Below are positions 1-64,000 of a DNA stretch of 64,000 nucleotides, piece by piece. Source of the DNA: Pseudomonas leptonychotis (GTDB lineage Bacteria; Pseudomonadota; Gammaproteobacteria; Pseudomonadales; Pseudomonadaceae); the NCBI RefSeq assembly GCF_004920405.1, contig NZ_RFLV01000001.1:186001-250000 (forward strand). The letters are read 5' to 3'. The notes under the pieces were generated by a model. That model saw nothing but the letters and a program-made list of their open reading frames with translations, was not told the DNA's origin and did no database searches. Both the position numbers and the translations under genes were made by a program. The stretch's first letter is position 1; each line of letters opens with the position of its first letter.

Positions 1-335
1 GCTAACCCAGAAACGGTTGCCGCACTGTAAAAAATGTCGCTGTAACTGACGATGCAATCTTCCGCCGCCAGCCAGCTATCGGCGGCCAATAATGTCCGCA
101 CCATATTGCTCTGCTGCCAGCGCGGGTTTTCAAAATAAGTTAACGGCTCAACGAAGCACTCAGCGCGGTAACCACGCACCACAGCCAGTTGCTCGATACC
201 TGCCCCACGCAACGCCGTTAGCTGCCAATCCAGCAAGCGTCGACCATGCAGACGAGCAAAGCATTTGGGTTCGAGGGTAGTCAATTCGCCCATACGGCTG
301 CCGCGGCCTGCCGCGAGAATGATGGCACGTGTCAT
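1..335 (-). CDS. Nucleotidyltransferase (MobA/LicC-like), C-terminus cut by window edge
   Basis: The first 111 codons are visible, read leftwards from the ATG at 333-335; the rest lies outside the window. The N-terminus shows the nucleotide-binding signature of the NTP-transferase family (AIILAAGRGSRMGELT, residues 4-19), followed by the usual LDWQLTALRGAGIEQLAVVRGY strand-helix-strand pattern. Family members couple a sugar-1-phosphate, phosphocholine or similar phosphate to a nucleotide (NDP-sugar or CDP-choline type). It starts 7 bases after the amidotransferase-like gene and is probably in the same operon. The exact substrate cannot be told from the fragment; LicC-like enzymes are one possibility. 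Confidence 0.8.
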   Translation of the reverse strand, partial: MTRAIILAAGRGSRMGELTTLEPKCFARLHGRRLLDWQLTALRGAGIEQLAVVRGYRAECFVEPLTYFENPRWQQSNMVRTLLAADSWLAAEDCIVSYSDIFYSAATVSGL

Positions 336-342
336 TAACAAC

Positions 343-945
343 TCATTCCTTATTCAGACATTGCGCAAGAAGTGTTTTGTCCAGCTCGGCAAAAGGCATC
401 TCTCGCTCCGGGTGCCACATTATTCCCATGATTGGCAGATGTTCGTGGGTGAAAGCCTCGACCACACCGTCATCACTCCGCGCCAGCACCTGCAGGGGTG
501 CGCGGAGCTCTCGGCACCCCCACTGGTGATAGCTATTGACCGAAAAAGTACGGCCATTAATCGACACCTGATGACGGTTACCTACATGTCCTGTCACGCG
601 TTCTAGGGGAATGCCGAACGCATCCAGCACCAGTTGCGCGCCACGGCATAGCGCGAAAAGCGGAATCTGCTCAGCCAGCGCACGGGCCAATAAAGCACGC
701 TCCACGGCATCACGCTCGGGAGCATCTCCGCCGTAGTTAGCCAAATCATTCCCGCCAGAAAGAATCACAGCACAGGGACGCAGATGCGCCCATAGCGCCG
801 CTAATCTCTCGAGGTTATTAGGTACAGGCACAGGCAGCAGGTCACTCGCAGCCAGCCAATCCAACAGGCGCTGATCGAGCGCATCGCGGCGCTCGCCTCG
901 ATCAGGCAAAACGTCGACCCGCTGACTGACCAGCACCGTCTTCAC
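343..945 (-). CDS. Class-I glutamine amidotransferase-like hydrolase (peptidase C26 type)
   Basis: A 200-residue protein with the class-I amidotransferase fold signature. The nucleophile elbow is FALCRGAQ with Cys100, and the His-Glu pair is in IMWHPERE (His178, Glu180). The ILSGGNDL stretch near residue 61 is typical of the gamma-glutamyl-gamma-aminobutyrate hydrolase (PuuD) subgroup. Such proteins either hydrolyse gamma-glutamyl amides or supply ammonia to a partner synthetase. The start overlaps the stop of the upstream dikinase-like gene by 4 bases (ATGA), indicating translational coupling. No amidotransferase acceptor domain is fused. Role inferred from context: processing or amidating the small molecule handled by its neighbours. 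Confidence 0.8.
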   Translation of the reverse strand: MKTVLVSQRVDVLPDRGERRDALDQRLLDWLAASDLLPVPVPNNLERLAALWAHLRPCAVILSGGNDLANYGGDAPERDAVERALLARALAEQIPLFALCRGAQLVLDAFGIPLERVTGHVGNRHQVSINGRTFSVNSYHQWGCRELRAPLQVLARSDDGVVEAFTHEHLPIMGIMWHPEREMPFAELDKTLLAQCLNKE

Positions 946-3269
946 CGCAGCACCTCAACTCGACGATTCGCACAATCGATGCTGAGCATCTGCGCTGCCG
1001 CCCACTTCCGATAGAGCACCTCACCGGCGCCGATCACCGCCGGCAAACCCAGTTCGTTGGCGCGAATAGCCATATGTGAATTGGCTCCACCGTACGCCGT
1101 GATAAAGCCCGCTATGCGGTGAGAAAAAATCCAATCGAATCCAGGGTCGGCACTGGGAATAACCACAATGGCCCCTTGCAACCGATCACGCTGCTGGTAG
1201 TCCACTACGGCAGCCGTGATCTGACGCTGAGTAATAAAATTTGGCTCGGTCTGGGGCATGTGGAAACAGAGTGCATCCTCCGCCCGAGTAATCAGCGGCG
1301 GTAGAACAATCTGGCAAGTCTCGGCATAGCGCCGGCGCCCTTCCTCGATACTGGCCGCAATTAACTCTTTAGGGTCGGCGCTAGCGGCATGCAGCTCTTT
1401 GATAACTTGGATATTGGCGTAAGACATGTCATCAGCACTAAAGCCCAGGTCTTGGCCCAATTCGCGAAATAGCGTGAGCGCATCCGACAGGTTGCGGGTG
1501 AAGACGAACTTGGCGTACTCACGCAACTCGATGCCTGCTTGAAGAAAATCGAACAAGCCCACCACATCATGAGACAACCCATGCTCGCTTAGCAGCCGGC
1601 TGATCTCACGCATTTGCGCCAATGACAGGGCAAAACGCGCCTCATCGGGGCGAGGCTCAACAGCCATGCGCTGCCAGTCAAAATACAAGTCAGGGGCTTC
1701 GTCATAGCGCGGCGATAGGATGTCGTAGGTTCCGGGACGCAAGTGCCCGTAACGAGCGAGAAAGGTCGTGCGATTGAGCTGCTCAAAATCCTGTGTCATC
1801 TGCCCGCTGACAGTGGACAAACCACTGAGAAAAGCATCGTACTCGACTTGATTGAGCACACCGACAGTGACCAGCGAGCGCAGCAATTGCACCGCAATGA
1901 ATCCGGCGCGTGCCAAGCCTGCAAACGGCAGAGTGCCGTAGCGGCGACAATCTTCCAGCAACCAATAGATGCGGGTGACCGGGTCGGTGTCCGCACCCAG
2001 TATTTCATCACGACGCGCCAATAGAACATCGAGCTTTTGCCGATCCGTACGCCACAACCCCGTTTCATTGTGCACGATACGATTGGTCAGATTGCGCAGA
2101 CTGTCTGCCAACCGCTCGCATTCTGCCTCAGTAAACCCTTCGTTCTGCAAGGCTTGCAAACGTTGTGGCAAGTCCAATGTGTAGCAGGAGAAAACGATTT
2201 CAAACTCGATCTTGTCATGCAGGTTCGGCGCAGCCAGCAAGCGCTCAATGTAATAATTGACCAGCTTGTCAGCTAGCGCCCCTTCAATATCGCGGGGGAT
2301 GAACGAGTTGAAACTGACGCGCACATCGATATACGGCAAGCCATGGAAGTGCAGCATTAACGGGAAACTGCGAAGGTTGCGATAACCGTAATTATTGCGC
2401 TGGTAGGCCCAAATCATATCGGTGACCAGCTCGCGATACAGCGACAAGGCCAATGGCCGAGGGCGCACACCAATAATCTCTGCGGGGTTCCAATCCGGCA
2501 TCACGCCGAACACCGTTCGCTCGCCATGCAAAAAAGGCTGCGGCCGAATCCCCTGGGCGATGCGCTCATGAATCAAACGAACCAGCTTGGCATGGCTTTG
2601 CGCATCTGTCGGCTCGCCTGTCAGCACCAAGGGGCGAACCTGGAGCAGGAACAACCGCCCCTGCTTATCCATGGCAAATTCGATGTCGATGGCCTGCCGA
2701 CCAAACAGGCTCTGCAACTCTCGCAACACGTCCACCACCGGGGCCAGGTCCAACGGAACCTGTGTCGCAGAGTGGTGGGCGTAAAAGGTTTTGAGCTCGT
2801 TGGAGCGTCCCGACGTTACGCTGTCTGTTAGGCCGCTACTTTCATCGTAATTAATCACGAAATAGGGGGCCAGGGTGGCTGGGTCAAGCCCAAAGCCAAC
2901 ACCTGCAAGGCTCACATCCGTGACCATCGGCTGCACGAAAAACTGATCATCCGGCCATGCGGCTTTACCGCCCATGGAGTCAAGCACGCGTTCGACAGCG
3001 GCCTCGACCTCATCGTGAGTGACATTCAGACAAGACTCGTACTCACCCGCTGCCGAGGCCTGCTCACCATCCTCACGAGCGCTGCTACTGCGCACGGCCA
3101 TGTGGGGCCAACCCGCCTCATGCAAACGCGCCAGACAAGCTCCGGCATTCAGTCGCCAATCCGCCACGGTAAACAGTACCTGGGGCAATACAACAGCGCC
3201 TTGCAAACGGCCAGCCAGCAGTGCGAGCGTTCCCGCCTTGGTGGAAAAAGCCAGTGCCTGATCGGTCAT
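942..3269 (-). CDS. PEP synthase/rifampicin-phosphotransferase-like dikinase
   Basis: A 775-residue protein. The N-terminal ~240 residues are the PEP/pyruvate-dikinase ATP-grasp domain (MAVRSSSAREDGEQASAAGEYESC..., ending in the IDIEFAMD and LFLLQVRP motifs). A long, largely helical middle section (~250-640) resembles nothing I can name. The C-terminal end is the mobile phosphohistidine domain, GGANSHMAIRANELGLPAV with the phospho-accepting His at about residue 732. The PEP/pyruvate TIM barrel of true PEP synthase is absent. This ATP-grasp, substrate domain, His domain order is that of rifampicin phosphotransferase, so a phosphotransfer onto an unknown small molecule is a reasonable inference. 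The start is uncertain: ATG at 3269 has AAGGA 12 bases upstream, but 3314 is also open. It lies just behind flgL on the same strand. Confidence 0.72.
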   Translation of the reverse strand: MTDQALAFSTKAGTLALLAGRLQGAVVLPQVLFTVADWRLNAGACLARLHEAGWPHMAVRSSSAREDGEQASAAGEYESCLNVTHDEVEAAVERVLDSMGGKAAWPDDQFFVQPMVTDVSLAGVGFGLDPATLAPYFVINYDESSGLTDSVTSGRSNELKTFYAHHSATQVPLDLAPVVDVLRELQSLFGRQAIDIEFAMDKQGRLFLLQVRPLVLTGEPTDAQSHAKLVRLIHERIAQGIRPQPFLHGERTVFGVMPDWNPAEIIGVRPRPLALSLYRELVTDMIWAYQRNNYGYRNLRSFPLMLHFHGLPYIDVRVSFNSFIPRDIEGALADKLVNYYIERLLAAPNLHDKIEFEIVFSCYTLDLPQRLQALQNEGFTEAECERLADSLRNLTNRIVHNETGLWRTDRQKLDVLLARRDEILGADTDPVTRIYWLLEDCRRYGTLPFAGLARAGFIAVQLLRSLVTVGVLNQVEYDAFLSGLSTVSGQMTQDFEQLNRTTFLARYGHLRPGTYDILSPRYDEAPDLYFDWQRMAVEPRPDEARFALSLAQMREISRLLSEHGLSHDVVGLFDFLQAGIELREYAKFVFTRNLSDALTLFRELGQDLGFSADDMSYANIQVIKELHAASADPKELIAASIEEGRRRYAETCQIVLPPLITRAEDALCFHMPQTEPNFITQRQITAAVVDYQQRDRLQGAIVVIPSADPGFDWIFSHRIAGFITAYGGANSHMAIRANELGLPAVIGAGEVLYRKWAAAQMLSIDCANRRVEVLR

Positions 3270-3337
3270 GTTTTCGTCGATTCCTTCAAAATTGAACATG
3301 CCGCACTGCCCCACTGCGAGAGCAATAAAACCACCTA

Positions 3338-5017
3338 TTAACGCAACTGGTTAAACAAATTCAGCCCAGCAATCTTCACATAGCTCTGCTGCGCAGCCTC
3401 GAGAATGATGGTCTGGAACGAGAGCCGCGAGAGTGCTTCAGCGTAATCCAGCTCACGCAGATCAGCCTGCACGGCCTTGTTAACCAGCGTGACATCCTCG
3501 TTATCAATCTCAGTGGTCTCAATCAGGTTCAGCCGTGCGCCGATTTCGGTTTGAACCTCCAGTACTTTGCCCAGCCCGTTATCCAGGTTGGTCAGGGCAA
3601 TCGCTACTTCATCGCGTACACCCAAGTTGCCCGCAGGTGAAGTCGGCGATGACTCCAACGCCTGACGCAGGCGGCTGATGGTGTTGAGGATGCTGCGCTG
3701 CTCCTGAAACTGCGGCTGCACGCCGAACTCGTCGCCGCCGGCCGCAGCCGCGGGTGCCGACAGGGTGAAGTCGGCACCGAACACACTGAAAGTCGAAGGA
3801 TAAGGGCCTGCCGCCGTACCGCTAGCAATCGCAGGGCTACCAGGCCCCACAGGTTGTGAGAACACCTGATAATTGGTGGCATCAGTGAAGCGCAACACAA
3901 TGCCAGAGGTCGGAAACTGGCTATCGAAAGCAGCCTGATTGCTGATACCCGCCGGAGCAACCACTGCAGTCGAGTTGTTGGTCGAGGAGCGATTAACCGC
4001 AAACTCGGTAGGTGAAGATTGCAGCGTGAAGCTATGGGTATTGAGCCCAGGAGCCCCTGGAGTGGCTGTATTAGCCAGCAGGTTATCCAAGTCCAGCTCA
4101 TTATCCCCAGGCTGCAACACCACATCCAACTGAAAGCGCATGCCGCGGAAGTTGATGGTGTTACCACCACTGGCCAGCGGGTCTATCGCACCGCCGCCCG
4201 GTATTTCCGAGGTTACATCGGCCCCGCTGCTGTCATAGATACGAAACTCCTTACCACTGACAAACGCCAGCGAGTAAGGCTCTCCTGTGCGGAAATTGCT
4301 GTTGAACGTCTGATTGTCCTGCACCAAACCAGGCGACATAAAAACGCGCTGATCAGCCGCCGGTAATGCAGCGATAGTAGTCGCGGGCAAAGGCGGTGTC
4401 GGTAAGGCTGGGTTGTTGACGCCTAACGCATTCACAACTCGGTCAGCATTGCTGACGTCTTCAAATAGGCGCTTGCCGTTGTCGTTGATCGCCACGTTGC
4501 TTGAGCCTGCGACCTGCAGACTACGCTGCCCCTCATCCCCCTTGTAGGAATAGGTGCCATCCGGGTTGCGCGTAAACGGCTCAGTCTTGCCAAGAAAGCC
4601 ACTGAACAAATATTCGCCACGGGCGTTGCGGCTGTTCATCAGGTTGAGCAACTCGCCTTCACGCTCACTCAGTTCTTTGGCGATCGATTTGCGGTCTTCA
4701 CCTGACAGCGCACCACCACCTGCCTGCACTGCCAGCTCGCGGATGCGCTGCAACACGTTGACCACCGAAGTCACGGTGGTTTCTTCCTGGGTCAGGCTGT
4801 TCTTCGCCGCGGTGAGGTTTTCCTTGTACTGGCCCAATACCGCTTGCTGCTGTTCAAGTTGCAGCAGGCGCACCGAGGCGACCGGATCGTCGGCCGGGGT
4901 AAGAATACGGTTACCGCTGCTGATCTGCTCTTGAGTGCGAATCAGGTTGGCATAGTTGCGCCCAAGGCCACTGACACCATTATTGAAGGCCTGGATCGAA
5001 GAGATGCGCATCACCAT
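3338..5017 (-). CDS. flgL: Flagellar hook-associated protein 3 (hook-filament junction)
   Basis: FlgL forms, with FlgK, the junction between hook and filament. The N-terminus (RISSIQAFNNGVSGLGRNYANLIRTQEQISSGNRI) and C-terminus (ALSRLSFQTIILEAAQQSYVKIAGLNLFNQLR) are the flagellin-like coiled-coil ends typical of FlgL. At 559 residues it is longer than the ~400-440 common in the family, the extra length being in the variable, surface-exposed middle. The ATG at 5017 has GAGG eight bases upstream; a second ATG two codons in is possible. It is the last flagellar gene of the flgF-L block, and the dikinase-like gene follows closely. Confidence 0.95.
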   Translation of the reverse strand: MVMRISSIQAFNNGVSGLGRNYANLIRTQEQISSGNRILTPADDPVASVRLLQLEQQQAVLGQYKENLTAAKNSLTQEETTVTSVVNVLQRIRELAVQAGGGALSGEDRKSIAKELSEREGELLNLMNSRNARGEYLFSGFLGKTEPFTRNPDGTYSYKGDEGQRSLQVAGSSNVAINDNGKRLFEDVSNADRVVNALGVNNPALPTPPLPATTIAALPAADQRVFMSPGLVQDNQTFNSNFRTGEPYSLAFVSGKEFRIYDSSGADVTSEIPGGGAIDPLASGGNTINFRGMRFQLDVVLQPGDNELDLDNLLANTATPGAPGLNTHSFTLQSSPTEFAVNRSSTNNSTAVVAPAGISNQAAFDSQFPTSGIVLRFTDATNYQVFSQPVGPGSPAIASGTAAGPYPSTFSVFGADFTLSAPAAAAGGDEFGVQPQFQEQRSILNTISRLRQALESSPTSPAGNLGVRDEVAIALTNLDNGLGKVLEVQTEIGARLNLIETTEIDNEDVTLVNKAVQADLRELDYAEALSRLSFQTIILEAAQQSYVKIAGLNLFNQLR

Positions 5018-5047
5018 AAAACTAACCTCGAAGTTCTAGACGGCGCG

Positions 5048-7087
5048 TCAGAACGTGTTAATCAGTGTATCGAACAGGCTGCGGGCAACTTGAATGATCT
5101 GCGCCGACGCCTGGTAGTATTGCTCGAACTGAATCAGTTTGGCCGCCTCTTCATCGAGGTTGACCGCCGATACCGAATCGCGGTTATTGGTGGCCTGCTT
5201 GAGAATCGACCCAGTGGCCTCACCATCGACCCGCGCCTGGCTGGTCAGGGTGCCGACCCGCTCCACCAAGTCGCCATAGGCATCGGTAAAACTTGACCCC
5301 GTAGTCGCCGGAGCCAGGGGATTGATACCAATAGTCGTACGGTTCTGCAGATCAATCAGCTTCAAGGCATTGCGGTTATCAGACACCCCATTGGTGTTGA
5401 AGGAAACCGAAAAATTGTCGCCACCCTGTGGCCGGCCACTGATGGCCACTTCATAATCGAAGGGCACCGGAACTGCAGGCGGGCCAGCCGTCGCGGGTAC
5501 GGTGATGGTCAGTTTGTTGTTCTGCCCAGGCACAATCACCCCGGTATCGATGACGTTGCCGTTGATATCGACGACGTCATAACCCTGAGTGGCGCCACCG
5601 CCTGCGCCCATGACGATGCGTAATGGCGGCGCATTGCGCAGACTGGTTTCCAGGTTCGCCTGAGCAACCGGGTCATAGATGTCGATTTCAGTCAGCAGGG
5701 TTGGCTGGCTGATCATCCCGGTGCCAATATTCGCCGGGCTGGTCTGCGATTTCAGCGGCGCGGCAAAGGCCAGCTCTTCCGGGCGTTTCATATCGGCGCG
5801 GATATACTCGCCGGCATTGCGTGTGGGCATGACCCGAAAACGGTCGCCAGCGGCAAAGGTACCGCTGGCCACATTCAGCGAGACGCCGTCGAACTCCGCC
5901 GCCGGCACCACGGTAATGTCGAATGGACCAAAGCTGGTGCCGTCACTGACGCGCCGCACGGTGTAATCCGTGGCACTGGTGAACTCCACCTCATAATCGC
6001 TGGTGGTCAGCTGGGTGGTGTCTTCAATCAACACATTGAGGTTGGCGGTGGTATCGCTGTTACCCACACGCGCCAAGCTGCGCTGGCCAATCAGCAGCGG
6101 GTCATTGAGGTCGCGGAACAAGCCATTGCCAAACTGGCCATTGAGGTCCAAACCTTGACCCAATTGACGATTGACCTGATCGGTGACCGCCAGCGCCAAG
6201 CGCCCTACCGAGTTAAGCGCGGTGTCCAGCACGTCTTCGCGATAGCGAATCAACCCGCCCATCTCACCGCCGGAAATCAGTGAGGTAATGCCCTGACGCG
6301 CATTGCCACTGACAAACTGCACTTCACTGCGCAACGGATCGGACAGCCCCGGCACCACTTCTAGGCGAGAAGCCTGGCGACCCACCACGAGGGGCTGACC
6401 AGAGCCGACAAACAGGTTGTAGCTGCTGTCATCCTGGGTGACGACCGTCACACCGATAAAGGTCGACAGCTTGCGCACCGCTTCCTCGCGGGCATCAAGC
6501 AGGTCATTAGGCTGTTGGCCGTTGGATGCGGCCACGGCAATAGCCTCGTTGTATCCGGCAATCGACCCAGCTAACTGGTTGATCTGATCAGTAACCGCCG
6601 ACATCTGCTTATTGATAAACGAGTTCTGCTCGTACAAGCGGTCGTAGACGGTGTTGAAGCGTTTGGCCAAGCCTTCGGCTTCGGATAACGCCAGCTGCCG
6701 CGCGGGAATATTGGCTGGATCTTCGGCAGCGGTCTGCAGCGCAGCGAATACTTTCTGCAGCCCGGGGTTTACCCCAGTAGTGCTACCCGCAAGCAGCGAG
6801 TCGAGCTGATTAATCTGGCCCAAGTAGCTCTGCGTGTCGCTGTTAAGCGCCGTGCTGCTGCGTACCTGAGTATTGAGAAACTCGTTGTAGATGCGCCGCA
6901 CATCGACCAGCGTGGTGCCCGAGCCGATATAGCCGGCACCACTAAATTGCGGAATGCGCGTGGCCTGAATGGTCTCTTGGCGCGAGAAACCCGGCGTATT
7001 GACGTTGACGATGTTATGGCCGGTAACCGCCAGCGAGGTTTTGTTCGCCGACAGCCCGGACAGGCCAATATTGAGTAAGTCAGCCAT
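5048..7087 (-). CDS. flgK: Flagellar hook-associated protein 1
   Basis: A 679-residue FlgK, the hook-proximal junction protein. The N-terminus (ADLLNIGLSGLSANKTSLAVTGHNIVNVNTPGFSRQ) carries the flagellar rod/hook motif around the asparagine-rich ANN-like segment, and the C-terminus (NLDEEAAKLIQFEQYYQASAQIIQVARSLFDTLINTF) is the conserved helical end shared with FlgE and FlgG. The middle is variable and beta-rich. It lies between flgJ (7 bases) and flgL (30 bases), in the order normal for Pseudomonas. Confidence 0.97.
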   Translation of the reverse strand: MADLLNIGLSGLSANKTSLAVTGHNIVNVNTPGFSRQETIQATRIPQFSGAGYIGSGTTLVDVRRIYNEFLNTQVRSSTALNSDTQSYLGQINQLDSLLAGSTTGVNPGLQKVFAALQTAAEDPANIPARQLALSEAEGLAKRFNTVYDRLYEQNSFINKQMSAVTDQINQLAGSIAGYNEAIAVAASNGQQPNDLLDAREEAVRKLSTFIGVTVVTQDDSSYNLFVGSGQPLVVGRQASRLEVVPGLSDPLRSEVQFVSGNARQGITSLISGGEMGGLIRYREDVLDTALNSVGRLALAVTDQVNRQLGQGLDLNGQFGNGLFRDLNDPLLIGQRSLARVGNSDTTANLNVLIEDTTQLTTSDYEVEFTSATDYTVRRVSDGTSFGPFDITVVPAAEFDGVSLNVASGTFAAGDRFRVMPTRNAGEYIRADMKRPEELAFAAPLKSQTSPANIGTGMISQPTLLTEIDIYDPVAQANLETSLRNAPPLRIVMGAGGGATQGYDVVDINGNVIDTGVIVPGQNNKLTITVPATAGPPAVPVPFDYEVAISGRPQGGDNFSVSFNTNGVSDNRNALKLIDLQNRTTIGINPLAPATTGSSFTDAYGDLVERVGTLTSQARVDGEATGSILKQATNNRDSVSAVNLDEEAAKLIQFEQYYQASAQIIQVARSLFDTLINTF

Positions 7088-7093
7088 GGTTCA

Positions 7094-8272
7094 TCATCCG
7101 TTAGTGGACGGCGTACTGACGGCCGCGACTGTTTGATAGGTCTGCATCTGCCGCGCTATCTGAGCAATTTTGCGGGCGTATTGCGGGTCCGTGGCATAGC
7201 CAGCCTTCTGCAATTCGCGGGCGAACTGCTCAGGTTTGTCCGTGGTAGCCAGGGCTTTTTCGTAACGACCATTGCCCTGCAGGAAACTCACATAATCCTC
7301 AAAACTGTGGGCGTAAGACTCATAGGCGCGAAAGGAGGCGGCCTCTTTAACAGCCTTACCGCCCTTGAACTCGGTGGTCAGTACACGCGCCGAGTCGCCT
7401 TCCCAGGTGTTATGGGTTTTGATGCCGAACAGGTTGTGGCTGCTGCTGCCATCCTGTTGACGGATGATTGACTTGCCCCAGCCGGTTTCCAGTGCGGCCT
7501 GAGCCACCAGGTAGCGCGGATCGACGCCAATCTTGTCAGCGGCCTTCTCGGCCATCGGCAACATGGCGGCAATAAACTCATCCTTCGAACCAAACGCGGC
7601 TTTACCCGGTGCCAGAGGCGGCTGCGCAATCCGCCGACCGGTAATGGCGTCCATACCATTCAAACCCAGCGCGGTATCGGCCGGTGCAGCAAAGGTTTTG
7701 GCAGGAATCCAGTCGTTCTGCGCCAACGGCTGGCCATCGGTGGCCACTGCTGACGGCACGATGCCGGCCAGTAAGCGGTCAGTCAGCTTACCTGGCAGAG
7801 ACAGGCGCCGCTGGTTGAGCAGCGAACTGTCATCACGGTTGCTCTCAACCTGAGCCATTGGCTTAGTCGGGGCACTCGGCACTGGCTCATCAACCTGAGC
7901 AAAGGGGTTGGGACGACTGCTGGCATCCTTGATTTTCGACATCTGTCGCACCAGCACGTCGGCCAGACCGATACCGTTCTGGTGGTTGGACATGGTCACC
8001 GACAATTGTTGGTCGTGCATGTCTTGGTAGGTTTTGCTCTCGTTGCTGTTCATGAAGTTGCCTTCAGCGAACACTTCGTTAGCAGAGCGCATGGCTTTGA
8101 GCATTTCATTCAGGAACAGTGACTCAAATTCCTGAGCCACTTTCTTGATGTTCTTTTCGCTGTCACCGCCAACCTTGAATTGCTGCAAGCGGTTGAGGTC
8201 GTTGAAAGCGCCGCTGTCTAGCGTGGTGGTGCCACTGCTGCCGAGCAAACCGGCGGAAAGACGAGAGTCCAT
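7094..8272 (-). CDS. flgJ: Flagellar rod assembly protein / peptidoglycan hydrolase
   Basis: A 392-residue, two-domain FlgJ. The N-terminal ~110 residues match the rod-cap domain (VAQEFESLFLNEMLKAMRSANEVF, DMHDQQLSVTMS). A proline-rich linker follows, and the C-terminal ~160 residues form the beta-N-acetylglucosaminidase domain (YLVAQAALETGWGKS with the likely catalytic Glu; HNLFGIK; YATDPQYARKI). It acts in the periplasm, opening peptidoglycan for the growing rod. A GGGAG ribosome site precedes the ATG. The dual-domain form is usual in gamma-proteobacteria with polar flagella. Confidence 0.97.
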   Translation of the reverse strand: MDSRLSAGLLGSSGTTTLDSGAFNDLNRLQQFKVGGDSEKNIKKVAQEFESLFLNEMLKAMRSANEVFAEGNFMNSNESKTYQDMHDQQLSVTMSNHQNGIGLADVLVRQMSKIKDASSRPNPFAQVDEPVPSAPTKPMAQVESNRDDSSLLNQRRLSLPGKLTDRLLAGIVPSAVATDGQPLAQNDWIPAKTFAAPADTALGLNGMDAITGRRIAQPPLAPGKAAFGSKDEFIAAMLPMAEKAADKIGVDPRYLVAQAALETGWGKSIIRQQDGSSSHNLFGIKTHNTWEGDSARVLTTEFKGGKAVKEAASFRAYESYAHSFEDYVSFLQGNGRYEKALATTDKPEQFARELQKAGYATDPQYARKIAQIARQMQTYQTVAAVSTPSTNG

Positions 8273-8286
8273 AGCGTGCGCTCCCT

Positions 8287-9390
8287 TTAAATGACGATCA
8301 GATCAGCCTGCAGAGCGCCGGCTTGTTTCAGCGCCTCCAGGATGGCCATAAGGTCGGAAGGCGACGCGCCCACTTGATTCACCGCGCGGACGATTTCATC
8401 CAGCGTGGTACCAGGACCGAACTTAAACATCGGCTTGGCCTCTTCGTCGGCATTGACCCGCGAGCGCGGTACCACTGCCGTCTGACCGCCGGACAGCGCT
8501 TCGGGCTGGCTGACAATCGGATCTTCGGTAATGGTCACCGTCAAGCTACCGTGGGTCACAGCGGCAGGCTGCACGCGCACGTTCTGGCCAATCACGATGG
8601 TGCCGGTGCGCGAATTGATGATGACCTTGGCTACGGCTTGACCGATCTCGACTTCGAGGTTTTCCAGAATCGATAAGTAGTCCACCCGCTGACCCGGATC
8701 GAGCGGCGCACTGACGCGAATCGAACCACCATCCACGGCCTGGGCCACGCCTGGACCGAGCAGCTCGTTGATGTGATCAACGATGTTCTTGGCGGTGGTG
8801 AAATCCGGCCGATTAAGGTTCAGGGTCAGGCTGTTACCCTGATCGAAACCACTGGGCACCGGCCGCTCAACCGTCGCGCCGCCAGGGATACGACCCGCCG
8901 ATGGCACGTTGACGGTAATCCGCGAGCCGTCGCCGCCTTCGGCGTCAAATCCGCCCACCACCAAGTTGCCTTGGGCAATGGCATAAACGTTACCGTCGAT
9001 ACCTTTGAGTGGCGTCATCAGCAAACTGCCGCCACGCAGGCTCTTAGCGTTACCGATGGAGGACACCGTGATGTCGATGGTCTGCCCCGGCTTAGCGAAC
9101 GCTGGCAGATCGGCATGAATGGACACAGCCGCGACGTTCTTCAGCTGCACGTTGCCACCAGCCGGCACCTTAATGCCGAACTGCGCCATCATGTTGTTGA
9201 ACGTCTGCACGGTGAAAGGCGTTTGGGTGGTCTGGTCACCACTGCCATTGAGGCCCACGACCAAGCCATAGCCGATCAATTGGTTGCTGCGCACACCCTG
9301 GATGCTGGCCAGGTCCTTGAGCCGTTCGGCCTGGGCCAGCGAAGCCAACAACATCACAGCTGTAGCGATCAGGTATTTGCTAAACGTCAT
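8287..9390 (-). CDS. flgI: Flagellar P-ring protein
   Basis: FlgI forms the P-ring in the peptidoglycan layer around the rod. The chosen ATG at 9390 gives 367 residues starting [21 protein letters not shown], a clean Sec signal peptide, with GAGGA eight bases upstream and 11 bases after the flgH stop; an upstream in-frame ATG at 9414 would spoil the signal peptide. The mature protein starts [32 protein letters not shown], highly characteristic of the family, and ends in the conserved [20 protein letters not shown] segment. Confidence 0.97.
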
Positions 9391-9401
9391 GGTGGCCATC
9401 C

Positions 9402-10121
9402 TCAAAACGGCCACATAGGGCTAACAAAGAAACGGCTCATCCAGCCCGGCTGGGAAGCATCGGCAAAGGCGCCGGTCCCCGAGTAGGTGATGCGTGCATC
9501 GGCGATGCGGGTCGAAGAGACGGTGTTGTCGGTGGCAACGTCATCAGAACGTACCAAGCCGGCAATACGCACCAGCTCATCGCCGGTATTGAGGGTCATC
9601 CACTTTTCACCGCGCACCAGCAGAATGCCATTGGGCATCACTTCGGCGACCGACACAGTGATCGAACCGGTCAGGCTGTTGCTCTGCCCGGCAGCGCCAG
9701 AACCATCAGCCGAGCGCGCGGCATCGAAGCTGGCATCCAGGCCAAGGGTGTCATTGGTCATACCCAGCGCGCCGAGCGAGGCCAGCGGATTATTCGGCGC
9801 CACAGTCATACCAAATAGGTTAGGCACGCCGAGATTGGCAGAACTGTCTTTGCTGATTTTGCTGTTGCTGTTCTTGCTGGCCTGGGTCCGCTCATTCAGG
9901 GTAATGGTAATGATGTCACCTACCCGATGAGCCTTACGGTCACCAAACAAACCGTTATCGAAGCCGGCTTGGTAGATCGAACCATTGTTTTGCGCGGCGG
10001 GCAGCGGTGTACGCGGCATTACAGGGGCGAAATAAGGATCGTCCGGCTTAGCCGTGGGCGCCATGCAGCCGCTCAAAGCCAGCGGGCCAAGCAGTGCACT
10101 TATGATGATCAGACGGTTCAT
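9402..10121 (-). CDS. flgH: Flagellar L-ring lipoprotein
   Basis: A 239-residue outer-membrane L-ring subunit. The lipobox is LALSGC (Cys19) at the end of the signal peptide [19 protein letters not shown]. The family blocks [42 protein letters not shown] and [30 protein letters not shown] are all present. GAGG lies upstream of the ATG. The 124 bases between flgG and flgH hold no clear promoter or terminator, so it is probably read from the flgF promoter. Confidence 0.97.
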
Positions 10122-10245
10122 ATTTACTACCTCATGTGTTGCCTGGGGTGGATCGAGTCATCCGTATCCACCAGTACCCGTTCAAGCGATTCCTTGCTGT
10201 AACCCTGACCGCACCAGCCGCAACGCGACTAGCCAGCCTTACTCA

Positions 10246-11031
10246 TCAAAGATTCTGTGAAATAAAGCCGAGCATCTGGTCAGCGGTGGAAATGACCTTT
10301 GAGTTCATTTCATAAGCGCGCTGGGTAGTGATCATGTTGACCAACTCTTCAACCACACTGACGTTGGAGTTTTCCAAGGTGTTTTGCAGCGTGGGACCCA
10401 AGCCATTCAAACCAGGGGTGCCGACTTGCGGCGCGCCGCTGGAGGCGGTTTCCAGAAACAGGTTGTTGCCGATCGCTTCCAGCCCCGCAGGGTTGATGAA
10501 ATCGGCGGTCTGAAGATTGCCGACGATCTGTGGCTGCGGGTTGCCGGAGGTCGTGACCGACACGGTACCGTCCTCGCCCACGGTAAAGGTGCGCACCTCG
10601 TTAGGCAGCACAATGGCCGGCTCCAGGGCATAACCGCTAGAGGTCACCACCTGGCCATCGGAATTGAGGTGGAAGCTACCGTCACGGCTATAAGACACGG
10701 TGCCATCAGGCAGCAACACCTGAAAGAAGCCCCGGCCGTTGATCGCCATATCCAGCGGCTGCTCGGTGGTTTGCAGGCTGCCAGCGGTGAAAATCTTTTG
10801 CGTACCCACCACGCGCACACCGGTACCCAGCTGCAAACCTGTTGGCAGCTGGCTGTCCTGGCTGGACTGGCCGCCAGGCTGACGACGGATCTGGTACAGC
10901 AGATCCTCGAACTCGGCGCGATCACGTTTGAAGCCAGTGGTCGAGACGTTGGCCAGGTTGTTGGAAATAGTGGTCAGGTTCATGTCCTGAGCGGACAGAC
11001 CCGTCTTGCTGACCCACAGTGCCGGAAGCAT
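10246..11031 (-). CDS. flgG: Flagellar distal rod protein
   Basis: A 261-residue FlgG, the distal rod subunit. The N-terminus (MLPALWVSKTGLSAQDMNLTTISNNLANVSTTGFKRDRAEFEDLLYQ) has the flagella basal-body rod motif NNLANVSTTGFK, and the C-terminus (LENSNVSVVEELVNMITTQRAYEMNSKVI) the partner helix. The GAGGAG site sits well before the ATG. The length is typical of the family. It follows flgF by 46 bases. Confidence 0.97.
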   Translation of the reverse strand: MLPALWVSKTGLSAQDMNLTTISNNLANVSTTGFKRDRAEFEDLLYQIRRQPGGQSSQDSQLPTGLQLGTGVRVVGTQKIFTAGSLQTTEQPLDMAINGRGFFQVLLPDGTVSYSRDGSFHLNSDGQVVTSSGYALEPAIVLPNEVRTFTVGEDGTVSVTTSGNPQPQIVGNLQTADFINPAGLEAIGNNLFLETASSGAPQVGTPGLNGLGPTLQNTLENSNVSVVEELVNMITTQRAYEMNSKVISTADQMLGFISQNL

Positions 11032-11077
11032 ATCGATTCTCCTCGGGCGTCGGTTTAACGACGCCGCGTGCTGATAA

Positions 11078-11818
11078 TTAGGTCATTTGCAAGACGCGCG
11101 CCATGGCCGCTGAATTGTCTTCAGCGGTGCGCATCATCTTCACTTGCAATTCGAATTGGCGAGACAGGGAGAGAATCGCGGTCATCTCTTCCACGGCGTT
11201 GACGTTGCTCGACTCAAGAAAACCGGAGGTGACTTCCATGTTGGCGTCCGCCTGCACAGGCCCTTGACCTTTGAAGCGAATCATCCCGTCGGTGCCCTTC
11301 TCCATCTGCTTTAAGTCCGGGTTGACCAGCTTCAGGCGGTCAACCTCGGCCAGCACGTTGGGGGCCTCGCCCAGGGCGCGGATGCTGATGGTGCCATCCT
11401 TGCCGATTTCGATTTTCTGCTCGGGCGGCACTGCAATCGGCCCGGCATTGCCCATCACCGGCAAGCCATTGCCGGTCCGCAAGACGCCGAGTGCATCGAC
11501 GTTCAAACTGGCGGTACGCACATAGGCTTCGCTGCCATCGGGGGCCTGCACAGCCAGCCAGCCTTTGCCACCAACAGCCACATCCAGATCGCGACCGGTT
11601 TCTTGCATCGAGCCTGGCGTGAAGTCAGTGCCGGGGCGCTCGCTCATGGCATAAACCCGCGACGGTAAACCGTCACCGAAAATCGGCATGGACCGCGCTT
11701 GCTCGAAATCCCGGCGAAAGCCGTTAGTGGAAATATTCGCCAGGTTGTTGGCGTGGGCACGCTGGGCCAGGGTGTTGTTGTGGGCACCAGTCATGGAAAC
11801 GTACAGCATCTTGTCCAT
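11078..11818 (-). CDS. flgF: Flagellar proximal rod protein
   Basis: FlgF, 246 residues from the ATG at 11818 (MDKMLYVSMTGAHNNTLAQRAHANNLANISTNGFRRDFEQARS), chosen because GGAG lies seven bases upstream and an earlier in-frame ATG would fall before the predicted transcription start. The C-terminal rod helix (LESSNVNAVEEMTAILSLSRQFELQVKMM) is present. It is the first gene of the second flagellar unit, flgFGHIJKL, directly downstream of its own sigma-54 promoter. Confidence 0.96.
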   Translation of the reverse strand: MDKMLYVSMTGAHNNTLAQRAHANNLANISTNGFRRDFEQARSMPIFGDGLPSRVYAMSERPGTDFTPGSMQETGRDLDVAVGGKGWLAVQAPDGSEAYVRTASLNVDALGVLRTGNGLPVMGNAGPIAVPPEQKIEIGKDGTISIRALGEAPNVLAEVDRLKLVNPDLKQMEKGTDGMIRFKGQGPVQADANMEVTSGFLESSNVNAVEEMTAILSLSRQFELQVKMMRTAEDNSAAMARVLQMT

Positions 11819-11867
11819 GGTCATTCTCCGAGTTGGGCTTGCCGCCCGCTGCTCTATACAGGCTATA

Positions 11868-11884
11868 AAGCAAGGTCTGCGCCA
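11868..11884 (-). promoter_or_regulatory. Sigma-54 promoter of flgF
   Basis: On the minus strand the sequence reads TTGGCGCAGACCTTGCTT, matching the RpoN -24/-12 consensus (TGGC-N8-TTGCW) with correct spacing. It lies about 50 bases upstream of the flgF ATG. In P. aeruginosa flgFGHIJKL is known to be RpoN-dependent through FleSR, which agrees. Confidence 0.85.
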
Positions 11885-11930
11885 ACATTCGAAAAACAAT
11901 CACAAGCACTTGATAAATATGATTTTTAAA

Positions 11931-11959
11931 TAATAAAAAAGGCTCCAGGAGGAGCCTTT
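11931..11959 (-). terminator. Intrinsic terminator after flgE
   Basis: A 9-bp stem (AAAGGCTCC / GGAGCCTTT) with a four-base loop, followed on the minus strand by a run of T residues. It separates the flgBCDE unit from flgF. Confidence 0.85.
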
Positions 11960-12023
11960 AAAATACTGACGTGGCGTACTTTTGCCGCCTACGACAGGTA
12001 CTTGCCTATCACGGCCTGGCTTA

Positions 12024-13340
12024 TCAACGCAGGTTGATAATGGTCTGGGTCACCGCACTTTCAGTCTCGATGGTTTTGGCGTTGGCCTGGTAGTTACGCT
12101 GGGCAACGATCAGATTAACCAACTGATCTGATAGCTCAACGTTGGAGTCTTCCAGTGCGCCGGACTGCAAAGCTCCCAGGGTGCCGCTGCGCGGCGTACC
12201 GACCACAGGCTCGCCGGATTGGAACGACTGCACCCAGGCGGTCTTACCTACCGGGGTCAGCCCCTGCACGTTGGCGAAGCTGGCCAACACCACCTGCCCT
12301 TGAATATTCGACTGACCATTGGTGTAGCGGGCAAAGATTACCCCGGTATCATCAATCTCCAGGCCGGCCAACTGACCCGTGGTGTAGCCATCCTGACTCA
12401 CCCTGTTGACCGCAAACGTGCTGGCAAACTGAGTGGACTGACGCAGATCGATATTCACACCAGTGGCACTGGCATTCGCACCATTGCCAGACCACACCGG
12501 AGGAATAGAGGTATCCGGCGCGGCTGGCACCCAAGTCGTCAGGTCAATCGTGCCATCAGCGCCCACAGTAAAGCCGGTGGGCGCTGATGCGATCAGCGCA
12601 GGCACGTCCAATTGACCCGCCGTGGTGAACTGTAGAGGAACCGATGATGGCGTGGTCAGCGTCGGATCATCCGGGTTGCGCCCATCGATCAACACATTCA
12701 TCTGCCAATTGTTTGGTCCAGTTTTGAGAAAGTACTGGGTAAACACATGCGAGTTACCCTGACTGTCATAGATGTTGGTTGACGTCGAGGAGTTATAGGA
12801 CGTGGGGTCAGCCGGATTGAATGGCACCGTAGTCGGCACCAAGTTGGTCGAATTTAGATTAAAGGTTTGATCCAGATTGCTGGTCGGCAACGGCGCCTGA
12901 CTGGCGGTCTGGATTTGCAGGTCGCTGATCACACCATTCTGCAGGTTGTTGTTGGCATCCACCGAATAACCCTGCAGTTTGTAGCCAAAGTTATTGACCA
13001 TAAAGCCGTCGCGGTCGGTACCGAAGTAGCCAGCACGGGTGTAGCTCACCTCACCATTGTTACTGGTCTGAAAGAAACCATTGCCGTTGATCGCCAAGTC
13101 CAATCCATTCTGCGTGTTATTGATATTCCCTTGGTTAAACAGCTGCGAGACGTCAGCCAGCAACACACCACTGCCTTGCGAATTAGAACCGGACCCCAGT
13201 ACGGAGGCTGAATAGACATCGGCAAACTCGGCACGCGACTGTTTGAAGCCGACCGTGCCTGCGTTAGCAATGTTGTTACCCGTCACGTTGAGGTCGCTGG
13301 TCGCGGCACGCAGGCCACTGAGACCGATATTGAAACCCAT
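12024..13340 (-). CDS. flgE: Flagellar hook protein
   Basis: A 438-residue hook subunit. The N-terminus (MGFNIGLSGLRAATSDLNVTGNNIANAGTVGFKQSRAEF) contains the NNIANAGTVGFK rod/hook motif and the C-terminus (LEDSNVELSDQLVNLIVAQRNYQANAKTIET) the matching helix; the central FlgE D2 region (STSTNIYDSQGNSHVFTQYFLK) is recognisable. A GGAG site precedes the ATG. It is last in the flgBCDE unit, followed by a terminator. Confidence 0.97.
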   Translation of the reverse strand: MGFNIGLSGLRAATSDLNVTGNNIANAGTVGFKQSRAEFADVYSASVLGSGSNSQGSGVLLADVSQLFNQGNINNTQNGLDLAINGNGFFQTSNNGEVSYTRAGYFGTDRDGFMVNNFGYKLQGYSVDANNNLQNGVISDLQIQTASQAPLPTSNLDQTFNLNSTNLVPTTVPFNPADPTSYNSSTSTNIYDSQGNSHVFTQYFLKTGPNNWQMNVLIDGRNPDDPTLTTPSSVPLQFTTAGQLDVPALIASAPTGFTVGADGTIDLTTWVPAAPDTSIPPVWSGNGANASATGVNIDLRQSTQFASTFAVNRVSQDGYTTGQLAGLEIDDTGVIFARYTNGQSNIQGQVVLASFANVQGLTPVGKTAWVQSFQSGEPVVGTPRSGTLGALQSGALEDSNVELSDQLVNLIVAQRNYQANAKTIETESAVTQTIINLR

Positions 13341-13383
13341 GGAAGACTCCTTTGCCGGAGAGCCGGCGACTAAAACCTGTTAG

Positions 13384-14052
13384 TTACTGACCGATAACCT
13401 GTACTTGCGACATCGGCACACTGCCGAGCCCCGCCAGATTCAACATCAACTCGCTGCCGCCCAAGGTCACGCTGTCAACGTTGGCCGGCAACATGGTGTA
13501 GAGCCCTTTGGTGCCTTCGGCATAAGAGGCCTGCGCCTCAAACTTGTAGGTGCCGGGTGGCAACAGATTGCCGCTGGAGTCCTTGCCATCCCAGATAAAG
13601 CTGACATTACCGGCCGCCTGCTCACCCAGGTTGACCCGGCTCACTGCAGAGCCGGCCTTGTCATAGATATTCACGTAGACATTGCTGCTACTGGCCGGCA
13701 ACACCAGGCTAGCCTTGAAGCTCTCGCTGGTATCGACCACCGCCTTCTCACTCGGAATGATCACCTTGCGCCCGACTAGCGATGACGCCTGCAGCGCTTG
13801 GGATGACTGATAACCCGTCAGCAGAGAGCCCATGCTGGTATTCAACTTCTCGATCCCCTCAACTTGGCTGAACTGCGCCAGCTGGGCGATAAACTCGCCG
13901 TTACTCTGAGGCTCAAGCGGGTTCTGGTTATTCAGCTGCGCCACCAACAGGTTCAAGAACTCGTTCTTACCAAGGTCTTTATTGGTACTGCGCTCATTTT
14001 TAATCTGGTACTGGTCCAGGGCCGTGCCGCTGACATCGCCAACAGTACTCAT
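13384..14052 (-). CDS. flgD: Flagellar hook cap / assembly protein
   Basis: FlgD, 222 residues, caps the growing hook. The conserved N-terminal block LGKNEFLNLLVAQLNNQNPLEPQSNGEFIAQLAQFSQVEGIEKLN is present, followed by the FLN-like/tudor C-terminal domain (VSFIWDGKDSSGNLLPPGTYKFEA). A good GGAG lies upstream of the ATG. It is 43 bases before flgE. Confidence 0.97.
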   Translation of the reverse strand: MSTVGDVSGTALDQYQIKNERSTNKDLGKNEFLNLLVAQLNNQNPLEPQSNGEFIAQLAQFSQVEGIEKLNTSMGSLLTGYQSSQALQASSLVGRKVIIPSEKAVVDTSESFKASLVLPASSSNVYVNIYDKAGSAVSRVNLGEQAAGNVSFIWDGKDSSGNLLPPGTYKFEAQASYAEGTKGLYTMLPANVDSVTLGGSELMLNLAGLGSVPMSQVQVIGQ

Positions 14053-14077
14053 AGGTATGCGCTCCTTATCCGGTGGC

Positions 14078-14521
14078 TTACTGACCCAGGGTCAATACGC
14101 GCTGCATCATCTGCTTGGCGGTGTTCATCATTTCGGTGTTGGTCTGGAAAGCCCGACTGGCAGAAATCATGTCGGCCATTTCCTCAACCACGTTCACATT
14201 GGGGTAATACACGTAGCCACCGGCATCGGCCGCAGGGTGGTTCGGCTCATAGCGCGGCATCAGGCTGCTCTGATCCTCAACCACGCCTAGCACCTGTACA
14301 CCCACACCGGCATTGTCCTGATCAGCAAACAGCGAGCCGCGATCACCTTCCTGCGCCGACTGGTACACGGTGGCGAACACCGGATGCCGTGCGCGGTAAG
14401 TCTGATCAATACTCGATGAGACGGTCTCGGCGTTGGCGATGTTGCTAGAAATGGTGTTCAGGCGAGTGCTCTGGGCGCTCATTCCCATTCCGGCGATGTT
14501 GAAAACACTGGCAAGTGACAT
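14078..14521 (-). CDS. flgC: Flagellar proximal rod protein
   Basis: FlgC, 147 residues with SLASVFNIAGMGMSAQSTRLNTISSNIANAETV at the N-terminus and the diagnostic YYPNVNVVEEMADMISASRAFQTNTEMMNTAKQMMQRVL at the C-terminus. AGGAG precedes the ATG. It is second in the flgB operon, 15 bases after flgB. Confidence 0.97.
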   Translation of the reverse strand: MSLASVFNIAGMGMSAQSTRLNTISSNIANAETVSSSIDQTYRARHPVFATVYQSAQEGDRGSLFADQDNAGVGVQVLGVVEDQSSLMPRYEPNHPAADAGGYVYYPNVNVVEEMADMISASRAFQTNTEMMNTAKQMMQRVLTLGQ

Positions 14522-14536
14522 GGCATCAGACTCCTA

Positions 14537-14944
14537 TTAATCGCCGCGCAGGGCGCTGACCAGCCCTTTGAATTTGCTGTTGAGCAGGGTGAAACTGGCC
14601 TGGAACTGCACCGAGTTTTCCGCGTAATTGGACTGCTCGATCTGCAGGTCAACGGTGTTCTGATCAATCGAGGGGCTCATCGGCGTGCGGTACGCCAGGC
14701 TAGCGTCACTGCTCATCACACCATCGGCAGGGATATGCTGACTGTTCGTACGGTTCAGGCTAACCGGGCCACGCTGGCTTTTAGCGCTCTGCTCAGCCAG
14801 CACATTCGCGAATTGCAGGTCACGCGCTTTGTAATGTGGCGTGTCGGCGTTAGCGATGTTGTTGGCCAGCACCTCGGCACGCTGAGTGCGAAAGCCCAGT
14901 GCTTGTTCATGAATGCCGAGTGCCCGATCGAAACTGATGCTCAT
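14537..14944 (-). CDS. flgB: Flagellar proximal rod protein
   Basis: FlgB, 135 residues (SISFDRALGIHEQALGFRTQRAEVLANNIANADTPHYKARDLQFANVL), with the family C-terminus VDLQIEQSNYAENSVQFQASFTLLNSKFKGLVSALRGD. It is the first gene of the flgBCDE transcript and lies 49 bases downstream of a sigma-54 promoter. Confidence 0.97.
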   Translation of the reverse strand: MSISFDRALGIHEQALGFRTQRAEVLANNIANADTPHYKARDLQFANVLAEQSAKSQRGPVSLNRTNSQHIPADGVMSSDASLAYRTPMSPSIDQNTVDLQIEQSNYAENSVQFQASFTLLNSKFKGLVSALRGD

Positions 14945-14993
14945 GGTCAGAAACCTTTGCCGGTTAGCGTTACTGTTTTCCGTGCAAGACCAT

Positions 14994-15010
14994 AAGCAAG
15001 GCGTGTGCCA
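14994..15010 (-). promoter_or_regulatory. Sigma-54 promoter of flgB
   Basis: The minus strand reads TGGCACACGCCTTGCTT, an essentially perfect RpoN -24/-12 element (TGGCAC-N5-TTGC), with the predicted start about 40 bases before the flgB ATG. The remainder of this gap, 15011-15332, holds only a weak 90-codon frame that I do not accept as a gene; bound enhancer sites for FleQ or FleR may lie here but none is obvious. Confidence 0.9.
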
Positions 15011-15332
15011 TTTTAATTTTTACTTATATTTCAACAGGTTGAATAAAAAATAAGTCGAGAGCTGCGGCAAAGCGGCAAGCGTTTTCCGCCTTTGCAAGGA
15101 CAAGCGGCAATCTTGCGCTTACCCTTGCCGCTCCTGCCGGCACTGGCGCGCAGAGCCCTGAGAGCAAAACAGCCGCGTAATATTTGGCTTTCACGGCGCT
15201 AACAATTTTGTCCCAACTCCCCGCTCTACGAGCGAGCTCGACACATTCGGCTGAGTAACTGGCACACCACCAACAAACAACCGAACCAGCATGCAAATAC
15301 CCACCGCCTATCAGTCAATCACACACAGCTTT

Positions 15333-15351
15333 GACAAGCATTCTCATTAAC
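15333..15351 (+). promoter_or_regulatory. Probable Fur box upstream of bfd
   Basis: The 19 bases match 13 of 19 positions of the classical Fur box, including the TCATTA core, and lie 45 bases before the bfd start. Fur control of bfd is expected from its role in mobilising stored iron under limitation. Confidence 0.55.
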
Positions 15352-15395
15352 ATTAGTATCCATGCATCTTAATTGCCCCACCACGAGCCCTCATC

Positions 15396-15614
15396 ATGTA
15401 TGTCTGTCTCTGCGAAGGTGTAACTGACGGCCAGATCCGCGAAGCCATCTACGAAGGCTGCTGCAGCTACCGCGATGTGCGCGCCACTCTGGGTGTTGCC
15501 AGCCAATGCGGTAAATGCGCATGCCTGGCCAAACAAGTGGTGCGCGACACATTGAGCGACATGCAAAGCAGCCAAGCGGCCATGGCCTACCCGGTAAATT
15601 TTGTGGCAGCCTGA
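15396..15614 (+). CDS. bfd: Bacterioferritin-associated ferredoxin
   Basis: A 72-residue [2Fe-2S] protein with the Bfd cysteine pattern Cys4, Cys6, Cys38 and Cys41 (MYVCLCEGVTDGQIREAI; QCGKCACLAKQ). Bfd docks on bacterioferritin and passes electrons to reduce and release stored iron, with Fpr as reductant; an fpr gene is present in this window at 56192-56971. bfr follows 195 bases downstream, each gene apparently with its own control region and terminator. Confidence 0.97.
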   Translation: MYVCLCEGVTDGQIREAIYEGCCSYRDVRATLGVASQCGKCACLAKQVVRDTLSDMQSSQAAMAYPVNFVAA

Positions 15615-15623
15615 TCGAGTGCA

Positions 15624-15656
15624 TAAAAAAACCGGACTTCACGTCCGGTTTTTTTA
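15624..15656 (+). terminator. Intrinsic terminator after bfd
   Basis: ACCGGAC-TTCAC-GTCCGGT hairpin flanked by A and T runs, usable in either direction. Confidence 0.9.
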
Positions 15657-15693
15657 TGCCTGTAATTCAATGGGTTACTGCCAAGATGCAGAA

Positions 15694-15712
15694 CTTAAGC
15701 GCTCTCATTAGC
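15694..15712 (+). promoter_or_regulatory. Weak Fur-box-like site upstream of bfr
   Basis: It shares the TCATTAGC core with the bfd site but matches only about 10 of 19 Fur consensus positions, lying ~100 bases before bfr. Bacterioferritin is usually induced rather than repressed by iron, so the meaning is unclear. Confidence 0.25.
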
Positions 15713-15808
15713 ATTAATTTTAACTTTGAATTCAAACACTTAGGTTTGACAGTCGAAAATCATCGGCCCAGAATTTGGGGCTAATCCCCCCGCATGGCAG
15801 ACACGAAC

Positions 15809-16279
15809 ATGAAAGGCGACAAGAAAGTCATCCAGCATCTGAACAAGATCCTCGGTAACGAGCTGGTCGCAATCAACCAGTACTTCCTGCATGCGCGCAT
15901 GTATCAAGATTGGGGCCTGAAAAAACTCGGCGAGCATGAGTATCACGAGTCCATCGACGAGATGAAGCATGCGGACAAGCTGATCAAGCGCATTCTCTTC
16001 CTCGAAGGCCTGCCTAACCTGCAAGACCTCGGCAAGATCCTGATTGGTGAGAACACCAAGGAAATGCTTGAGTGCGACCTGAAGATTGAGCACAAAGCCC
16101 ATGTCGATCTGAAAGCGGCGATCGCTTACTGCGAAACCATCGGCGACTACGCCAGCCGCGATCTGCTTGAAGAAATTCTCTGCTCGGAAGAAGAGCACAT
16201 CGACTGGCTGGAAACCCAGCTCAGCTTGCTCGAAGCGGTTGGCCTGCAGAATTACCTGCAGTCGCAGATGGACGAATAA
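15809..16279 (+). CDS. bfr: Bacterioferritin (haem-binding ferritin)
   Basis: Iron-storage subunit very like BfrB of P. aeruginosa. Starting at [19 protein letters not shown] (ATG 15809, by homology; an in-frame ATG at 15794 adds five residues, and neither has a strong ribosome site) gives 156 residues. Ferroxidase ligands Glu18, Glu51 and His54 are present, with Met52, the haem ligand, in [11 protein letters not shown]. The cage stores ferric iron and is emptied via Bfd. Confidence 0.96.
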
Positions 16280-16298
16280 GGCAGAAACGCTCACGCCA

Positions 16299-16337
16299 TA
16301 AACAACAAACCCCGCACTTGGCGGGGTTTGTTGTTTA
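16299..16337. terminator. Bidirectional terminator between bfr and grxD
   Basis: Long inverted repeat AACAACAAACCCCGC / GCGGGGTTTGTTGTT with a five-base loop, placed between convergent bfr and grxD. Confidence 0.9.
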
Positions 16338-16349
16338 TGCAGTTGCCGA

Positions 16350-16676
16350 TTAGGCGTCAGCTTTCTGCATGGCGTCTTTGATCAGGGTCTGCAGCTCACC
16401 CTTGTCGAACATTTCCGCCAGGATGTCACTGCCGCCTACCAATTCACCGCCAACCCACAGTTGCGGGAAGGTTGGCCAGTTGGCGTATTTCGGCAGGTTG
16501 GCACGGATCTCTGGGTTTTGCAGGATGTCGACGTAGGCGAACTTCTCACCACACGCCATCACTACCTGTGAAGCCTTGGAGGAAAAGCCGCACTGCGGAG
16601 CGTTTGGCGAGCCTTTCATGTACAGCAGAACGGTGTTGTTAGCGATCTGCTCTTTGATGGTTTCGATGATATCCAT
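16350..16676 (-). CDS. grxD: Monothiol glutaredoxin Grx4
   Basis: A 108-residue monothiol glutaredoxin with the CGFS active site (Cys29 in APQCGFSSKA), Lys21 and the WPTFPQLW and GGSDI glutathione-binding motifs. Grx4 proteins bridge a [2Fe-2S] cluster between two monomers with glutathione and deliver it in cluster trafficking and iron sensing, which suits the bfd-bfr surroundings. The gene order bfd, bfr, grxD, molybdopterin oxidoreductase, argF matches P. aeruginosa around PA3530-PA3537. Confidence 0.95.
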   Translation of the reverse strand: MDIIETIKEQIANNTVLLYMKGSPNAPQCGFSSKASQVVMACGEKFAYVDILQNPEIRANLPKYANWPTFPQLWVGGELVGGSDILAEMFDKGELQTLIKDAMQKADA

Positions 16677-16735
16677 TGGGCACCTCAGGACTTAACTTAC
16701 CCGACTCACGGGTCGGCACGGTGGCGCCATTGTAG

Positions 16736-16761
16736 CGAAAAGCCGAGCGTAATGCTCGGCC
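16736..16761 (-). terminator. Terminator after the molybdopterin oxidoreductase gene
   Basis: GCCGAGC-N5-GCTCGGC hairpin followed on the minus strand by TTTTC, 34 bases beyond the stop codon. Confidence 0.7.
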
Positions 16762-16794
16762 TTCCCTGCCGCGTCCGTCAGTTGCGCTACGCTA

Positions 16795-18903
16795 TTAAGC
16801 CGCCTCGACCTCAACCGGCACACCATTAAGCGCCGCATTACCGGACAACGCATCGAGCTGGCGCTCATCGGTCAGGTCATTGGCGCTGGCCCCGGGTTGC
16901 TCACTGGCGATGCTCATCTGCACGCCCGGGCGGGCATGCCCCCAGCCGTGCGGCAGGCTGACCACGCCGGCCATCATGTCTTCACTGGCCGCCACTTCCA
17001 CTTCAATCATCCCGACCCGCGAACGCACGCGCACCAACTGGCCATCCGTCAGCCCGCGCTGGCTGAGATCCGCAGGGTGCATCAGCAGCTGGTGGCGCGG
17101 CTTGCCTTTGACCAGGCGATGATAATTGTGCATCCAGGAGTTATTGCTACGCACGTGGCGGCGGCCGATCAGCAACAACTCGCCGGCCTTGGCTGTCGGC
17201 TGTGCGGCAAAGCGTTGCAGGTCGGCCATGATCACGGCAGGCGCGGCCTGGACCTGCTTGTTGGCAGTTTTCAGACGGTTTGCCAAATTAGGTTTAAGCG
17301 CCCCCAGATCAAGCCCATGCGGGTGCTCGCGCAGCGTCGCCAGGGACAATTTGTGCGATGACTTGTCGCCATATGCACCCAACCGCAGCCCCATGTCGAT
17401 CATTTGCTCAGGCGCCATGGTCGGTTTGAGCTCTGCCCCAGTCTTGGCGACAAATGCTTTGGCCAGCCCAATAAAGATTTCCCAGTCATGCAGCGCGCCC
17501 GTCGGCTTGCTCAGCACCGCCTCATTGAAGCGAGTGACATTGCGCACCGCGAACATATTGAAGGTGGTGTCGTAGTGGTCATGCTCCAGCGGCCCGGTCG
17601 GAGGCAGAATCAGGTCGGCATAGCGGGTGGTTTCGTTAATGTAGAAGTCGATGCTGAGCATAAACTCCAACCCCTCCAACGCTTGCTCCAGCTGTCGGCC
17701 ATTGGGTGTGGACAGCACGGGGTTACCCGCCACCGTCACCAGCGCCCGTACTTGCCCTTCACCCTCGCTGAGCATTTCCTCGGCCAGAGCCGACACCGGC
17801 AACTCGCCGCCGTATTCCGGCAAGCCGGACACGCGGCTCTGCCAGCGGTTGAAGTGCCCACCCGAGGTCGATGCCACCAAATCCACTGCCGGCTCAGTAC
17901 AAAGCACACCACCGACCCGATCAAGGTTACCGCTGACCAGGTTGATCAGCTGCACCAGCCATTGGCACAGCGTACCGAAGGCCTGAGTGGAGACGCCCAT
18001 GCGCCCATAGCACACGGCCGACTCGGCGGCAGCAAAGTCGCGCGCCAATTGACGAATCGTTGGCGCGGGTACACCGCACCGCAGGCTCATCGCTTCGGCG
18101 GTAAAGCCGGCAATCGCCTGGCGCACCTCATCCAACCCATCTACCAACAGGTGGCTGCTGCGGCCGAGGTTTTCCTCGAACAGGGTATTGAGCAGGCCGA
18201 ATAGCAGCGCAGCATCCTGCCCGGGACGCACGAACACATGCTGATCAGCAATCGCCGCCGTTTCACTGCGCCGAGGGTCGACCACCACCAGTCTGCCACC
18301 GCGCTTCTGAATGGCTTTCAGGCGTTTCTCTACATCAGGCACGGTCATGATGCTGCCATTGGAGGCCAGCGGGTTGCCGCCTAGGATCAGCATAAAATCG
18401 GTGTGGTCGATGTCCGGAATTGGAATCAGCAGGCCATGGCCGTACATCAAGTGGCTGGTCAAGTGGTGCGGCAGCTGGTCGACTGAGGTGGCGGAATAGC
18501 GGTTACGGGTTTTCAGCTGGCCGAGAAAATAATTGCTGTGAGTCATCAGGCCATAGTTATGCACGCTCGGGTTGCCCTGATACACCGCCACGGCGTTCTG
18601 CCCATGCTCAGCCTGAATTGCGTTCAGGCGTTCGGCTACCAGCTCGAAGGCGTCATCCCAGTCGATAGCCTGCCATTCATTACCAACCCGCCGCATGGGT
18701 TGACGCAAGCGATCGGGGTCGCTCTGGATATCCTGCAGCGCCACGGCCTTGGGGCAGATATGCCCACGGCTGAAGGTATCCTGAGCATCGCCCTTGATTG
18801 AACGAATCTGCGTCGAACCGTCGTCCTGCACTTCGGTTTCAATGGTCAGGCCACAGATGGCTTCGCAGAGATGGCATGCACGGTGGTGGAGGGTCTTGGT
18901 CAT
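16795..18903 (-). CDS. Molybdopterin oxidoreductase (formate dehydrogenase/nitrate reductase-like), orphan
   Basis: A 702-residue Mo-bis-MGD enzyme from the ATG at 18903 (MTKTLHHRACHLCEAICGL); a longer frame upstream adds 92 residues of non-homologous character. The N-terminal four-cysteine [4Fe-4S] motif (CHLCEAIC ... GHICPKA) is intact, as are the MGD-binding blocks (VYQGNPSVHNYGLMTH, LILGGNPLASNGS, VVVDPRRSETA) and the C-terminal barrel (ELLLIGRRHVRSNNSWMHN, QLVRVRSRVGMIEVEV). The region usually holding the Mo ligand reads SATSVDQLPHH, without Cys or Sec, so the substrate is unclear. No electron-transfer subunit or signal peptide is present. It corresponds in position to PA3534. Confidence 0.85.
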   Translation of the reverse strand: MTKTLHHRACHLCEAICGLTIETEVQDDGSTQIRSIKGDAQDTFSRGHICPKAVALQDIQSDPDRLRQPMRRVGNEWQAIDWDDAFELVAERLNAIQAEHGQNAVAVYQGNPSVHNYGLMTHSNYFLGQLKTRNRYSATSVDQLPHHLTSHLMYGHGLLIPIPDIDHTDFMLILGGNPLASNGSIMTVPDVEKRLKAIQKRGGRLVVVDPRRSETAAIADQHVFVRPGQDAALLFGLLNTLFEENLGRSSHLLVDGLDEVRQAIAGFTAEAMSLRCGVPAPTIRQLARDFAAAESAVCYGRMGVSTQAFGTLCQWLVQLINLVSGNLDRVGGVLCTEPAVDLVASTSGGHFNRWQSRVSGLPEYGGELPVSALAEEMLSEGEGQVRALVTVAGNPVLSTPNGRQLEQALEGLEFMLSIDFYINETTRYADLILPPTGPLEHDHYDTTFNMFAVRNVTRFNEAVLSKPTGALHDWEIFIGLAKAFVAKTGAELKPTMAPEQMIDMGLRLGAYGDKSSHKLSLATLREHPHGLDLGALKPNLANRLKTANKQVQAAPAVIMADLQRFAAQPTAKAGELLLIGRRHVRSNNSWMHNYHRLVKGKPRHQLLMHPADLSQRGLTDGQLVRVRSRVGMIEVEVAASEDMMAGVVSLPHGWGHARPGVQMSIASEQPGASANDLTDERQLDALSGNAALNGVPVEVEAA

Positions 18904-19072
18904 GGCCGGGCCTCTTATTTTGATTCGATGCGCGCGGCACCGTAAAGGCATGACTATGGCGGCTGGTTGCCCCCTGCGCCAGCAGGGTTCGCTGCGTGAA
19001 TTGCGCGGCATCAGGTCAACCGATAGATGGCGCTCGACCCAACCCCACGCCCCCCCGAAAGCAGCAGGCAGT

Positions 19073-19100
19073 TTGCGCCTGATCGACGTTTGCTTATAAG
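19073..19100 (+). promoter_or_regulatory. Candidate sigma-70 promoter of argF
   Basis: TTGCGC and TATAAG hexamers 16 bases apart, about 117 bases before the argF ATG, in the 313-base divergent gap 18904-19216. I could not find a convincing ArgR operator. The rest of the gap carries no gene I can support. Confidence 0.35.
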
Positions 19101-19216
19101 ATCGCGCCTTCCCCGTTTCGTCGCATGGTGCGGCCTCCCAGCCGTAGGTTCTGCCGTTTCTTTCATTTATCAAGGCCATTGAACCTGCGCCCTAGCTGTT
19201 AAAAAGGTAGTTAACG

Positions 19217-20137
19217 ATGAGCGCAAGACACTTTCTCTCGCTGATGGACTGCACACCAGATGAACTGGTGAGCCTGATCCGCCGCGGCATGGAGCTGAAG
19301 GACTTGCGCAACCGCGGCGTGCTGTTCGAGCCGCTGAAGAACCGCGTGCTGGGCATGATTTTCGAGAAGGCCTCGACCCGCACCCGCCTGTCGTTCGAAG
19401 CCGGCATGATCCAGCTCGGTGGCCAGGCCATCTTTCTTTCGCCGCGCGACACTCAATTAGGCCGGGGTGAGCCGATTGGTGATGCCGCCATCGTCATGTC
19501 ACGCATGCTTGATGCCGTGATGATCCGTACCTTCGCCCACAGCACCCTGACCGAATTTGCTGCCAACTCACGTGTGCCGGTGATCAACGGCCTGTCCGAC
19601 GACCTGCACCCCTGCCAGTTGCTGGCTGACATGCAGACCTTCCAAGAACTGCGCGGCAGCATCAAAGGCAAAACCGTGGTGTGGGTCGGTGACGGCAACA
19701 ACATGTGCAACTCTTATATAGAAGCGGCCATCCAATTCGACTTCCAACTGCGTGTTGCGTGCCCAGAAGGCTATGAGCCGAGTGCCGAGCTCCTCGCACT
19801 GGCCGGTGAGCGCGTGCAGATCGTGCGCGACCCACGCGAAGCAGTCGTCGGTGCGCACCTGGTGAGCACCGACGTCTGGGCGTCTATGGGCCAGGAAGAA
19901 GAGGCGGCCGAGCGCATGCGCCAATTCAAGCCTTATCAAGTCACACGCGCTCTGCTCGATGCTGCCGCCGAAGACGTATTGTTTCTGCACTGCCTGCCGG
20001 CACACCGTGGTGAAGAAATCAGCGAAGACCTGCTCGACGACCCTCGCGCGGCGGCCTGGGACCAAGCGGAGAACCGTCTGCACGCGCAGAAGGCACTGCT
20101 CGAATTCCTGGTTGAGCCGGCGTACCACCACGCATGA
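19217..20137 (+). CDS. argF: Ornithine carbamoyltransferase
   Basis: A 306-residue anabolic OTCase converting ornithine and carbamoyl phosphate to citrulline. Carbamoyl-phosphate motif STRTRLSFE (about 54-62), HPCQ ([11 protein letters not shown]), ornithine-side DVWASMG and the signature [12 protein letters not shown] with the catalytic Cys are all present. The stop overlaps the next ATG by 4 bases, coupling it to the ABC ATPase. AAGG lies upstream of the start. Confidence 0.97.
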
Positions 20138-21240
20138 GCCAGCCACTGCTCAACCTGCGTGACCTAAGCTGCGGCTACCACGAGCACAAGGTGGTGCAGC
20201 AGCTTAATCTGCACCTCAATGCCGGCGATATCGGCTGCCTGCTTGGCCCTTCAGGCTGCGGCAAAACCACCACACTGCGCGCCATCGCCGGTTTCGAGCC
20301 GGTGCTGGAGGGCGAGATTCAGCTGGCTGAACAGGTTATTTCCAAAGCCGGCTACACCCTGGCCCCGGAGAAACGCCGGATCGGCATGGTGTTCCAGGAT
20401 TACGCGCTGTTCCCGCACCTGAGCGTGGCCGAGAACATTGGTTTCGGTATCCGCAAGCAGCCGAACTGTGAACGCACCACCGCCGAGCTGCTTGAACTGG
20501 TCAAGCTCGGCCATTTGGGCAAGCGCTATCCGCACGAATTGTCCGGCGGCCAGCAACAGCGTGTAGCCCTGGCCCGCGCACTGGCTCCCGAACCGCAGCT
20601 GCTGCTGCTGGACGAACCCTTCTCCAACCTGGATGGCGAGTTGCGCCGACGCTTAAGCCATGAGGTGCGCGACATTCTCAAGGCGCGTGGCACCAGTGCC
20701 ATTCTGGTCACCCATGATCAGGAAGAGGCTTTCGCCGTCAGCGATCACGTCGGTGTGTTCAAAGAAGGCAAGTTGGAGCAATGGGACACGCCCTTCAATC
20801 TCTACCACGAGCCGCTGACGCCCTTTGTCGCCAGCTTTATCGGGCAGGGCTACTTTATCCGCGGCCAATTGCTCACCCCCGACTCGGTGCAAACCGAACT
20901 GGGGCTGATTCGCGGTAACCGCGCCTACACCTGGCCGACCGGCAGTGCAGTGGATGTGCTGCTGCGCCCAGATGACATCGTGTATGACCCTGAGAGTACG
21001 CAGAAGGCACTGATCGTCGGCAAGACCTTCCTTGGCGCAGCCACCCTCTACCGCCTGCAGTTACCGACCGGCAGCCAGCTGGAGTCAATTTTCCCCAGCC
21101 ACGCCGACCACCAGCCGGGTCAGCAGGTCGGTATTCGAGTGGCTGCCGACCACCTGGTGGTATTCCCAGCGCCGGGCAGCATTGCCGCTCAGGTCAACCT
21201 GGGCGAATCGGGTGTGCGCCGCTACAGCAGCGACACCTAA
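20134..21240 (+). CDS. ABC transporter ATP-binding protein, iron(III)/spermidine type, orphan
   Basis: A 368-residue ATPase with Walker [11 protein letters not shown]-loop [11 protein letters not shown], signature [15 protein letters not shown], Walker [13 protein letters not shown] and H-loop [11 protein letters not shown], followed by a TOBE-like C-terminal region (~235-350). The domain layout resembles FbpC/PotA-like subunits. No permease or binding-protein gene is adjacent, so it either serves a transporter elsewhere or has another role. Overlap with argF is conserved in position with PA3537-PA3538. It converges on the phzF-like gene with only 5 bases between stops. Confidence 0.85.
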
Positions 21241-21245
21241 TCAGC

Positions 21246-22046
21246 TCACGGCAGCAAAAGCCGGCCGCTGGCGACCAACAGCGCCTGGCCGGCAATCTTC
21301 ACGCGACCGTCTTCTAGCCGGCAGTGCAGCTCGCCGCCGCGGGCCGAACACTGAAAAGCACTTAACTCAGACCGGCCCAACCGCTGCGCCCAGTAAGGCG
21401 TAAGGATGCAGTGCGTGGAGCCGGTGACCGGGTCTTCATTGATGCCGATGGCCGGGGCAAAGTAGCGCGAGACAAAATCATGCCGCTCACCCGGCGCACT
21501 GATCAGTAGGCCTAGGCCCGGCAACTTGGCGACCGCGGCAAGATCCGGCTGGCAGGCGCGCACGGCGGCCTCCGACGCCAGGATTGCCAACAACTCCTGA
21601 ACACCCTCCGCCCCCGGCAAGGCCAGCACGGCCTCAACCGGCATGCCAAGCGCCTGCTCGACCTCGCGCGACAGCATGCAGGGCTCCGCCAGGCGCACAG
21701 GGAAGTCCAGCACCAACTTTTCGCCTGCACGGGTAACCCGCAACGCGCCAGACAAGCAGCTAAAATCGATCACGTCACCCGGTTCGTCATACAACTCAAA
21801 CAACACATGAGCGCACGCCAAGGTGGCGTGACCGCAGAGCGGCACTTCAGCCTCAGGGGTAAACCAGCGGATATGCCACACCGCACCTTCCTTTACCACG
21901 AAAGCCGTTTCCGCCAAGTTGTGTTCGCCAGCGATCTGCTGCATCAGCGTCTCGTCCAGCCACTTGTCCAGGCGATAAACCATCGCCGGATTACCCGTAA
22001 ACGGCCGCGCGGCAAAGGCATCGACCTGGTGAAATTCAAGCTGCAT
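21246..22046 (-). CDS. PhzF-family isomerase-like protein
   Basis: A 266-residue PhzF/diaminopimelate-epimerase-fold protein. The N-terminus (QLEFHQVDAFAARPFTGNPAMVYRLDKWL) is diagnostic, with the family glutamate in the LAETAFV block (residues ~45), the glycine-rich PLCGHATLACAHVLFE motif and the C-terminal GINEDPVTGSTHCILTPYWA motif. True PhzF isomerises an intermediate of phenazine synthesis, but most family members stand alone, as here, and their substrates are unknown. AAGGAG lies before the ATG. Confidence 0.88.
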   Translation of the reverse strand: MQLEFHQVDAFAARPFTGNPAMVYRLDKWLDETLMQQIAGEHNLAETAFVVKEGAVWHIRWFTPEAEVPLCGHATLACAHVLFELYDEPGDVIDFSCLSGALRVTRAGEKLVLDFPVRLAEPCMLSREVEQALGMPVEAVLALPGAEGVQELLAILASEAAVRACQPDLAAVAKLPGLGLLISAPGERHDFVSRYFAPAIGINEDPVTGSTHCILTPYWAQRLGRSELSAFQCSARGGELHCRLEDGRVKIAGQALLVASGRLLLP

Positions 22047-22240
22047 ACAACGACTCTCCTTATTCGTAGTGATCTAAAGCATGCCGCAGCCTGACAACGC
22101 GCGCCCACTACAGCGGGCGGCGATTGCACCGGTACAGCTGCACTGTCTGAATGCGCGGCGAGCTGCAACGGTGCGGTTATTAATCGCCAAACGCTCTTAA
22201 AAAATCATAAAACTTTAACAAATCAGCAGCTTATAAATTC

Positions 22241-22256
22241 TGGCACGCCGCCTGCT
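22241..22256 (+). promoter_or_regulatory. Sigma-54 promoter of the porin operon
   Basis: TGGCACG-N4-CTGCT matches the RpoN consensus at all but one position with exact GG/GC spacing; the predicted start is near 22267, leaving a ~120-base leader. The preceding part of the gap (22047-22240) is AT-rich near 22195-22235 and could hold enhancer-protein (NtrC-type) sites, but I cannot assign one. Confidence 0.75.
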
Positions 22257-22271
22257 ATGACCCTCCCCGGT

Positions 22272-22312
22272 CAGCACAACGGCGTGTCTGCCACTCAACC
22301 GACAACGACGTC
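22272..22312 (+). promoter_or_regulatory. Putative ANTAR-type double hexaloop leader
   Basis: Just after the predicted transcription start lie two small hairpins with six-base loops, AACGGC (stem CAGCAC/GTG-CTG with one bulged T) and AACGAC (short stem GAC/GTC). Both loops have A at position 1 and G at position 4, the mark of RNA targets of ANTAR antiterminators such as NasR/NasT. The 3' side of the second hairpin overlaps the 5' arm of the following terminator, so the two structures exclude each other. The second stem is short, which lowers certainty. Confidence 0.5.
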
Positions 22313-22358
22313 ATAGCACCCACTCCTTTGAGGCATGGGCGCTGTGGCGTTTTTTTTT
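22309..22358 (+). terminator. Leader (attenuator) terminator before the porin gene
   Basis: A 14-position stem, CGTCATAGCACCCA at 22309-22322 against TGGGCGCTGTGGCG at 22336-22349 (one A-C mismatch and G-T wobbles), followed at once by nine T residues. It sits between promoter and start codon, so expression of the porin needs read-through. Confidence 0.75.
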
Positions 22359-22386
22359 GCGTTTTTTGGCTCACAGGAAGACCGCT

Positions 22387-23616
22387 ATGCGCACGATGAA
22401 ACTGTCCCTGCTGTCGCTGGCCATTGCCGGCACCACCCTCAGTCACGCCGCCCATGCTGAAGAAGCCTTCAGCAACCTCTTCACTGAGGCCAAGCCGATC
22501 CTTGATGCGCGCTACCGCTATGAGCATGTCGATCAAGACAACGCACTCAAACATGCCAACGCGCAAACCCTGCGCACCCGCGTGGGCGTGCAGAGCGGCA
22601 AGTGGTACGGCCTCTCTGCGCTGATTGAGGCCGACAACGTCAGCCTCATTGGCGACGCCAGCTACAACGAAACCCGCAACGGCCAGAGCGAGTATTCCGT
22701 GGTTGCCGATCCGGATGGCAGCGAGATCAACCAGGCCCTGCTGCGCTATGACCATCAGTACGGCAGCGCCGTGCTGGGTCGCCAACGCATCAACCTCGAC
22801 AATCAGCGCTTCGTCGGTGGCGTGGCCTGGCGGCAAAACGAGCAGACCTACGACGGCGCCCTGCTCCAGCTCAAGCCACTCAGCGGACTGACCCTGAGCT
22901 ACGCCTATATCGACAACATCAACAGCATCTTCGGCCCCGGCAATGGTAAATACGACACGGCGGGCAACCCAGCCAATATCGAAGGCCACAGTCACCTGCT
23001 CAACGCTCAATACGTGCTCATGCCCGAGCTGACAGCCACCGCCTACCAGTACCGTCTAGGCCTGGACAACTTGGCCGCCGGCAACCAGTCGAGCAAGACC
23101 ACTGGCGTGCGCCTCAATGGTGCCGTCGCCGGCGTGAGCTACGTGCTGGAATACGCTCAACAAACCGAGTACGCCGACAACCCCTTGGACCTGGACAGCG
23201 ACTATTACCTGGCCGAACTCGGCTACATCATCAAAGGCGTGACACTCAAGGGCGGCTACGAAGTACTGGGGGGCGACGAGGGCCCAGGCAACCGCGCCTT
23301 CCAAACGCCGCTGGCGACCAAGCATGCGTTCCAGGGCTGGGCCGACATCTTTCTGCTGACCCCAGCCAACGGCATCAAAGACGCCTACGTCGGCGCCAGC
23401 GCGCCACTGCTGGGCGGCACCTTGGCGGCCTGGTACCACGACTTCCGTGCCGAAAAAGGCAGCAGCCAGTACGGCGAAGAAATCGACCTTTCCTATGCCC
23501 ATCCGATCCCTGGTGTGAAGGGCTTGGTCGGCCTGGTCAAGTACGCCAGCTACGACGCCGACGACTTTGCCGTGGACACCGATAAGTTGTGGGTGCAGTT
23601 GCAATACAGCTACTGA
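22387..23616 (+). CDS. Alginate-export-family outer-membrane porin
   Basis: A 409-residue beta-barrel protein. The ATG at 22387 follows AGGAAG and gives a signal peptide MRTMKLSLLSLAIAGTTLSHAAHA. The mature part shows repeated amphipathic strands (RYRYEHVDQ, TLRTRVGVQSGKWYGLSALIEADNV, GGVAWRQNEQTYDGALLQLKPLSGLTLSYAYIDNI) and ends in an aromatic-terminated strand (LWVQLQYSY), as expected for outer-membrane barrels of the Alginate_exp type. In this family substrates include anions and small organic solutes. The sigma-54 promoter and antitermination-like leader suggest nitrogen-source control. Confidence 0.85.
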   Translation: MRTMKLSLLSLAIAGTTLSHAAHAEEAFSNLFTEAKPILDARYRYEHVDQDNALKHANAQTLRTRVGVQSGKWYGLSALIEADNVSLIGDASYNETRNGQSEYSVVADPDGSEINQALLRYDHQYGSAVLGRQRINLDNQRFVGGVAWRQNEQTYDGALLQLKPLSGLTLSYAYIDNINSIFGPGNGKYDTAGNPANIEGHSHLLNAQYVLMPELTATAYQYRLGLDNLAAGNQSSKTTGVRLNGAVAGVSYVLEYAQQTEYADNPLDLDSDYYLAELGYIIKGVTLKGGYEVLGGDEGPGNRAFQTPLATKHAFQGWADIFLLTPANGIKDAYVGASAPLLGGTLAAWYHDFRAEKGSSQYGEEIDLSYAHPIPGVKGLVGLVKYASYDADDFAVDTDKLWVQLQYSY

Positions 23617-23690
23617 CGATCCTGGCCTCTGCAGGGGGCCTTTGCGCTATGCCCGCGGCGACTCAGCCGCGGGTTTTCAGGAGACTCATC

Positions 23691-24473
23691 ATGCTCAAAC
23701 CCATATTCTTTGGCCTACTGCTTAGCCTAAGCCTTTTCAGCCCCAGCAGCTGGGCAGTTATCAGCGCCGCCGAATCAATGAATCTCTCGGGCATGCAGCG
23801 CATGCTTAGCCAACGTATTGCCAAAACCTACTTGATGATCGGCGCCGAGGTTCGCCCCGAGCAAGCCGAACAGCAACTCGACCAAAGCATCGCCAAATTC
23901 GAGAGCAACTACCTCGCCCTCAGCGAATACGCACCCACCGCGGACATTCGTGCGGCGTTGGATGACGCCGGAAAAACCTGGCAGCGTTACCGTGAGCTGG
24001 CCCTGTCACGTCCGGACAAACAACAAGCGTTATTGGTTCTGCAGTTGAGCGATCAACTGCTCGCGCAGAGTGAACACCTGGTGCTGCTATTGGAACGCCA
24101 CAGCGGCGCCCAGAGCGCCGCCCTGATAAACCGTAGCGGGCGTCAACGCATGCTCAGCCAACGCATTGCCGCGCTGTATCTGGCCATGAGCTGGCACTTG
24201 CCGATTAGCAACCTGCAACAGAGCTTCGAGCAAGCTGTCAGTGAGTTTGATGTCGCGCTGCACGCGTTGCAGCAGGCCAGCCAGAACACCGCACAAATAA
24301 GCAAAGGCCTGAGCCAGGCCGAAGCACAATGGCGCTTTACCCGCGCCGGCTTCAACCTCGCGAACGACTCGCGCTATGTACCGACAATCATCTCCACCAC
24401 CACCGAAACCCTGCTGTGGCAGATGCATGAACTGACTAATCAATACGAAGGGGTAATGCTGGCAGGCTCCTGA
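23691..24473 (+). CDS. Secreted protein with two PilJ/NarX-type sensor-domain repeats
   Basis: A 260-residue protein from the ATG at 23691 (AGGAG upstream), with signal peptide MLKPIFFGLLLSLSLFSPSSWA. Two copies of the type IV pili methyl-accepting N-terminal motif are visible: SGMQRMLSQRIAKTYL (mature start) and SGRQRMLSQRIAALYL (about 145-160). The family includes the nitrate-sensing P-box helix of NarX/NarQ. There is no membrane anchor at the C-terminus and no signalling domain, so it is likely free in the periplasm. It lies 74 bases after the porin on the same strand and probably shares its transcript. Confidence 0.78.
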   Translation: MLKPIFFGLLLSLSLFSPSSWAVISAAESMNLSGMQRMLSQRIAKTYLMIGAEVRPEQAEQQLDQSIAKFESNYLALSEYAPTADIRAALDDAGKTWQRYRELALSRPDKQQALLVLQLSDQLLAQSEHLVLLLERHSGAQSAALINRSGRQRMLSQRIAALYLAMSWHLPISNLQQSFEQAVSEFDVALHALQQASQNTAQISKGLSQAEAQWRFTRAGFNLANDSRYVPTIISTTTETLLWQMHELTNQYEGVMLAGS

Positions 24474-24480
24474 TCCACCT

Positions 24481-24529
24481 TGTAGGAGCCAGCTTGCCTT
24501 GCGTGATCGCCAGCAAGCGGGCTCCTACA
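24481..24529. repeat. REP-type palindromic element
   Basis: GTAGGAGC...GCTTGC paired with GCAAGC...GCTCCTAC around a short centre, the common Pseudomonas extragenic palindrome form. It lies between the convergent periplasmic protein and glpK, only 9 bases from the glpK stop, where it can also act as a transcript end. Confidence 0.8.
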
Positions 24530-24537
24530 CAACAGAA

Positions 24538-26025
24538 TCAACCTTCGCTGCGCACCCTGTTCACCGCATCCAACCAACCGTCATACAGCTTGCTGCGGTG
24601 ACTGTCGGCCATGCGCGGATCAAACCGCTGCTGGCGATGCCAATGCTGGGCGATGCTCGCCATATCTTTGTATAGCCCGGCTTGCAGGCCGGCCAGATAG
24701 GCCACACCCAGTGCTGTAGTTTCGGTGACCTCCGGGCGCTCCACCGGCACGCCGAGAATATCGGCGAGAAATTGCATGACCCAGTTGTTTTCCACCATGC
24801 CGCCATCCACCCGTAACGCACTGGGCTCGGCCGCGCCGTCCTGGCGCATGGCCTCAAGCAGGTCGCGGGTCTGGTAACACACCGACTGCAGGCCGGCAGT
24901 GACGATTTCCTTGATCCCCGTGTCGCGGGTTAAACCAAAGATCGCACCGCGAGCTTTCGGATCCCAGTACGGCGCACCAAGGCCGGTAAATGCCGGCACC
25001 AAGTACACCCCGCACGCATCGCCGGTCTGCTCGGCCATGGCTTCAGTATCACGGGCATGGCTAATCAGCTTGATACCGTCGCGCAGCCACTGCACCGCCG
25101 CGCCGGCAACAAAAATACTGCCTTCCACCGCATAGGTGACCTGGCCATTCAGACGATAGCCAACCGTGGTCAGCAGACGGTTTTTCGAGATCACCGGCGT
25201 GCTGCCGGTGTTCTGGATCATAAAACAGCCGGTGCCGTAGGTACTCTTGACCATACCCGGTTCGAAGCACGCCTGGCCGATTAGCGCGGCCTGCTGATCA
25301 CCGGCCATGCCTAACACCGGAATGGCCGCCCCAAGCAAATTGGCCTCGGTGATACCGAAATCAGCGGCGCAATCGAGCACCTCCGGCAACAGGCTGGCGG
25401 GAATCTCAAACAGTTTGAGCAACTCCTCATCCCACTGTTGGGTGTGAATATTGAACAGCAGGGTGCGCGAGGCGTTACTGGCATCGGTTTTGTGCGACTT
25501 GCCACCGGTCAGGCGCCACAGCAGAAACGAGTCCACGGTGCCAAAACGCAGCTCTCCGCGCTCAGCACGCTCACGGGCACCGGGCACCTTCTGCAGAATC
25601 CAGCGCAGCTTGGTTGCGGAGAAATAAGGATCGATCAGCAGCCCGGTCTTGGCAGCGACAGCGGACTCATGCCCAGCTTCTTTCAGCTCGGCGCAATAGT
25701 CGGCGGTGCGCCGGTCCTGCCAGACAATCGCCGGATGGATCGGCGTACCGGTTTGCGCATCCCACACCAGGGTGGTTTCACGCTGATTGGTAATACCGAT
25801 AGCGGCTACATCGCTGGCACTCAGGCCGCTCTGTTTGAGCGCCTCACGGCAGACCTTGAGGGTGCTTAGCCACAGCTCTTCACCATCATGTTCAACCCAA
25901 CCATCCTGCGGGAAATACTGCTTGAACTCCTGCTGCGCGCGCGCCACGGGCAAGCCCTGAGCACTGAAGACAATCGCCCGGCTGCTGGTGGTGCCCTGGT
26001 CGATGGCAAGCAGGTAATGAGACAT
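24538..26025 (-). CDS. glpK: Glycerol kinase
   Basis: A 495-residue FGGY-family kinase making glycerol 3-phosphate. Phosphate-1 motif [33 protein letters not shown], the FGGY signatures ([63 protein letters not shown]) and [27 protein letters not shown] are all present. The AAGGA site is good. No glpF (facilitator) is next to it. It lies 39 bases after ybaK on the same strand. Confidence 0.98.
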
Positions 26026-26064
26026 GCAGATTTCCTTGTTTTTATAAGTTTAAAAGTTGAACGA

Positions 26065-26535
26065 CTAGCCGCGACCGATGGGCGCAAACAACGCCTGCGT
26101 CAGGTGCGCCAGCACGGCGGCATCCAGCTGCACTTCCAACCCGCGCCGTCCAGCACTGACATAGATGTTGGGAAACTGCTGCGCGGAGTCATCGATAAAG
26201 GTGCGCAACCGCTTTTTCTGACCTAGCGGGCTGATACCTCCGAGCAGATAGCCTGTGGCTCGTTGCGCCGCATTGGGGTCGGCCATATCGGCTTTCTTCA
26301 CCCCGGCGGCGTGAGCCAAGGCTTTCAAATCGAGCGTACCGACGACCGGCACCACCGCGACCAGCAGCTCACCCTTCTCACTGGCAGCCAGCAGGGTCTT
26401 GAACACCTGAGCAGGCTCAAGATTGAGCTTTTCTGCGGCTTCCAAACCATAGGAAGCCGCCTTGGGGTCGTGGTGATAACTGTGCACCTGATGCACAGCC
26501 TTGGCCTTTTTCAGCAAATCGATGGCTGGGGTCAT
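26065..26535 (-). CDS. ybaK: Cys-tRNA(Pro)/Cys-tRNA(Cys) deacylase YbaK/EbsC
   Basis: A 156-residue editing-domain protein from the ATG at 26535. The conserved VFKTLLA, VVPVVGTLDLKALAHAAGVKKADMADPNAAQRATGYLLGGISPLGQKKRLRTFID blocks identify the family, including the catalytic-type lysine in VFKTL. It removes cysteine mischarged on tRNA(Pro). It sits between glpR and glpK, and a GlpR operator match overlaps its start, so it may be co-regulated with glycerol genes by position rather than function. Confidence 0.92.
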   Translation of the reverse strand: MTPAIDLLKKAKAVHQVHSYHHDPKAASYGLEAAEKLNLEPAQVFKTLLAASEKGELLVAVVPVVGTLDLKALAHAAGVKKADMADPNAAQRATGYLLGGISPLGQKKRLRTFIDDSAQQFPNIYVSAGRRGLEVQLDAAVLAHLTQALFAPIGRG

Positions 26536-26552
26536 GTTCGAATGTGAAAACA
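26533..26552. promoter_or_regulatory. GlpR operator match between ybaK and glpR
   Basis: CATGTTCGAATGTGAAAACA matches 17 of 20 positions of the E. coli GlpR consensus as I recall it. It overlaps the ybaK start and lies 80 bases before glpR, placed to control ybaK-glpK, glpR or both. Confidence 0.6.
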
Positions 26553-26631
26553 ATCTGACAAAGTTGGCGTACCTTAGCCCAAAATGGCCGCGACGGCAGC
26601 CTATAATGGCGCGCACTTCCGAGGAGCTTTC

Positions 26632-27390
26632 ATGACCCTGCCGCCCCGCCAACACGACATTCTCGAACTCGCCCGCGAACGCGGCTACGTCAGTATCGAC
26701 GAGTTGGCCCAGGCGTTTTCCGTGACCCCGCAAACCATACGCCGCGACATAAATCAGCTCGCTGAGCAGGGGCTGCTGCGGCGCACCCATGGCGGTGCAG
26801 CGAGTGAAAGCTCAAGCATCCAGAATACCGCCTACAGCATGCGCGCCGGCTTGATGCGCGATGAAAAGCAGCGCATCGCCACCGCTATCGCCGCACAGAT
26901 CCCCGACCACGCGTCGCTGTTTATCAATATCGGCACCACCACCGAAGCCATTGCCCGTGAGTTACTGGGGCACAAGGGCCTGAAGATCATCACCAACAAC
27001 CTGCACGTGGCCGCCCAGCTCAGCGCCAAGGCTGACTTCGAAGTGCTGCTGGCCGGCGGCACAGTGCGCAGCGACGGCGGCGTGGTGGGCCAGGCGGCAG
27101 TAGACTTTATCCAGCAGTTCAAAGTTGATTTCGCCCTGGTCGGCATCAGCGGTATCGATGAAGACGGCAGCCTGCTCGACTTCGATTACCAGGAAGTGCG
27201 CGTTTCCCAGGCCATCATCAGCAATGCACGCCAGGTGTTCCTGGCCGTCGACTCCAGCAAATTCGGCCGCAACGCCGTGGTGCGCCTGGGCTCGGTCGCG
27301 TTGGTTGACCGGCTGTTCACCGACGCGGCCCCCTCGGCTGCAGTCAACCGCTTGTTGGCAGAACACAAGGTTCAGCTCGACCTGGTGTAA
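26632..27390 (+). CDS. glpR: Glycerol-3-phosphate regulon repressor (DeoR family)
   Basis: A 252-residue repressor from the ATG at 26632 (GAGGAG upstream). The DeoR helix-turn-helix ([38 protein letters not shown]) occupies residues ~18-56, and the C-terminal sugar-phosphate-binding domain carries [17 protein letters not shown] and [11 protein letters not shown]. Glycerol 3-phosphate is the expected inducer. glpD follows on the same strand and has a GlpR operator in its promoter. Confidence 0.94.
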
Positions 27391-27397
27391 GCCACCC

Positions 27398-27486
27398 TCG
27401 AACCTGCCTTGTATCTGCTGCGTGTCGGCGATACTGGGTTAGAAATGGCCTATCTCGTTCTAGCTCGCAAGATTCGAGGCAGGTTC
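27398..27486 (+). repeat. MITE-like repeat, short copy A
   Basis: An internally deleted relative of the elements at 29241-29434 and 33789-33998. It keeps the CTGCTGCG-GTCGG left block and the CTAGCTCGCAAG right block and ends in its own inverted repeat (GAACCTGCC / GGCAGGTTC). It lies between glpR and glpD. Confidence 0.7.
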
Positions 27487-27561
27487 TTCCCTCTTAACCG
27501 GACGACCACTGGGCGCGAAAGCGCATTTCGGGGTGGCGAAGCCATGCGTATTCGACTAGCA

Positions 27562-27581
27562 TATTTTCGAAAGTGAACATT
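27562..27581. promoter_or_regulatory. GlpR operator upstream of glpD
   Basis: TATTTTCGAAAGTGAACATT fits all 20 positions of the E. coli GlpR consensus as I recall it, 30 bases before the chosen glpD ATG. It argues against the in-frame GTG at 27573, which lies inside the operator. Confidence 0.8.
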
Positions 27582-27611
27582 CAAAGTTCAATACTGACTT
27601 TCGGTGCCGCC

Positions 27612-29153
27612 ATGTCTACTCGCCCTACCCGCAACATTCCACTTGCTGAAGTTTATGACCTTGCCGTGATAGGCGGCGGCATCAATGGTGTAGGGATTGC
27701 TGCCGACGCGTCCGGGCGAGGTTTATCCGTGTTCCTTTGTGAAAAGGACGACCTGGCGCAACACACCTCTTCGGCCAGCAGCAAGCTGATCCACGGCGGT
27801 CTGCGCTACCTGGAGCACTACGAATTCCGCCTGGTACGCGAGGCACTGGCCGAGCGTGAAGTGCTGCTTACCAAAGCCCCGCATATCGTCAAACCCATGC
27901 GTTTTGTCCTGCCACACCGCCCACACCTGCGGCCGGCCTGGATGATCCGTGCGGGTCTCTTTCTTTACGACCATTTGGGCAAGCGCGAGAAACTAGCAGG
28001 CTCGCGCAGCCTGCGTTTCGGCGCCGGTAGCCCGCTAAAGGCCGAGATCAGCCGCGGTTTCGAATATTCCGACTGCTGGGTCGACGACGCACGCTTGGTG
28101 GTACTCAATGCCATGGCTGCCCGCGAACAAGGCGCGCATGTGCACAGCCGCACCCGCTGCGTCAGCGCGCGGCGCAGCAAGGGCTTGTGGCATATCCATC
28201 TGGAGCGCAGCGATGGCAGCCTGTTTTCGATTCGCGCCCGCGCCTTGGTGAATGCTGCCGGCCCCTGGGTGGCGCGCTTTATTCGTGAAGACCTGAAGCA
28301 AGAGTCGCCTTACGGCATCCGCCTGATTCAAGGCAGCCATATCGTCGTGCCGCGCCTGTTCGAGGGTGAGCAGGCCTATATCCTGCAAAACGAAGACCGC
28401 CGCATTGTTTTTGCCATCCCCTACCAGGAGCGCTTCACCCTGATCGGCACCACAGACCGCGAATACCAGGGCGACCCAGCCAAAGTGGCGATCAGCGAAG
28501 AAGAAACCGACTACTTGTTGAATGTGGTTAATGCCCACTTTAAACAGCAATTAAGCCGCAGCGACATCCTCCACACCTACGCTGGGGTGCGCCCGCTGTG
28601 CGACGACGAATCGGACGACCCATCAGCCGTCACCCGTGATTACACCTTGTCGCTGTCCGGCCATCCGGGCGAGGCACCACTGCTCTCGGTGTTTGGCGGC
28701 AAACTCACCACTTACCGCAAGCTCGCCGAATCAGCATTGGCGCAACTGGCCCCTTTCTTCACGAAGATGGGCCCCACTTGGACGGCAACAAGCCTGTTGC
28801 CCGGCGCAGAACAACTGGAGAGCCAGAGCGCTTTGGTTGAAGCACTGTGCGCACGCTTTAGCTGGCTGCCCACCTCACTCGCGCGGCGCTGGGCCAGCAG
28901 CTATGGCAGCCGCAGCTGGGTGATGCTCAAGGGTGTGAGCAACCTCAGCGATCTGGGCGAACACCTGGGCGGCGGCCTGTACACCCGCGAAGTCGACTAC
29001 CTGTGCCAGGAAGAATGGGCCATGCAGGCGGACGACATACTCTGGCGACGCAGCAAGCTCGGGCTGTTCACTACCGCAGCGCAGCAAGCCAAACTCGACA
29101 GCTACCTGCGCATCGAATCGCCGCGCAGCCCTGAAGATGCTCACGCAGCGTAA
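27612..29153 (+). CDS. glpD: Aerobic glycerol-3-phosphate dehydrogenase
   Basis: A 513-residue membrane-associated FAD enzyme oxidising glycerol 3-phosphate to dihydroxyacetone phosphate and feeding quinones. FAD-binding YDLAVIGGGINGVGIAADASGRGLSVFLCEKDDLA, then TSSASSKLIHGGLRYLEHYEFRLVREALAERE and ARALVNAAGPWVARF are diagnostic. ATG 27612 was chosen over the GTG at 27573 because the latter is inside the operator, though the ribosome site is weak. Confidence 0.97.
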   Translation: MSTRPTRNIPLAEVYDLAVIGGGINGVGIAADASGRGLSVFLCEKDDLAQHTSSASSKLIHGGLRYLEHYEFRLVREALAEREVLLTKAPHIVKPMRFVLPHRPHLRPAWMIRAGLFLYDHLGKREKLAGSRSLRFGAGSPLKAEISRGFEYSDCWVDDARLVVLNAMAAREQGAHVHSRTRCVSARRSKGLWHIHLERSDGSLFSIRARALVNAAGPWVARFIREDLKQESPYGIRLIQGSHIVVPRLFEGEQAYILQNEDRRIVFAIPYQERFTLIGTTDREYQGDPAKVAISEEETDYLLNVVNAHFKQQLSRSDILHTYAGVRPLCDDESDDPSAVTRDYTLSLSGHPGEAPLLSVFGGKLTTYRKLAESALAQLAPFFTKMGPTWTATSLLPGAEQLESQSALVEALCARFSWLPTSLARRWASSYGSRSWVMLKGVSNLSDLGEHLGGGLYTREVDYLCQEEWAMQADDILWRRSKLGLFTTAAQQAKLDSYLRIESPRSPEDAHAA

Positions 29154-29194
29154 ATAGCGCTGTAACAATCCGGCCGCCATGGATGGCCGGCCAT

Positions 29195-29219
29195 AAAAAA
29201 GGGCGACCTGAGTCGCCCA
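29195..29219 (-). terminator. Terminator of the phrS/ccoM transcript
   Basis: GGGCGAC-4-GTCGCCC hairpin followed on the minus strand by TTTTTT. On the plus strand (after glpD) only AAATT follows, so it works mainly for the minus-strand transcript. Confidence 0.8.
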
Positions 29220-29240
29220 AATTGCCTTGCGTGCCCCTTC

Positions 29241-29434
29241 GAACCGATTCAAAGCCTGCTGCGCGTCGGCCCTGCTGCGTTAGAAACCGCTCGGCAAGCC
29301 GCTTGCGGCTAACGCGCTTCAGCGTGACCCGAAGGGCGAGGGAAACGAGTAATGCTCATTTACAACTCGTAAACTCCGCTTCCTCGCCGATTTCTGCCTT
29401 GCAGGACTCTAGCTCGCGAGCCTTGAATCGGTCC
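29241..29434 (+). repeat. MITE-like repeat, copy B
   Basis: A 194-base element with terminal inverted repeats (ACCGATTCAA / TTGAATCGGT), no coding capacity, and long identity with copy C, e.g. CTGCTGCGCGTCGGCCCTGC, CTAACGCGCTTCAGCG and GAGTAATGCTCAT. A TTTAC-AACTC-GTAAA hairpin lies inside. It sits in the 3' untranslated part of the ccoM/phrS transcript. Confidence 0.85.
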
Positions 29435-29446
29435 TTCCCAGCAGAA

Positions 29447-29563
29447 TCAGCCTTGCTTACGCTTATGCGAATCCTGCCAGATGAAATAACCAACACCGAC
29501 GAAGAAGGCAACCATCAAACCGACGGTGCCGATACCGGCGAGAACTACGACATCGATAAACAT
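29447..29563 (-). CDS. ccoM: CcoM-like small subunit of cbb3 cytochrome oxidase
   Basis: A 38-residue protein: MFIDVVVLAGIGTVGLMVAF, then FVGVGYFIWQDSHKRKQG. One membrane helix (about residues 5-29) and a short basic tail. It closely resembles CcoM, the single-helix subunit found with the Pseudomonas stutzeri cbb3 oxidase, as I recall it. AGGAGG stands five bases before the ATG, and a perfect ANR box lies 66 bases upstream, fitting a role at low oxygen. It is also the frame carried by the PhrS RNA. No other cbb3 subunit gene is in the window. Confidence 0.8.
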   Translation of the reverse strand: MFIDVVVLAGIGTVGLMVAFFVGVGYFIWQDSHKRKQG

Positions 29564-29628
29564 GCTTGCCTCCTGCATGAAGCCTGTGTGGGTATGGCTT
29601 CACGGTAACAGGGGCCGCGCAGGGGCTA

Positions 29629-29642
29629 TTGATCCAGATCAA
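29629..29642. promoter_or_regulatory. ANR/FNR box
   Basis: TTGATCCAGATCAA, a perfect TTGAT-N4-ATCAA palindrome. Taking it as a class II site (-41.5) puts the -10 near TACCGT and the start near 29594 on the minus strand. Confidence 0.85.
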
Positions 29643-29700
29643 AACTGCGCTGTTCTATGCCGCATCAATAGATCCACGCATAGAAAAGAGCCTGACACTG

Positions 29701-29862
29701 TCAGGACTTTTTCGGTTTGCCCTTGGGTTTTTTCTTGCCTTTGGGTAGCGGCAAAGCCTGTTCGAAGGCATCGCGCATTTCATTGAGTTTTTTATCGCGC
29801 AGGTCATGGATGCGCTTGTCGCGCTCGGCGGCGAAATCAATCAGCTTGTCGTCTTGGCTCAT
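29701..29862 (-). CDS. Small basic conserved protein, unknown function
   Basis: A 53-residue frame starting MSQDDKLIDFAAERDKRIHD, with a charged, probably coiled-coil N-terminal two thirds and a lysine/proline-rich tail (KGKKKPKGKPKKS). Its ATG overlaps the alkB stop as ATGA, evidence for translation by coupling. I do not recognise a family; the tail suggests nucleic-acid or acidic-surface binding. Confidence 0.65.
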   Translation of the reverse strand: MSQDDKLIDFAAERDKRIHDLRDKKLNEMRDAFEQALPLPKGKKKPKGKPKKS

Positions 29863-30461
29863 GGGCTTGGCTTAATCAAACGAAAGGTCAGGTTCAGGCG
29901 TGGCGCACAGGGGCTGCGCGTTTTCGCCACTTGGTGTTGCCAATGATGCTGGGTTGGCCCGCGCATGACCAGCAATGAACCATGCTGCAGCGGCAACGAG
30001 TGTTCGATACGGTTACCGCCCTTGCGCCGCAAGTCGAAACGCCGGGTGCCGCCCAGATTGAGTGAGGCGATCAGCGGGTTAGCACCCAGCTCAGCCTCAT
30101 CGTCACTGTGCCAGCCCATGGAATCCTGACCATCCCGGTAACAGTTGAGCAACACGCCATTCAGTGGCTGCCCCACCGCCTGCTCCACCTGCGCGCGAAT
30201 CTGCGCCAGAAGCGGCGTCCAAGACAACGGTTGATGGGTTAACCCTGAGTAGCGATAACTGGCCTCGGCATCGCCATACCAGGCCACTAGGCGCGGCACC
30301 GGCAGTTGCCGCCCGTAAATGTGCACTTGCGGCTGCTGCCAGGGCGTGTGTGCGCTCAATTCGGCCAGCCACTGATCAGCCGTTGCCGGGGCTAGCCATT
30401 GCGCATGCAATTCAAGCTCGGCGTTGGGCAGCGGCAACGAAGCGTCGTTAAACAGCTCCAT
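29859..30461 (-). CDS. alkB: AlkB-like 2-oxoglutarate/Fe(II) dioxygenase (DNA/RNA demethylase)
   Basis: A 200-residue protein from the ATG at 30461 (MELFNDASLPLPNAELELH). Iron ligands His118 and Asp120 in GWHSDDE and His176 in TQHHWQH, with the oxoglutarate-binding arginine in the C-terminal RLNLTFR motif; FDLRRKG is the family strand. AlkB-type enzymes remove alkyl groups from bases by oxidation. It corresponds by order to PA3306 and is probably co-transcribed with its upstream 99-residue neighbour. Confidence 0.93.
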   Translation of the reverse strand: MELFNDASLPLPNAELELHAQWLAPATADQWLAELSAHTPWQQPQVHIYGRQLPVPRLVAWYGDAEASYRYSGLTHQPLSWTPLLAQIRAQVEQAVGQPLNGVLLNCYRDGQDSMGWHSDDEAELGANPLIASLNLGGTRRFDLRRKGGNRIEHSLPLQHGSLLVMRGPTQHHWQHQVAKTRSPCAPRLNLTFRLIKPSP

Positions 30462-30472
30462 GGATAAAATTC

Positions 30473-30772
30473 TCAAACTTCCACATCCACCCAAAGCCCC
30501 TGACGCGGTAGTTCATTGATCACGGCTTCGTCTGCCTCGGCCACTTCGCCTTCAGCTAGCTCCTCAGGGCTGTATCCGTGACGACGCTGACGCCGGCGCT
30601 GCTCCTCGCGCAGCATCACCTCGGCTTCCTGCGGGTGCCGCTTATCCAGGCTGACGCCACTTTCCTTGGAGCTTTCAGCGGTGGCCGTAACCGGAGGAAT
30701 TTCTGGGCGCGGCTTTACCACGTCCTGCTGAACGGTCACGGGCGCCAGACTATGAGGAATTGGCGGCAGCAT
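30473..30772 (-). CDS. Conserved hypothetical protein (PA3307-like position)
   Basis: A 99-residue soluble protein with a proline-rich N-terminus and a charged helical stretch (HPQEAEVMLREEQRRRQRRHGYSPEELAEGEVAEADEAVINELPRQGLWVDVEV). No signal peptide or known motif. It stands between rapA (divergent) and alkB (11 bases downstream), as PA3307 does. The small size and acidic C-terminus give no clear function. Confidence 0.75.
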   Translation of the reverse strand: MLPPIPHSLAPVTVQQDVVKPRPEIPPVTATAESSKESGVSLDKRHPQEAEVMLREEQRRRQRRHGYSPEELAEGEVAEADEAVINELPRQGLWVDVEV

Positions 30773-30946
30773 GTATTAAACCCTCCTTTGGTCAGGCTGT
30801 CGGCCAGCCAAGCCACGACTTGAACGAGGTATCGCTACACTTTTGATCCACCTAAATACACAAAGTGCCCGATACGCTGCAATGCGTCTTGGGCCTTAGT
30901 GCAGGGTTCCGTTAACATAGTCGGCTTTTTCACGCGGGAGACAAGC

Positions 30947-33790
30947 ATGGCGCAGTATGAACCGGGGCAACGCTGGATCAGTGACAGCGAAGCGGAGCTG
31001 GGGCTGGGAACCGTCCTGATGCAGGATGGCCGCATGCTCACCGTGCTCTACCCGGCCACCGGCGAAACCCGCCAGTACGCCCTGCGCAGTGCACCGCTGA
31101 CTCGCGTACGTTTCTCTCCGGGCGATGAAATCACCCATTTCGAAGGCTGGAAGCTAACCGTACAGGAAGTCGACGACGTTGATGGCCTGCTGGTTTACCA
31201 CGGTCTCAATGCCCAGCATGAGAGCGTCACCCTGCCGGAAACTCAGCTGTCGAACTTTATCCAGTTCCGTCTGGCCAGCGACCGCCTGTTCGCCGGGCAG
31301 ATCGACCCGCTGCCCTGGTTCGCCCTGCGTTATCACACCCTCGACTACACCAGCCGCCAGTTGCAATCCACACTCTGGGGCTTGGGCGGCGTACGCGCAC
31401 AACCCATCGCCCACCAATTGCACATCGCCCGCGAAGTGGCTGACCGCATAGCCCCACGCGTGCTGCTCGCTGACGAGGTGGGCCTGGGTAAAACCATCGA
31501 AGCGGGCTTGGTGATCCATCGCCAGCTACTGTCCGGCCGTGCCAATCGCGTGCTGATCCTAGTACCCGAGAACCTCCAGCATCAGTGGCTGGTAGAGATG
31601 CGCCGGCGCTTTAACCTGGACGTTGCGCTGTTCGACGCAGAACGCTTTATCGAGAGCGACGCCAGTAACCCGTTCGAAGACTGCCAGCTGGCGCTGGTCG
31701 CCTTGGAATGGCTGTGCGAAGACGAAAAAGCCCAAGATGCCCTATTTGCCGCCGGCTGGGATCTAATGGTGGTCGACGAAGCCCACCACCTGGTCTGGCA
31801 CCCGGAACATGCCAGCCGCGAGTACGCGCTGGTTGAACAGCTGGCCGAAGTGATTCCCGGCGTACTGCTGCTCACCGCCACCCCGGAGCAACTTGGCCAG
31901 GACAGTCACTTCGCCCGACTTCGCCTACTCGACCCCAATCGTTTCCACGATCTTGCCGCCTTCCGCGCCGAGAGCGCCAACTACAAACCCATTGCCGAAG
32001 CGGTGCAGGAACTGCTCGACCAGGGCCGCCTGTCGCCTGCTGCGCACCAGACCATCCATGATTTCCTCGGCGCGGGCGGTGAAGCCTTGCTCGCAGCAGT
32101 CAGCGACGGCGACATCGAAGCCTCGGCGCGTTTGGTGCGCGAGCTGCTCGACCGCCACGGCACTGGGCGCCTGCTGTTCCGTAACACCCGCGCCGCCGTG
32201 CAGGGGTTCCCGGACCGTGAGCTGCACCCCTACCCGCTGGCCAGCCCCGACGAATACATGGAGCTGCCCATCGGTGAGCATGCCGACCTGTATCCGGAAG
32301 TCAGCTACCAAGCGCAAAGTGATGCTGATGAAGACCAGCGCTGGTGGAAATTCGACCCACGCGTCGAATGGCTGATCGACACCCTGAAGATGCTGAAAAA
32401 ATTCAAGGTACTGGTGATCTGCGCCCACGCTGAGACCGCCATGGACCTGGAAGACGCCCTGCGCGTGCGCAAAGGCATTCCGGCCACGGTGTTCCACGAA
32501 GGCATGAGCATCCTTGAGCGTGACCGCGCCGCCGCCTATTTCGCCGATGAAGAATTCGGCGCCCAGGTGCTGATCTGCTCGGAAATCGGCTCCGAGGGTC
32601 GCAACTTCCAGTTCGCCCACCACCTGGTACTGTTCGACCTGCCGGCCCACCCGGACCTGCTCGAACAGCGTATCGGCCGTCTCGACCGGATCGGCCAGAA
32701 ACACCGTATTCAGCTGCACGTGCCGTATCTGGAAAACAGCCCGCAAGAGCGCCTGTTCCAGTGGTATCACCAGGCATTGAACTCCTTCTTGGCCACCTGC
32801 CCGACCGGCAACGCCCTGCAACAGCAGTTCGGTACTCGCCTGCTGCCGCTGCTGGAAAGCGGCGACGATGGCGAGTGGCAAACGCTGGTCGACGAAGCCA
32901 AGGCCGAGCGCGTACGCCTGGAAGGTGAGTTGCATGCCGGTCGCGACCGCCTGCTGGAACTCAACTCCGGCGGCGCCGGTGAAGGTGAGGCACTGGTCGA
33001 GGCGATTCTCGAGCAAGATGACCAGTTCGCCCTGCCGATTTATATGGAGCAACTGTTCGACGCCTTCGGCATCGACAGCGAAGACCACTCCGACAACGCG
33101 CTGATTTTGCGTCCCAGCGAGAAAATGCTGGATGCCAGCTTCCCGCTCGGCGACGACGAAGGCGTGACCATCACCTACGACCGCGACATGGCCCTGGTGC
33201 GCGAAGACATGCAGTTCCTCACCTGGGAACACCCCATGGTGCAAGGCGGCATGGACCTGGTGCGCTCCGGCTCCATGGGCAACACCGGCGTCGCGCTGAT
33301 CAAAAACAAGGCACTGAAACCCGGCACCGTGCTGCTGGAAATGCTCTACGTCAGTGAAGTGGTGGCCCCACGCGCGTTGCAACTGGGCCGCTACCTGCCG
33401 CCAATCGCCCTGCGTTGCCTGCTCGATGCCAACGGCAACGACCTGGCCGCCAAAGTCTCGTTCGAGAAGCTCAATGAACAGCTGGAAACCGTGCCACGCG
33501 CCAGCGCCAACAAGTTCGTCCAGGCTCAGCGTGACAGCCTCAACCCGTTGATCAATGCCGGTGAAGGCAAAGTCGCCGAGCGCCACAACGCCCGCGTCGA
33601 TGAAGCCAAACGCCGTCTGGCCGCAGAAACCGATGAAGAACTGGCGCGCCTGATCGCCCTGCAAGCGGTCAACCCAAGCGTGCGCGACAGCGAGCTCAAT
33701 GCTCTGCGCCAGCAGCGCGAGCAAGGCCTGACCATGCTCGACAAGGCGGCGTTGCGCCTGGAGGCTATTCGCGTACTGGTTGCTGGCTAA
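30947..33790 (+). CDS. rapA: RNA polymerase recycling ATPase RapA (HepA)
   Basis: A 947-residue Swi2/Snf2 ATPase binding core RNA polymerase and promoting its recycling. ATG 30947 follows GGGAG. RapA N-terminal tudor-like part ([33 protein letters not shown]), helicase motif [19 protein letters not shown], motif II VVDEAHH, motif [15 protein letters not shown], and the C-terminal helicase lobe with [43 protein letters not shown]. The length is close to the usual ~950-970. Confidence 0.97.
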
Positions 33791-33998
33791 AAGGCTGCTG
33801 CGCGTCGGCCCTGCTGCGTTAAAAACAGGGTCGGCAAGCCACTTGTGGCTAACGCGCTTCAGCGCGGCCCGAAGGGCGAGTGGAACGAGTAATGCTCATG
33901 TACAACAGTACATCCGTTTCCTCGCCTGTTTTGACCAGCCGGAGGCTGTTACTGGCGTAGCGCCTTGCAGGGCTCTAGCTCGCAAGCCTTTGAACAGG
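33789..33998 (+). repeat. MITE-like repeat, copy C
   Basis: A 210-base relative of copy B starting at the rapA stop codon. Terminal inverted repeat AAAGGCT / AGCCTTT and an inner TGTAC-AACA-GTACA hairpin in which both arms differ from copy B yet still pair. It fills most of the 294-base gap between rapA and the cyclase gene; no gene is seen there. Confidence 0.85.
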
Positions 33999-34084
33999 CT
34001 CTGCCGCGTCTACCTGAGTAACTGCCAGCGGGCTGCTAGAGTCAGAAGCAATACTTCTGTCACTCCAGCTCACAGGAGCTTTCT

Positions 34085-35932
34085 GTGCCTGCACGCGCCG
34101 CCTCGCGTCGGTTTCGTCATAGCCTTGGCGGGCTTTGCCTATTGGCGCTGCTTCTGCTTCCCCTGCTGCATCTGTGGCCCGCGCTAAATGGGCTGAACAA
34201 CGCTCACCTCGACTGGCTGATCCGCCAGCGCGCCGCTGAACAAACGCCCGACCCTCGCCTGCTGCTCATCGATATCGACGATCTGAGCCTGCAAGTGCTG
34301 GCCAGCGAGGCCGGCAAATGGCCGTGGCCGCGTTCGCTGCATGCCGAGCTGCTGGAATACCTGCTCAGTCAACAACCCAAGGCCGTAGCCTTCGACATCC
34401 TGTTCAGCGAACCCGATCAGTTCAATCCGGACGCCGACAGCTACTTTGCCGAAGTGCTGCAGCGCAGCGCCACCACCTACCTCGCCGCCCTGGTGCAACA
34501 GGCCGATGAAGGCAGCCAGCCACCACTGCTGCGCGACTACCCCGCCTCCACCTGGCAAGCACCGGGACAACGCGGCGCAGACGATCAGCGCGGCTTATTG
34601 CTACTGCCCAATGCCTTTCCCAGTGAGCTGTGGCGCCTGGGCAGCATTAACTTTCGCCCTGATAATGACGGTATCGGCCGGAGTTACGAGCTGTACCGCA
34701 GTTTTGCCGGCTGGCGCTTGCCCAGCTTGCCTGCGCGCATCGTGCATGACCTGACCGGCGCTTTACCGCCGCAACAGAGCCTGCTGCTGGACTGGCCCGG
34801 CACCAGCCGCCTGCCCTATCCACGCCTGCCTTACGCCGCCGTGCTGGCGGCGGCGCGCAACCAGGGCGAGCCACTGGCAGCCGAGCTGTTCAAGGACAAG
34901 ATCATCGTTATCGGCACCACCGCCGCTGGCCTGCACGATCTGCGCCCGACCCCGCTGGACACTCTCTACCCGGCGCCATTTATCCTGATGACGGCCATCG
35001 ACAACCTGCTCAACAAGCACCAGCTGTATGAAGTCGACGCCTGGCTGGAGTTGCTTGGCCCGCTGTTGTTATTGCTCGGTCTGAGTGCATTGCTGCTGCG
35101 TGAACAGCTGCCGGCGGCTTTTTCCCTGTGCCTGCTCGGCAGCCTGGCGCTGTTTACTGGCAGCTACTGGCTGGCCCTGCAGGGCATGCTGCTCGGCGTG
35201 CTACCGGGATTGATCTGCCTGTGGCTGCTGCTAGCCGCCGCGCTGGCACTGTTCTACCTGCGTCGGCGCCAGCAATTGCAGGACACCATTCGCTTGTTCA
35301 GCCGCTTTATGGACCCTGTGGTGGTCAACCAACTGGTGGCCCGCGACGACCCGGAGGCTTTGCTGGCGAGCAAGGAGTGCCAACTGACCGTGCTGTTCTC
35401 CGATATCCGCAGCTTTACTACCCTCTCCGAGCAACACACACCGACCGAAATTGTGCACCTGCTCGAAGGCTATTTCAGCAGCCAGGTGGAGGTACTGTTC
35501 AAACACCAGGCTACCCTCGACAAGTTTATCGGCGACGCCATCATGGCCTTTTGGGGCGCGCCGCTGGACAACCCACAGCAGGCCGATCAAGCCATCCTCG
35601 CTGCGATGGAAATGCTCGATAACCTCGACGCCTTTCGCCGCGACTACAACTGCCCGGATTTCGACATCGGCATCGGCCTGCACACAGGACCAGCGGTCGT
35701 CGGCTTGGTCGGCGCCAAGCAGCGCTATGACTACACTGCAATAGGCGACACGGTGAACCTGGCCAGCCGTATCGAGGGGCTGACCAAGGGCCGCGCCCAC
35801 CTGCTGATTTCTGCCGCCACCCGTGAGGCCTGCACGCTTGATCTGGACTTCGTGCCCCAGGGCGAACACCAAGTAAAAGGCCGCGCCGAAGCCGTAATGC
35901 TCTTTGAGCCGCGAAGGAGACATGATGAATAA
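34085..35932 (+). CDS. CHASE2-domain class III adenylate cyclase
   Basis: A 615-residue membrane enzyme from a GTG start behind AGGAG. An N-terminal helix (GGLCLLALLLLPLLHLW) leads into a periplasmic CHASE2 sensor (~40-310), three further membrane helices (~318-390) and a cytoplasmic catalytic domain (~430-610). Metal-binding aspartates are in LFSDIRSFTT and FIGDAIMAFWGAP; the adenine-selecting Lys (DKFIGD) and Asp (YDYTAIGDTVNLASR) indicate cAMP rather than cGMP. It overlaps the SH3 gene start, implying an operon with the SH3 protein and the M48 protease. Confidence 0.92.
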   Translation: MPARAASRRFRHSLGGLCLLALLLLPLLHLWPALNGLNNAHLDWLIRQRAAEQTPDPRLLLIDIDDLSLQVLASEAGKWPWPRSLHAELLEYLLSQQPKAVAFDILFSEPDQFNPDADSYFAEVLQRSATTYLAALVQQADEGSQPPLLRDYPASTWQAPGQRGADDQRGLLLLPNAFPSELWRLGSINFRPDNDGIGRSYELYRSFAGWRLPSLPARIVHDLTGALPPQQSLLLDWPGTSRLPYPRLPYAAVLAAARNQGEPLAAELFKDKIIVIGTTAAGLHDLRPTPLDTLYPAPFILMTAIDNLLNKHQLYEVDAWLELLGPLLLLLGLSALLLREQLPAAFSLCLLGSLALFTGSYWLALQGMLLGVLPGLICLWLLLAAALALFYLRRRQQLQDTIRLFSRFMDPVVVNQLVARDDPEALLASKECQLTVLFSDIRSFTTLSEQHTPTEIVHLLEGYFSSQVEVLFKHQATLDKFIGDAIMAFWGAPLDNPQQADQAILAAMEMLDNLDAFRRDYNCPDFDIGIGLHTGPAVVGLVGAKQRYDYTAIGDTVNLASRIEGLTKGRAHLLISAATREACTLDLDFVPQGEHQVKGRAEAVMLFEPRRRHDE

Positions 35933-36428
35933 AGGCCTCTACAGCGCCATTGCGGCGCTGCTATTCAGCTTTTACGGTTTCTCGGCGCTGGCCGAAGTAC
36001 GCCAGGCGCATACCGTCCAGGAAAGCGCCCTGCGCGCCGAGCCCAGTGCTTCAGCCGCCAATGTCGGCCAGATTGGCAAAGAGTCCCAAGTTGTTGTCCT
36101 TGAGCGTCAGGGCGGCTGGTACCAAGTGCAAACCTCAAACGGCCAACGCGGCTGGCTACCACTGCTTAGCCTGCGTTTTGCCAAAGATGCGCAAGCCAGC
36201 CGCAGCAATGATCTGGGCAGCCTGCTCAAGCTCGGCAACCAGGCCGCTCCCGCCAGCGGCGTGGCCACCGGCATCCGCGGTATCAGTGATGAGGAACTGC
36301 GCAGCGGCAACGCCAATGCCTCGCCCAGCGTGCAGGCTTTAGATGCCTTTGCCGCCAGCCCAAGCGAGGCGCGCAGCTTTGCCCAGCAAGGCGGCCTGCG
36401 CCGCCAGAACCTGCCCTACGCCCGCTAA
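35925..36428 (+). CDS. Periplasmic SH3-domain protein
   Basis: A 167-residue protein with signal peptide MNKGLYSAIAALLFSFYGFSALA and a bacterial SH3 domain (QESALRAEPSASAANVGQIGKESQVVVLERQGGWYQVQTSNGQRGWLP, about 25-80). Such domains bind peptidoglycan or peptides. The ATG at 35925 suits the GGAG spacing better than the one at 35922; both lie within the end of the cyclase gene. The C-terminal half is low-complexity, with the motif GIRGISDEELRSGNA. Confidence 0.82.
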   Translation: MNKGLYSAIAALLFSFYGFSALAEVRQAHTVQESALRAEPSASAANVGQIGKESQVVVLERQGGWYQVQTSNGQRGWLPLLSLRFAKDAQASRSNDLGSLLKLGNQAAPASGVATGIRGISDEELRSGNANASPSVQALDAFAASPSEARSFAQQGGLRRQNLPYAR

Positions 36429-36448
36429 CACGCCGCGAGGAGAGCGAC

Positions 36449-37333
36449 ATGCAAACAGCCATATTTATCAAGTGCGCCAGCCTACTCGGCCTAATCATTA
36501 GTCTCAGCGCCTGCCAGGGGCTGGAAGGCATGCAGATTCAAGGCATTGACCTGGGCAAGCTGGCCAGCGCCGGCCAGAATCTGACCAACATGGGTCAGAA
36601 AAGCGTCGATGAAGAGCGGGTGATCGGCCAGAACACCGCCAGCATCCTGCTGAGCAAGGCTGCAGTGCTGAACAATCCGCCGCTGCAGGCCTACGTCAAT
36701 CGTGTCGGCCTGTGGGTTGCGCAACAGAGCGAACGCCCGGAACTGCCCTGGCGCTTTGTGGTACTTGATAGCTCACAAGTAGCCGCCTACGCCGCTCCGG
36801 GTGGTTACGTGTTTATCACCAGCGGCATGCTCACCCGGATGAACAGCGAAGCCGAGCTGGCCGGTGTGCTGGCCCATGAAGTGGCCCATGTGGTGCAGCA
36901 GCATCACCTCAAAGCCATCCAACAGCAGGCGCAAACCGGCCTGCTCACGGACCTCGCCACCCTCGCGGTGCAAGCCGGCGCCGCCGACAAGGGCGGCAGC
37001 CAAGCCGGCGAGCTAACCGACCGCTTTACTCGCAGCGTCAGCGACCTTTACAGCCGTGGCCTGGACCGTAGCGATGAATACGAGGCTGACGCCATGGGCG
37101 CGGTAATCGCCACCCGCGCCGGCTACGACCCTTATGGCTTGGCCGGCGTGCTACAGACCCTCGGAACCACTCGGCAGAACGATGCGGCGCTCACTAGCTT
37201 TCTCAAGGTGCATCCAGGTATCGACGACCGCCTGCAGCGCCTGCAACCGGTCTATCTGTATATCGACAAGAACGCCGCCGGCCCGAGCCAAAGCCTGGAT
37301 GCCCGTTATCAGCAGGCACTTAGAAGCAAGTGA
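36449..37333 (+). CDS. M48-family metalloprotease, lipoprotein
   Basis: A 294-residue zinc protease of the BepA/YfgC-like group. Signal peptide with lipobox LSAC (Cys22), then zinc motif HEVAH (His143, Glu144, His147) in LAGVLAHEVAHVVQQHH and the third ligand region DEYEADAMG. HEXXH-type periplasmic proteases of this group maintain outer-membrane proteins. It lies 20 bases behind the SH3 gene, and a TPR-less C-terminus ends it shortly after the catalytic domain. Confidence 0.9.
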   Translation: MQTAIFIKCASLLGLIISLSACQGLEGMQIQGIDLGKLASAGQNLTNMGQKSVDEERVIGQNTASILLSKAAVLNNPPLQAYVNRVGLWVAQQSERPELPWRFVVLDSSQVAAYAAPGGYVFITSGMLTRMNSEAELAGVLAHEVAHVVQQHHLKAIQQQAQTGLLTDLATLAVQAGAADKGGSQAGELTDRFTRSVSDLYSRGLDRSDEYEADAMGAVIATRAGYDPYGLAGVLQTLGTTRQNDAALTSFLKVHPGIDDRLQRLQPVYLYIDKNAAGPSQSLDARYQQALRSK

Positions 37334-37356
37334 TAGAGGCGAATAGCCCCACCACC

Positions 37357-39315
37357 TCAATGACTGTGCGGATGTTCGCGGGTACAGGACGGCTCGTAAT
37401 CACACACGTGATGACTAAAGGGTGATGTGGTGTGCGAACCCGGCACGCCTGTCACTTGAAAGCTGCGACTGTCGATAAACAGCTGCACCAGCTCGGCATC
37501 GAGTAATCCGCTCTGGGCCTCACTCTTGAGGATATCCAAGGCGCGCTCCAGCGGCATCGCTGGCTTGTAGGGACGATCAGCTGCCGTCAATGCATCATAA
37601 ATATCGCAGATGGTCATGATCCGTGAAGCGCAGGGAATTGCATCGCCGCTAAGCCCCTTGGGATAACCACTGCCGTCGAGTTTTTCATGGTGCGCGCCGG
37701 CGATGTACGGTACGCCCTGTAGATCCGGCGTCCAGGGTATTAGGCTGAGAAACTGCTGGGTGTGCACCACATGGCGCTCGATCTCTTCGCGCTCAGCCGT
37801 GGTCAGGCTGCCCTTGCGTACCGCCAGGGCACTGAACTCACCTTCACTGAGCAGGCTGACCAAGCAATTACCGGGCGCCTTGACCAGCTCGCCCTGCACT
37901 TCCTGCAAGTGTTGGAAATCGCCTTCACTGAGCATGCTCGGCTCATTGGCCTGAATGATGTTATTCAGGTAGCGCTCCAGTCGCGCGCATTCATAAGCCA
38001 GCTCGGCCTCCAGCTGCAGGCGCCGCTCCTCACTCAACCCACCCTGATGACGGTAGGCATGCAGCATCTTGCGCAGGGTCTGGTTGTGCAGGTTCTCCTG
38101 AGCCAGGGCGACGCGATAGCGCAGGTTTTCCAGCACTGGCTCAGACAGCTTCTTGGCTTTGACCAACACATGCTCACGCACCCCAACCTTGCCAAAGTCA
38201 TGCAGCAAGGCGGCGTAGCGCAACTCGCGCAAGCCATCGTTACTCAACGCCTGCTCACGCAGCCGGGCATGCGGCGCATGGGGTAACTGATTGGCCAGAG
38301 TCAGGCACAGCTCGGCAACCCGAAAGGAATGGCCACTGGTGGTGGGATCGCGTTGTTCGATGGCGAACACCGAGGCCTGAACGAAGCCGTCGAACAGCCG
38401 ACTGATGTCATCCAGCAGCTGACGGTTCTCGATCGCTACCGCCGCCTGGCTGGCCAGGGCGCGCAACGACACGGCAACCTCTTCGTCAAAGGCGATCAGT
38501 TCGGGCTCAAGTGGGTGACTGCCCTTGCGCTGGCGGTTGATAAACTCCAGCACGCCGACCACTTCATGACGGTGATTGAGCATGGGAATCGCCAGAATCG
38601 ACAGGGTGCGGTAGCCCATTTGCAGGTCGAAGGAGCGGTTGAAGCGGTACGGCGCATCAGCCGCAATCGCATACACATCTTCGATATTTAACTCCGCACT
38701 GGTCAGCGCCACGTAACCGGCAATCGAGGCTTTGCTCAACGGCATGCGCTGGTCCTGAAAGCTGTTCTGGCTGAGCGTGCCATTCTGCGTCAGCTTAAAG
38801 ATCAGCTGTGGCGGCGCGTCCGGGCGGCGACTGACCAGAAACAGCGAGGCGGCGTCACTGTTGGACAAGCGCCGCCCCTCGACCAGGATTTTCTCCAGCA
38901 AACGGTCGAGGTCACGCTCGGCCGACAACGCCAAGCCCACATCCACCAACTTACTCAGGTCGTCATGTTTGCCCGCCAGGGCAGCAGCCAGTTGTTCGGT
39001 CTGATAACGCAGGCTGTACTGCTCGCCGGCAAAACGCAGCAGCGCCGACAGTTCCTCGACACTGGCGTGTGGTGGTAAGGGTAAGACGCCGGGCTGGTCC
39101 ATGCAGCCCACCAGAATCGCGCCACAATCCAGCCAATCGAGCAACGGCCTGAGCGCCAAGAGACGTTCGTCAAGCAGCACCAGCACCACGTCATCTGACA
39201 ATTCGTCCGGCGCGTCAAGCGCCTGCAAGGTCAGCTGACACTGAGCCAAGGCGTTACTCAAGGGGTGTTCGTCAAGCGCATTGCTGTGGCCCAGCACAAG
39301 GCGGGAAGTGCCCAT
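37357..39315 (-). CDS. GAF/HD-GYP cyclic-di-GMP phosphodiesterase
   Basis: A 652-residue soluble signalling protein. An N-terminal REC-like segment without a clear phospho-acceptor (~1-110) is followed by a GAF domain (~120-300) and an HD-GYP domain (~310-610): RYAALLHDFGKVGVREHVL carries the HD pair and HHEKLDGSGYPKGL the GYP signature with its conserved histidine. HD-GYP enzymes hydrolyse c-di-GMP to pGpG or GMP. The C-terminal end is histidine-rich. It converges on the M48 gene and follows the MFS gene region. Confidence 0.9.
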   Translation of the reverse strand: MGTSRLVLGHSNALDEHPLSNALAQCQLTLQALDAPDELSDDVVLVLLDERLLALRPLLDWLDCGAILVGCMDQPGVLPLPPHASVEELSALLRFAGEQYSLRYQTEQLAAALAGKHDDLSKLVDVGLALSAERDLDRLLEKILVEGRRLSNSDAASLFLVSRRPDAPPQLIFKLTQNGTLSQNSFQDQRMPLSKASIAGYVALTSAELNIEDVYAIAADAPYRFNRSFDLQMGYRTLSILAIPMLNHRHEVVGVLEFINRQRKGSHPLEPELIAFDEEVAVSLRALASQAAVAIENRQLLDDISRLFDGFVQASVFAIEQRDPTTSGHSFRVAELCLTLANQLPHAPHARLREQALSNDGLRELRYAALLHDFGKVGVREHVLVKAKKLSEPVLENLRYRVALAQENLHNQTLRKMLHAYRHQGGLSEERRLQLEAELAYECARLERYLNNIIQANEPSMLSEGDFQHLQEVQGELVKAPGNCLVSLLSEGEFSALAVRKGSLTTAEREEIERHVVHTQQFLSLIPWTPDLQGVPYIAGAHHEKLDGSGYPKGLSGDAIPCASRIMTICDIYDALTAADRPYKPAMPLERALDILKSEAQSGLLDAELVQLFIDSRSFQVTGVPGSHTTSPFSHHVCDYEPSCTREHPHSH

Positions 39316-39424
39316 GGTGGTTGTCCTCAGTCGCAGTTGCGTGACAGCAGTGCGACTGAGTATTGCACAGGATCTGGCGGTTGCCCGGCCGTCCGGCGCA
39401 TGCCGGATGGCCTGACAAAACGGC

Positions 39425-40762
39425 TTAGGTGGCGGGCTGTAACTGCATCCCCTGCTGCATATTCACGGCGTCGGCTACGAAGCAGCGCGACGCCTGTAAC
39501 AGCGCCAGCATAGTCAACAGTAACGCCACGGGAATCAGCAGCATGGCGTTATGCAGACCGACAGCTTTAAAGGTTTCATTCATTTCACTGGCCCCTGCAG
39601 CGAGCATCGCCGCCTGGGAATAGTGATCTGACAGCATGCCCACCGCCAATGGCCCCAGGCCGCCGCCAAGCAGGTACAAGCCGGCAAAGAACAACGCCAT
39701 GGCCGTGGCGCGCAAACGCGGCTCGATAACATCTTGAATGGCGGTGTAAACGCAGGTGTAGAAGTTGTAGGCAAACAGCCAGCCAACGCTGAATAGAGCA
39801 ACAAACACGGCAATTTCAACCCGCCCAGCGAGTAAGGCGCAACCTGTCGCAACCGAAGCGATCAACATACTCAGCGCGGCAAACAACAGCCGGCCAGTCT
39901 GCCAGCGCTGATGGACTTTATCCGCCACCCAACCGCCCAGCGTCAGGCCGACCAAGCCAGTCAAGCCAACGATTACCCCGGTGGCCATCGCCGCCTGCTC
40001 CAGCGGCATAAGGAAGTAACGCTGCAACATCGGCACCATGAACGAGTTACAGGCGTAGGTGGCGAAGTTAAACGCCAGACCGGCCATCACCAACCACCAG
40101 AAGGTGCGAATCGCCAGGACCTTACGCAGCGGCTTCTCGATTGGCGTGGTTTGCGACTTCACCTGTTCGGCGGCGCCACGTGTGGGCTCTTTGATAAAGA
40201 ACATAAACAGCGCCAGGATCACCCCCGGTATCGCCGCAATAAAGAACGGCGCACGCCAGCTATCGAAAGCCTTGACCATCGCGCCGATGGTGAAGAACGC
40301 CAGCAGCAAACCAATCGGCAGGCCGAGCATAAAGATGCCCATGGCGCGCGCGCGTTTGTGTGCGGGGAATAGATCGCCAATCAGTGAGTTAGCGGCCGGC
40401 GCATAGCTGGCCTCACCAATACCAACGCCCATGCGAATCAGCAGAAAACTCCAGAAGTTCCAGGCCAGCCCGTTAACCGCGGTCAGTCCGCTCCACACCG
40501 CCAACCCCCAGCCCATGATCTTGCGCCGCGCCCCAGTATCGGCCATGCGCCCCAGCGGAATGCCGGCAATCGCATAAACGATGGTGAACGCGGTGCCAAT
40601 CAAGCCCAGCTGCAGGTCGCTGAGGTCCCATTCCATGCGGATCGGTTCGATGATGATCGCCGGGATGGTGCGGTCAAAGAAGTTGAACAGGTTGGCGAGA
40701 AAAAGCAGGAACAAAATGCGCCAGGCATTCGTCGCTTGGAGGGACTGCTGCATGAAATCCAT
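39425..40762 (-). CDS. MFS transporter (spinster/aromatic-acid-type)
   Basis: A 445-residue twelve-helix major facilitator. The helix 2-3 loop GIPLGRMADTGARRKIMGWGLAVWSG and the helix 5 motif GVGIGEASYAPAANSLIGDLFPAHKRARAMGIFM resemble the spinster-like subfamily. Substrate unknown. The start is uncertain (ATG 40762 or 40753; neither ribosome site is strong). A GC-rich hairpin at 39387-39411 follows the stop without a T run. Confidence 0.85.
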   Translation of the reverse strand: MDFMQQSLQATNAWRILFLLFLANLFNFFDRTIPAIIIEPIRMEWDLSDLQLGLIGTAFTIVYAIAGIPLGRMADTGARRKIMGWGLAVWSGLTAVNGLAWNFWSFLLIRMGVGIGEASYAPAANSLIGDLFPAHKRARAMGIFMLGLPIGLLLAFFTIGAMVKAFDSWRAPFFIAAIPGVILALFMFFIKEPTRGAAEQVKSQTTPIEKPLRKVLAIRTFWWLVMAGLAFNFATYACNSFMVPMLQRYFLMPLEQAAMATGVIVGLTGLVGLTLGGWVADKVHQRWQTGRLLFAALSMLIASVATGCALLAGRVEIAVFVALFSVGWLFAYNFYTCVYTAIQDVIEPRLRATAMALFFAGLYLLGGGLGPLAVGMLSDHYSQAAMLAAGASEMNETFKAVGLHNAMLLIPVALLLTMLALLQASRCFVADAVNMQQGMQLQPAT

Positions 40763-41062
40763 CTCTAATTGTTGTTATCGAAGCAGGTCGCTGACCTTGG
40801 GCCAGCCGCCGTATCCAGCACGTGCAGGCGCAATCTAGAGCCTTGCGTCTATGCTGTCAGTGACTATTGGTGATGTGTATGCCGGGTAATGGCCGTCCGG
40901 GCAAGCACGCAACCCACAAAACGCTGCAAAAAAATGCCGAAAATGCCTCGGTAAACCCGAGCAAAGCAGCGAGATTTTCCTTTTTTCATGCTACAAACAA
41001 GCTGGTTGTGCGCAATGTGGCCATTTGCCCAACCCCCTCGTTAGCCGCCGGACTGTCTCCTA
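40763..41062. other. Divergent intergenic region
   Basis: Three hundred bases between the MFS and tubulin-like genes. An AT-rich patch with an A7 run near 40930 and a TTTTCC-TTTTTTC stretch near 40975-40987 could hold promoter elements, but I can assign no sigma-70 or sigma-54 promoter with confidence, and no gene. Confidence 0.4.
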
Positions 41063-43261
41063 ATGAAAACAAAAAAAGACGCTGTGCCCTCCTCCGTAAC
41101 CGAAGCCACACTGGCCGACCTGGCTGATACCTTGCTCGCACCGCTCGAGCCACTGGCACCGCCGCCGCCCCCCATGCGAGTAGACGGCAGTGGCGAGCAA
41201 TACATGTATTTCACTGAGCGCGATATTGATCGCATCCTCGACAACCTCGACGGTCTGCGCAGCCTGGTGTTCCCCCCAGCCCCGCAGGATGACGACAGCG
41301 AACGGCGGGTGCAGCATTTCCCCTCCGTCTGCCTGATCGGCCTCGGTCGCTGCGGCTCGAACATCGCCCTGGATGTCGCCTCTCTGGTCTACAACGCCAG
41401 GCAGTTCTACCTGAGTGAATTCAACAACGAAGAAAAGTCCGTCGCTGAGCAAGATTTCCGCCCGACGCGCTGGATTCGCAGCAACCTGCTACGTGCACCC
41501 AGTAAGGACAGCAAGCCGGTATTTCTGATTGAGCCGCTAGTGATGCTTGGCGACCTGGACAAAGACATCGAAGGTCGCATCCGCTTCTCGCGCAAGGGTG
41601 AAACCAGCGGTTTCTTAAGCGACTACAGCAAGCTGAAGATCATGGACCTGTCCGAGGTGCATGCCGGGGGTGCCGGTAACGCGCCGATCCTCGGCCAGTA
41701 TCTGGCCAAGATCATCCTCAATAAGGACACCCAACGCTTCACCAATGCCGACTGGAAGTTCATCCACAGTTACCTGATCGACTCCTGCGGGATTAAGGCC
41801 AACCAGTCGCGCCTGTACTTCTATATCTTCAGCGCCGGCGGCGGCACCGGTTCGGGCATGGCTTCCGAGTTCGGTCTGGCCCAGCAATTCGCGTATATGA
41901 GTAAGACCTTCGACACCAAAAACTTCGACGAAAGTCCGGAAAACCGCGACCACAGCTTCGTCTTCGAACCGATTTTCACCAGCGGCATCTGCATCCTGCC
42001 GAACATCTCCGACCAGCGCAGCGAGATGTCTGAGGCGCTGCATATCAATGCCGGGCGCCTGCTGTGCAAGTACCTGGCTGAAGAGTGGGACTTCTCCTAC
42101 AACTTCGACAATGAAGAGAACAGTGAAGCCAGCGTGATGCGCCGCATCCGCCCGTGGAACGCGATGATGCTGATCTCCAACGACATCATGCGCTACGCCG
42201 AAGAGAGCGACGACGGCAATATCCAGAACATCGACGTCAACGCCATGGAGCGTCACGCCAACCAGTACATCTCGCAGCAGATCTTCAACATCCTCACCGC
42301 CCAGGCGGTGACCACCGACTACGACCAGAACTACTTCCGCCGCGCCGGCATCGATATTGGCGAAACCATTCGCCTGGATGCCAACGACTTGTTTATGAGC
42401 CTGGCCGGCCCAGTGGCCGTCGCCTATGCCGAATCCGTAGTGCCGGAGCAGAGCGCCGCGACGCTGGATAAATTCCGCGTGCTGGACAAAGAGCCGTCGC
42501 GGCTGAATATCGATGACCTGTTTTTCCGCTCCATTGACCTGCCGCACTTCAATAAGGTGACCCAGGCCATCGAGGGCATCAGCCTGCTGCCGATCGAGTC
42601 CAAGCGTTACCGTGAAGCGCTGGATGAATACAAGAAGTCTGACTTCAACGCCGCCAAACTCAGTGACCTGCACTTCTTCAAGAACTGCTCATCGGTGGTG
42701 TCGATCGTCTCGCTGCCCAAAGACTACAAGCTGTCCTATATGGACCTGAACCGGCTCAAGACCCACCTCAACAGCCTGTTCCCCAACACCACGCTAAAGC
42801 GTTATGCGCTGGTGATTGGTGCCTCCGCCAACCTGTCGCTGACCACCCTGATCGCCAAAAGCCCGTGCCTGTCGGACGACTTCCTGACCCTGATCGTGGC
42901 TTTTATCAAGCGCTGCTTCGCCCGCGACCCGCACCGCTTCGACGAGAGCCTGGACAACGCCATTCTCGACTTCATCATGGCTGACGAATTCGACGAGGTA
43001 CGTATCGACGCCATGCTCAACGAATATGAGAACCCGGCGAAGATCCTCGACACCAACTGGTACGCGATCAAACCGATGTACGAGAAGAAGTACCGCGAGC
43101 TGATCCACGATCAGGACAAGTTCGTCTCGATCAACGACATCCGCCTGTCCCGCGACAGTGTGAAAAAGTCCATCAAATACTTGCGCGAGATCTACCGCCA
43201 CCGTATCGGCAAGACACGGGTCATCTCACTCAACAAGTACACCGAAGACAAGCCCGAGTAA
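41063..43261 (+). CDS. Divergent tubulin/FtsZ-superfamily GTPase-like protein
   Basis: A 732-residue soluble protein. A first glycine-rich loop CLIGLGRCGSN (90-100) is followed by the tubulin signature SAGGGTGSGM (257-266), the phosphate-clamping loop of FtsZ and tubulins. IRLDANDLFMSLAG (436-449) resembles the T7 catalytic loop and following strand of FtsZ (NVDFADVKTVM), keeping the acidic residues. There is a ~85-residue acidic, proline-rich N-terminal extension and about 280 residues after the T7-like loop; no membrane segment. It stands alone between divergent MFS and convergent hyi. I cannot assign it to FtsZ, TubZ or PhuZ; it would fit the bacterial tubulin-like (Tubulin_2-type) families. 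Likely a polymer or membrane-associated GTPase of unknown role. Confidence 0.7.
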   Translation: MKTKKDAVPSSVTEATLADLADTLLAPLEPLAPPPPPMRVDGSGEQYMYFTERDIDRILDNLDGLRSLVFPPAPQDDDSERRVQHFPSVCLIGLGRCGSNIALDVASLVYNARQFYLSEFNNEEKSVAEQDFRPTRWIRSNLLRAPSKDSKPVFLIEPLVMLGDLDKDIEGRIRFSRKGETSGFLSDYSKLKIMDLSEVHAGGAGNAPILGQYLAKIILNKDTQRFTNADWKFIHSYLIDSCGIKANQSRLYFYIFSAGGGTGSGMASEFGLAQQFAYMSKTFDTKNFDESPENRDHSFVFEPIFTSGICILPNISDQRSEMSEALHINAGRLLCKYLAEEWDFSYNFDNEENSEASVMRRIRPWNAMMLISNDIMRYAEESDDGNIQNIDVNAMERHANQYISQQIFNILTAQAVTTDYDQNYFRRAGIDIGETIRLDANDLFMSLAGPVAVAYAESVVPEQSAATLDKFRVLDKEPSRLNIDDLFFRSIDLPHFNKVTQAIEGISLLPIESKRYREALDEYKKSDFNAAKLSDLHFFKNCSSVVSIVSLPKDYKLSYMDLNRLKTHLNSLFPNTTLKRYALVIGASANLSLTTLIAKSPCLSDDFLTLIVAFIKRCFARDPHRFDESLDNAILDFIMADEFDEVRIDAMLNEYENPAKILDTNWYAIKPMYEKKYRELIHDQDKFVSINDIRLSRDSVKKSIKYLREIYRHRIGKTRVISLNKYTEDKPE

Positions 43262-43269
43262 GCCCGTGC

Positions 43270-43301
43270 AACCTGCAACCCGAGCCGTCGGGTTGCAGGT
43301 T
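43270..43301. terminator. Bidirectional hairpin after the tubulin-like gene
   Basis: A perfect 14-bp inverted repeat AACCTGCAACCCGA / TCGGGTTGCAGGTT with a four-base loop between the convergent tubulin-like gene and hyi. It lacks a strong T run. Confidence 0.65.
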
Positions 43302-43307
43302 GGCGCC

Positions 43308-44090
43308 TCAGGTCGCTCGCCACTTACTCAGCCAGCCCAAGCTGGCTTGGGTGCCTGGATCGCCCGGCCGATACTCGGCCGCCAGCCAACCCTGATAACC
43401 ACTGTCACGTAGAGCATCCAGCAGCGCTGCGAACTGCAACTCGCCAGTGCCCGGTGCACCGCGCCCAGGGTAATCGGCAAACTGCACATGGCCGATACGC
43501 CCAGCCAGCAGAGCGATACCCGCCTGGATATCCAAGCCTTGCCGTGCCATATGGTAGAAGTCGTACTGCACCGCTAAATTGGGGTGAGACACGGCCTTGA
43601 GCAACGCATCCAGCTGCTCCGGGGTGTTGATCAGAAAGCCCGGCATATCCAGCGGGTTAATCGCCTCCACCACCACGCCAATGCCCAATAACTGAAAGGC
43701 TTCGGCGCTCTTGTGCAGATTGTCGACCAAACAGGCCATTGCCTGCTCGCGGCTCAGCCCCTCGGCCAAACGCCCCGCCAGCACATTGATCTTGGCCGGC
43801 CGGACCAGGGCGGCGTAGCTCAGCGCCTGCTGCAGCGCCGCATCAAACTCGGCCTGCCTTGCAGGCACTGCAGCCAAACCGGCCCCGCCACTCATCAAAT
43901 CACCGGCCGGTAAGTTGATCAGGCGCAGCGGCATACCCGCAGCGTCCAGCGCCTCTTTCAGGCGAATGGCCGGCAGCTCGTAGGGAAACTGGATTTCCAC
44001 ACCATCAAAGCCCGCAGCGGCGGCGGCCACAACGCGCTCGATCAGCGGTAACTCGCTAAACAGCAGCGACAGGTTGGCCGCGACCTTCAT
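43308..44090 (-). CDS. hyi: Hydroxypyruvate isomerase
   Basis: A 260-residue TIM-barrel sugar-isomerase-like protein (KVAANLSLLFSELPLIERVVAAAAAGFDGVEIQFPYE), with metal-site blocks VVVEAINPLDMPGF, LAVQYDFYHMARQG, GHVQFADYPGRGAPGTGELQF and WLAAEYRP, as in Hyi. It interconverts hydroxypyruvate and tartronate semialdehyde in glyoxylate metabolism. The start overlaps the stop of the upstream reductase by 4 bases. A glyoxylate carboligase (gcl) is not in the window. Confidence 0.92.
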   Translation of the reverse strand: MKVAANLSLLFSELPLIERVVAAAAAGFDGVEIQFPYELPAIRLKEALDAAGMPLRLINLPAGDLMSGGAGLAAVPARQAEFDAALQQALSYAALVRPAKINVLAGRLAEGLSREQAMACLVDNLHKSAEAFQLLGIGVVVEAINPLDMPGFLINTPEQLDALLKAVSHPNLAVQYDFYHMARQGLDIQAGIALLAGRIGHVQFADYPGRGAPGTGELQFAALLDALRDSGYQGWLAAEYRPGDPGTQASLGWLSKWRAT

Positions 44091-44992
44091 GGCTGTGGCT
44101 CTTGATGCGCTGGCTTCCGGTACAGCTGCACCAAGGTTGCCGGGTCACGTTCTAGATTGCCCTGGCTGCCGTGCTGGCGCATCAACTGCGCGGCCAAGCC
44201 ACTGAGCGGCGTAGCCGAACCGATCTGTTGCGACAGTTTCACCGCCGTATCAAGGTCCTTGAGCAGGGTGCGCACATGCCATTTGACTGGCTCGAACTGG
44301 CTCTCGGCCATCTGCGGCGCGAGAATCTGCAGCGGCTTGGAATCGGCGAAACCGCCGGCCAGCGCTGGCGCGATCAGGCTGGCATCAACTCCGGCCTGTT
44401 CAGCCAAAGCCACCACTTCGGCGATCACCAGTGCGTTACAGGCGACAATCATCTGATTGCACACCTTGGTCACCTGGCCCGCGCCGACATCGCCCATGCG
44501 CGTCAGGCGTTGCCCCAAGTGCGCAAGAATCGGCCGTACCCGCTCGATATCCTCAACCCGACCACCGGTCATGATCGCCAATGTGCCGCTGGCCGCGCCT
44601 GGTGTGCCGCCGGACACCGGGGCATCGATCCAATGCATGCCACAACGAGCGTGCAACTCAGCGGCCATTGCGCGGGTAGCCGCCGGCTCCAGGCTGGAGA
44701 AGTCCACTAGCAACTGGCCTGGCTTGCCTGTTTCCACAATGCCGCCAGGGCCAAACACTATCTCGCGCACCACCTCGGTAGTGGCCAGGCACAGCATGAC
44801 GATATCCGCTTGATCACAGAGCTGCGCCGGATTGGCCACGACCGTCGCACCCAACGCTTGCAGTGGTGCGCACTTATCAAGGGAACGGTTCCACACGCTC
44901 AGCGGATAGCCGGCGGCCAGCAGGCGCTGGGTCATGGGCAGCCCCATCAGGCCAATACCAGCAAACGCCAAAGCAGGGAGGGAGGTGGACAT
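44087..44992 (-). CDS. glxR: Tartronate semialdehyde reductase (2-hydroxy-3-oxopropionate reductase)
   Basis: A 301-residue beta-hydroxyacid dehydrogenase. NAD-binding FAGIGLMGLPMTQRLLAAGYPLSVWNR, substrate loop DAPVSGGTPGAASGTLAIMTGG, and the catalytic lysine segment GAGQVTKVCNQMIVACNALVIAEVVALAEQAG. Coupled to hyi, it would convert tartronate semialdehyde to glycerate. GGAG precedes the ATG. Confidence 0.9.
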   Translation of the reverse strand: MSTSLPALAFAGIGLMGLPMTQRLLAAGYPLSVWNRSLDKCAPLQALGATVVANPAQLCDQADIVMLCLATTEVVREIVFGPGGIVETGKPGQLLVDFSSLEPAATRAMAAELHARCGMHWIDAPVSGGTPGAASGTLAIMTGGRVEDIERVRPILAHLGQRLTRMGDVGAGQVTKVCNQMIVACNALVIAEVVALAEQAGVDASLIAPALAGGFADSKPLQILAPQMAESQFEPVKWHVRTLLKDLDTAVKLSQQIGSATPLSGLAAQLMRQHGSQGNLERDPATLVQLYRKPAHQEPQP

Positions 44993-45078
44993 AGGCAGAC
45001 TCCGACTTAGTGATGGCCGTTATCTTAACCTAGCGGCGCTAGAGCCCGCCGCGCCCCATTAACAGCCAAATTACAGAC

Positions 45079-45447
45079 CTAGAGGCCGTCTTTTTCCAGG
45101 TGATCGAGGTTGACCGGCTCACCGCTGTGCACGTCGAGCTTGCGGCGAATGTCCTCGAACATCAGGTCGTACTCGGCATGGCTGCGCATGATCAGGCTGT
45201 TGTTGGTCGGCAGGCCATGTTTGTGTGCCAGACGCGTGGCCACGCTGGCGAAGTTGTAGGCGGTGTCGCGATGCAGCTCGAAGACCTCTTCAAACGCCTT
45301 GCCGTCCACCTGGCCCTGCATACGCATGTGCAACATAGGGCCCTCGGCCGAATCTTTGCGCACCTCATAATAGAGATCGACGCTGAACAGCGGCGTTTCC
45401 GCCGCGGCCAAAGTATTGGCGCGATGCAAATGTCCGGGTTCAAACAT
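45079..45447 (-). CDS. DUF5064-family protein
   Basis: A 122-residue soluble protein of the small Pseudomonas family DUF5064 (MFEPGHLHRANTLAAAETPLFSVDLYYEVRKD..., MRMQGQVDGKAFEEVFELHRDTAYNFASVATRLAHKHG). No catalytic motif is evident and no function is known to me. AGGAG precedes the ATG. It stands between glxR and the DUF2288 gene with its own start region. Confidence 0.78.
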   Translation of the reverse strand: MFEPGHLHRANTLAAAETPLFSVDLYYEVRKDSAEGPMLHMRMQGQVDGKAFEEVFELHRDTAYNFASVATRLAHKHGLPTNNSLIMRSHAEYDLMFEDIRRKLDVHSGEPVNLDHLEKDGL

Positions 45448-45522
45448 GCTGGCAGCTCCTGCAATCAGTTCATGGTGCTGCCAGCATAGTTACTCAGTAT
45501 GGCTCGAGGTGCACGCGCCAGA

Positions 45523-45840
45523 TCAGTGCAGCGGCGCACCCTGACTGCGTTCCTGCGCCAGCACCCAGGGCGCCACCACCACCGCCCACAGCTCTGGATC
45601 GCGCTTTAGTAGGTCTTCGGCGCGGCTGTCATCCACCCGGCTCAAGGTACCTGCGGCCAGCCAGGCGGCGACTTTGGCCTGGTCGTTCTGCGCTACGGCC
45701 TGCGCCACGTCGATCAGGTCCTGGGCACCATCTACCAACAGCAAGGCGCCGCGGGCGAAGGTCGGTTGCAGCTCTTGCCACGTAATAGCTGCAGTTTCAC
45801 CAAGCAGCTTGGCATAGAGGGTGCTAGGTTGTTCAGTCAT
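45523..45840 (-). CDS. DUF2288-family protein
   Basis: A 105-residue protein (LYAKLLGETAAITWQELQPTFARGALLLVDGAQDLIDVAQAVAQNDQAKVAAWLAAGTLSRVDDSRAEDLLKRDPELWAVVVAPWVLAQE) matching the DUF2288 pattern, including WQELQPFFARG-like and VVAPWVL blocks. Function unknown; small and acidic. AGGG precedes the ATG. Confidence 0.82.
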   Translation of the reverse strand: MTEQPSTLYAKLLGETAAITWQELQPTFARGALLLVDGAQDLIDVAQAVAQNDQAKVAAWLAAGTLSRVDDSRAEDLLKRDPELWAVVVAPWVLAQERSQGAPLH

Positions 45841-46148
45841 GGATTGCCCTGTCGTGGGTGGCGGATTACGAATCGGCGCTCATGATAACGGCAGCCAGCC
45901 AGCTGGCAAATTCGCGCAACAGTTCGCGACGTTGTCAGCAACGCGCAAGACACGCCGTTTTTCTATACGTTTATTACGTTAAAGCGACACCCCAGGGTTT
46001 TGCCCCCAGCAAGCCGCTTTTCAAGCCGCAAAGCCGCGCTCTACACTGCACCGGTACAGTTGCCGGGGGGATGACCGGGGAAACAACCCGGTTCTGCAGC
46101 TTTGGCCGCCAGAACTACAATAATCAAAACCAATAAGAGTGGAGCACT
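45841..46148 (+). other. Divergent region with braC leader
   Basis: 308 bases. An ACCGGG-7-CCCGGT hairpin at 46074-46092 lies in the leader, followed by a 21-codon frame ending at 46136 with no Leu/Ile/Val codons. A branched-chain amino acid (Lrp-like) or nitrogen control site could be present but none can be assigned. Confidence 0.4.
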
Positions 46149-47270
46149 ATGAACAAGGCTACTAAGCAGATTTCCAAACTGTTTGCCGCCATGGCCATGG
46201 CTGGCGTTGCCAGCTACTCGGTAGCGGCTGACACCATCAAAATTGGCCTGGCAGGCCCCGTCACCGGCGCCGTCGCGCAATACGGTGAAATGCAGTTCAT
46301 CGGTGCCAAAATGGCTATCGAGCAGATCAACAAGGCTGGCGGCGTAAACGGCGCAATGCTTGAAGGCGTGGTGTATGACGATGCCTGCGATCCAAAGCAA
46401 GCGGTTGCCGTTGCCAACAAGATCGTCAACGACGAAGTGAAATTCGTGGTTGGCCACCTCTGCTCCAGCTCCACTCAGCCAGCGTCCGACATCTACGAAG
46501 ATGAAGGCATCCTGATGGTTACCGCCGCCTCCACCAGCCCGGACATTACCGCGCGTGGCTACGAGCTGGTGTTCCGCACCATCGGCCTGGACAGCCTGCA
46601 AGGCCCTACCGCCGGTAACTTCATCGCTGACCACGTCAAGCCGAAAGCGGTTGCCGTGATCCACGACAAGCAACAGTACGGCGAAGGCATTGCTACCGCG
46701 GTCAAGCAGACCCTGGAAAGCAAAGGCACTAAAGTCGTTATGTTCGAAGGCATCAATGCCGGCGACAAAGACTTCTCCGCGATGATCGCCAAGCTCAAGC
46801 AAGCCGGTGTGGATTTCATCTACTACGGCGGCTACCACCCAGAGCTGGGCCTGCTGCTGCGTCAGTCGGCTGAGAAAGGCTTGAGCGCCAAGTTCATGGG
46901 CCCTGAAGGCGTAGGCAACAAGGAAATCTCGGCCATCGCTGGCCCGGCTTCCGAAGGCCTGCTGGTAACCCTGCCGAAGTCGTTCGACCAGGACCCACGC
47001 AACCAGGCACTGGTTGAAGCGTTCAAAGCCAAAAATGAAGACTCCAGCGGTCCGTTCGTGTTCCCGGCTTACGCCGCAGTACAAGTGATCGCCGAAGGCA
47101 TCACCAAAGCTGGCGATACCGACACCGCTAAAGTGGCCGCCGCTCTGCGTGCCAACAGCTTCGACACCCCAACTGGCAACCTGGCCTTCGACGAGAAGGG
47201 CGACCTGAAAGACTTCAGCTTCGTCGTTTACGAATGGCACCAGGACGGCACCAAGACTGAAGCCAAGTAA
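46149..47270 (+). CDS. braC: Branched-chain amino acid-binding periplasmic protein
   Basis: A 373-residue periplasmic receptor for Leu/Ile/Val (LivJ/BraC class). Signal peptide MNKATKQISKLFAAMAMAGVASYSVAA, then DTIKIGLAGPVTGAVAQYGEMQFIGAKMAIEQINKAGG and the hinge/ligand motifs VGHLCSSSTQPASDIYEDEG and IYYGGYHPELGLLLRQSAEKG. A strong GTGGAG site precedes the ATG. A terminator separates it from the permease genes, as in P. aeruginosa, giving excess receptor. Confidence 0.96.
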   Translation: MNKATKQISKLFAAMAMAGVASYSVAADTIKIGLAGPVTGAVAQYGEMQFIGAKMAIEQINKAGGVNGAMLEGVVYDDACDPKQAVAVANKIVNDEVKFVVGHLCSSSTQPASDIYEDEGILMVTAASTSPDITARGYELVFRTIGLDSLQGPTAGNFIADHVKPKAVAVIHDKQQYGEGIATAVKQTLESKGTKVVMFEGINAGDKDFSAMIAKLKQAGVDFIYYGGYHPELGLLLRQSAEKGLSAKFMGPEGVGNKEISAIAGPASEGLLVTLPKSFDQDPRNQALVEAFKAKNEDSSGPFVFPAYAAVQVIAEGITKAGDTDTAKVAAALRANSFDTPTGNLAFDEKGDLKDFSFVVYEWHQDGTKTEAK

Positions 47271-47284
47271 GCTTCCCGCCTGAA

Positions 47285-47318
47285 CCCAAAACCCACTGCT
47301 CTGGCAGTGGGTTTTGTT
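47285..47318 (+). terminator. Terminator between braC and braD
   Basis: AAAACCCACTG-CTCTGG-CAGTGGGTTTT hairpin followed by GTTTATT. Probably partial, lowering braDEFG relative to braC. Confidence 0.85.
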
Positions 47319-47387
47319 TATTAGAAGAATTCCGGTTGCACGCTGCGCCATAAGCGCTGCATTGCGTGACAACCCAGGAGTTAGGCA

Positions 47388-48307
47388 ATGCCTGATCTTT
47401 ATCACTACCTGCAACAGCTGGTTAACGGTCTGACCGTTGGCAGCACCTATGCCTTGATTGCCATCGGCTACACCATGGTTTACGGCATTATCGGCATGAT
47501 CAACTTCGCCCATGGCGAGGTCTACATGATTGGCTCGTATGTAGCCTTCATCGTGGTCGCCGGCCTGGCCATGTACGGCCTGGACAGTTTACCCATCGTG
47601 ATGATCGCGGCCTTCTCCGCCAGCATCATTGTCGCCAGTGCCTATGGCTACAGTATCGAACGCGTCGCCTACCGTCCTTTGCGCGGCGGTAACCGTCTGA
47701 TCCCGCTGATTTCCGCCATTGGTATGTCGATCTTCCTGCAAAACCTGGTACTCCTCTCTCAGGACTCCAAGGACAAATCGATTCCCAACCTGCTACCGGG
47801 TAACTTTGTGTTCGGTGAAAGCACCATGAATGGCGTGGTGATTTCCTATATGCAGGTGCTGATTTTCGTCGTCACCTTCTTCGTCATGGTCGGCCTGACC
47901 CTGTTTATCTCCCGTTCACGCCTGGGTCGCGCCTGCCGCGCCTGCGCCGAAGACCTGAAGATGGCCAACCTGCTGGGCATCAACACCAACAACATCATCG
48001 CCCTGACCTTCGTTATTGGTGCCTCCCTGGCAGCGGTAGCTGCGGTGCTATTGGGCATGCAATACGGCGTGATCAACCCGCACCTGGGCTTTCTCGCCGG
48101 GATCAAGGCCTTCACCGCAGCGGTACTCGGCGGTATCGGCAGTATTCCCGGAGCCGTTCTAGGCGGCCTGCTACTGGGCGTAGCCGAAGCTTTCGGCGCT
48201 GATATCTTCGGCGACCAATACAAGGACGTGGTGGCGTTCAGCCTGCTGGTACTGGTGCTGTTGTTCCGCCCGACCGGCATCCTCGGCCGTCCGGAGGTTG
48301 AAAAAGT

Positions 48308-48311
<4 letters not shown>
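47388..48311 (+). CDS. braD: Branched-chain amino acid ABC permease, LivH type
   Basis: A 307-residue inner-membrane subunit ([104 protein letters not shown]). Eight to nine membrane helices and an EAA-like cytoplasmic loop. AGGAG precedes the ATG; its stop overlaps braE. Confidence 0.97.
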
Positions 48312-49563
<1,252 letters not shown>

Positions 49564-49567
<4 letters not shown>

Positions 49568-50331
49568 GCCGCTCGATTCTGGAAGTAAGCGGCCTGTCCA
49601 TGCGCTTCGGCGGCCTGCTGGCCGTTAACGGGGTGAACCTGCAGGTTGCGGAAAAACAAGTGGTGTCGATGATCGGCCCGAATGGCGCCGGCAAAACCAC
49701 CGTATTCAACTGCCTGACCGGCTTCTATCAGCCCACCAGCGGTAGCATCCGCCTCAATGGCGAGCAGATCGAAGGCCTACCCGGTCATAAGATTGCCCGC
49801 AAAGGCGTGGTGAGGACGTTCCAGAACGTACGTTTGTTCAAGGACATGACGGCGGTGGAAAACCTGCTGGTGGCACAACATCGCCACCTCAACACCAACT
49901 ACCTGGCGGGACTGTTGAAGACCCCGGCGTTTCGCAAGAGCGAGCGCGAGGCTATGGAGTTCGCGGCGTTTTGGCTGGATCAGGTCAACCTGACTGAGTT
50001 CGCTAACCGTACAGCCGGCACCCTGGCTTACGGTCAGCAACGTCGCTTGGAAATCGCCCGCTGCATGATGACCCGCCCGAGCATCCTGATGCTCGACGAG
50101 CCAGCCGCCGGCCTTAACCCACGCGAGACCGACGACCTCAAGGCACTAATCCGCGTGTTGCGCGATGAGCACAATGTCACCGTGCTGCTGATTGAGCACG
50201 ACATGAAGCTAGTCATGAGCATTTCCGACCACATCTATGTGATCAACCAGGGCACGCCCCTGGCGGACGGTACGCCGGAGCAGATCCGCGCCAACCCGGA
50301 CGTGATCAAAGCCTACCTGGGGGAAGCGTGA
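49564..50331 (+). CDS. braF: Branched-chain amino acid ABC ATPase, LivG type
   Basis: A 255-residue ATPase with Walker [45 protein letters not shown], signature [15 protein letters not shown], Walker [12 protein letters not shown] and switch [15 protein letters not shown]. It overlaps braE and braG. Confidence 0.97.
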
Positions 50332-51032
50332 TGCTGTATTTCGAGAACGTTTCCACCTTCTACGGCAAGATCCAAGCCCTGCATGACGTGAATGTCGAAG
50401 TTCGTCAGGGTGAGATCGTCACCCTGATCGGCGCCAACGGTGCTGGCAAGTCGACCCTGTTGATGACCCTCTGCGGCAACCCACAGGCCAGCAGTGGCAG
50501 CATTCGCTACCAAGGTGAAGAGCTGATTGGCCAAGACACTCCGAGCATCATGCGCAAAAGTATTGCCGTGGTGCCGGAAGGCCGCCGGGTGTTCTCCCGC
50601 CTGACCGTGGAAGAAAACCTGGTGATGGGCGGTTTCTTCGGCAGCAAAGCCGACAACCAGGAGCAACTGGACAAGGTGCTGCACCTGTTCCCGCGCCTGA
50701 AAGAGCGCTTTGCTCAACGCGCCGGCACCATGTCCGGCGGTGAGCAGCAGATGCTCGCCATCGGCCGTGCACTGATGAGCAAACCCAAGCTGCTGCTGCT
50801 CGACGAGCCGTCGCTGGGTCTGGCCCCAATCATCATCCAGCAGATCTTCGACATCATCGAACAGCTGCGCAAGGAAGGTGTAACGGTGTTCCTGGTCGAG
50901 CAGAACGCCAACCAGGCGCTCAAGCTGGCCGACCGTGGCTATGTGCTGGAAAACGGCCGGATCGTGATGCAAGGCAGCGGTCACGAACTGCTGAATGATC
51001 CGAAGGTACGCGACGCCTATCTGGGCGGCTAA
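50331..51032 (+). CDS. braG: Branched-chain amino acid ABC ATPase, LivF type
   Basis: A 233-residue ATPase, ATG at 50331 overlapping the braF stop by one base (TGATG). Walker A GANGAGKSTLLMTLCGNPQ, signature MSGGEQQMLAIGRALMSKP, Walker B LLLLDEPSLGLAP and H-loop VFLVEQNANQALKLADRGYVLENG. Confidence 0.97.
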   Translation: MLYFENVSTFYGKIQALHDVNVEVRQGEIVTLIGANGAGKSTLLMTLCGNPQASSGSIRYQGEELIGQDTPSIMRKSIAVVPEGRRVFSRLTVEENLVMGGFFGSKADNQEQLDKVLHLFPRLKERFAQRAGTMSGGEQQMLAIGRALMSKPKLLLLDEPSLGLAPIIIQQIFDIIEQLRKEGVTVFLVEQNANQALKLADRGYVLENGRIVMQGSGHELLNDPKVRDAYLGG

Positions 51033-51049
51033 CACGGCCTGGGTAAATG

Positions 51050-51074
51050 AAACCGCTCCTCGGAGCGGTTTTTT
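51050..51074 (+). terminator. Terminator of the bra operon
   Basis: AACCGCTCC-TC-GGAGCGGTT hairpin followed by TTTT, 18 bases after the braG stop. Confidence 0.9.
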
Positions 51075-51251
51075 AATGGTGGGCGAAAAGTTCATGGTCC
51101 CGCTGGATGCGCAAGCAACCTCTCCCACAAACTATCCGCGGAATAATCCGCACCGCACAAACGATTTATCGCCGCCGTTCGCCCGATGTTCCGTGCACAG
51201 GCGCCCTGGCCAGTTACAATGGTCGCCCTTTTTTTGCCGATGACCGCTTTT

Positions 51252-51962
51252 ATGACTGACCCCATCCGCCTGTCCAAACGCCTGATCGAAGTGATCGGCT
51301 GCTCGCGTCGCGAGGCCGAGCTGTATATCGAAGGTGGCTGGGTGACGGTCGATGGTGTGGTGGTCGAAGAGCCACAGTTCAAGGTCGCCGAACAGCGTGT
51401 CGAATTGCTACCAGATGCGCAGCTGACGCCGACCGAACCCGTCACGCTGCTGCTCCACATACCGGCCGGGCACTACCCAGACCGAGCCGTCGAGAACATC
51501 GGCGCGACCAGCCACTGGACGGAAGACGGCGCCGGCATCCGCCCGCTGAAAAGCCATTTCGCCCGCCTTGTCAGTTGCGCACCGCTGCAAGCAGGGGCCG
51601 ATGGCCTGCATGTATTGACTCAGGACTGGCGCATCGAACGTAAGCTCAAGGAAGACCTGAACAAGCTGGAGCAGGAGTATGTGGTTGAGGTCATCGGCAC
51701 CTTGAGTGCCAGCCAACTCAAACGCCTGGCTCAGGGTCTGATCTTCAACGGCGTAACCTTGCCGCCGTGCAAGGTCAGCTGGCAGAACGAAACCCGCCTG
51801 CGCATTGCCCTGAAGAACCCACTGCCCGGGCAGATCGTATTCATGTGCAACAGCGTCGACCTCAAGGTGCTAGGGATGAAGCGCCTGCGCATCGGTGGTG
51901 TGCCCATGGCCAAGGTCCCTGCCGGCCAATGGCGTTATCTGGCCGACAAAGAACGTTTCTAA
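51252..51962 (+). CDS. RluF/RsuA-like pseudouridine synthase homologue with degenerate active site
   Basis: A 236-residue protein from MTDPIRLSKRLIEVIGCSRREAELYIEGGWVTVDGVVVEEPQFKV, a clear S4 RNA-binding domain (residues 5-55). The catalytic fold follows (EYVVEVIG; VTLPPCKV; KVLGMKRLRIGGV), but the family GRLD motif reads APLQ, with Gln113 where the catalytic Asp should be, and the arginines of the RQIRRM motif are replaced in GQIVFMCNSVD. It may bind RNA without modifying it, or act differently. The start is by homology; upstream ATGs exist but give non-family sequence. Confidence 0.78.
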   Translation: MTDPIRLSKRLIEVIGCSRREAELYIEGGWVTVDGVVVEEPQFKVAEQRVELLPDAQLTPTEPVTLLLHIPAGHYPDRAVENIGATSHWTEDGAGIRPLKSHFARLVSCAPLQAGADGLHVLTQDWRIERKLKEDLNKLEQEYVVEVIGTLSASQLKRLAQGLIFNGVTLPPCKVSWQNETRLRIALKNPLPGQIVFMCNSVDLKVLGMKRLRIGGVPMAKVPAGQWRYLADKERF

Positions 51963-52012
51963 TCATTTTTCAGCGGTTGCCCTTAGGCCACCGCCCTCTT
52001 CAGGATCTACCC

Positions 52013-52477
52013 ATGCTTAACAACGACGTACTGCGCAGCCTGCGCTACACCCTCGACATCAGCGATGCAAAAATGGCCGAGATCATCCAGCTGAGCGGTA
52101 AACAGGTGACGGTGGCCGATCTTATCCCGCTGCTGAAGAAGGAAGATGAAGAAGGCTTCAGCGCGTGCGATGACGAGCTGATGGCACATTTCCTCGATGG
52201 CCTGGTGTACTTCAAGCGCGGCAAGGACGACAGCCGCCCGGCTCAGCCGTTCGAGCTGCCAATCACCAACAACATGGTGCTGAAAAAACTGCGTGTGGCT
52301 TTCGAACTGAAAGAAGACGACATGCACGAAGTGATGAACAGCGTCGACTGCCCGGTTTCCAAGCCGGAGATGAGTGCTCTATTCCGCAAGTTCGGCCACA
52401 GCAACTACCGCACTTGTGGTGATCAGTTCCTGCGCAACTTCCTCAAGGGTTTGACCCTGCGCGTTCGCGGCGAATAG
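52013..52477 (+). CDS. yehS: DUF1456 (YehS-like) protein
   Basis: A 154-residue protein with two copies of the DUF1456 repeat: NDVLRSLRYTLDISDAKMAEIIQLSG...LMAHFLDGLVYFKRGK and NMVLKKLRVAFELKEDDMHEVMNSVDCPVSKPEMSALFRKFGHSNYRTCGDQFLRNFLKGLTLRVR. AGGAT precedes the ATG. The family's function is unknown to me. Confidence 0.9.
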   Translation: MLNNDVLRSLRYTLDISDAKMAEIIQLSGKQVTVADLIPLLKKEDEEGFSACDDELMAHFLDGLVYFKRGKDDSRPAQPFELPITNNMVLKKLRVAFELKEDDMHEVMNSVDCPVSKPEMSALFRKFGHSNYRTCGDQFLRNFLKGLTLRVRGE

Positions 52478-52587
52478 CTCATCTGCGCCATGCGTCCCGC
52501 ATGGCAGCGTATTTCCAAGGGCAATAGTGCCTGTCGCATCGCAGACAGACGATTAGGCTGATGGCATTCATCCCCTGAGGATTTGCC

Positions 52588-53358
52588 ATGCACCCCTATT
52601 TTGATCTGCAAGATCGCACTGCCCTGGTCACCGGCGGCACACGCGGCATCGGCAAGATGATCGCCAAAGCCTTTGTTGAAGCCGGCGCAACGGTTTATGT
52701 CTGCGCCCGCGACGGCGAGGCTTGCGCGCAAACGGCTGCCGAACTCTCCGCGTTTGGCATTTGCCACGGCCTAGCCGCCAATCTGGCCAGTGAAGAAGGC
52801 GTACAGGTATTGGCCGCCGAGCTAAGCAGCCGTACTGGCCAACTCGATATTTTGGTCAACAACGCCGGCACCACCTGGGGCGCACCGCTGGAAAGCTACC
52901 CAGCCAAGGGCTGGGAGAAGGTCATGCAGCTCAACGTGACCTCGGTGTTCAGCTGCATCCAGCAATTACTGCCGCTGCTGCGCAAGGCCGGCAGTGCGGC
53001 CAACCCAGCGCGGGTGATCAACATCGGCTCGGTGGCGGGCATCAGCTCTCATGGCGAAGACGCCTATGCCTATGGCCCGAGCAAGGCAGCCCTGCACCAA
53101 TTGTCGCGCATGCTGGCCCGCGAACTGGTCAGCCAGCACATCAACGTCAACGTGATCGCGCCAGGGCGCTTCCCGAGCAAGATGACCCAGCATATCGCTT
53201 CCGATGAGGCTGCCATGGCCGAAGACACAGCGCTGATCCCGATGAAGCGCTGGGGTCGCGAAGAGGAAATGGCTGCCCTGGCAATTAGCCTGGCCAGCAC
53301 CGCCGGGGCCTATATGACGGGGACAATTATCCCCATCGACGGCGGTTTTCACCTCTAG
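52588..53358 (+). CDS. rhlG: NADPH-dependent short-chain reductase RhlG
   Basis: A 256-residue SDR very close to P. aeruginosa RhlG, as recalled (MHPYF...; WEKVMQLNVTSVFSCIQQLLPLLR; NVIAPGRFPSKMT; YMTG.IIPIDGGFHL). NADP(H) motif TGGTRGIGK (residues 12-20), catalytic Ser in NIGSVAGIS and YAYGPSKAA with Tyr and Lys. RhlG was first linked to rhamnolipid precursors; its substrate is still disputed. GAGG precedes the ATG. Confidence 0.9.
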   Translation: MHPYFDLQDRTALVTGGTRGIGKMIAKAFVEAGATVYVCARDGEACAQTAAELSAFGICHGLAANLASEEGVQVLAAELSSRTGQLDILVNNAGTTWGAPLESYPAKGWEKVMQLNVTSVFSCIQQLLPLLRKAGSAANPARVINIGSVAGISSHGEDAYAYGPSKAALHQLSRMLARELVSQHINVNVIAPGRFPSKMTQHIASDEAAMAEDTALIPMKRWGREEEMAALAISLASTAGAYMTGTIIPIDGGFHL

Positions 53359-53405
53359 CAGGCTGTCGCGTACTATGGCGGCGTTTATCATCAGATCACG
53401 CCGCC

Positions 53406-54101
53406 ATGCCTTACTCCGTCTCACCTATTGGTTTTGTTCGTTCCTGCTTCAAGGAGAAATTCGCCATCCCGCGCCAGCCGCAACTGGCACCCGCGGCGCG
53501 TGGCGTATTGGAGTTGATCGCCCCTTTCGATAACGGCGAGGCAGTGCAAGGCCTGGAGCAGGTCAGCCATGTATGGCTGCTGTTCCTGTTTCACCAAGCC
53601 CTGGAAGATAAACCACGCTTGAAAGTGCGCCCACCGCGCTTGGGCGGCAATCAGTCAGTCGGCGTGTTCAGCACCCGCGCCACCCACCGGCCCAACGGCA
53701 TCGGTCAGTCAGTGGTCAAGCTGGATAAAGTCGAGCCCGGCAAACTCTGGCTGTCTGGTATCGACCTGCTCGACGGCACCCCGGTGCTGGATATCAAACC
53801 CTACGTGCCTTACGCCGACAGCCTGCCGGATGCCTACAACCGCATCGCCGATAGCACCCCAGCCCTGATCAGCGTCACCTGGCAGGACGACGCATTGATT
53901 CAGGCCAACAGTCACAGCCAACGCCTGACTGAGCCGCTGGTTGAGCTGATCGAACAATGCCTGGCCCAGGACCCGCGCCCGGCCTATCAAAAGCCAGCGC
54001 CAGAACGCCGTTATGGCGCACGTTTCTGGGATGTCGATGTGCACTGGCATTACCCGCAGCCGGGAAGCATCTGCGTGCTGGATGTGCTGCTGGCCGACTG
54101 A
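53406..54101 (+). CDS. trmO: tRNA N6-threonylcarbamoyladenosine methyltransferase TrmO
   Basis: A 231-residue TsaA-like protein (YSVSPIGFVRSCFKEKFAIPRQPQLAPAARGVLEL; GLEQVSHVWLLFLFHQ; VGVFSTRATHRPNGIGQSVVKLDKV; DGTPVLDIKPYVPYADS). It methylates t6A37 using S-adenosylmethionine. The C-terminal extension (~170-231) is typical of the gamma-proteobacterial form. The ribosome site is weak. Confidence 0.9.
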   Translation: MPYSVSPIGFVRSCFKEKFAIPRQPQLAPAARGVLELIAPFDNGEAVQGLEQVSHVWLLFLFHQALEDKPRLKVRPPRLGGNQSVGVFSTRATHRPNGIGQSVVKLDKVEPGKLWLSGIDLLDGTPVLDIKPYVPYADSLPDAYNRIADSTPALISVTWQDDALIQANSHSQRLTEPLVELIEQCLAQDPRPAYQKPAPERRYGARFWDVDVHWHYPQPGSICVLDVLLAD

Positions 54102-54217
54102 CTACTATTCCAAGCCAAGCTGGCCTGTGCGGGCGACCATCCAAAAATTGCCGCACACTCGACCCTGTTTTGTCTTATATTTACACAGTAAATGTATACA
54201 AAATAGGGAGTCTACTG

Positions 54218-54631
54218 ATGCTTGAACGCCCCCGCCGCCTCAATGGTTTACGCCACTTAGCCCTGCTGGTTCCCAACCTGGAAGCCTGCGAACGCTTCTA
54301 CGTGGATATTCTCGGCATGCAGGTGCTACACCGCGCCAATGAGGATCTGGTTTACCTGACCTGCGGCAACGATAACCTTTCCCTAGGCCGCGCCTTCGTG
54401 CCCAGCAGCGGTGAACAGGCGGTGGACCACTACGGTTTTATCGTCGACAGCATCGATGAACTGCACGCCTGGTATCACTACCTCAAGGAACAAGGCGTGA
54501 CCTTGCTCGACCGGCCTTTCGCTCACGGCGACGGTGCGCACAGCTTTCACCTGCTCGACCCCGCGGGCAATAAGGTACAGCCCATTTATCATCCAGCGGT
54601 TTCCGGGCAGAGCTTTAGCTCAACCATGTAA
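54218..54631 (+). CDS. VOC-superfamily (glyoxalase/dioxygenase-like) protein
   Basis: A 137-residue protein from the ATG at 54218 behind GGGAG. Two paired motifs: LRHLALLVPNLEACERFYVDILGMQV and VDHYGFIVDSIDELHAWYHYLKEQGV. The usual metal-binding Glu in the C-terminal DPxGN-x-E segment is Gln here (DPAGNKVQPIYHP), though other ligands could serve. Substrate unknown. Confidence 0.8.
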   Translation: MLERPRRLNGLRHLALLVPNLEACERFYVDILGMQVLHRANEDLVYLTCGNDNLSLGRAFVPSSGEQAVDHYGFIVDSIDELHAWYHYLKEQGVTLLDRPFAHGDGAHSFHLLDPAGNKVQPIYHPAVSGQSFSSTM

Positions 54632-54807
54632 CGACAAGCCACCGCTGCACGGCACACAGCCCGGACAGCAAGGAGCCGCACCACATCAGGCTAAACAGGC
54701 ATTCACTGTTTACTGGCTTGCAGGTAAGGTGGTGCCAAAGACTATGCTGCCAAGTAGCCAGTATTCTTTTTGCGCATCGCTATTATCAGTAATCGTATTG
54801 TGAGTGT

Positions 54808-56142
54808 ATGAAAGCCAGTACCTACGCGCCGACCGAGAACCTTGTCGACTTGCTACTCGACGCTATATGCGTTGTGGATACACGCGGGCGCTTCGTTTTT
54901 GTCAGTGCGGCCTGCCAACGTATTTTCGGCTATCGCGCAGACGAAATGATTGGCAAGGCCATGATCGAAATGGTCCACCCCGAAGACCGCGGTAAAACCC
55001 TCCAGGCCGCCGCAGAGGTAATGGCCGGCGTGAACAAACCACACTTCGAGAACCGCTACCTACGCAAGGATGGCAGCACGGTGCACATTCTCTGGTCCGC
55101 ACGCTGGTCAGAGGACGATCAGGTGCGCATCGCCGTGGCCCATGACATTAGCGAGCGCAAGCGCAGCGAAGCCCTACAAACGGCCCTGTATGACATTTCC
55201 GAAGCGGCCCACTCGGCAAAGAACCTGCTGGGATTGTTTCAGCAAGTGCATCAGGTCATTGGCGAGTTACTGCCGACCCTCAATTTTTCAGTGGCACTGT
55301 ACGATGAACAGAGCGACGAGCTGAGTTATCCCTACCCGGCTGAGCAACCGCCGATACCTGTCACCCATGCGCACGTAAATGCCGCCACCCTGAGCGCGCA
55401 AGTGGTTCGCAGCGGTAAAACCCTGCTGCTCTGCGATGATAGCCAAACGCAGATGACCACCACGCACAGCTGGCTGGGTGTGCCACTACATTCACATCGT
55501 GGCGTCATTGGGGCGCTGGTAATGCAAAGCAGTGCATCGGCGCGTTACGGCGAGCGCGATCAGGAGTTGCTGCAATTTGTCTCAACTCAGGTGGCTACGG
55601 CCATCGAGCGTCAACAGATGCTCAGCCGCTTACAGTTTATGGCGCAGTACGACCAGCTCACGCAATTGCCCAACCGCGAGCTGTTGCGCGATCGACTGCA
55701 CACGGCCCTGGCCCGTGCGCGCCGTGAGCAGTCGCAAGTGGCGTTGCTGTTCCTCGACCTGGACAAATTCAAGCAGGTCAACGACAGCCTTGGCCATGCC
55801 GCCGGTGATTTACTGCTACAAGGCGTCGCCCAACGAATCCAGCTATGTCTGCGCGAGGCCGATACGGTGGCCCGCTTTGCCGGTGATGAATTCGTCGTAC
55901 TGTTGGAGGATTTCCACTCGGCCGATCACGCCAGCGCAGTGGCCGAAAAAATCCGCCATTGCCTTAACCAGCCCTTCGATCTCGATGGACAGAGCCAGAC
56001 CATCTACCCGAGCATCGGTATCGCCCTGTATCCGCAGCATGCTCAAGATGAACAACAGCTGCTGCAACATGCCGACAACGCCATGTACCGGGCCAAGCAG
56101 AAAGGCGGAAACCGTGCGCATAGCGCTCTGGAGCCTGAGTAA
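54808..56142 (+). CDS. PAS-GAF-GGDEF diguanylate cyclase
   Basis: A 444-residue cytoplasmic signalling protein. A PAS/PAC domain (~10-122; FVFVSAACQRIFGYRADEMIGK, ENRYLRKDGSTVHILWSARW), a GAF domain (~130-280) and a GGDEF domain (~285-440). The active site is AGDEF (358-362), a variant compatible with cyclase activity, and READ upstream forms the product-inhibition I-site. YDQLTQLPNRELLRDRL is the classic start. It synthesises c-di-GMP, so it could oppose the HD-GYP protein at 37357-39315. The ribosome site is weak. Confidence 0.92.
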   Translation: MKASTYAPTENLVDLLLDAICVVDTRGRFVFVSAACQRIFGYRADEMIGKAMIEMVHPEDRGKTLQAAAEVMAGVNKPHFENRYLRKDGSTVHILWSARWSEDDQVRIAVAHDISERKRSEALQTALYDISEAAHSAKNLLGLFQQVHQVIGELLPTLNFSVALYDEQSDELSYPYPAEQPPIPVTHAHVNAATLSAQVVRSGKTLLLCDDSQTQMTTTHSWLGVPLHSHRGVIGALVMQSSASARYGERDQELLQFVSTQVATAIERQQMLSRLQFMAQYDQLTQLPNRELLRDRLHTALARARREQSQVALLFLDLDKFKQVNDSLGHAAGDLLLQGVAQRIQLCLREADTVARFAGDEFVVLLEDFHSADHASAVAEKIRHCLNQPFDLDGQSQTIYPSIGIALYPQHAQDEQQLLQHADNAMYRAKQKGGNRAHSALEPE

Positions 56143-56150
56143 GGCATATG

Positions 56151-56178
56151 AAAAAGCCCGCCAATTGGCGGGCTTTTT
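56151..56178. terminator. Bidirectional terminator between the diguanylate cyclase and fpr
   Basis: AAAAAGCCCGCC-AATT-GGCGGGCTTTTT hairpin with A and T runs on both sides, between convergent genes. Confidence 0.95.
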
Positions 56179-56191
56179 ATTGACGTAGCGC

Positions 56192-56971
56192 TTACTTCTC
56201 GACGAAGGCACGCTCAATCAGGTAGTCACCCGGCTCGCGCATACGGGCCGAAACCTGCAGGCCGAACTCGTTGAGCACTTCACTGGTTTCATCGAGCATG
56301 CTTGGGCTGCCGCAGATCATCGCACGATCATCCTGCGGGTTGATCGGTGGCAGGCCGATGTCCTGGAACAGCTTGCCGCTGCGCATCAGGTCGGTCAGAC
56401 GGCCTTGATTCTCGAACGGCTCACGGGTCACCGTCGGGTAGTAAATCAACTTGCCCTTCAATGCATCACCGAAGAATTCATTACGCGGCAGATGCTCGGT
56501 GATGAGCTCGCGGTAAGCCACTTCGTTCACATAGCGTACGCCGTGAACCAGAATCACCTTTTCGAAGCGCTCGTAGGTTTCCGGGTCTTGAATCACGCTC
56601 ATAAAAGGAGCCAAGCCGGTGCCCGTGCTGAGCAGATACAGGTGTTTTCCGGGCTTTAGGTCATCCAGCACCAAGGTGCCGGTGGGCTTCTTGCTGATGA
56701 TGATCTCGTCGCCTTCTTTAAGGTGTTGCAGCTGCGAGGTCAGCGGACCATCAGGCACCTTAATGCTGAAAAACTCCAGGTGCTCTTCCCAGTTAGGGCT
56801 GGCGATTGAATAGGCGCGCATCAGCGGACGCCCCGTATCCTGCTGCAGGCCGATCATCACAAACTGGCCATTCTCAAAGCGCAATCCTGGGTCACGGGTG
56901 CACTTAAAGCTGAACAACGTATCGTTCCAATGGTGAACGCTCAGAATGCGCTCGGCGTTAAGGTTGCTCAT
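56192..56971 (-). CDS. fpr: Ferredoxin-NADP reductase
   Basis: A 259-residue flavoprotein. FAD motif RAYSIASPNWEEHLEFFSIKVPDGPLTSQLQHLKEGD, NADP region LLSTGTGLAPFMSVIQD and CGSPSMLDE, C-terminal ERAFVEK. It reduces ferredoxins and, in Pseudomonas, Bfd for iron release. Divergent from finR, whose LysR product is the known superoxide-responsive activator of fpr in P. putida. Confidence 0.95.
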   Translation of the reverse strand: MSNLNAERILSVHHWNDTLFSFKCTRDPGLRFENGQFVMIGLQQDTGRPLMRAYSIASPNWEEHLEFFSIKVPDGPLTSQLQHLKEGDEIIISKKPTGTLVLDDLKPGKHLYLLSTGTGLAPFMSVIQDPETYERFEKVILVHGVRYVNEVAYRELITEHLPRNEFFGDALKGKLIYYPTVTREPFENQGRLTDLMRSGKLFQDIGLPPINPQDDRAMICGSPSMLDETSEVLNEFGLQVSARMREPGDYLIERAFVEK

Positions 56972-57056
56972 GCTCGGGGCTCCGCAGAGGGTAATGTCAT
57001 CAGCGCGCCTGAGCGCAATTGCGAGCTAGTGTAATGATCGGCACAATATCTGTTAA

Positions 57057-57069
57057 CTTGATTATCAAG
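57057..57069. promoter_or_regulatory. Palindrome in the fpr-finR gap, candidate LysR-type operator
   Basis: CTTGATTATCAAG, a perfect palindrome, 24 bases before finR and 85 before fpr on the other strand, the position expected for a shared FinR site. Confidence 0.45.
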
Positions 57070-57093
57070 ATATAGGTTATCGGTTATATAGAT

Positions 57094-58020
57094 ATGCGAT
57101 TTACCCTCAGACAACTGCAAGTCTTCGTCGCCGTCGCTCAGCAGGAAAGCGTGTCGCGCGCTGCTGAATCCTTGGCCTTATCACAATCGGCTACCAGCAC
57201 CTCGTTGAGTGAACTGGAGCGCCAGTCCGATTGCCAGCTGTTCGACCGCGCCGGCAAACGCCTGTGCCTCAACGCACTCGGCCTGCAACTCTTGCCTCAG
57301 GCCGTCGCCCTGCTCGACCAGGCCAAAGAAATCGAACGCCTGCTGGGCGGCAAGAGCGGCTATGGCTCACTGAATGTCGGCGCCACACTGACCGTGGGCA
57401 ACTACCTGGCCACCCTGTTGATCGGCAGTTTTATGCAGCGTCACCCGGAGTGCCGGGTCAAACTGCAGGTGCATAACACCGCCTATGTGGTGCAGCAAAT
57501 CGCCCACTATGAGCTGGACATGGGCATGATCGAAGGCGACTGCCAGCACCCAGATATCGAGGTACAGCCTTGGGTCGAAGATGAGTTAGTGGTGTTTTGC
57601 GCGCCGCAGCATGCGCTGGCGCAGCGCGGTGAGGCGAGCCTGGAAGAGCTGGCACGCGAGGCGTGGATCTTAAGAGAGCAAGGCTCCGGCACTCGTCTGA
57701 CCTTTGACCAGGCGATGCGTCACCACCCCGGCAGCTTGAATATCCGCCTTGAGCTGGAGCACACCGAAGCCATCAAGCGTGCAGTGGAGTCAGGTCTCGG
57801 CATTGGCTGCATTTCCCGTTTGGCGCTGCGCGATGCGTTTCGCCGCGGCAGCTTGGTCGCCTTGGAGACGCCACAACTGGACCTGCGCCGACAGTTCTAC
57901 TTTATTTGGCACAAACAGAAGTATCAGACCGCCGCCATGCGTGAATTTATCGAGCTGTGCCGCGCGCTGACCGCCGGCGTGACGCGCAGCGATCAAATAG
58001 TCCTGCCTGCCATCGCCTGA
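57094..58020 (+). CDS. finR: LysR-family regulator FinR
   Basis: A 308-residue LysR-type regulator: N-terminal helix-turn-helix MRFTLRQLQVFVAVAQQESVSRAAESLALSQSATSTSLSELERQSDCQLFDRAGKRLCLNALG, then a periplasmic-binding-protein-like effector domain. Placement opposite fpr matches PA3398 and finR of P. putida. Confidence 0.9.
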   Translation: MRFTLRQLQVFVAVAQQESVSRAAESLALSQSATSTSLSELERQSDCQLFDRAGKRLCLNALGLQLLPQAVALLDQAKEIERLLGGKSGYGSLNVGATLTVGNYLATLLIGSFMQRHPECRVKLQVHNTAYVVQQIAHYELDMGMIEGDCQHPDIEVQPWVEDELVVFCAPQHALAQRGEASLEELAREAWILREQGSGTRLTFDQAMRHHPGSLNIRLELEHTEAIKRAVESGLGIGCISRLALRDAFRRGSLVALETPQLDLRRQFYFIWHKQKYQTAAMREFIELCRALTAGVTRSDQIVLPAIA

Positions 58021-58030
58021 GAACGTTGCA

Positions 58031-58396
58031 TTACCCCAGCAGAATAATTGCCCACACCAGGCCGATCAGGCAGAGCGCAGTGAACTGAGCAGCGCTGCCC
58101 ATATCTTTGGCGTTTTTTGACAGCGGATGCAACTCCAAGGAAATACGGTCAATCGCCGCCTCCACCGCTGAGTTGAGCAACTCGACGATCAGCGCCAGCA
58201 CACAGACCGCGACCATCATCGCGCGCTCGACACGGCTGACATCCAGGAAGAAGGCCAAGGGCACAAGCACCAGGTTGACCAACAGCAGCTGGCGAAAGGC
58301 TGCCTCACCGGTAAAGGCCGCATGCAAACCAGCCAGCGAATAGCCGGTGGCATTGAGAACACGTTTAAAGCCTGTTTGGCCTTTGAATGGCGACAT
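58031..58396 (-). CDS. dgkA: Diacylglycerol kinase
   Basis: A 121-residue integral membrane kinase with three helices. The family signature AVEAAIDRISLELHPLSKNAKDMGSAAQF (catalytic Glu and Asp region) is intact. It recycles diacylglycerol. Start chosen at MSPFKGQTGFKRVLNATGYSLAGLHAAF; two Met codons before it are possible. Only 10 bases separate its stop from finR's. Confidence 0.95.
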   Translation of the reverse strand: MSPFKGQTGFKRVLNATGYSLAGLHAAFTGEAAFRQLLLVNLVLVPLAFFLDVSRVERAMMVAVCVLALIVELLNSAVEAAIDRISLELHPLSKNAKDMGSAAQFTALCLIGLVWAIILLG

Positions 58397-58455
58397 CATC
58401 ACGACCATCTGCAAGAAAGCCCGGCAGGCTACGCCAAGCTTGGGCTAAAAGCACT

Positions 58456-59106
58456 TCAGTTCGCTGGGATCGATTCCAGCTGCTGCAACAGCAACGCGGC
58501 CTGAGTGCGTGTGCGCACACCCAGCTTGCGAAAAATTGCCGTGACATGGGCTTTAACCGTGGCTTCAGACACGCTCAACTCGTAAGCAATCTGTTTATTC
58601 AGCAAGCCGTCACAAACCATGGTCAGCACGCGAAATTGCTGCGGCGTCAAGCTGGCTAAGCCGGCGCTGGCCGCCTTGGCTTCGGCTGACAAGGCAATCG
58701 CTTCCTGACTCTGCTGCGGCCACCAAACCTCGCCATCGAGCACCAACCGCACCGCTTGTTGAATGGTTTCCAGCGGGCTGGATTTGGGGATAAAGCCACT
58801 GGCTCCAAACTCCCGCGAGCGTGCAACGATGGCCGGATCTTCCTGGGCAGAGATCATCACCACCGGAATATGCGGGTATTGCCCACGCAACAGCACCAGG
58901 CCAGAAAAACCGTAAGCACCCGGCATGTTGAGGTCGAGCAAGACCAGATCCCAATCCGTCTTCTGCACCAGGCAGGCTTCCAGCTCGGCAATGCTGGCCG
59001 CCTCAACCAGTCGCACATCGGGCCCCAGCCCCAGAGTCAGCGCCTGTTGCAGGGCGCTGCGAAACAAGGGGTGGTCATCAGCAATGAGAATTTCAAATGC
59101 GGCCAT
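58456..59106 (-). CDS. erdR: LuxR-family response regulator ErdR
   Basis: A 216-residue regulator from the ATG at 59106. REC domain (MAAFEILIADDHPLFRSALQQAL; LVLLDLNMPG with the phospho-acceptor Asp; PVVMISAQ) and C-terminal LuxR helix-turn-helix (LTPQQFRVLTMVCDGLLNKQIAYELSVSEATVKAHVTAIFRKLGVRTRTQAALLL). Adjacent to dgkA as PA3604 is to PA3603. ErdR regulates ethanol/acetate metabolism genes in Pseudomonas, known with a sensor kinase encoded elsewhere. Confidence 0.92.
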   Translation of the reverse strand: MAAFEILIADDHPLFRSALQQALTLGLGPDVRLVEAASIAELEACLVQKTDWDLVLLDLNMPGAYGFSGLVLLRGQYPHIPVVMISAQEDPAIVARSREFGASGFIPKSSPLETIQQAVRLVLDGEVWWPQQSQEAIALSAEAKAASAGLASLTPQQFRVLTMVCDGLLNKQIAYELSVSEATVKAHVTAIFRKLGVRTRTQAALLLQQLESIPAN

Positions 59107-59132
59107 GGTGAATCCTGTTTTTGTTATATGGA

Positions 59133-59149
59133 TACCCCTCAAGGGGGTA
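59133..59149. promoter_or_regulatory. TACCCC/GGGGTA inverted repeat upstream of erdR
   Basis: TACCCC-TCAAG-GGGGTA, arms of six bases around five, starting 27 bases upstream of erdR. Likely an operator; whether ErdR itself binds it is a guess. Confidence 0.45.
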
Positions 59150-59307
59150 CTGCCCAAGGCACGGTGAGCAGCGCATGCAGGTCGCAAAATTGCAGCGCAA
59201 AAAAATCTGAAAACGCAAAAAAGCGCCCCAGCATGCCGAGCGCTGACGGGGTGGTCAAGTACGACGCTTTGCGGCACAGTTCGCAGCTTTGCCAGCGAGA
59301 GTTTGAA

Positions 59308-60192
59308 ATGCGAAGCCATGCCCTGCGCGCCGATCTGTTGATGCTCGTGACCGCCATGATCTGGGGCTCATCTTTTGTCGCTCAACGCTTGGGGATGGAC
59401 TCCATTGGCCCCTTTCTCTACAGCGGCCTGCGCTTTGCTCTGGCGGCGCTGATTCTGCTGCCGGTGTTGCGTTTACTAGAAGGCCGCAGCAACAGCGCTA
59501 CAATCGTCCCACTAAACCGTCAGCTGCTGCGTGGCGGATTGCTGATGGGCCTGGCACTGGCGCTGGGGATCAACCTGCAGCAGGTAGGCCTGCTGTTTAC
59601 CAGTGTGACCAACTCCGGTTTTATCACCGGGCTGTACGTAATCATCGTGCCGCTGCTGGGGCTGTTTATCGGCCATAAGACCGGCCTGGGCATCTGGCTA
59701 GGCGCGTGCCTGGCGGTGGTCGGCATGTTCCTGCTCAGCGTTGGCGACGGCTTTCAGGTGGCCTCCGGTGATTGGCTGCAACTGGCCGGTGCCTTCGTCT
59801 GGGGCGTGCATGTGTTGCTGGTGGGGTTCTTTGCCGGTCGACATGACCCACTGCGCCTAGCACTGGTGCAGTTCATCGCTTGCGCGGCGATCAGCCTGGT
59901 GCTCGCGGTGATCTTCGAGGAAATTCAGTTGCAGTCGATCATTGCCGCGGGACCGGCAATTCTCTATGGCGGGATATTTGGCGTGGCCGTCGGCTTTACC
60001 CTGCAGGTGGTGGCGCAAAAAGACGCCATCGCCTCCCATGCCGCCATCATCCTCTCGCTGGAGGCCGTATTCGCTGCCATTGCGGGCGCCTGGCTTCTCG
60101 GCGAGTCGTTGGATGTGCGCGGCTACTTCGGTTGTGCACTGATGTTTGCCGGCATGCTGCTGGCGCAACTGTGGCCAAAAAAACTGGCATAA
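59308..60192 (+). CDS. EamA-family (DMT) transporter
   Basis: A 294-residue ten-helix drug/metabolite exporter-like protein from ATG 59308 (MRSHALRADLLMLVTAMIWGSSFVAQRLGMDSIGPFLYSGLRFALAALILLPVL), with the internal duplication (AITLLAAFVWGVHVLLVG-like block; second EamA repeat LEAVFAAIAGAWLLGESLDVRGYFGCALMFAGMLLAQL). Substrate unknown. GAGAG lies 8-12 bases upstream. Confidence 0.85.
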   Translation: MRSHALRADLLMLVTAMIWGSSFVAQRLGMDSIGPFLYSGLRFALAALILLPVLRLLEGRSNSATIVPLNRQLLRGGLLMGLALALGINLQQVGLLFTSVTNSGFITGLYVIIVPLLGLFIGHKTGLGIWLGACLAVVGMFLLSVGDGFQVASGDWLQLAGAFVWGVHVLLVGFFAGRHDPLRLALVQFIACAAISLVLAVIFEEIQLQSIIAAGPAILYGGIFGVAVGFTLQVVAQKDAIASHAAIILSLEAVFAAIAGAWLLGESLDVRGYFGCALMFAGMLLAQLWPKKLA

Positions 60193-60204
60193 CATCAGGG
60201 CCCG

Positions 60205-60915
60205 CTAAAGAAACTCGCGCAGGCGATCATGCGCTGGATCATCCAGCGGTACTGCGCGCGGAGCCTTGGCGGCCAGGTAGTGCTGACTAAAGACATCCAG
60301 ATAGGCATTCAAACCATCGGCGGCGCGCTGGTCACCCGCCAGCTCCAAACACAAAGCTGCGACCTCGGCGGTACAAAAGTGATCGTCACGCTTGGAGCGG
60401 CGCAGCTTGTAGCGTGACAGCTGCTCAGCCTGCAGGCTGAGCACCGGCAAACTGTCGAGATAAGGGCTTTTACGAAACATCTTGCGTGCTTCGCTCCAGG
60501 TGGCATCCAGCAACACGAATAACGGCCGCTTGCCAGGTGCCGGCTGCACCTCGCTGACAACCCGCTCGGCCGCCACATATTCCCCGGGAAACACCAGATA
60601 AGGCTGCCACTGCGGGTCGCTCAGCAACGCTGGCAACCCTGCATCAACCTCCACCCGTGACCAACCGAATGCCGAGGTATCGGCCAATACATCGGCAATC
60701 AGCCAACCAGTGTTGCTCGGCTTGAGCGCCTCAACATCATGCATCAACAGGCACACCGCAGAGGTTGACTCGATACGTGGACGCCAGGCGCACAGGCAGT
60801 GAGTCACGGCCAAACGGCATTCATCACAGCGCACCGAGCGGCTGCCACGGGCCAGAAAAGGTTTGACGCTGCGGGCAATGCGCGCCGCACGCAAACGCGC
60901 AACAGCGTGACTCAT
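60205..60915 (-). CDS. tapT: DTW-domain tRNA-uridine aminocarboxypropyltransferase
   Basis: A 236-residue protein. N-terminal cysteine pattern CDECRLAVTHCLC, probable metal site, then the DTW-family motif LLDATWSEARKMFRKSP and RSKRDDHFCTAEVAALCLEL. The family places an acp group on tRNA uridine-47 using S-adenosylmethionine. ATG at 60915 or two codons upstream; symbol by family, not by close identity. Confidence 0.82.
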   Translation of the reverse strand: MSHAVARLRAARIARSVKPFLARGSRSVRCDECRLAVTHCLCAWRPRIESTSAVCLLMHDVEALKPSNTGWLIADVLADTSAFGWSRVEVDAGLPALLSDPQWQPYLVFPGEYVAAERVVSEVQPAPGKRPLFVLLDATWSEARKMFRKSPYLDSLPVLSLQAEQLSRYKLRRSKRDDHFCTAEVAALCLELAGDQRAADGLNAYLDVFSQHYLAAKAPRAVPLDDPAHDRLREFL

Positions 60916-61137
60916 ACCCAATCCGCCTGCACAAAGAAAAAGAACGGCATCGGTTATTCCAGGAATCTATAAGCGCGGCAGTCTAACAAAGCTGCGTCAT
61001 GCTTATTTGCCAACCTGCCAAACCCACAACGTACGACTGAGCCTGCCGTAACGATGAACGGACGAGTAAGATAGGCGCCACTGAACCTCTAGCGGTGCTC
61101 ACCGGTCTGAGGAGTCGAATCGACTTTGGAGAACCCC

Positions 61138-61536
61138 ATGCTGCGTTTGACCAGCCTGACCCTGGCCTTAAGCCTGCCCTTGTTTGCCCATGCCGCCAGC
61201 TTGAAAGACTTTGAACTGAACAAGACCCTGGAAAATGTCGCGCGCGAAAGCAGCGTGGGTACACCACGGGCGATAAACGAAGACATTCTCGATCAAGGCT
61301 ACACCGTAGACGGCAGTGACTTGGTCAACCATCTCAGTGTACGCAGCGAGCATGCGGCGCAGATGCGCGGCAACCCCGACGTAGTCCGCGCACAGCTGGC
61401 CAATAGCGTGTGCCGCAATGCCGGTTATCGTCAGTTGTTGGTGCGCGGCGCGGCGCTGCGTTACGAGTTCAGCGAATATAAAAGCAATCGGCCAGTGACC
61501 ACCGAACGTTTCAGCAAGGCAGATTGTGGCCTGTAG
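61138..61536 (+). CDS. PA3611-like secreted protein (quorum-regulated virulence factor family)
   Basis: A 132-residue protein with signal peptide MLRLTSLTLALSLPLFAHAA and mature SLKDFELNKTLENVARESSVGTPRAINEDILDQGYTVDGSDLVNHL. Cysteines in SVCRNAGYRQLL and the final ADCGL could form a disulfide. It matches the PA3611 type known from P. aeruginosa structural work; its function there is unresolved. GGAG precedes the ATG. Confidence 0.85.
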   Translation: MLRLTSLTLALSLPLFAHAASLKDFELNKTLENVARESSVGTPRAINEDILDQGYTVDGSDLVNHLSVRSEHAAQMRGNPDVVRAQLANSVCRNAGYRQLLVRGAALRYEFSEYKSNRPVTTERFSKADCGL

Positions 61537-61896
61537 CCTTATCGCCTGCTGAAACGTGGCGTGACATGACGTACCACCCACACGATTTGCAGATAACGCA
61601 CGCGCAACACCGCTGCGCCCTACGCACGCCGCAGCTCTCAGCTCAATTGATTGCTGTGTACGGCCGGTAACCGACAGTCTGTATTGACCCCTCAGAGCAA
61701 CTCGAACCAACGCTATCGGCTCGCGCGCGCAGATGCCCTCTCGACTGATCAACCATTGCCTCCAGCTAATCAGGCGAGCCAGGACGGGCAGTTATTGCCC
61801 AGGTGTGGCGCCGCACAAACGTGCACTGCCAGCCATACTCAGGACAAGGCCGAGGCAGCATTCCAGCCTCGACCTGCAACCAGAAGGAGACGGTGT
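61537..61896. other. Intergenic region before the LOG gene
   Basis: 360 bases with no gene I accept. The LOG reading frame stays open back to 61651 but lacks a ribosome site and family resemblance there. No promoter or repeat assigned. Confidence 0.5.
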
Positions 61897-62976
61897 ATGC
61901 CTTATGAATCGGACGAGCGTGTGCCCCCGCATTTTCGGATCAGTGACGTCGACCTGAACAAGAAAGTCGAAGAACTCAGCAGCTTGTCAGCGCCAATTAA
62001 CAGCCCTAACACCAAGCTCTATCAAGCGATGCTCAGCACTCTTGTGCGGATGGCCCAAGCAGACCGCAGCCGCTGGGACGCCAAAATAATGCAACAGACC
62101 CTGCGCGAAATGGAGCATGCCTTCAGCGCGCTGGAGCCCTTCAAGCAGCGGCGTAAGGTGACCGTGTTCGGCTCAGCACGCACACCTAGCAGCCACCCGA
62201 TATACGCTCTGGCTCGCGACCTCGGCGCCACCCTGGCCAAGCACAACCTGATGGTCATCACCGGTGCTGGAGGCGGCATCATGGCTGCCGCTCACGAAGG
62301 CGCAGGGTTGGAGAACAGTTTGGGGTTCAATATCACCTTGCCCTTCGAACAAGGTGCCAATGCCACCGTGCACGGCAGTAACAACCTGTTGCCATTCCAC
62401 TTTTTCTTCTTGCGCAAGCTGTTCTTCGTCAAGGAAGCCGACGGCCTGGTGCTCTGCCCCGGAGGTTTCGGCACCTTGGACGAAGCGCTGGAAGTGCTGA
62501 CCCTGATTCAGACAGGTAAAAGCCCACTGGTACCCGTGGTATTACTCGACCAGCCAGGCGGTACCTTCTGGACCAGTGCCCTGACGTTTATCCACGAACA
62601 GCTGCAAGACAACGGCTATATCCTGCCCAGCGACATGCATTTGGTGCGCCTGGCGCACAGCGCCGAAGAAGCCGCCGAGGAAATCGACCAGTTCTACCGC
62701 AACTACCATTCCAGCCGCTGGCTTAAGGAGCGTTACGTTATTCGTCTTAACCATGCGTTAAATGAGGCCGCCATGCAGCAGCTCAACAGCGAGTTTGGCG
62801 ATCTCTGCAAACACGGCGATTTTCAACAACACCCACGTTGTGAATCCGAACAGGACGAACCTGAGCTCTGCCACATGACGCGTCTGGTCTTTGCTTTTAG
62901 CGGCCGTAACCACGGACGTTTGCGTCAACTGCTGGACCTGGTCAATCAGGAGCAAAACTGGGTAAAAAACGCCTGA
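61897..62976 (+). CDS. LOG-family nucleotide 5'-monophosphate nucleosidase
   Basis: A 359-residue protein with AAGGAG before the ATG. LOG-family motifs: KVTVFGSARTP, VITGAGGGIMAAAHEGAG and VLCPGGFGTLDEALEVLTLIQTG (the PGGxGTxxE active-site motif). Family enzymes release ribose 5-phosphate from nucleoside monophosphates (PpnN-like) or activate cytokinins. It has extra N- and C-terminal parts of ~90 and ~100 residues compared with minimal LOG proteins. Confidence 0.88.
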   Translation: MPYESDERVPPHFRISDVDLNKKVEELSSLSAPINSPNTKLYQAMLSTLVRMAQADRSRWDAKIMQQTLREMEHAFSALEPFKQRRKVTVFGSARTPSSHPIYALARDLGATLAKHNLMVITGAGGGIMAAAHEGAGLENSLGFNITLPFEQGANATVHGSNNLLPFHFFFLRKLFFVKEADGLVLCPGGFGTLDEALEVLTLIQTGKSPLVPVVLLDQPGGTFWTSALTFIHEQLQDNGYILPSDMHLVRLAHSAEEAAEEIDQFYRNYHSSRWLKERYVIRLNHALNEAAMQQLNSEFGDLCKHGDFQQHPRCESEQDEPELCHMTRLVFAFSGRNHGRLRQLLDLVNQEQNWVKNA

Positions 62977-63182
62977 CCTGCGCCATCCTGCATGGGCCTG
63001 CTCACGGCTAGAGAAAATAGCGACCGCACCACCGAACAAACAGCTAGTGGCTGCCAACTTTGCAGTACACAAGCACGACAGCCGTACTGTTGCAGTATCG
63101 GGAGGCAGGAAGGGCTAATGGGGATAGCGAGATAAAACAGTGGGGACGGATGCAAGTTGGCCGAGCAACAGCAAGCGCCGAC

Positions 63183-63647
63183 TTAATCGTCCAGCGCACC
63201 ACGCAGCAACCGCCCGATCAAATCCAGCGGATAGCCGCGGTAGCTGAGAAAGCGCCCCTGCTGGGCACGCTCGCGTGCATCTTGCGGCAACTCACCGGCG
63301 AACTTGCGTTGCCAGGTGGCGTGTAGCTGCTCTCGCCAATCGATACCACTGTCGCGCAGCGCCTGCTCAACGTCGTCACGCGCCAGGCCACGCTGTGTCA
63401 GCTCTTCACGAATACGTAACGGTCCATAACCGGCACGCGCACGATAGCTGACAAAGGCTTCCAGATAGCGCGCCTCAGACAACAAACCCTCTTGCGCCAG
63501 GCGGTCGAGGGCTGTTTCGATCAATTCATCTGTTGCGCCACGCCGGCGTAGCTTGCGGGTCAACTCGACGCGACCATGCTCACGCCGCGCGAGTAGATCC
63601 ATAGCCGCCCGTCGCACCGCGACGGGGTTATCTAGAACGATGGGCAT
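63183..63647 (-). CDS. recX: RecA regulatory protein RecX
   Basis: A 154-residue RecX: three helical repeats ([114 protein letters not shown]). It limits RecA filament growth. It lies eight bases after recA, as usual. Confidence 0.95.
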
Positions 63648-63655
63648 AAAGACAA

Positions 63656-64000
63656 TCAGGCGTCTGCGTCGGCCAAATCATCAGCCGTAGCGTTGGCTTT
63701 GACCGGCGCGGCAGTAACCAGCAACTTTTCACGGATCAGCCCTTCAACAGTGCGTGCCACTTCCGGGTTGTCCTCCAGGTACTTGGCCGAGTTGGCCTTG
63801 CCCTGGCCGATCTTGCTGCCTTGATAGCTGTACCAAGCGCCCGACTTCTCCAACAGACCAAGCTGCACACCGAGATCGATGATCTCACCGTTGCGGTAGA
63901 TGCCCTTGCCATAAAGAATCTGGAACTCGGCCTGACGGAAAGGTGGCGCTACCTTGTTCTTAACGACTTTGACGCGGGTTTCGCTGCCAACCACTTCGTC
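63656..64000 (-). CDS. recA: Recombinase RecA, C-terminal part (cut by window edge)
   Basis: The last 114 codons of RecA, entering from beyond 64000: [94 protein letters not shown], then an acidic tail ending ADDLADADA. Only the end of the core and the C-terminal regulatory domain are visible; the ATPase motifs are outside. Confidence 0.97.

Follow-up and report, generated by a model that had tools for sequence, protein, structure and literature searches.

The small RNA PhrS and the cbb3 oxidase subunit CcoM at one locus of Pseudomonas leptonychotis, with a repeat between the frame and a putative pairing element

Dual-function RNAs such as SgrS/SgrT, RNAIII, SR1 and VcdRP combine a regulatory part with the code for a small protein in one molecule. 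PhrS of Pseudomonas aeruginosa also contains a short frame, but its peptide is unnamed or of unknown function in papers of 2017 and 2021. According to PMC8672173, what the small proteins encoded in PhrS and several other RNAs do is unknown, PMC8395346 states that the function of the PhrS peptide 'has so far remained elusive', and the peptide is an unnamed protein in PMC5521070. In PMC6700203, the PhrS frame was without effect on CRISPR, and the pairing was done by a 12-nt element named creg.

CcoM, on the other hand, is known as a protein gene: PMC10433244, which does not mention PhrS, describes it for P. stutzeri as a cbb3 subunit of 36 residues. The term 'cytochrome c oxidase' is absent from the main text of the PhrS-related PMC8545117. 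No paper joining PhrS with CcoM was found in the open-licence literature, a statement that concerns this literature and not everything in print. If the PhrS peptide is CcoM, the literature on a quorum-sensing small RNA is joined with that on high-affinity respiration.

The locus described here lies in a 64,000-nt stretch of P. leptonychotis DNA (the window), on the minus strand at 29642–29195. Read from 5' to 3', it consists of an ANR/FNR box, the ribosome site AGGAGG (29574–29569), a 38-codon frame (29563–29447), a repeat of 194 nt (29434–29241), a conserved 12-mer (29234–29223) and an intrinsic terminator (29218–29195). The box (TTGATCTGGATCAA, 29642–29629) matches the pattern perfectly and is the single match in the window, against 0.04 expected. 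The 12-mer, GCACGCAAGGCA, is taken as creg, the base-pairing element of PhrS; the element itself comes from PMC6700203, and its placement at 29223–29234 from the Rfam alignment and from conservation. The terminator has a stem at 29218–29201 followed by six T at 29200–29195, and it is the sole terminator-like site between the box and 29195 on this strand. A scan of 29100–29720 gave three sites against 1.0 expected in shuffles. One of these, at 29705–29691, is located upstream of the box, so that the locus possibly forms a separate transcription unit. A small ORF (MSQDDKLIDF...KKPKGKPKKS, 29701–29862) immediately precedes phrS in the same orientation, and its relatives adjoin six PhrS loci of the genus that have no frame (L106–L109, L112, L113).

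Transcription would start near 29594, a position set at 41.5 nt past the centre of the ANR box, and the predicted transcript (29594–29195) would be about 400 nt long, or 206 nt without the 194-nt repeat. The first-pass annotation had proposed a perfect ANR box, a CcoM-like peptide of 38 codons with a strong ribosome site, a terminator, a transcript of about 400 nt and a length of about 206 nt once the repeat is removed. These features are all present as proposed, with both lengths being predictions from the assumed start.

Very probably, the locus is a single gene under ANR control whose RNA unites two products, CcoM and the pairing end of PhrS, which in this species are spaced by a repeat. 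At low oxygen, ANR would turn on a short mRNA, and its translation would give CcoM, a small subunit of the cbb3 oxidase. The 3' end, consisting of the 12-nt creg and the terminator, would correspond to the part that pairs with other RNAs in PhrS of P. aeruginosa. Pairing with uof-pqsR or a CRISPR leader and binding of Hfq are among the properties by which PhrS is known. Within the window's family, creg would have been joined to the end of an older ccoM gene, on its 3' side, making PhrS a ccoM mRNA by descent. In this species, the repeat would then have entered the linker of 14–22 nt between the stop codon and creg; the RNA of the insert would fold on itself and leave frame, creg and terminator intact, while the whole RNA, at about 206 nt before the insertion, would have reached about 400 nt. 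If this is true, a single oxygen-sensing promoter yields a regulator along with a subunit for respiration. The arrangement differs from SgrS/SgrT, RNAIII, SR1 and VcdRP in that the two parts of PhrS/ccoM occur apart in living species, and in that their protein belongs to a respiratory enzyme, as one of its subunits.

The Rfam model of PhrS (RF01673, gathering score 37) matches the locus twice, at 29600–29422 with 100.7 bits and at 29333–29192 with 45.1 bits. The second match starts inside the repeat, and its score is carried by the 3' end, namely creg and the terminator. Judged by its sequence, the locus is a single PhrS RNA of the Rfam family that has been split in two by the insert. Similar to PhrS of P. 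aeruginosa, which is represented in this comparison by the Rfam consensus and the papers cited above, the locus exceeds the gathering score and has an ANR box, a frame of 37–38 codons, creg and a terminator. It differs in its 194-nt repeat and, owing to this insert, in its predicted length of about 400 nt, as compared with about 212 nt for the 212-position model; length is taken here as a descriptive and not a defining feature of PhrS. Among the 149 genomes of the same genus, RF01673 is found in 146 at E <= 0.001 and exceeds the cut-off in 144. A match to another Rfam family, P24 (RF00629, 108.7 bits), was encountered elsewhere in this genome (L001, G000:C1:787324-787574).

The insert belongs to a repeat family with 56 matched pieces at 40 or more places in this genome, the PhrS copy included, and this count is a lower bound since 40 of 100 candidates were scored. 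The cores measure about 110, 165 or 190 nt, with a few others, and the second copy in the window lies directly after rapA (33926–33790, minus strand). The copies end in inverted arms, the sequence of which differs between copies while their complementarity is kept. Arm pairing was 11.1 of 18 within copies and 8.8 across copies, with none of 10,000 permutations reaching the within-copy value; the 25 rows of this test include one copy twice (L009/L017) and one that is probably spurious (L027, minus strand). The PhrS copy itself scored low (5 of 18), and we think that this is due to a one-base offset of its arms that an ungapped count misses. By our own count, made with no control, 18 of 29 other copies are situated no more than 60 nt from the 3' end of a flanking ORF that has 80 codons or more.

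The repeat is present in other genomes of the genus. An insert in PhrS, however, was not seen in the 133 other CcoM-bearing genomes sampled from the genus, where RF01673 spans about 200–228 nt, and the two genomes nearest on the rpoB tree (G014 and G122) have no split or lengthened PhrS match. Flanks read by eye have GAA on both sides of the PhrS copy, with no consistent pattern at the other copies. Multiple copies, empty sites in relatives and terminal inverted repeats are all MITE-like features. Of the first-pass annotation's 'mobile insert', the insert is plainly there, as a repeat-family copy between the stop codon and creg with its terminator, whereas its mobility is a deduction from the copy number, the inverted ends and the empty site. 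ERIC/RU-type repeats, which are imperfect palindromes with many intergenic copies, are similar in these respects and in their size of about 100–190 nt (the RU sizes being those of an abstract). They belong to another genus, and the outer arms of the window repeat vary yet remain complementary; the likeness is one of description.

In the predicted fold of the transcript, the insert pairs with itself (mean 0.69) and scarcely with the rest (0.001). It closes on itself as a hairpin whose terminal stem measures about 16 bp, the terminator is mostly formed (0.77), creg is partly open (0.44 paired), and the fold of the complete 400-nt RNA is 3.5 sd better than those of shuffled sequences. From this model we infer that the hairpin may let the RNA tolerate the insert. 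The same hairpin is long and stable (-88 kcal/mol alone) and could serve as an RNase site, and among the sampled genomes of the genus the insert is seen in this one alone. It is conceivable that transcription or processing halts at or within the repeat, leaving this species with CcoM and no working end of PhrS. We consider this unlikely, since no terminator-like site precedes 29218 on this strand, and since the sequences behind the insert show no decay, creg being exact and the stem of the terminator complete. The first-pass annotation named a transcript ending upstream of the repeat as an outcome that would speak against it; in the terminator scan of 29100–29720, the sequence does not suggest such an end. 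An intact, repeat-spaced RNA is the preferred reading, and the repeat provides a natural test of spacing.

The conservation of creg suggests that its pairing function would be retained. In 46 of the 47 CcoM-bearing loci of the genus that were read (of 133), creg is exact and placed 14–22 nt past the stop codon; the 47th, in G014, has one change. All 47 have an ANR-like box with at most two mismatches, which precedes the start by 63–82 nt. In the window, the distance from the ccoM stop codon to creg is 212 nt.

The genus also contains 15 genomes without CcoM. RF01673 is kept at E <= 0.001 in 12 of them, in two cases below the cut-off. Ten loci of the genus (L104–L113) have no CcoM frame, yet have a terminator and creg, which is exact in nine and has one change in the tenth; the RNAs predicted from them are about 72–90 nt long. 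Their best ANR-like box is 78–97 nt before creg, with 0–2 mismatches in seven loci and three mismatches in the other three, where it is no better than chance. Of two further loci, L103 has a remnant of the frame and L102 a diverged CcoM-like frame.

One could suppose that the frame is CcoM but that the RNA here, lacking the targets it has in P. aeruginosa, is solely an mRNA, with creg a non-pairing sequence kept as part of the terminator region. Exact complements of creg occur three times in this genome, the locus itself included, and none is at a start codon, as this view would have it. To our knowledge, pqsR is confined to few species. Against it, creg is exact in nearly all of the loci read while the linker ahead of it varies between species, and creg is kept in 11 of the 15 genomes without CcoM, exact in ten. 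The tail of an mRNA would not be expected to outlast its frame, and a purely messenger role is quite improbable. Loci that naturally lack either the frame or creg allow the role of each part to be tested directly.

Allowing one mismatch, creg complements are found at 57 sites in the genome, as compared with 15 for the reversed pattern, although this excess may be owed to composition or to the repeat. Thirty of the 57 were read: 20 are within sense ORFs (by mechanical calls, the locus itself included), one of which is also 132 nt upstream of another start, and ten are antisense or outside ORFs. No established creg target emerged from these 57 sites, 30 of them read. Three one-mismatch complements (L139, L149, L150) lie 18–26 nt after mechanically called starts and are possible PhrS targets. 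Separately, GCAAGGCA, which makes up the final 8 nt of creg, recurs in the repeat (29256–29420 and other copies). Where a repeat copy forms part of another transcript in antisense orientation, it would present TGCCTTGC to creg, and such copies might form a sponge or a target set.

The identity of the frame is supported from several directions. The window peptide matches the NCBIfam equivalog for CcoM, NF041600, with 71.8 bits (E 4.6e-20; curated cut-off 40), and chain N of PDB 5DJQ with E 1.4e-13, a chain whose entry is labelled putative uncharacterized protein. The structure is, we take it, the cbb3 oxidase of S. stutzeri (P. stutzeri). The frame within Rfam's own PhrS consensus also matches NF041600, with 67.2 bits (E 1.3e-18). 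In S. stutzeri 24a13 (L174), the 5DJQ chain is encoded exactly over its first 35 residues at a locus that scores 157.7 bits for RF01673 and has creg 17 nt past the ccoM stop codon; the peptide of 5DJQ and the PhrS frame are thus one gene. Named genomes provided 21 loci, of which 20 were readable (L171, without a start, was left out), and in 15 of these the ccoM frame is followed 17–23 nt later by an exact creg.

Across the genus, 134 of 149 genomes have a CcoM match, and all 135 matches fall inside an RF01673 match (coordinates compared by eye). The extra match belongs to G014, where a second, degenerate ccoM/PhrS copy (L092, C1:2480096-2480293) lies about 4.8 kb from the intact one. The proposal that the PhrS frame is CcoM therefore holds, with the window peptide and the consensus frame both above the curated cut-off; the alignment named beforehand as its test was obtained, with the Rfam consensus standing for PhrS of P. 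aeruginosa, and the failure to align that would have counted against it was not seen. The likeness to CcoM extends to the length of the peptide and the ANR-box promoter. A mere resemblance of two short hydrophobic peptides is scarcely credible, even though both are below 40 residues and the Rfam consensus frame also matches YajC weakly (E 0.012), because the scores are far above the curated cut-off, the 35-residue match at a PhrS locus is exact (which refutes the idea for S. stutzeri), and 133 of the 134 genomes have a single CcoM match, at the PhrS locus. With the frame being CcoM, mutants in which the whole of phrS is deleted would lose an oxidase subunit too, and some of their phenotypes may need controls lacking only the frame or only creg.

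A role of the peptide in the oxidase of this species would agree with the distribution of ccoN, counted at E <= 1e-170. This genome has two copies (C7:11012-12403 and C7:7446-8837). At most one copy is found in 12 of the 15 genomes without CcoM, three of which have two, as compared with nine of the 134 with CcoM (Fisher p 7e-10, without tree correction); two of those nine, G076 and G122, are fragmented assemblies. AlkB, found in 12 of 64 relative loci and in the window, was dropped as a tree marker, and an rpoB tree was built from 80 of the 149 genomes, made up of 14 without CcoM (of 15), eight with few ccoN and 58 hand-picked others. On this tree, the presence of CcoM needs seven changes, at least four of them forced by supported branches. 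Among four independent pairs, ccoN shifts along with CcoM in an average of 3.1 and against it in none. With tree correction, the association is not significant (median p 0.25; four pairs, G122 left out). The pattern fits CcoM serving the cbb3 oxidase, and is not proof of it.

The two parts are also found apart in the other direction. In the remaining five of the 20 readable named loci (L157, L166, L170, L175, L176), ccoM and the box occur without creg within 400 nt; we label these loci Halopseudomonas-type, after the genus name borne by three of them. They score 61–80 bits for RF01673, over the gathering score although creg is missing, and this score must stem from the coding part of ccoM. Hence, an Rfam match to PhrS alone is no proof of a small RNA, and PhrS annotations outside the window's family need checking. 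No other PhrS match was found in the four searched genomes that carry such loci. In Halopseudomonas, creg may have been lost rather than never present. Taken together, the sequences point to three routes of separation: the frame lost and creg kept, creg absent and the frame kept, and, in the window, the two spaced by a self-folding repeat.

The relative age of the parts was examined across the order. CcoM is over the cut-off in 67 of 293 genomes, and at E <= 0.001 in 77, which span 36 of the 118 genera. The pattern of creg and terminator (up to three mismatches), by contrast, occurs in 11 of the 293, all in the window's family, and in two more genomes of this family (g23) creg is accompanied by another terminator. 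Altogether, 54 CcoM loci were read, six from the same family and 48 from other families. An exact creg follows the stop codon by 15–18 nt in all six of the former. It is found in none of the latter (48 read of 55 over the cut-off), one of which has a two-mismatch match 130 nt away. An FNR/ANR-like box, with at most two mismatches within 200 nt upstream, accompanies 47 of the 48 other-family loci, as compared with eight and seven of 48 in two sets of control stretches, and the strict pattern TTGAN6TCAA is present in 38 of the 48 but in none of the 48 downstream controls.

Since the box is order-wide and creg was found in the window's family alone, ccoM with its FNR/ANR-like box looks older, and creg looks to have been added within that family. 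The greater age of ccoM and the separate occurrence of the two parts go beyond the first-pass annotation. PhrS is best read as, by putative descent, the messenger of ccoM, the 3' end of which holds a pairing element. It is likely that an old, order-wide oxidase mRNA under FNR/ANR control received its pairing element in one family, and that the parts have since been separated repeatedly. Among the readable named ccoM loci, 15 of the 20 have two ANR-like boxes (up to two mismatches) about 50 bp apart, at 131–139 and 82–88 nt before the ATG (L156, L158–L165, L167–L169, L172–L174), an arrangement that possibly reflects tandem regulation.
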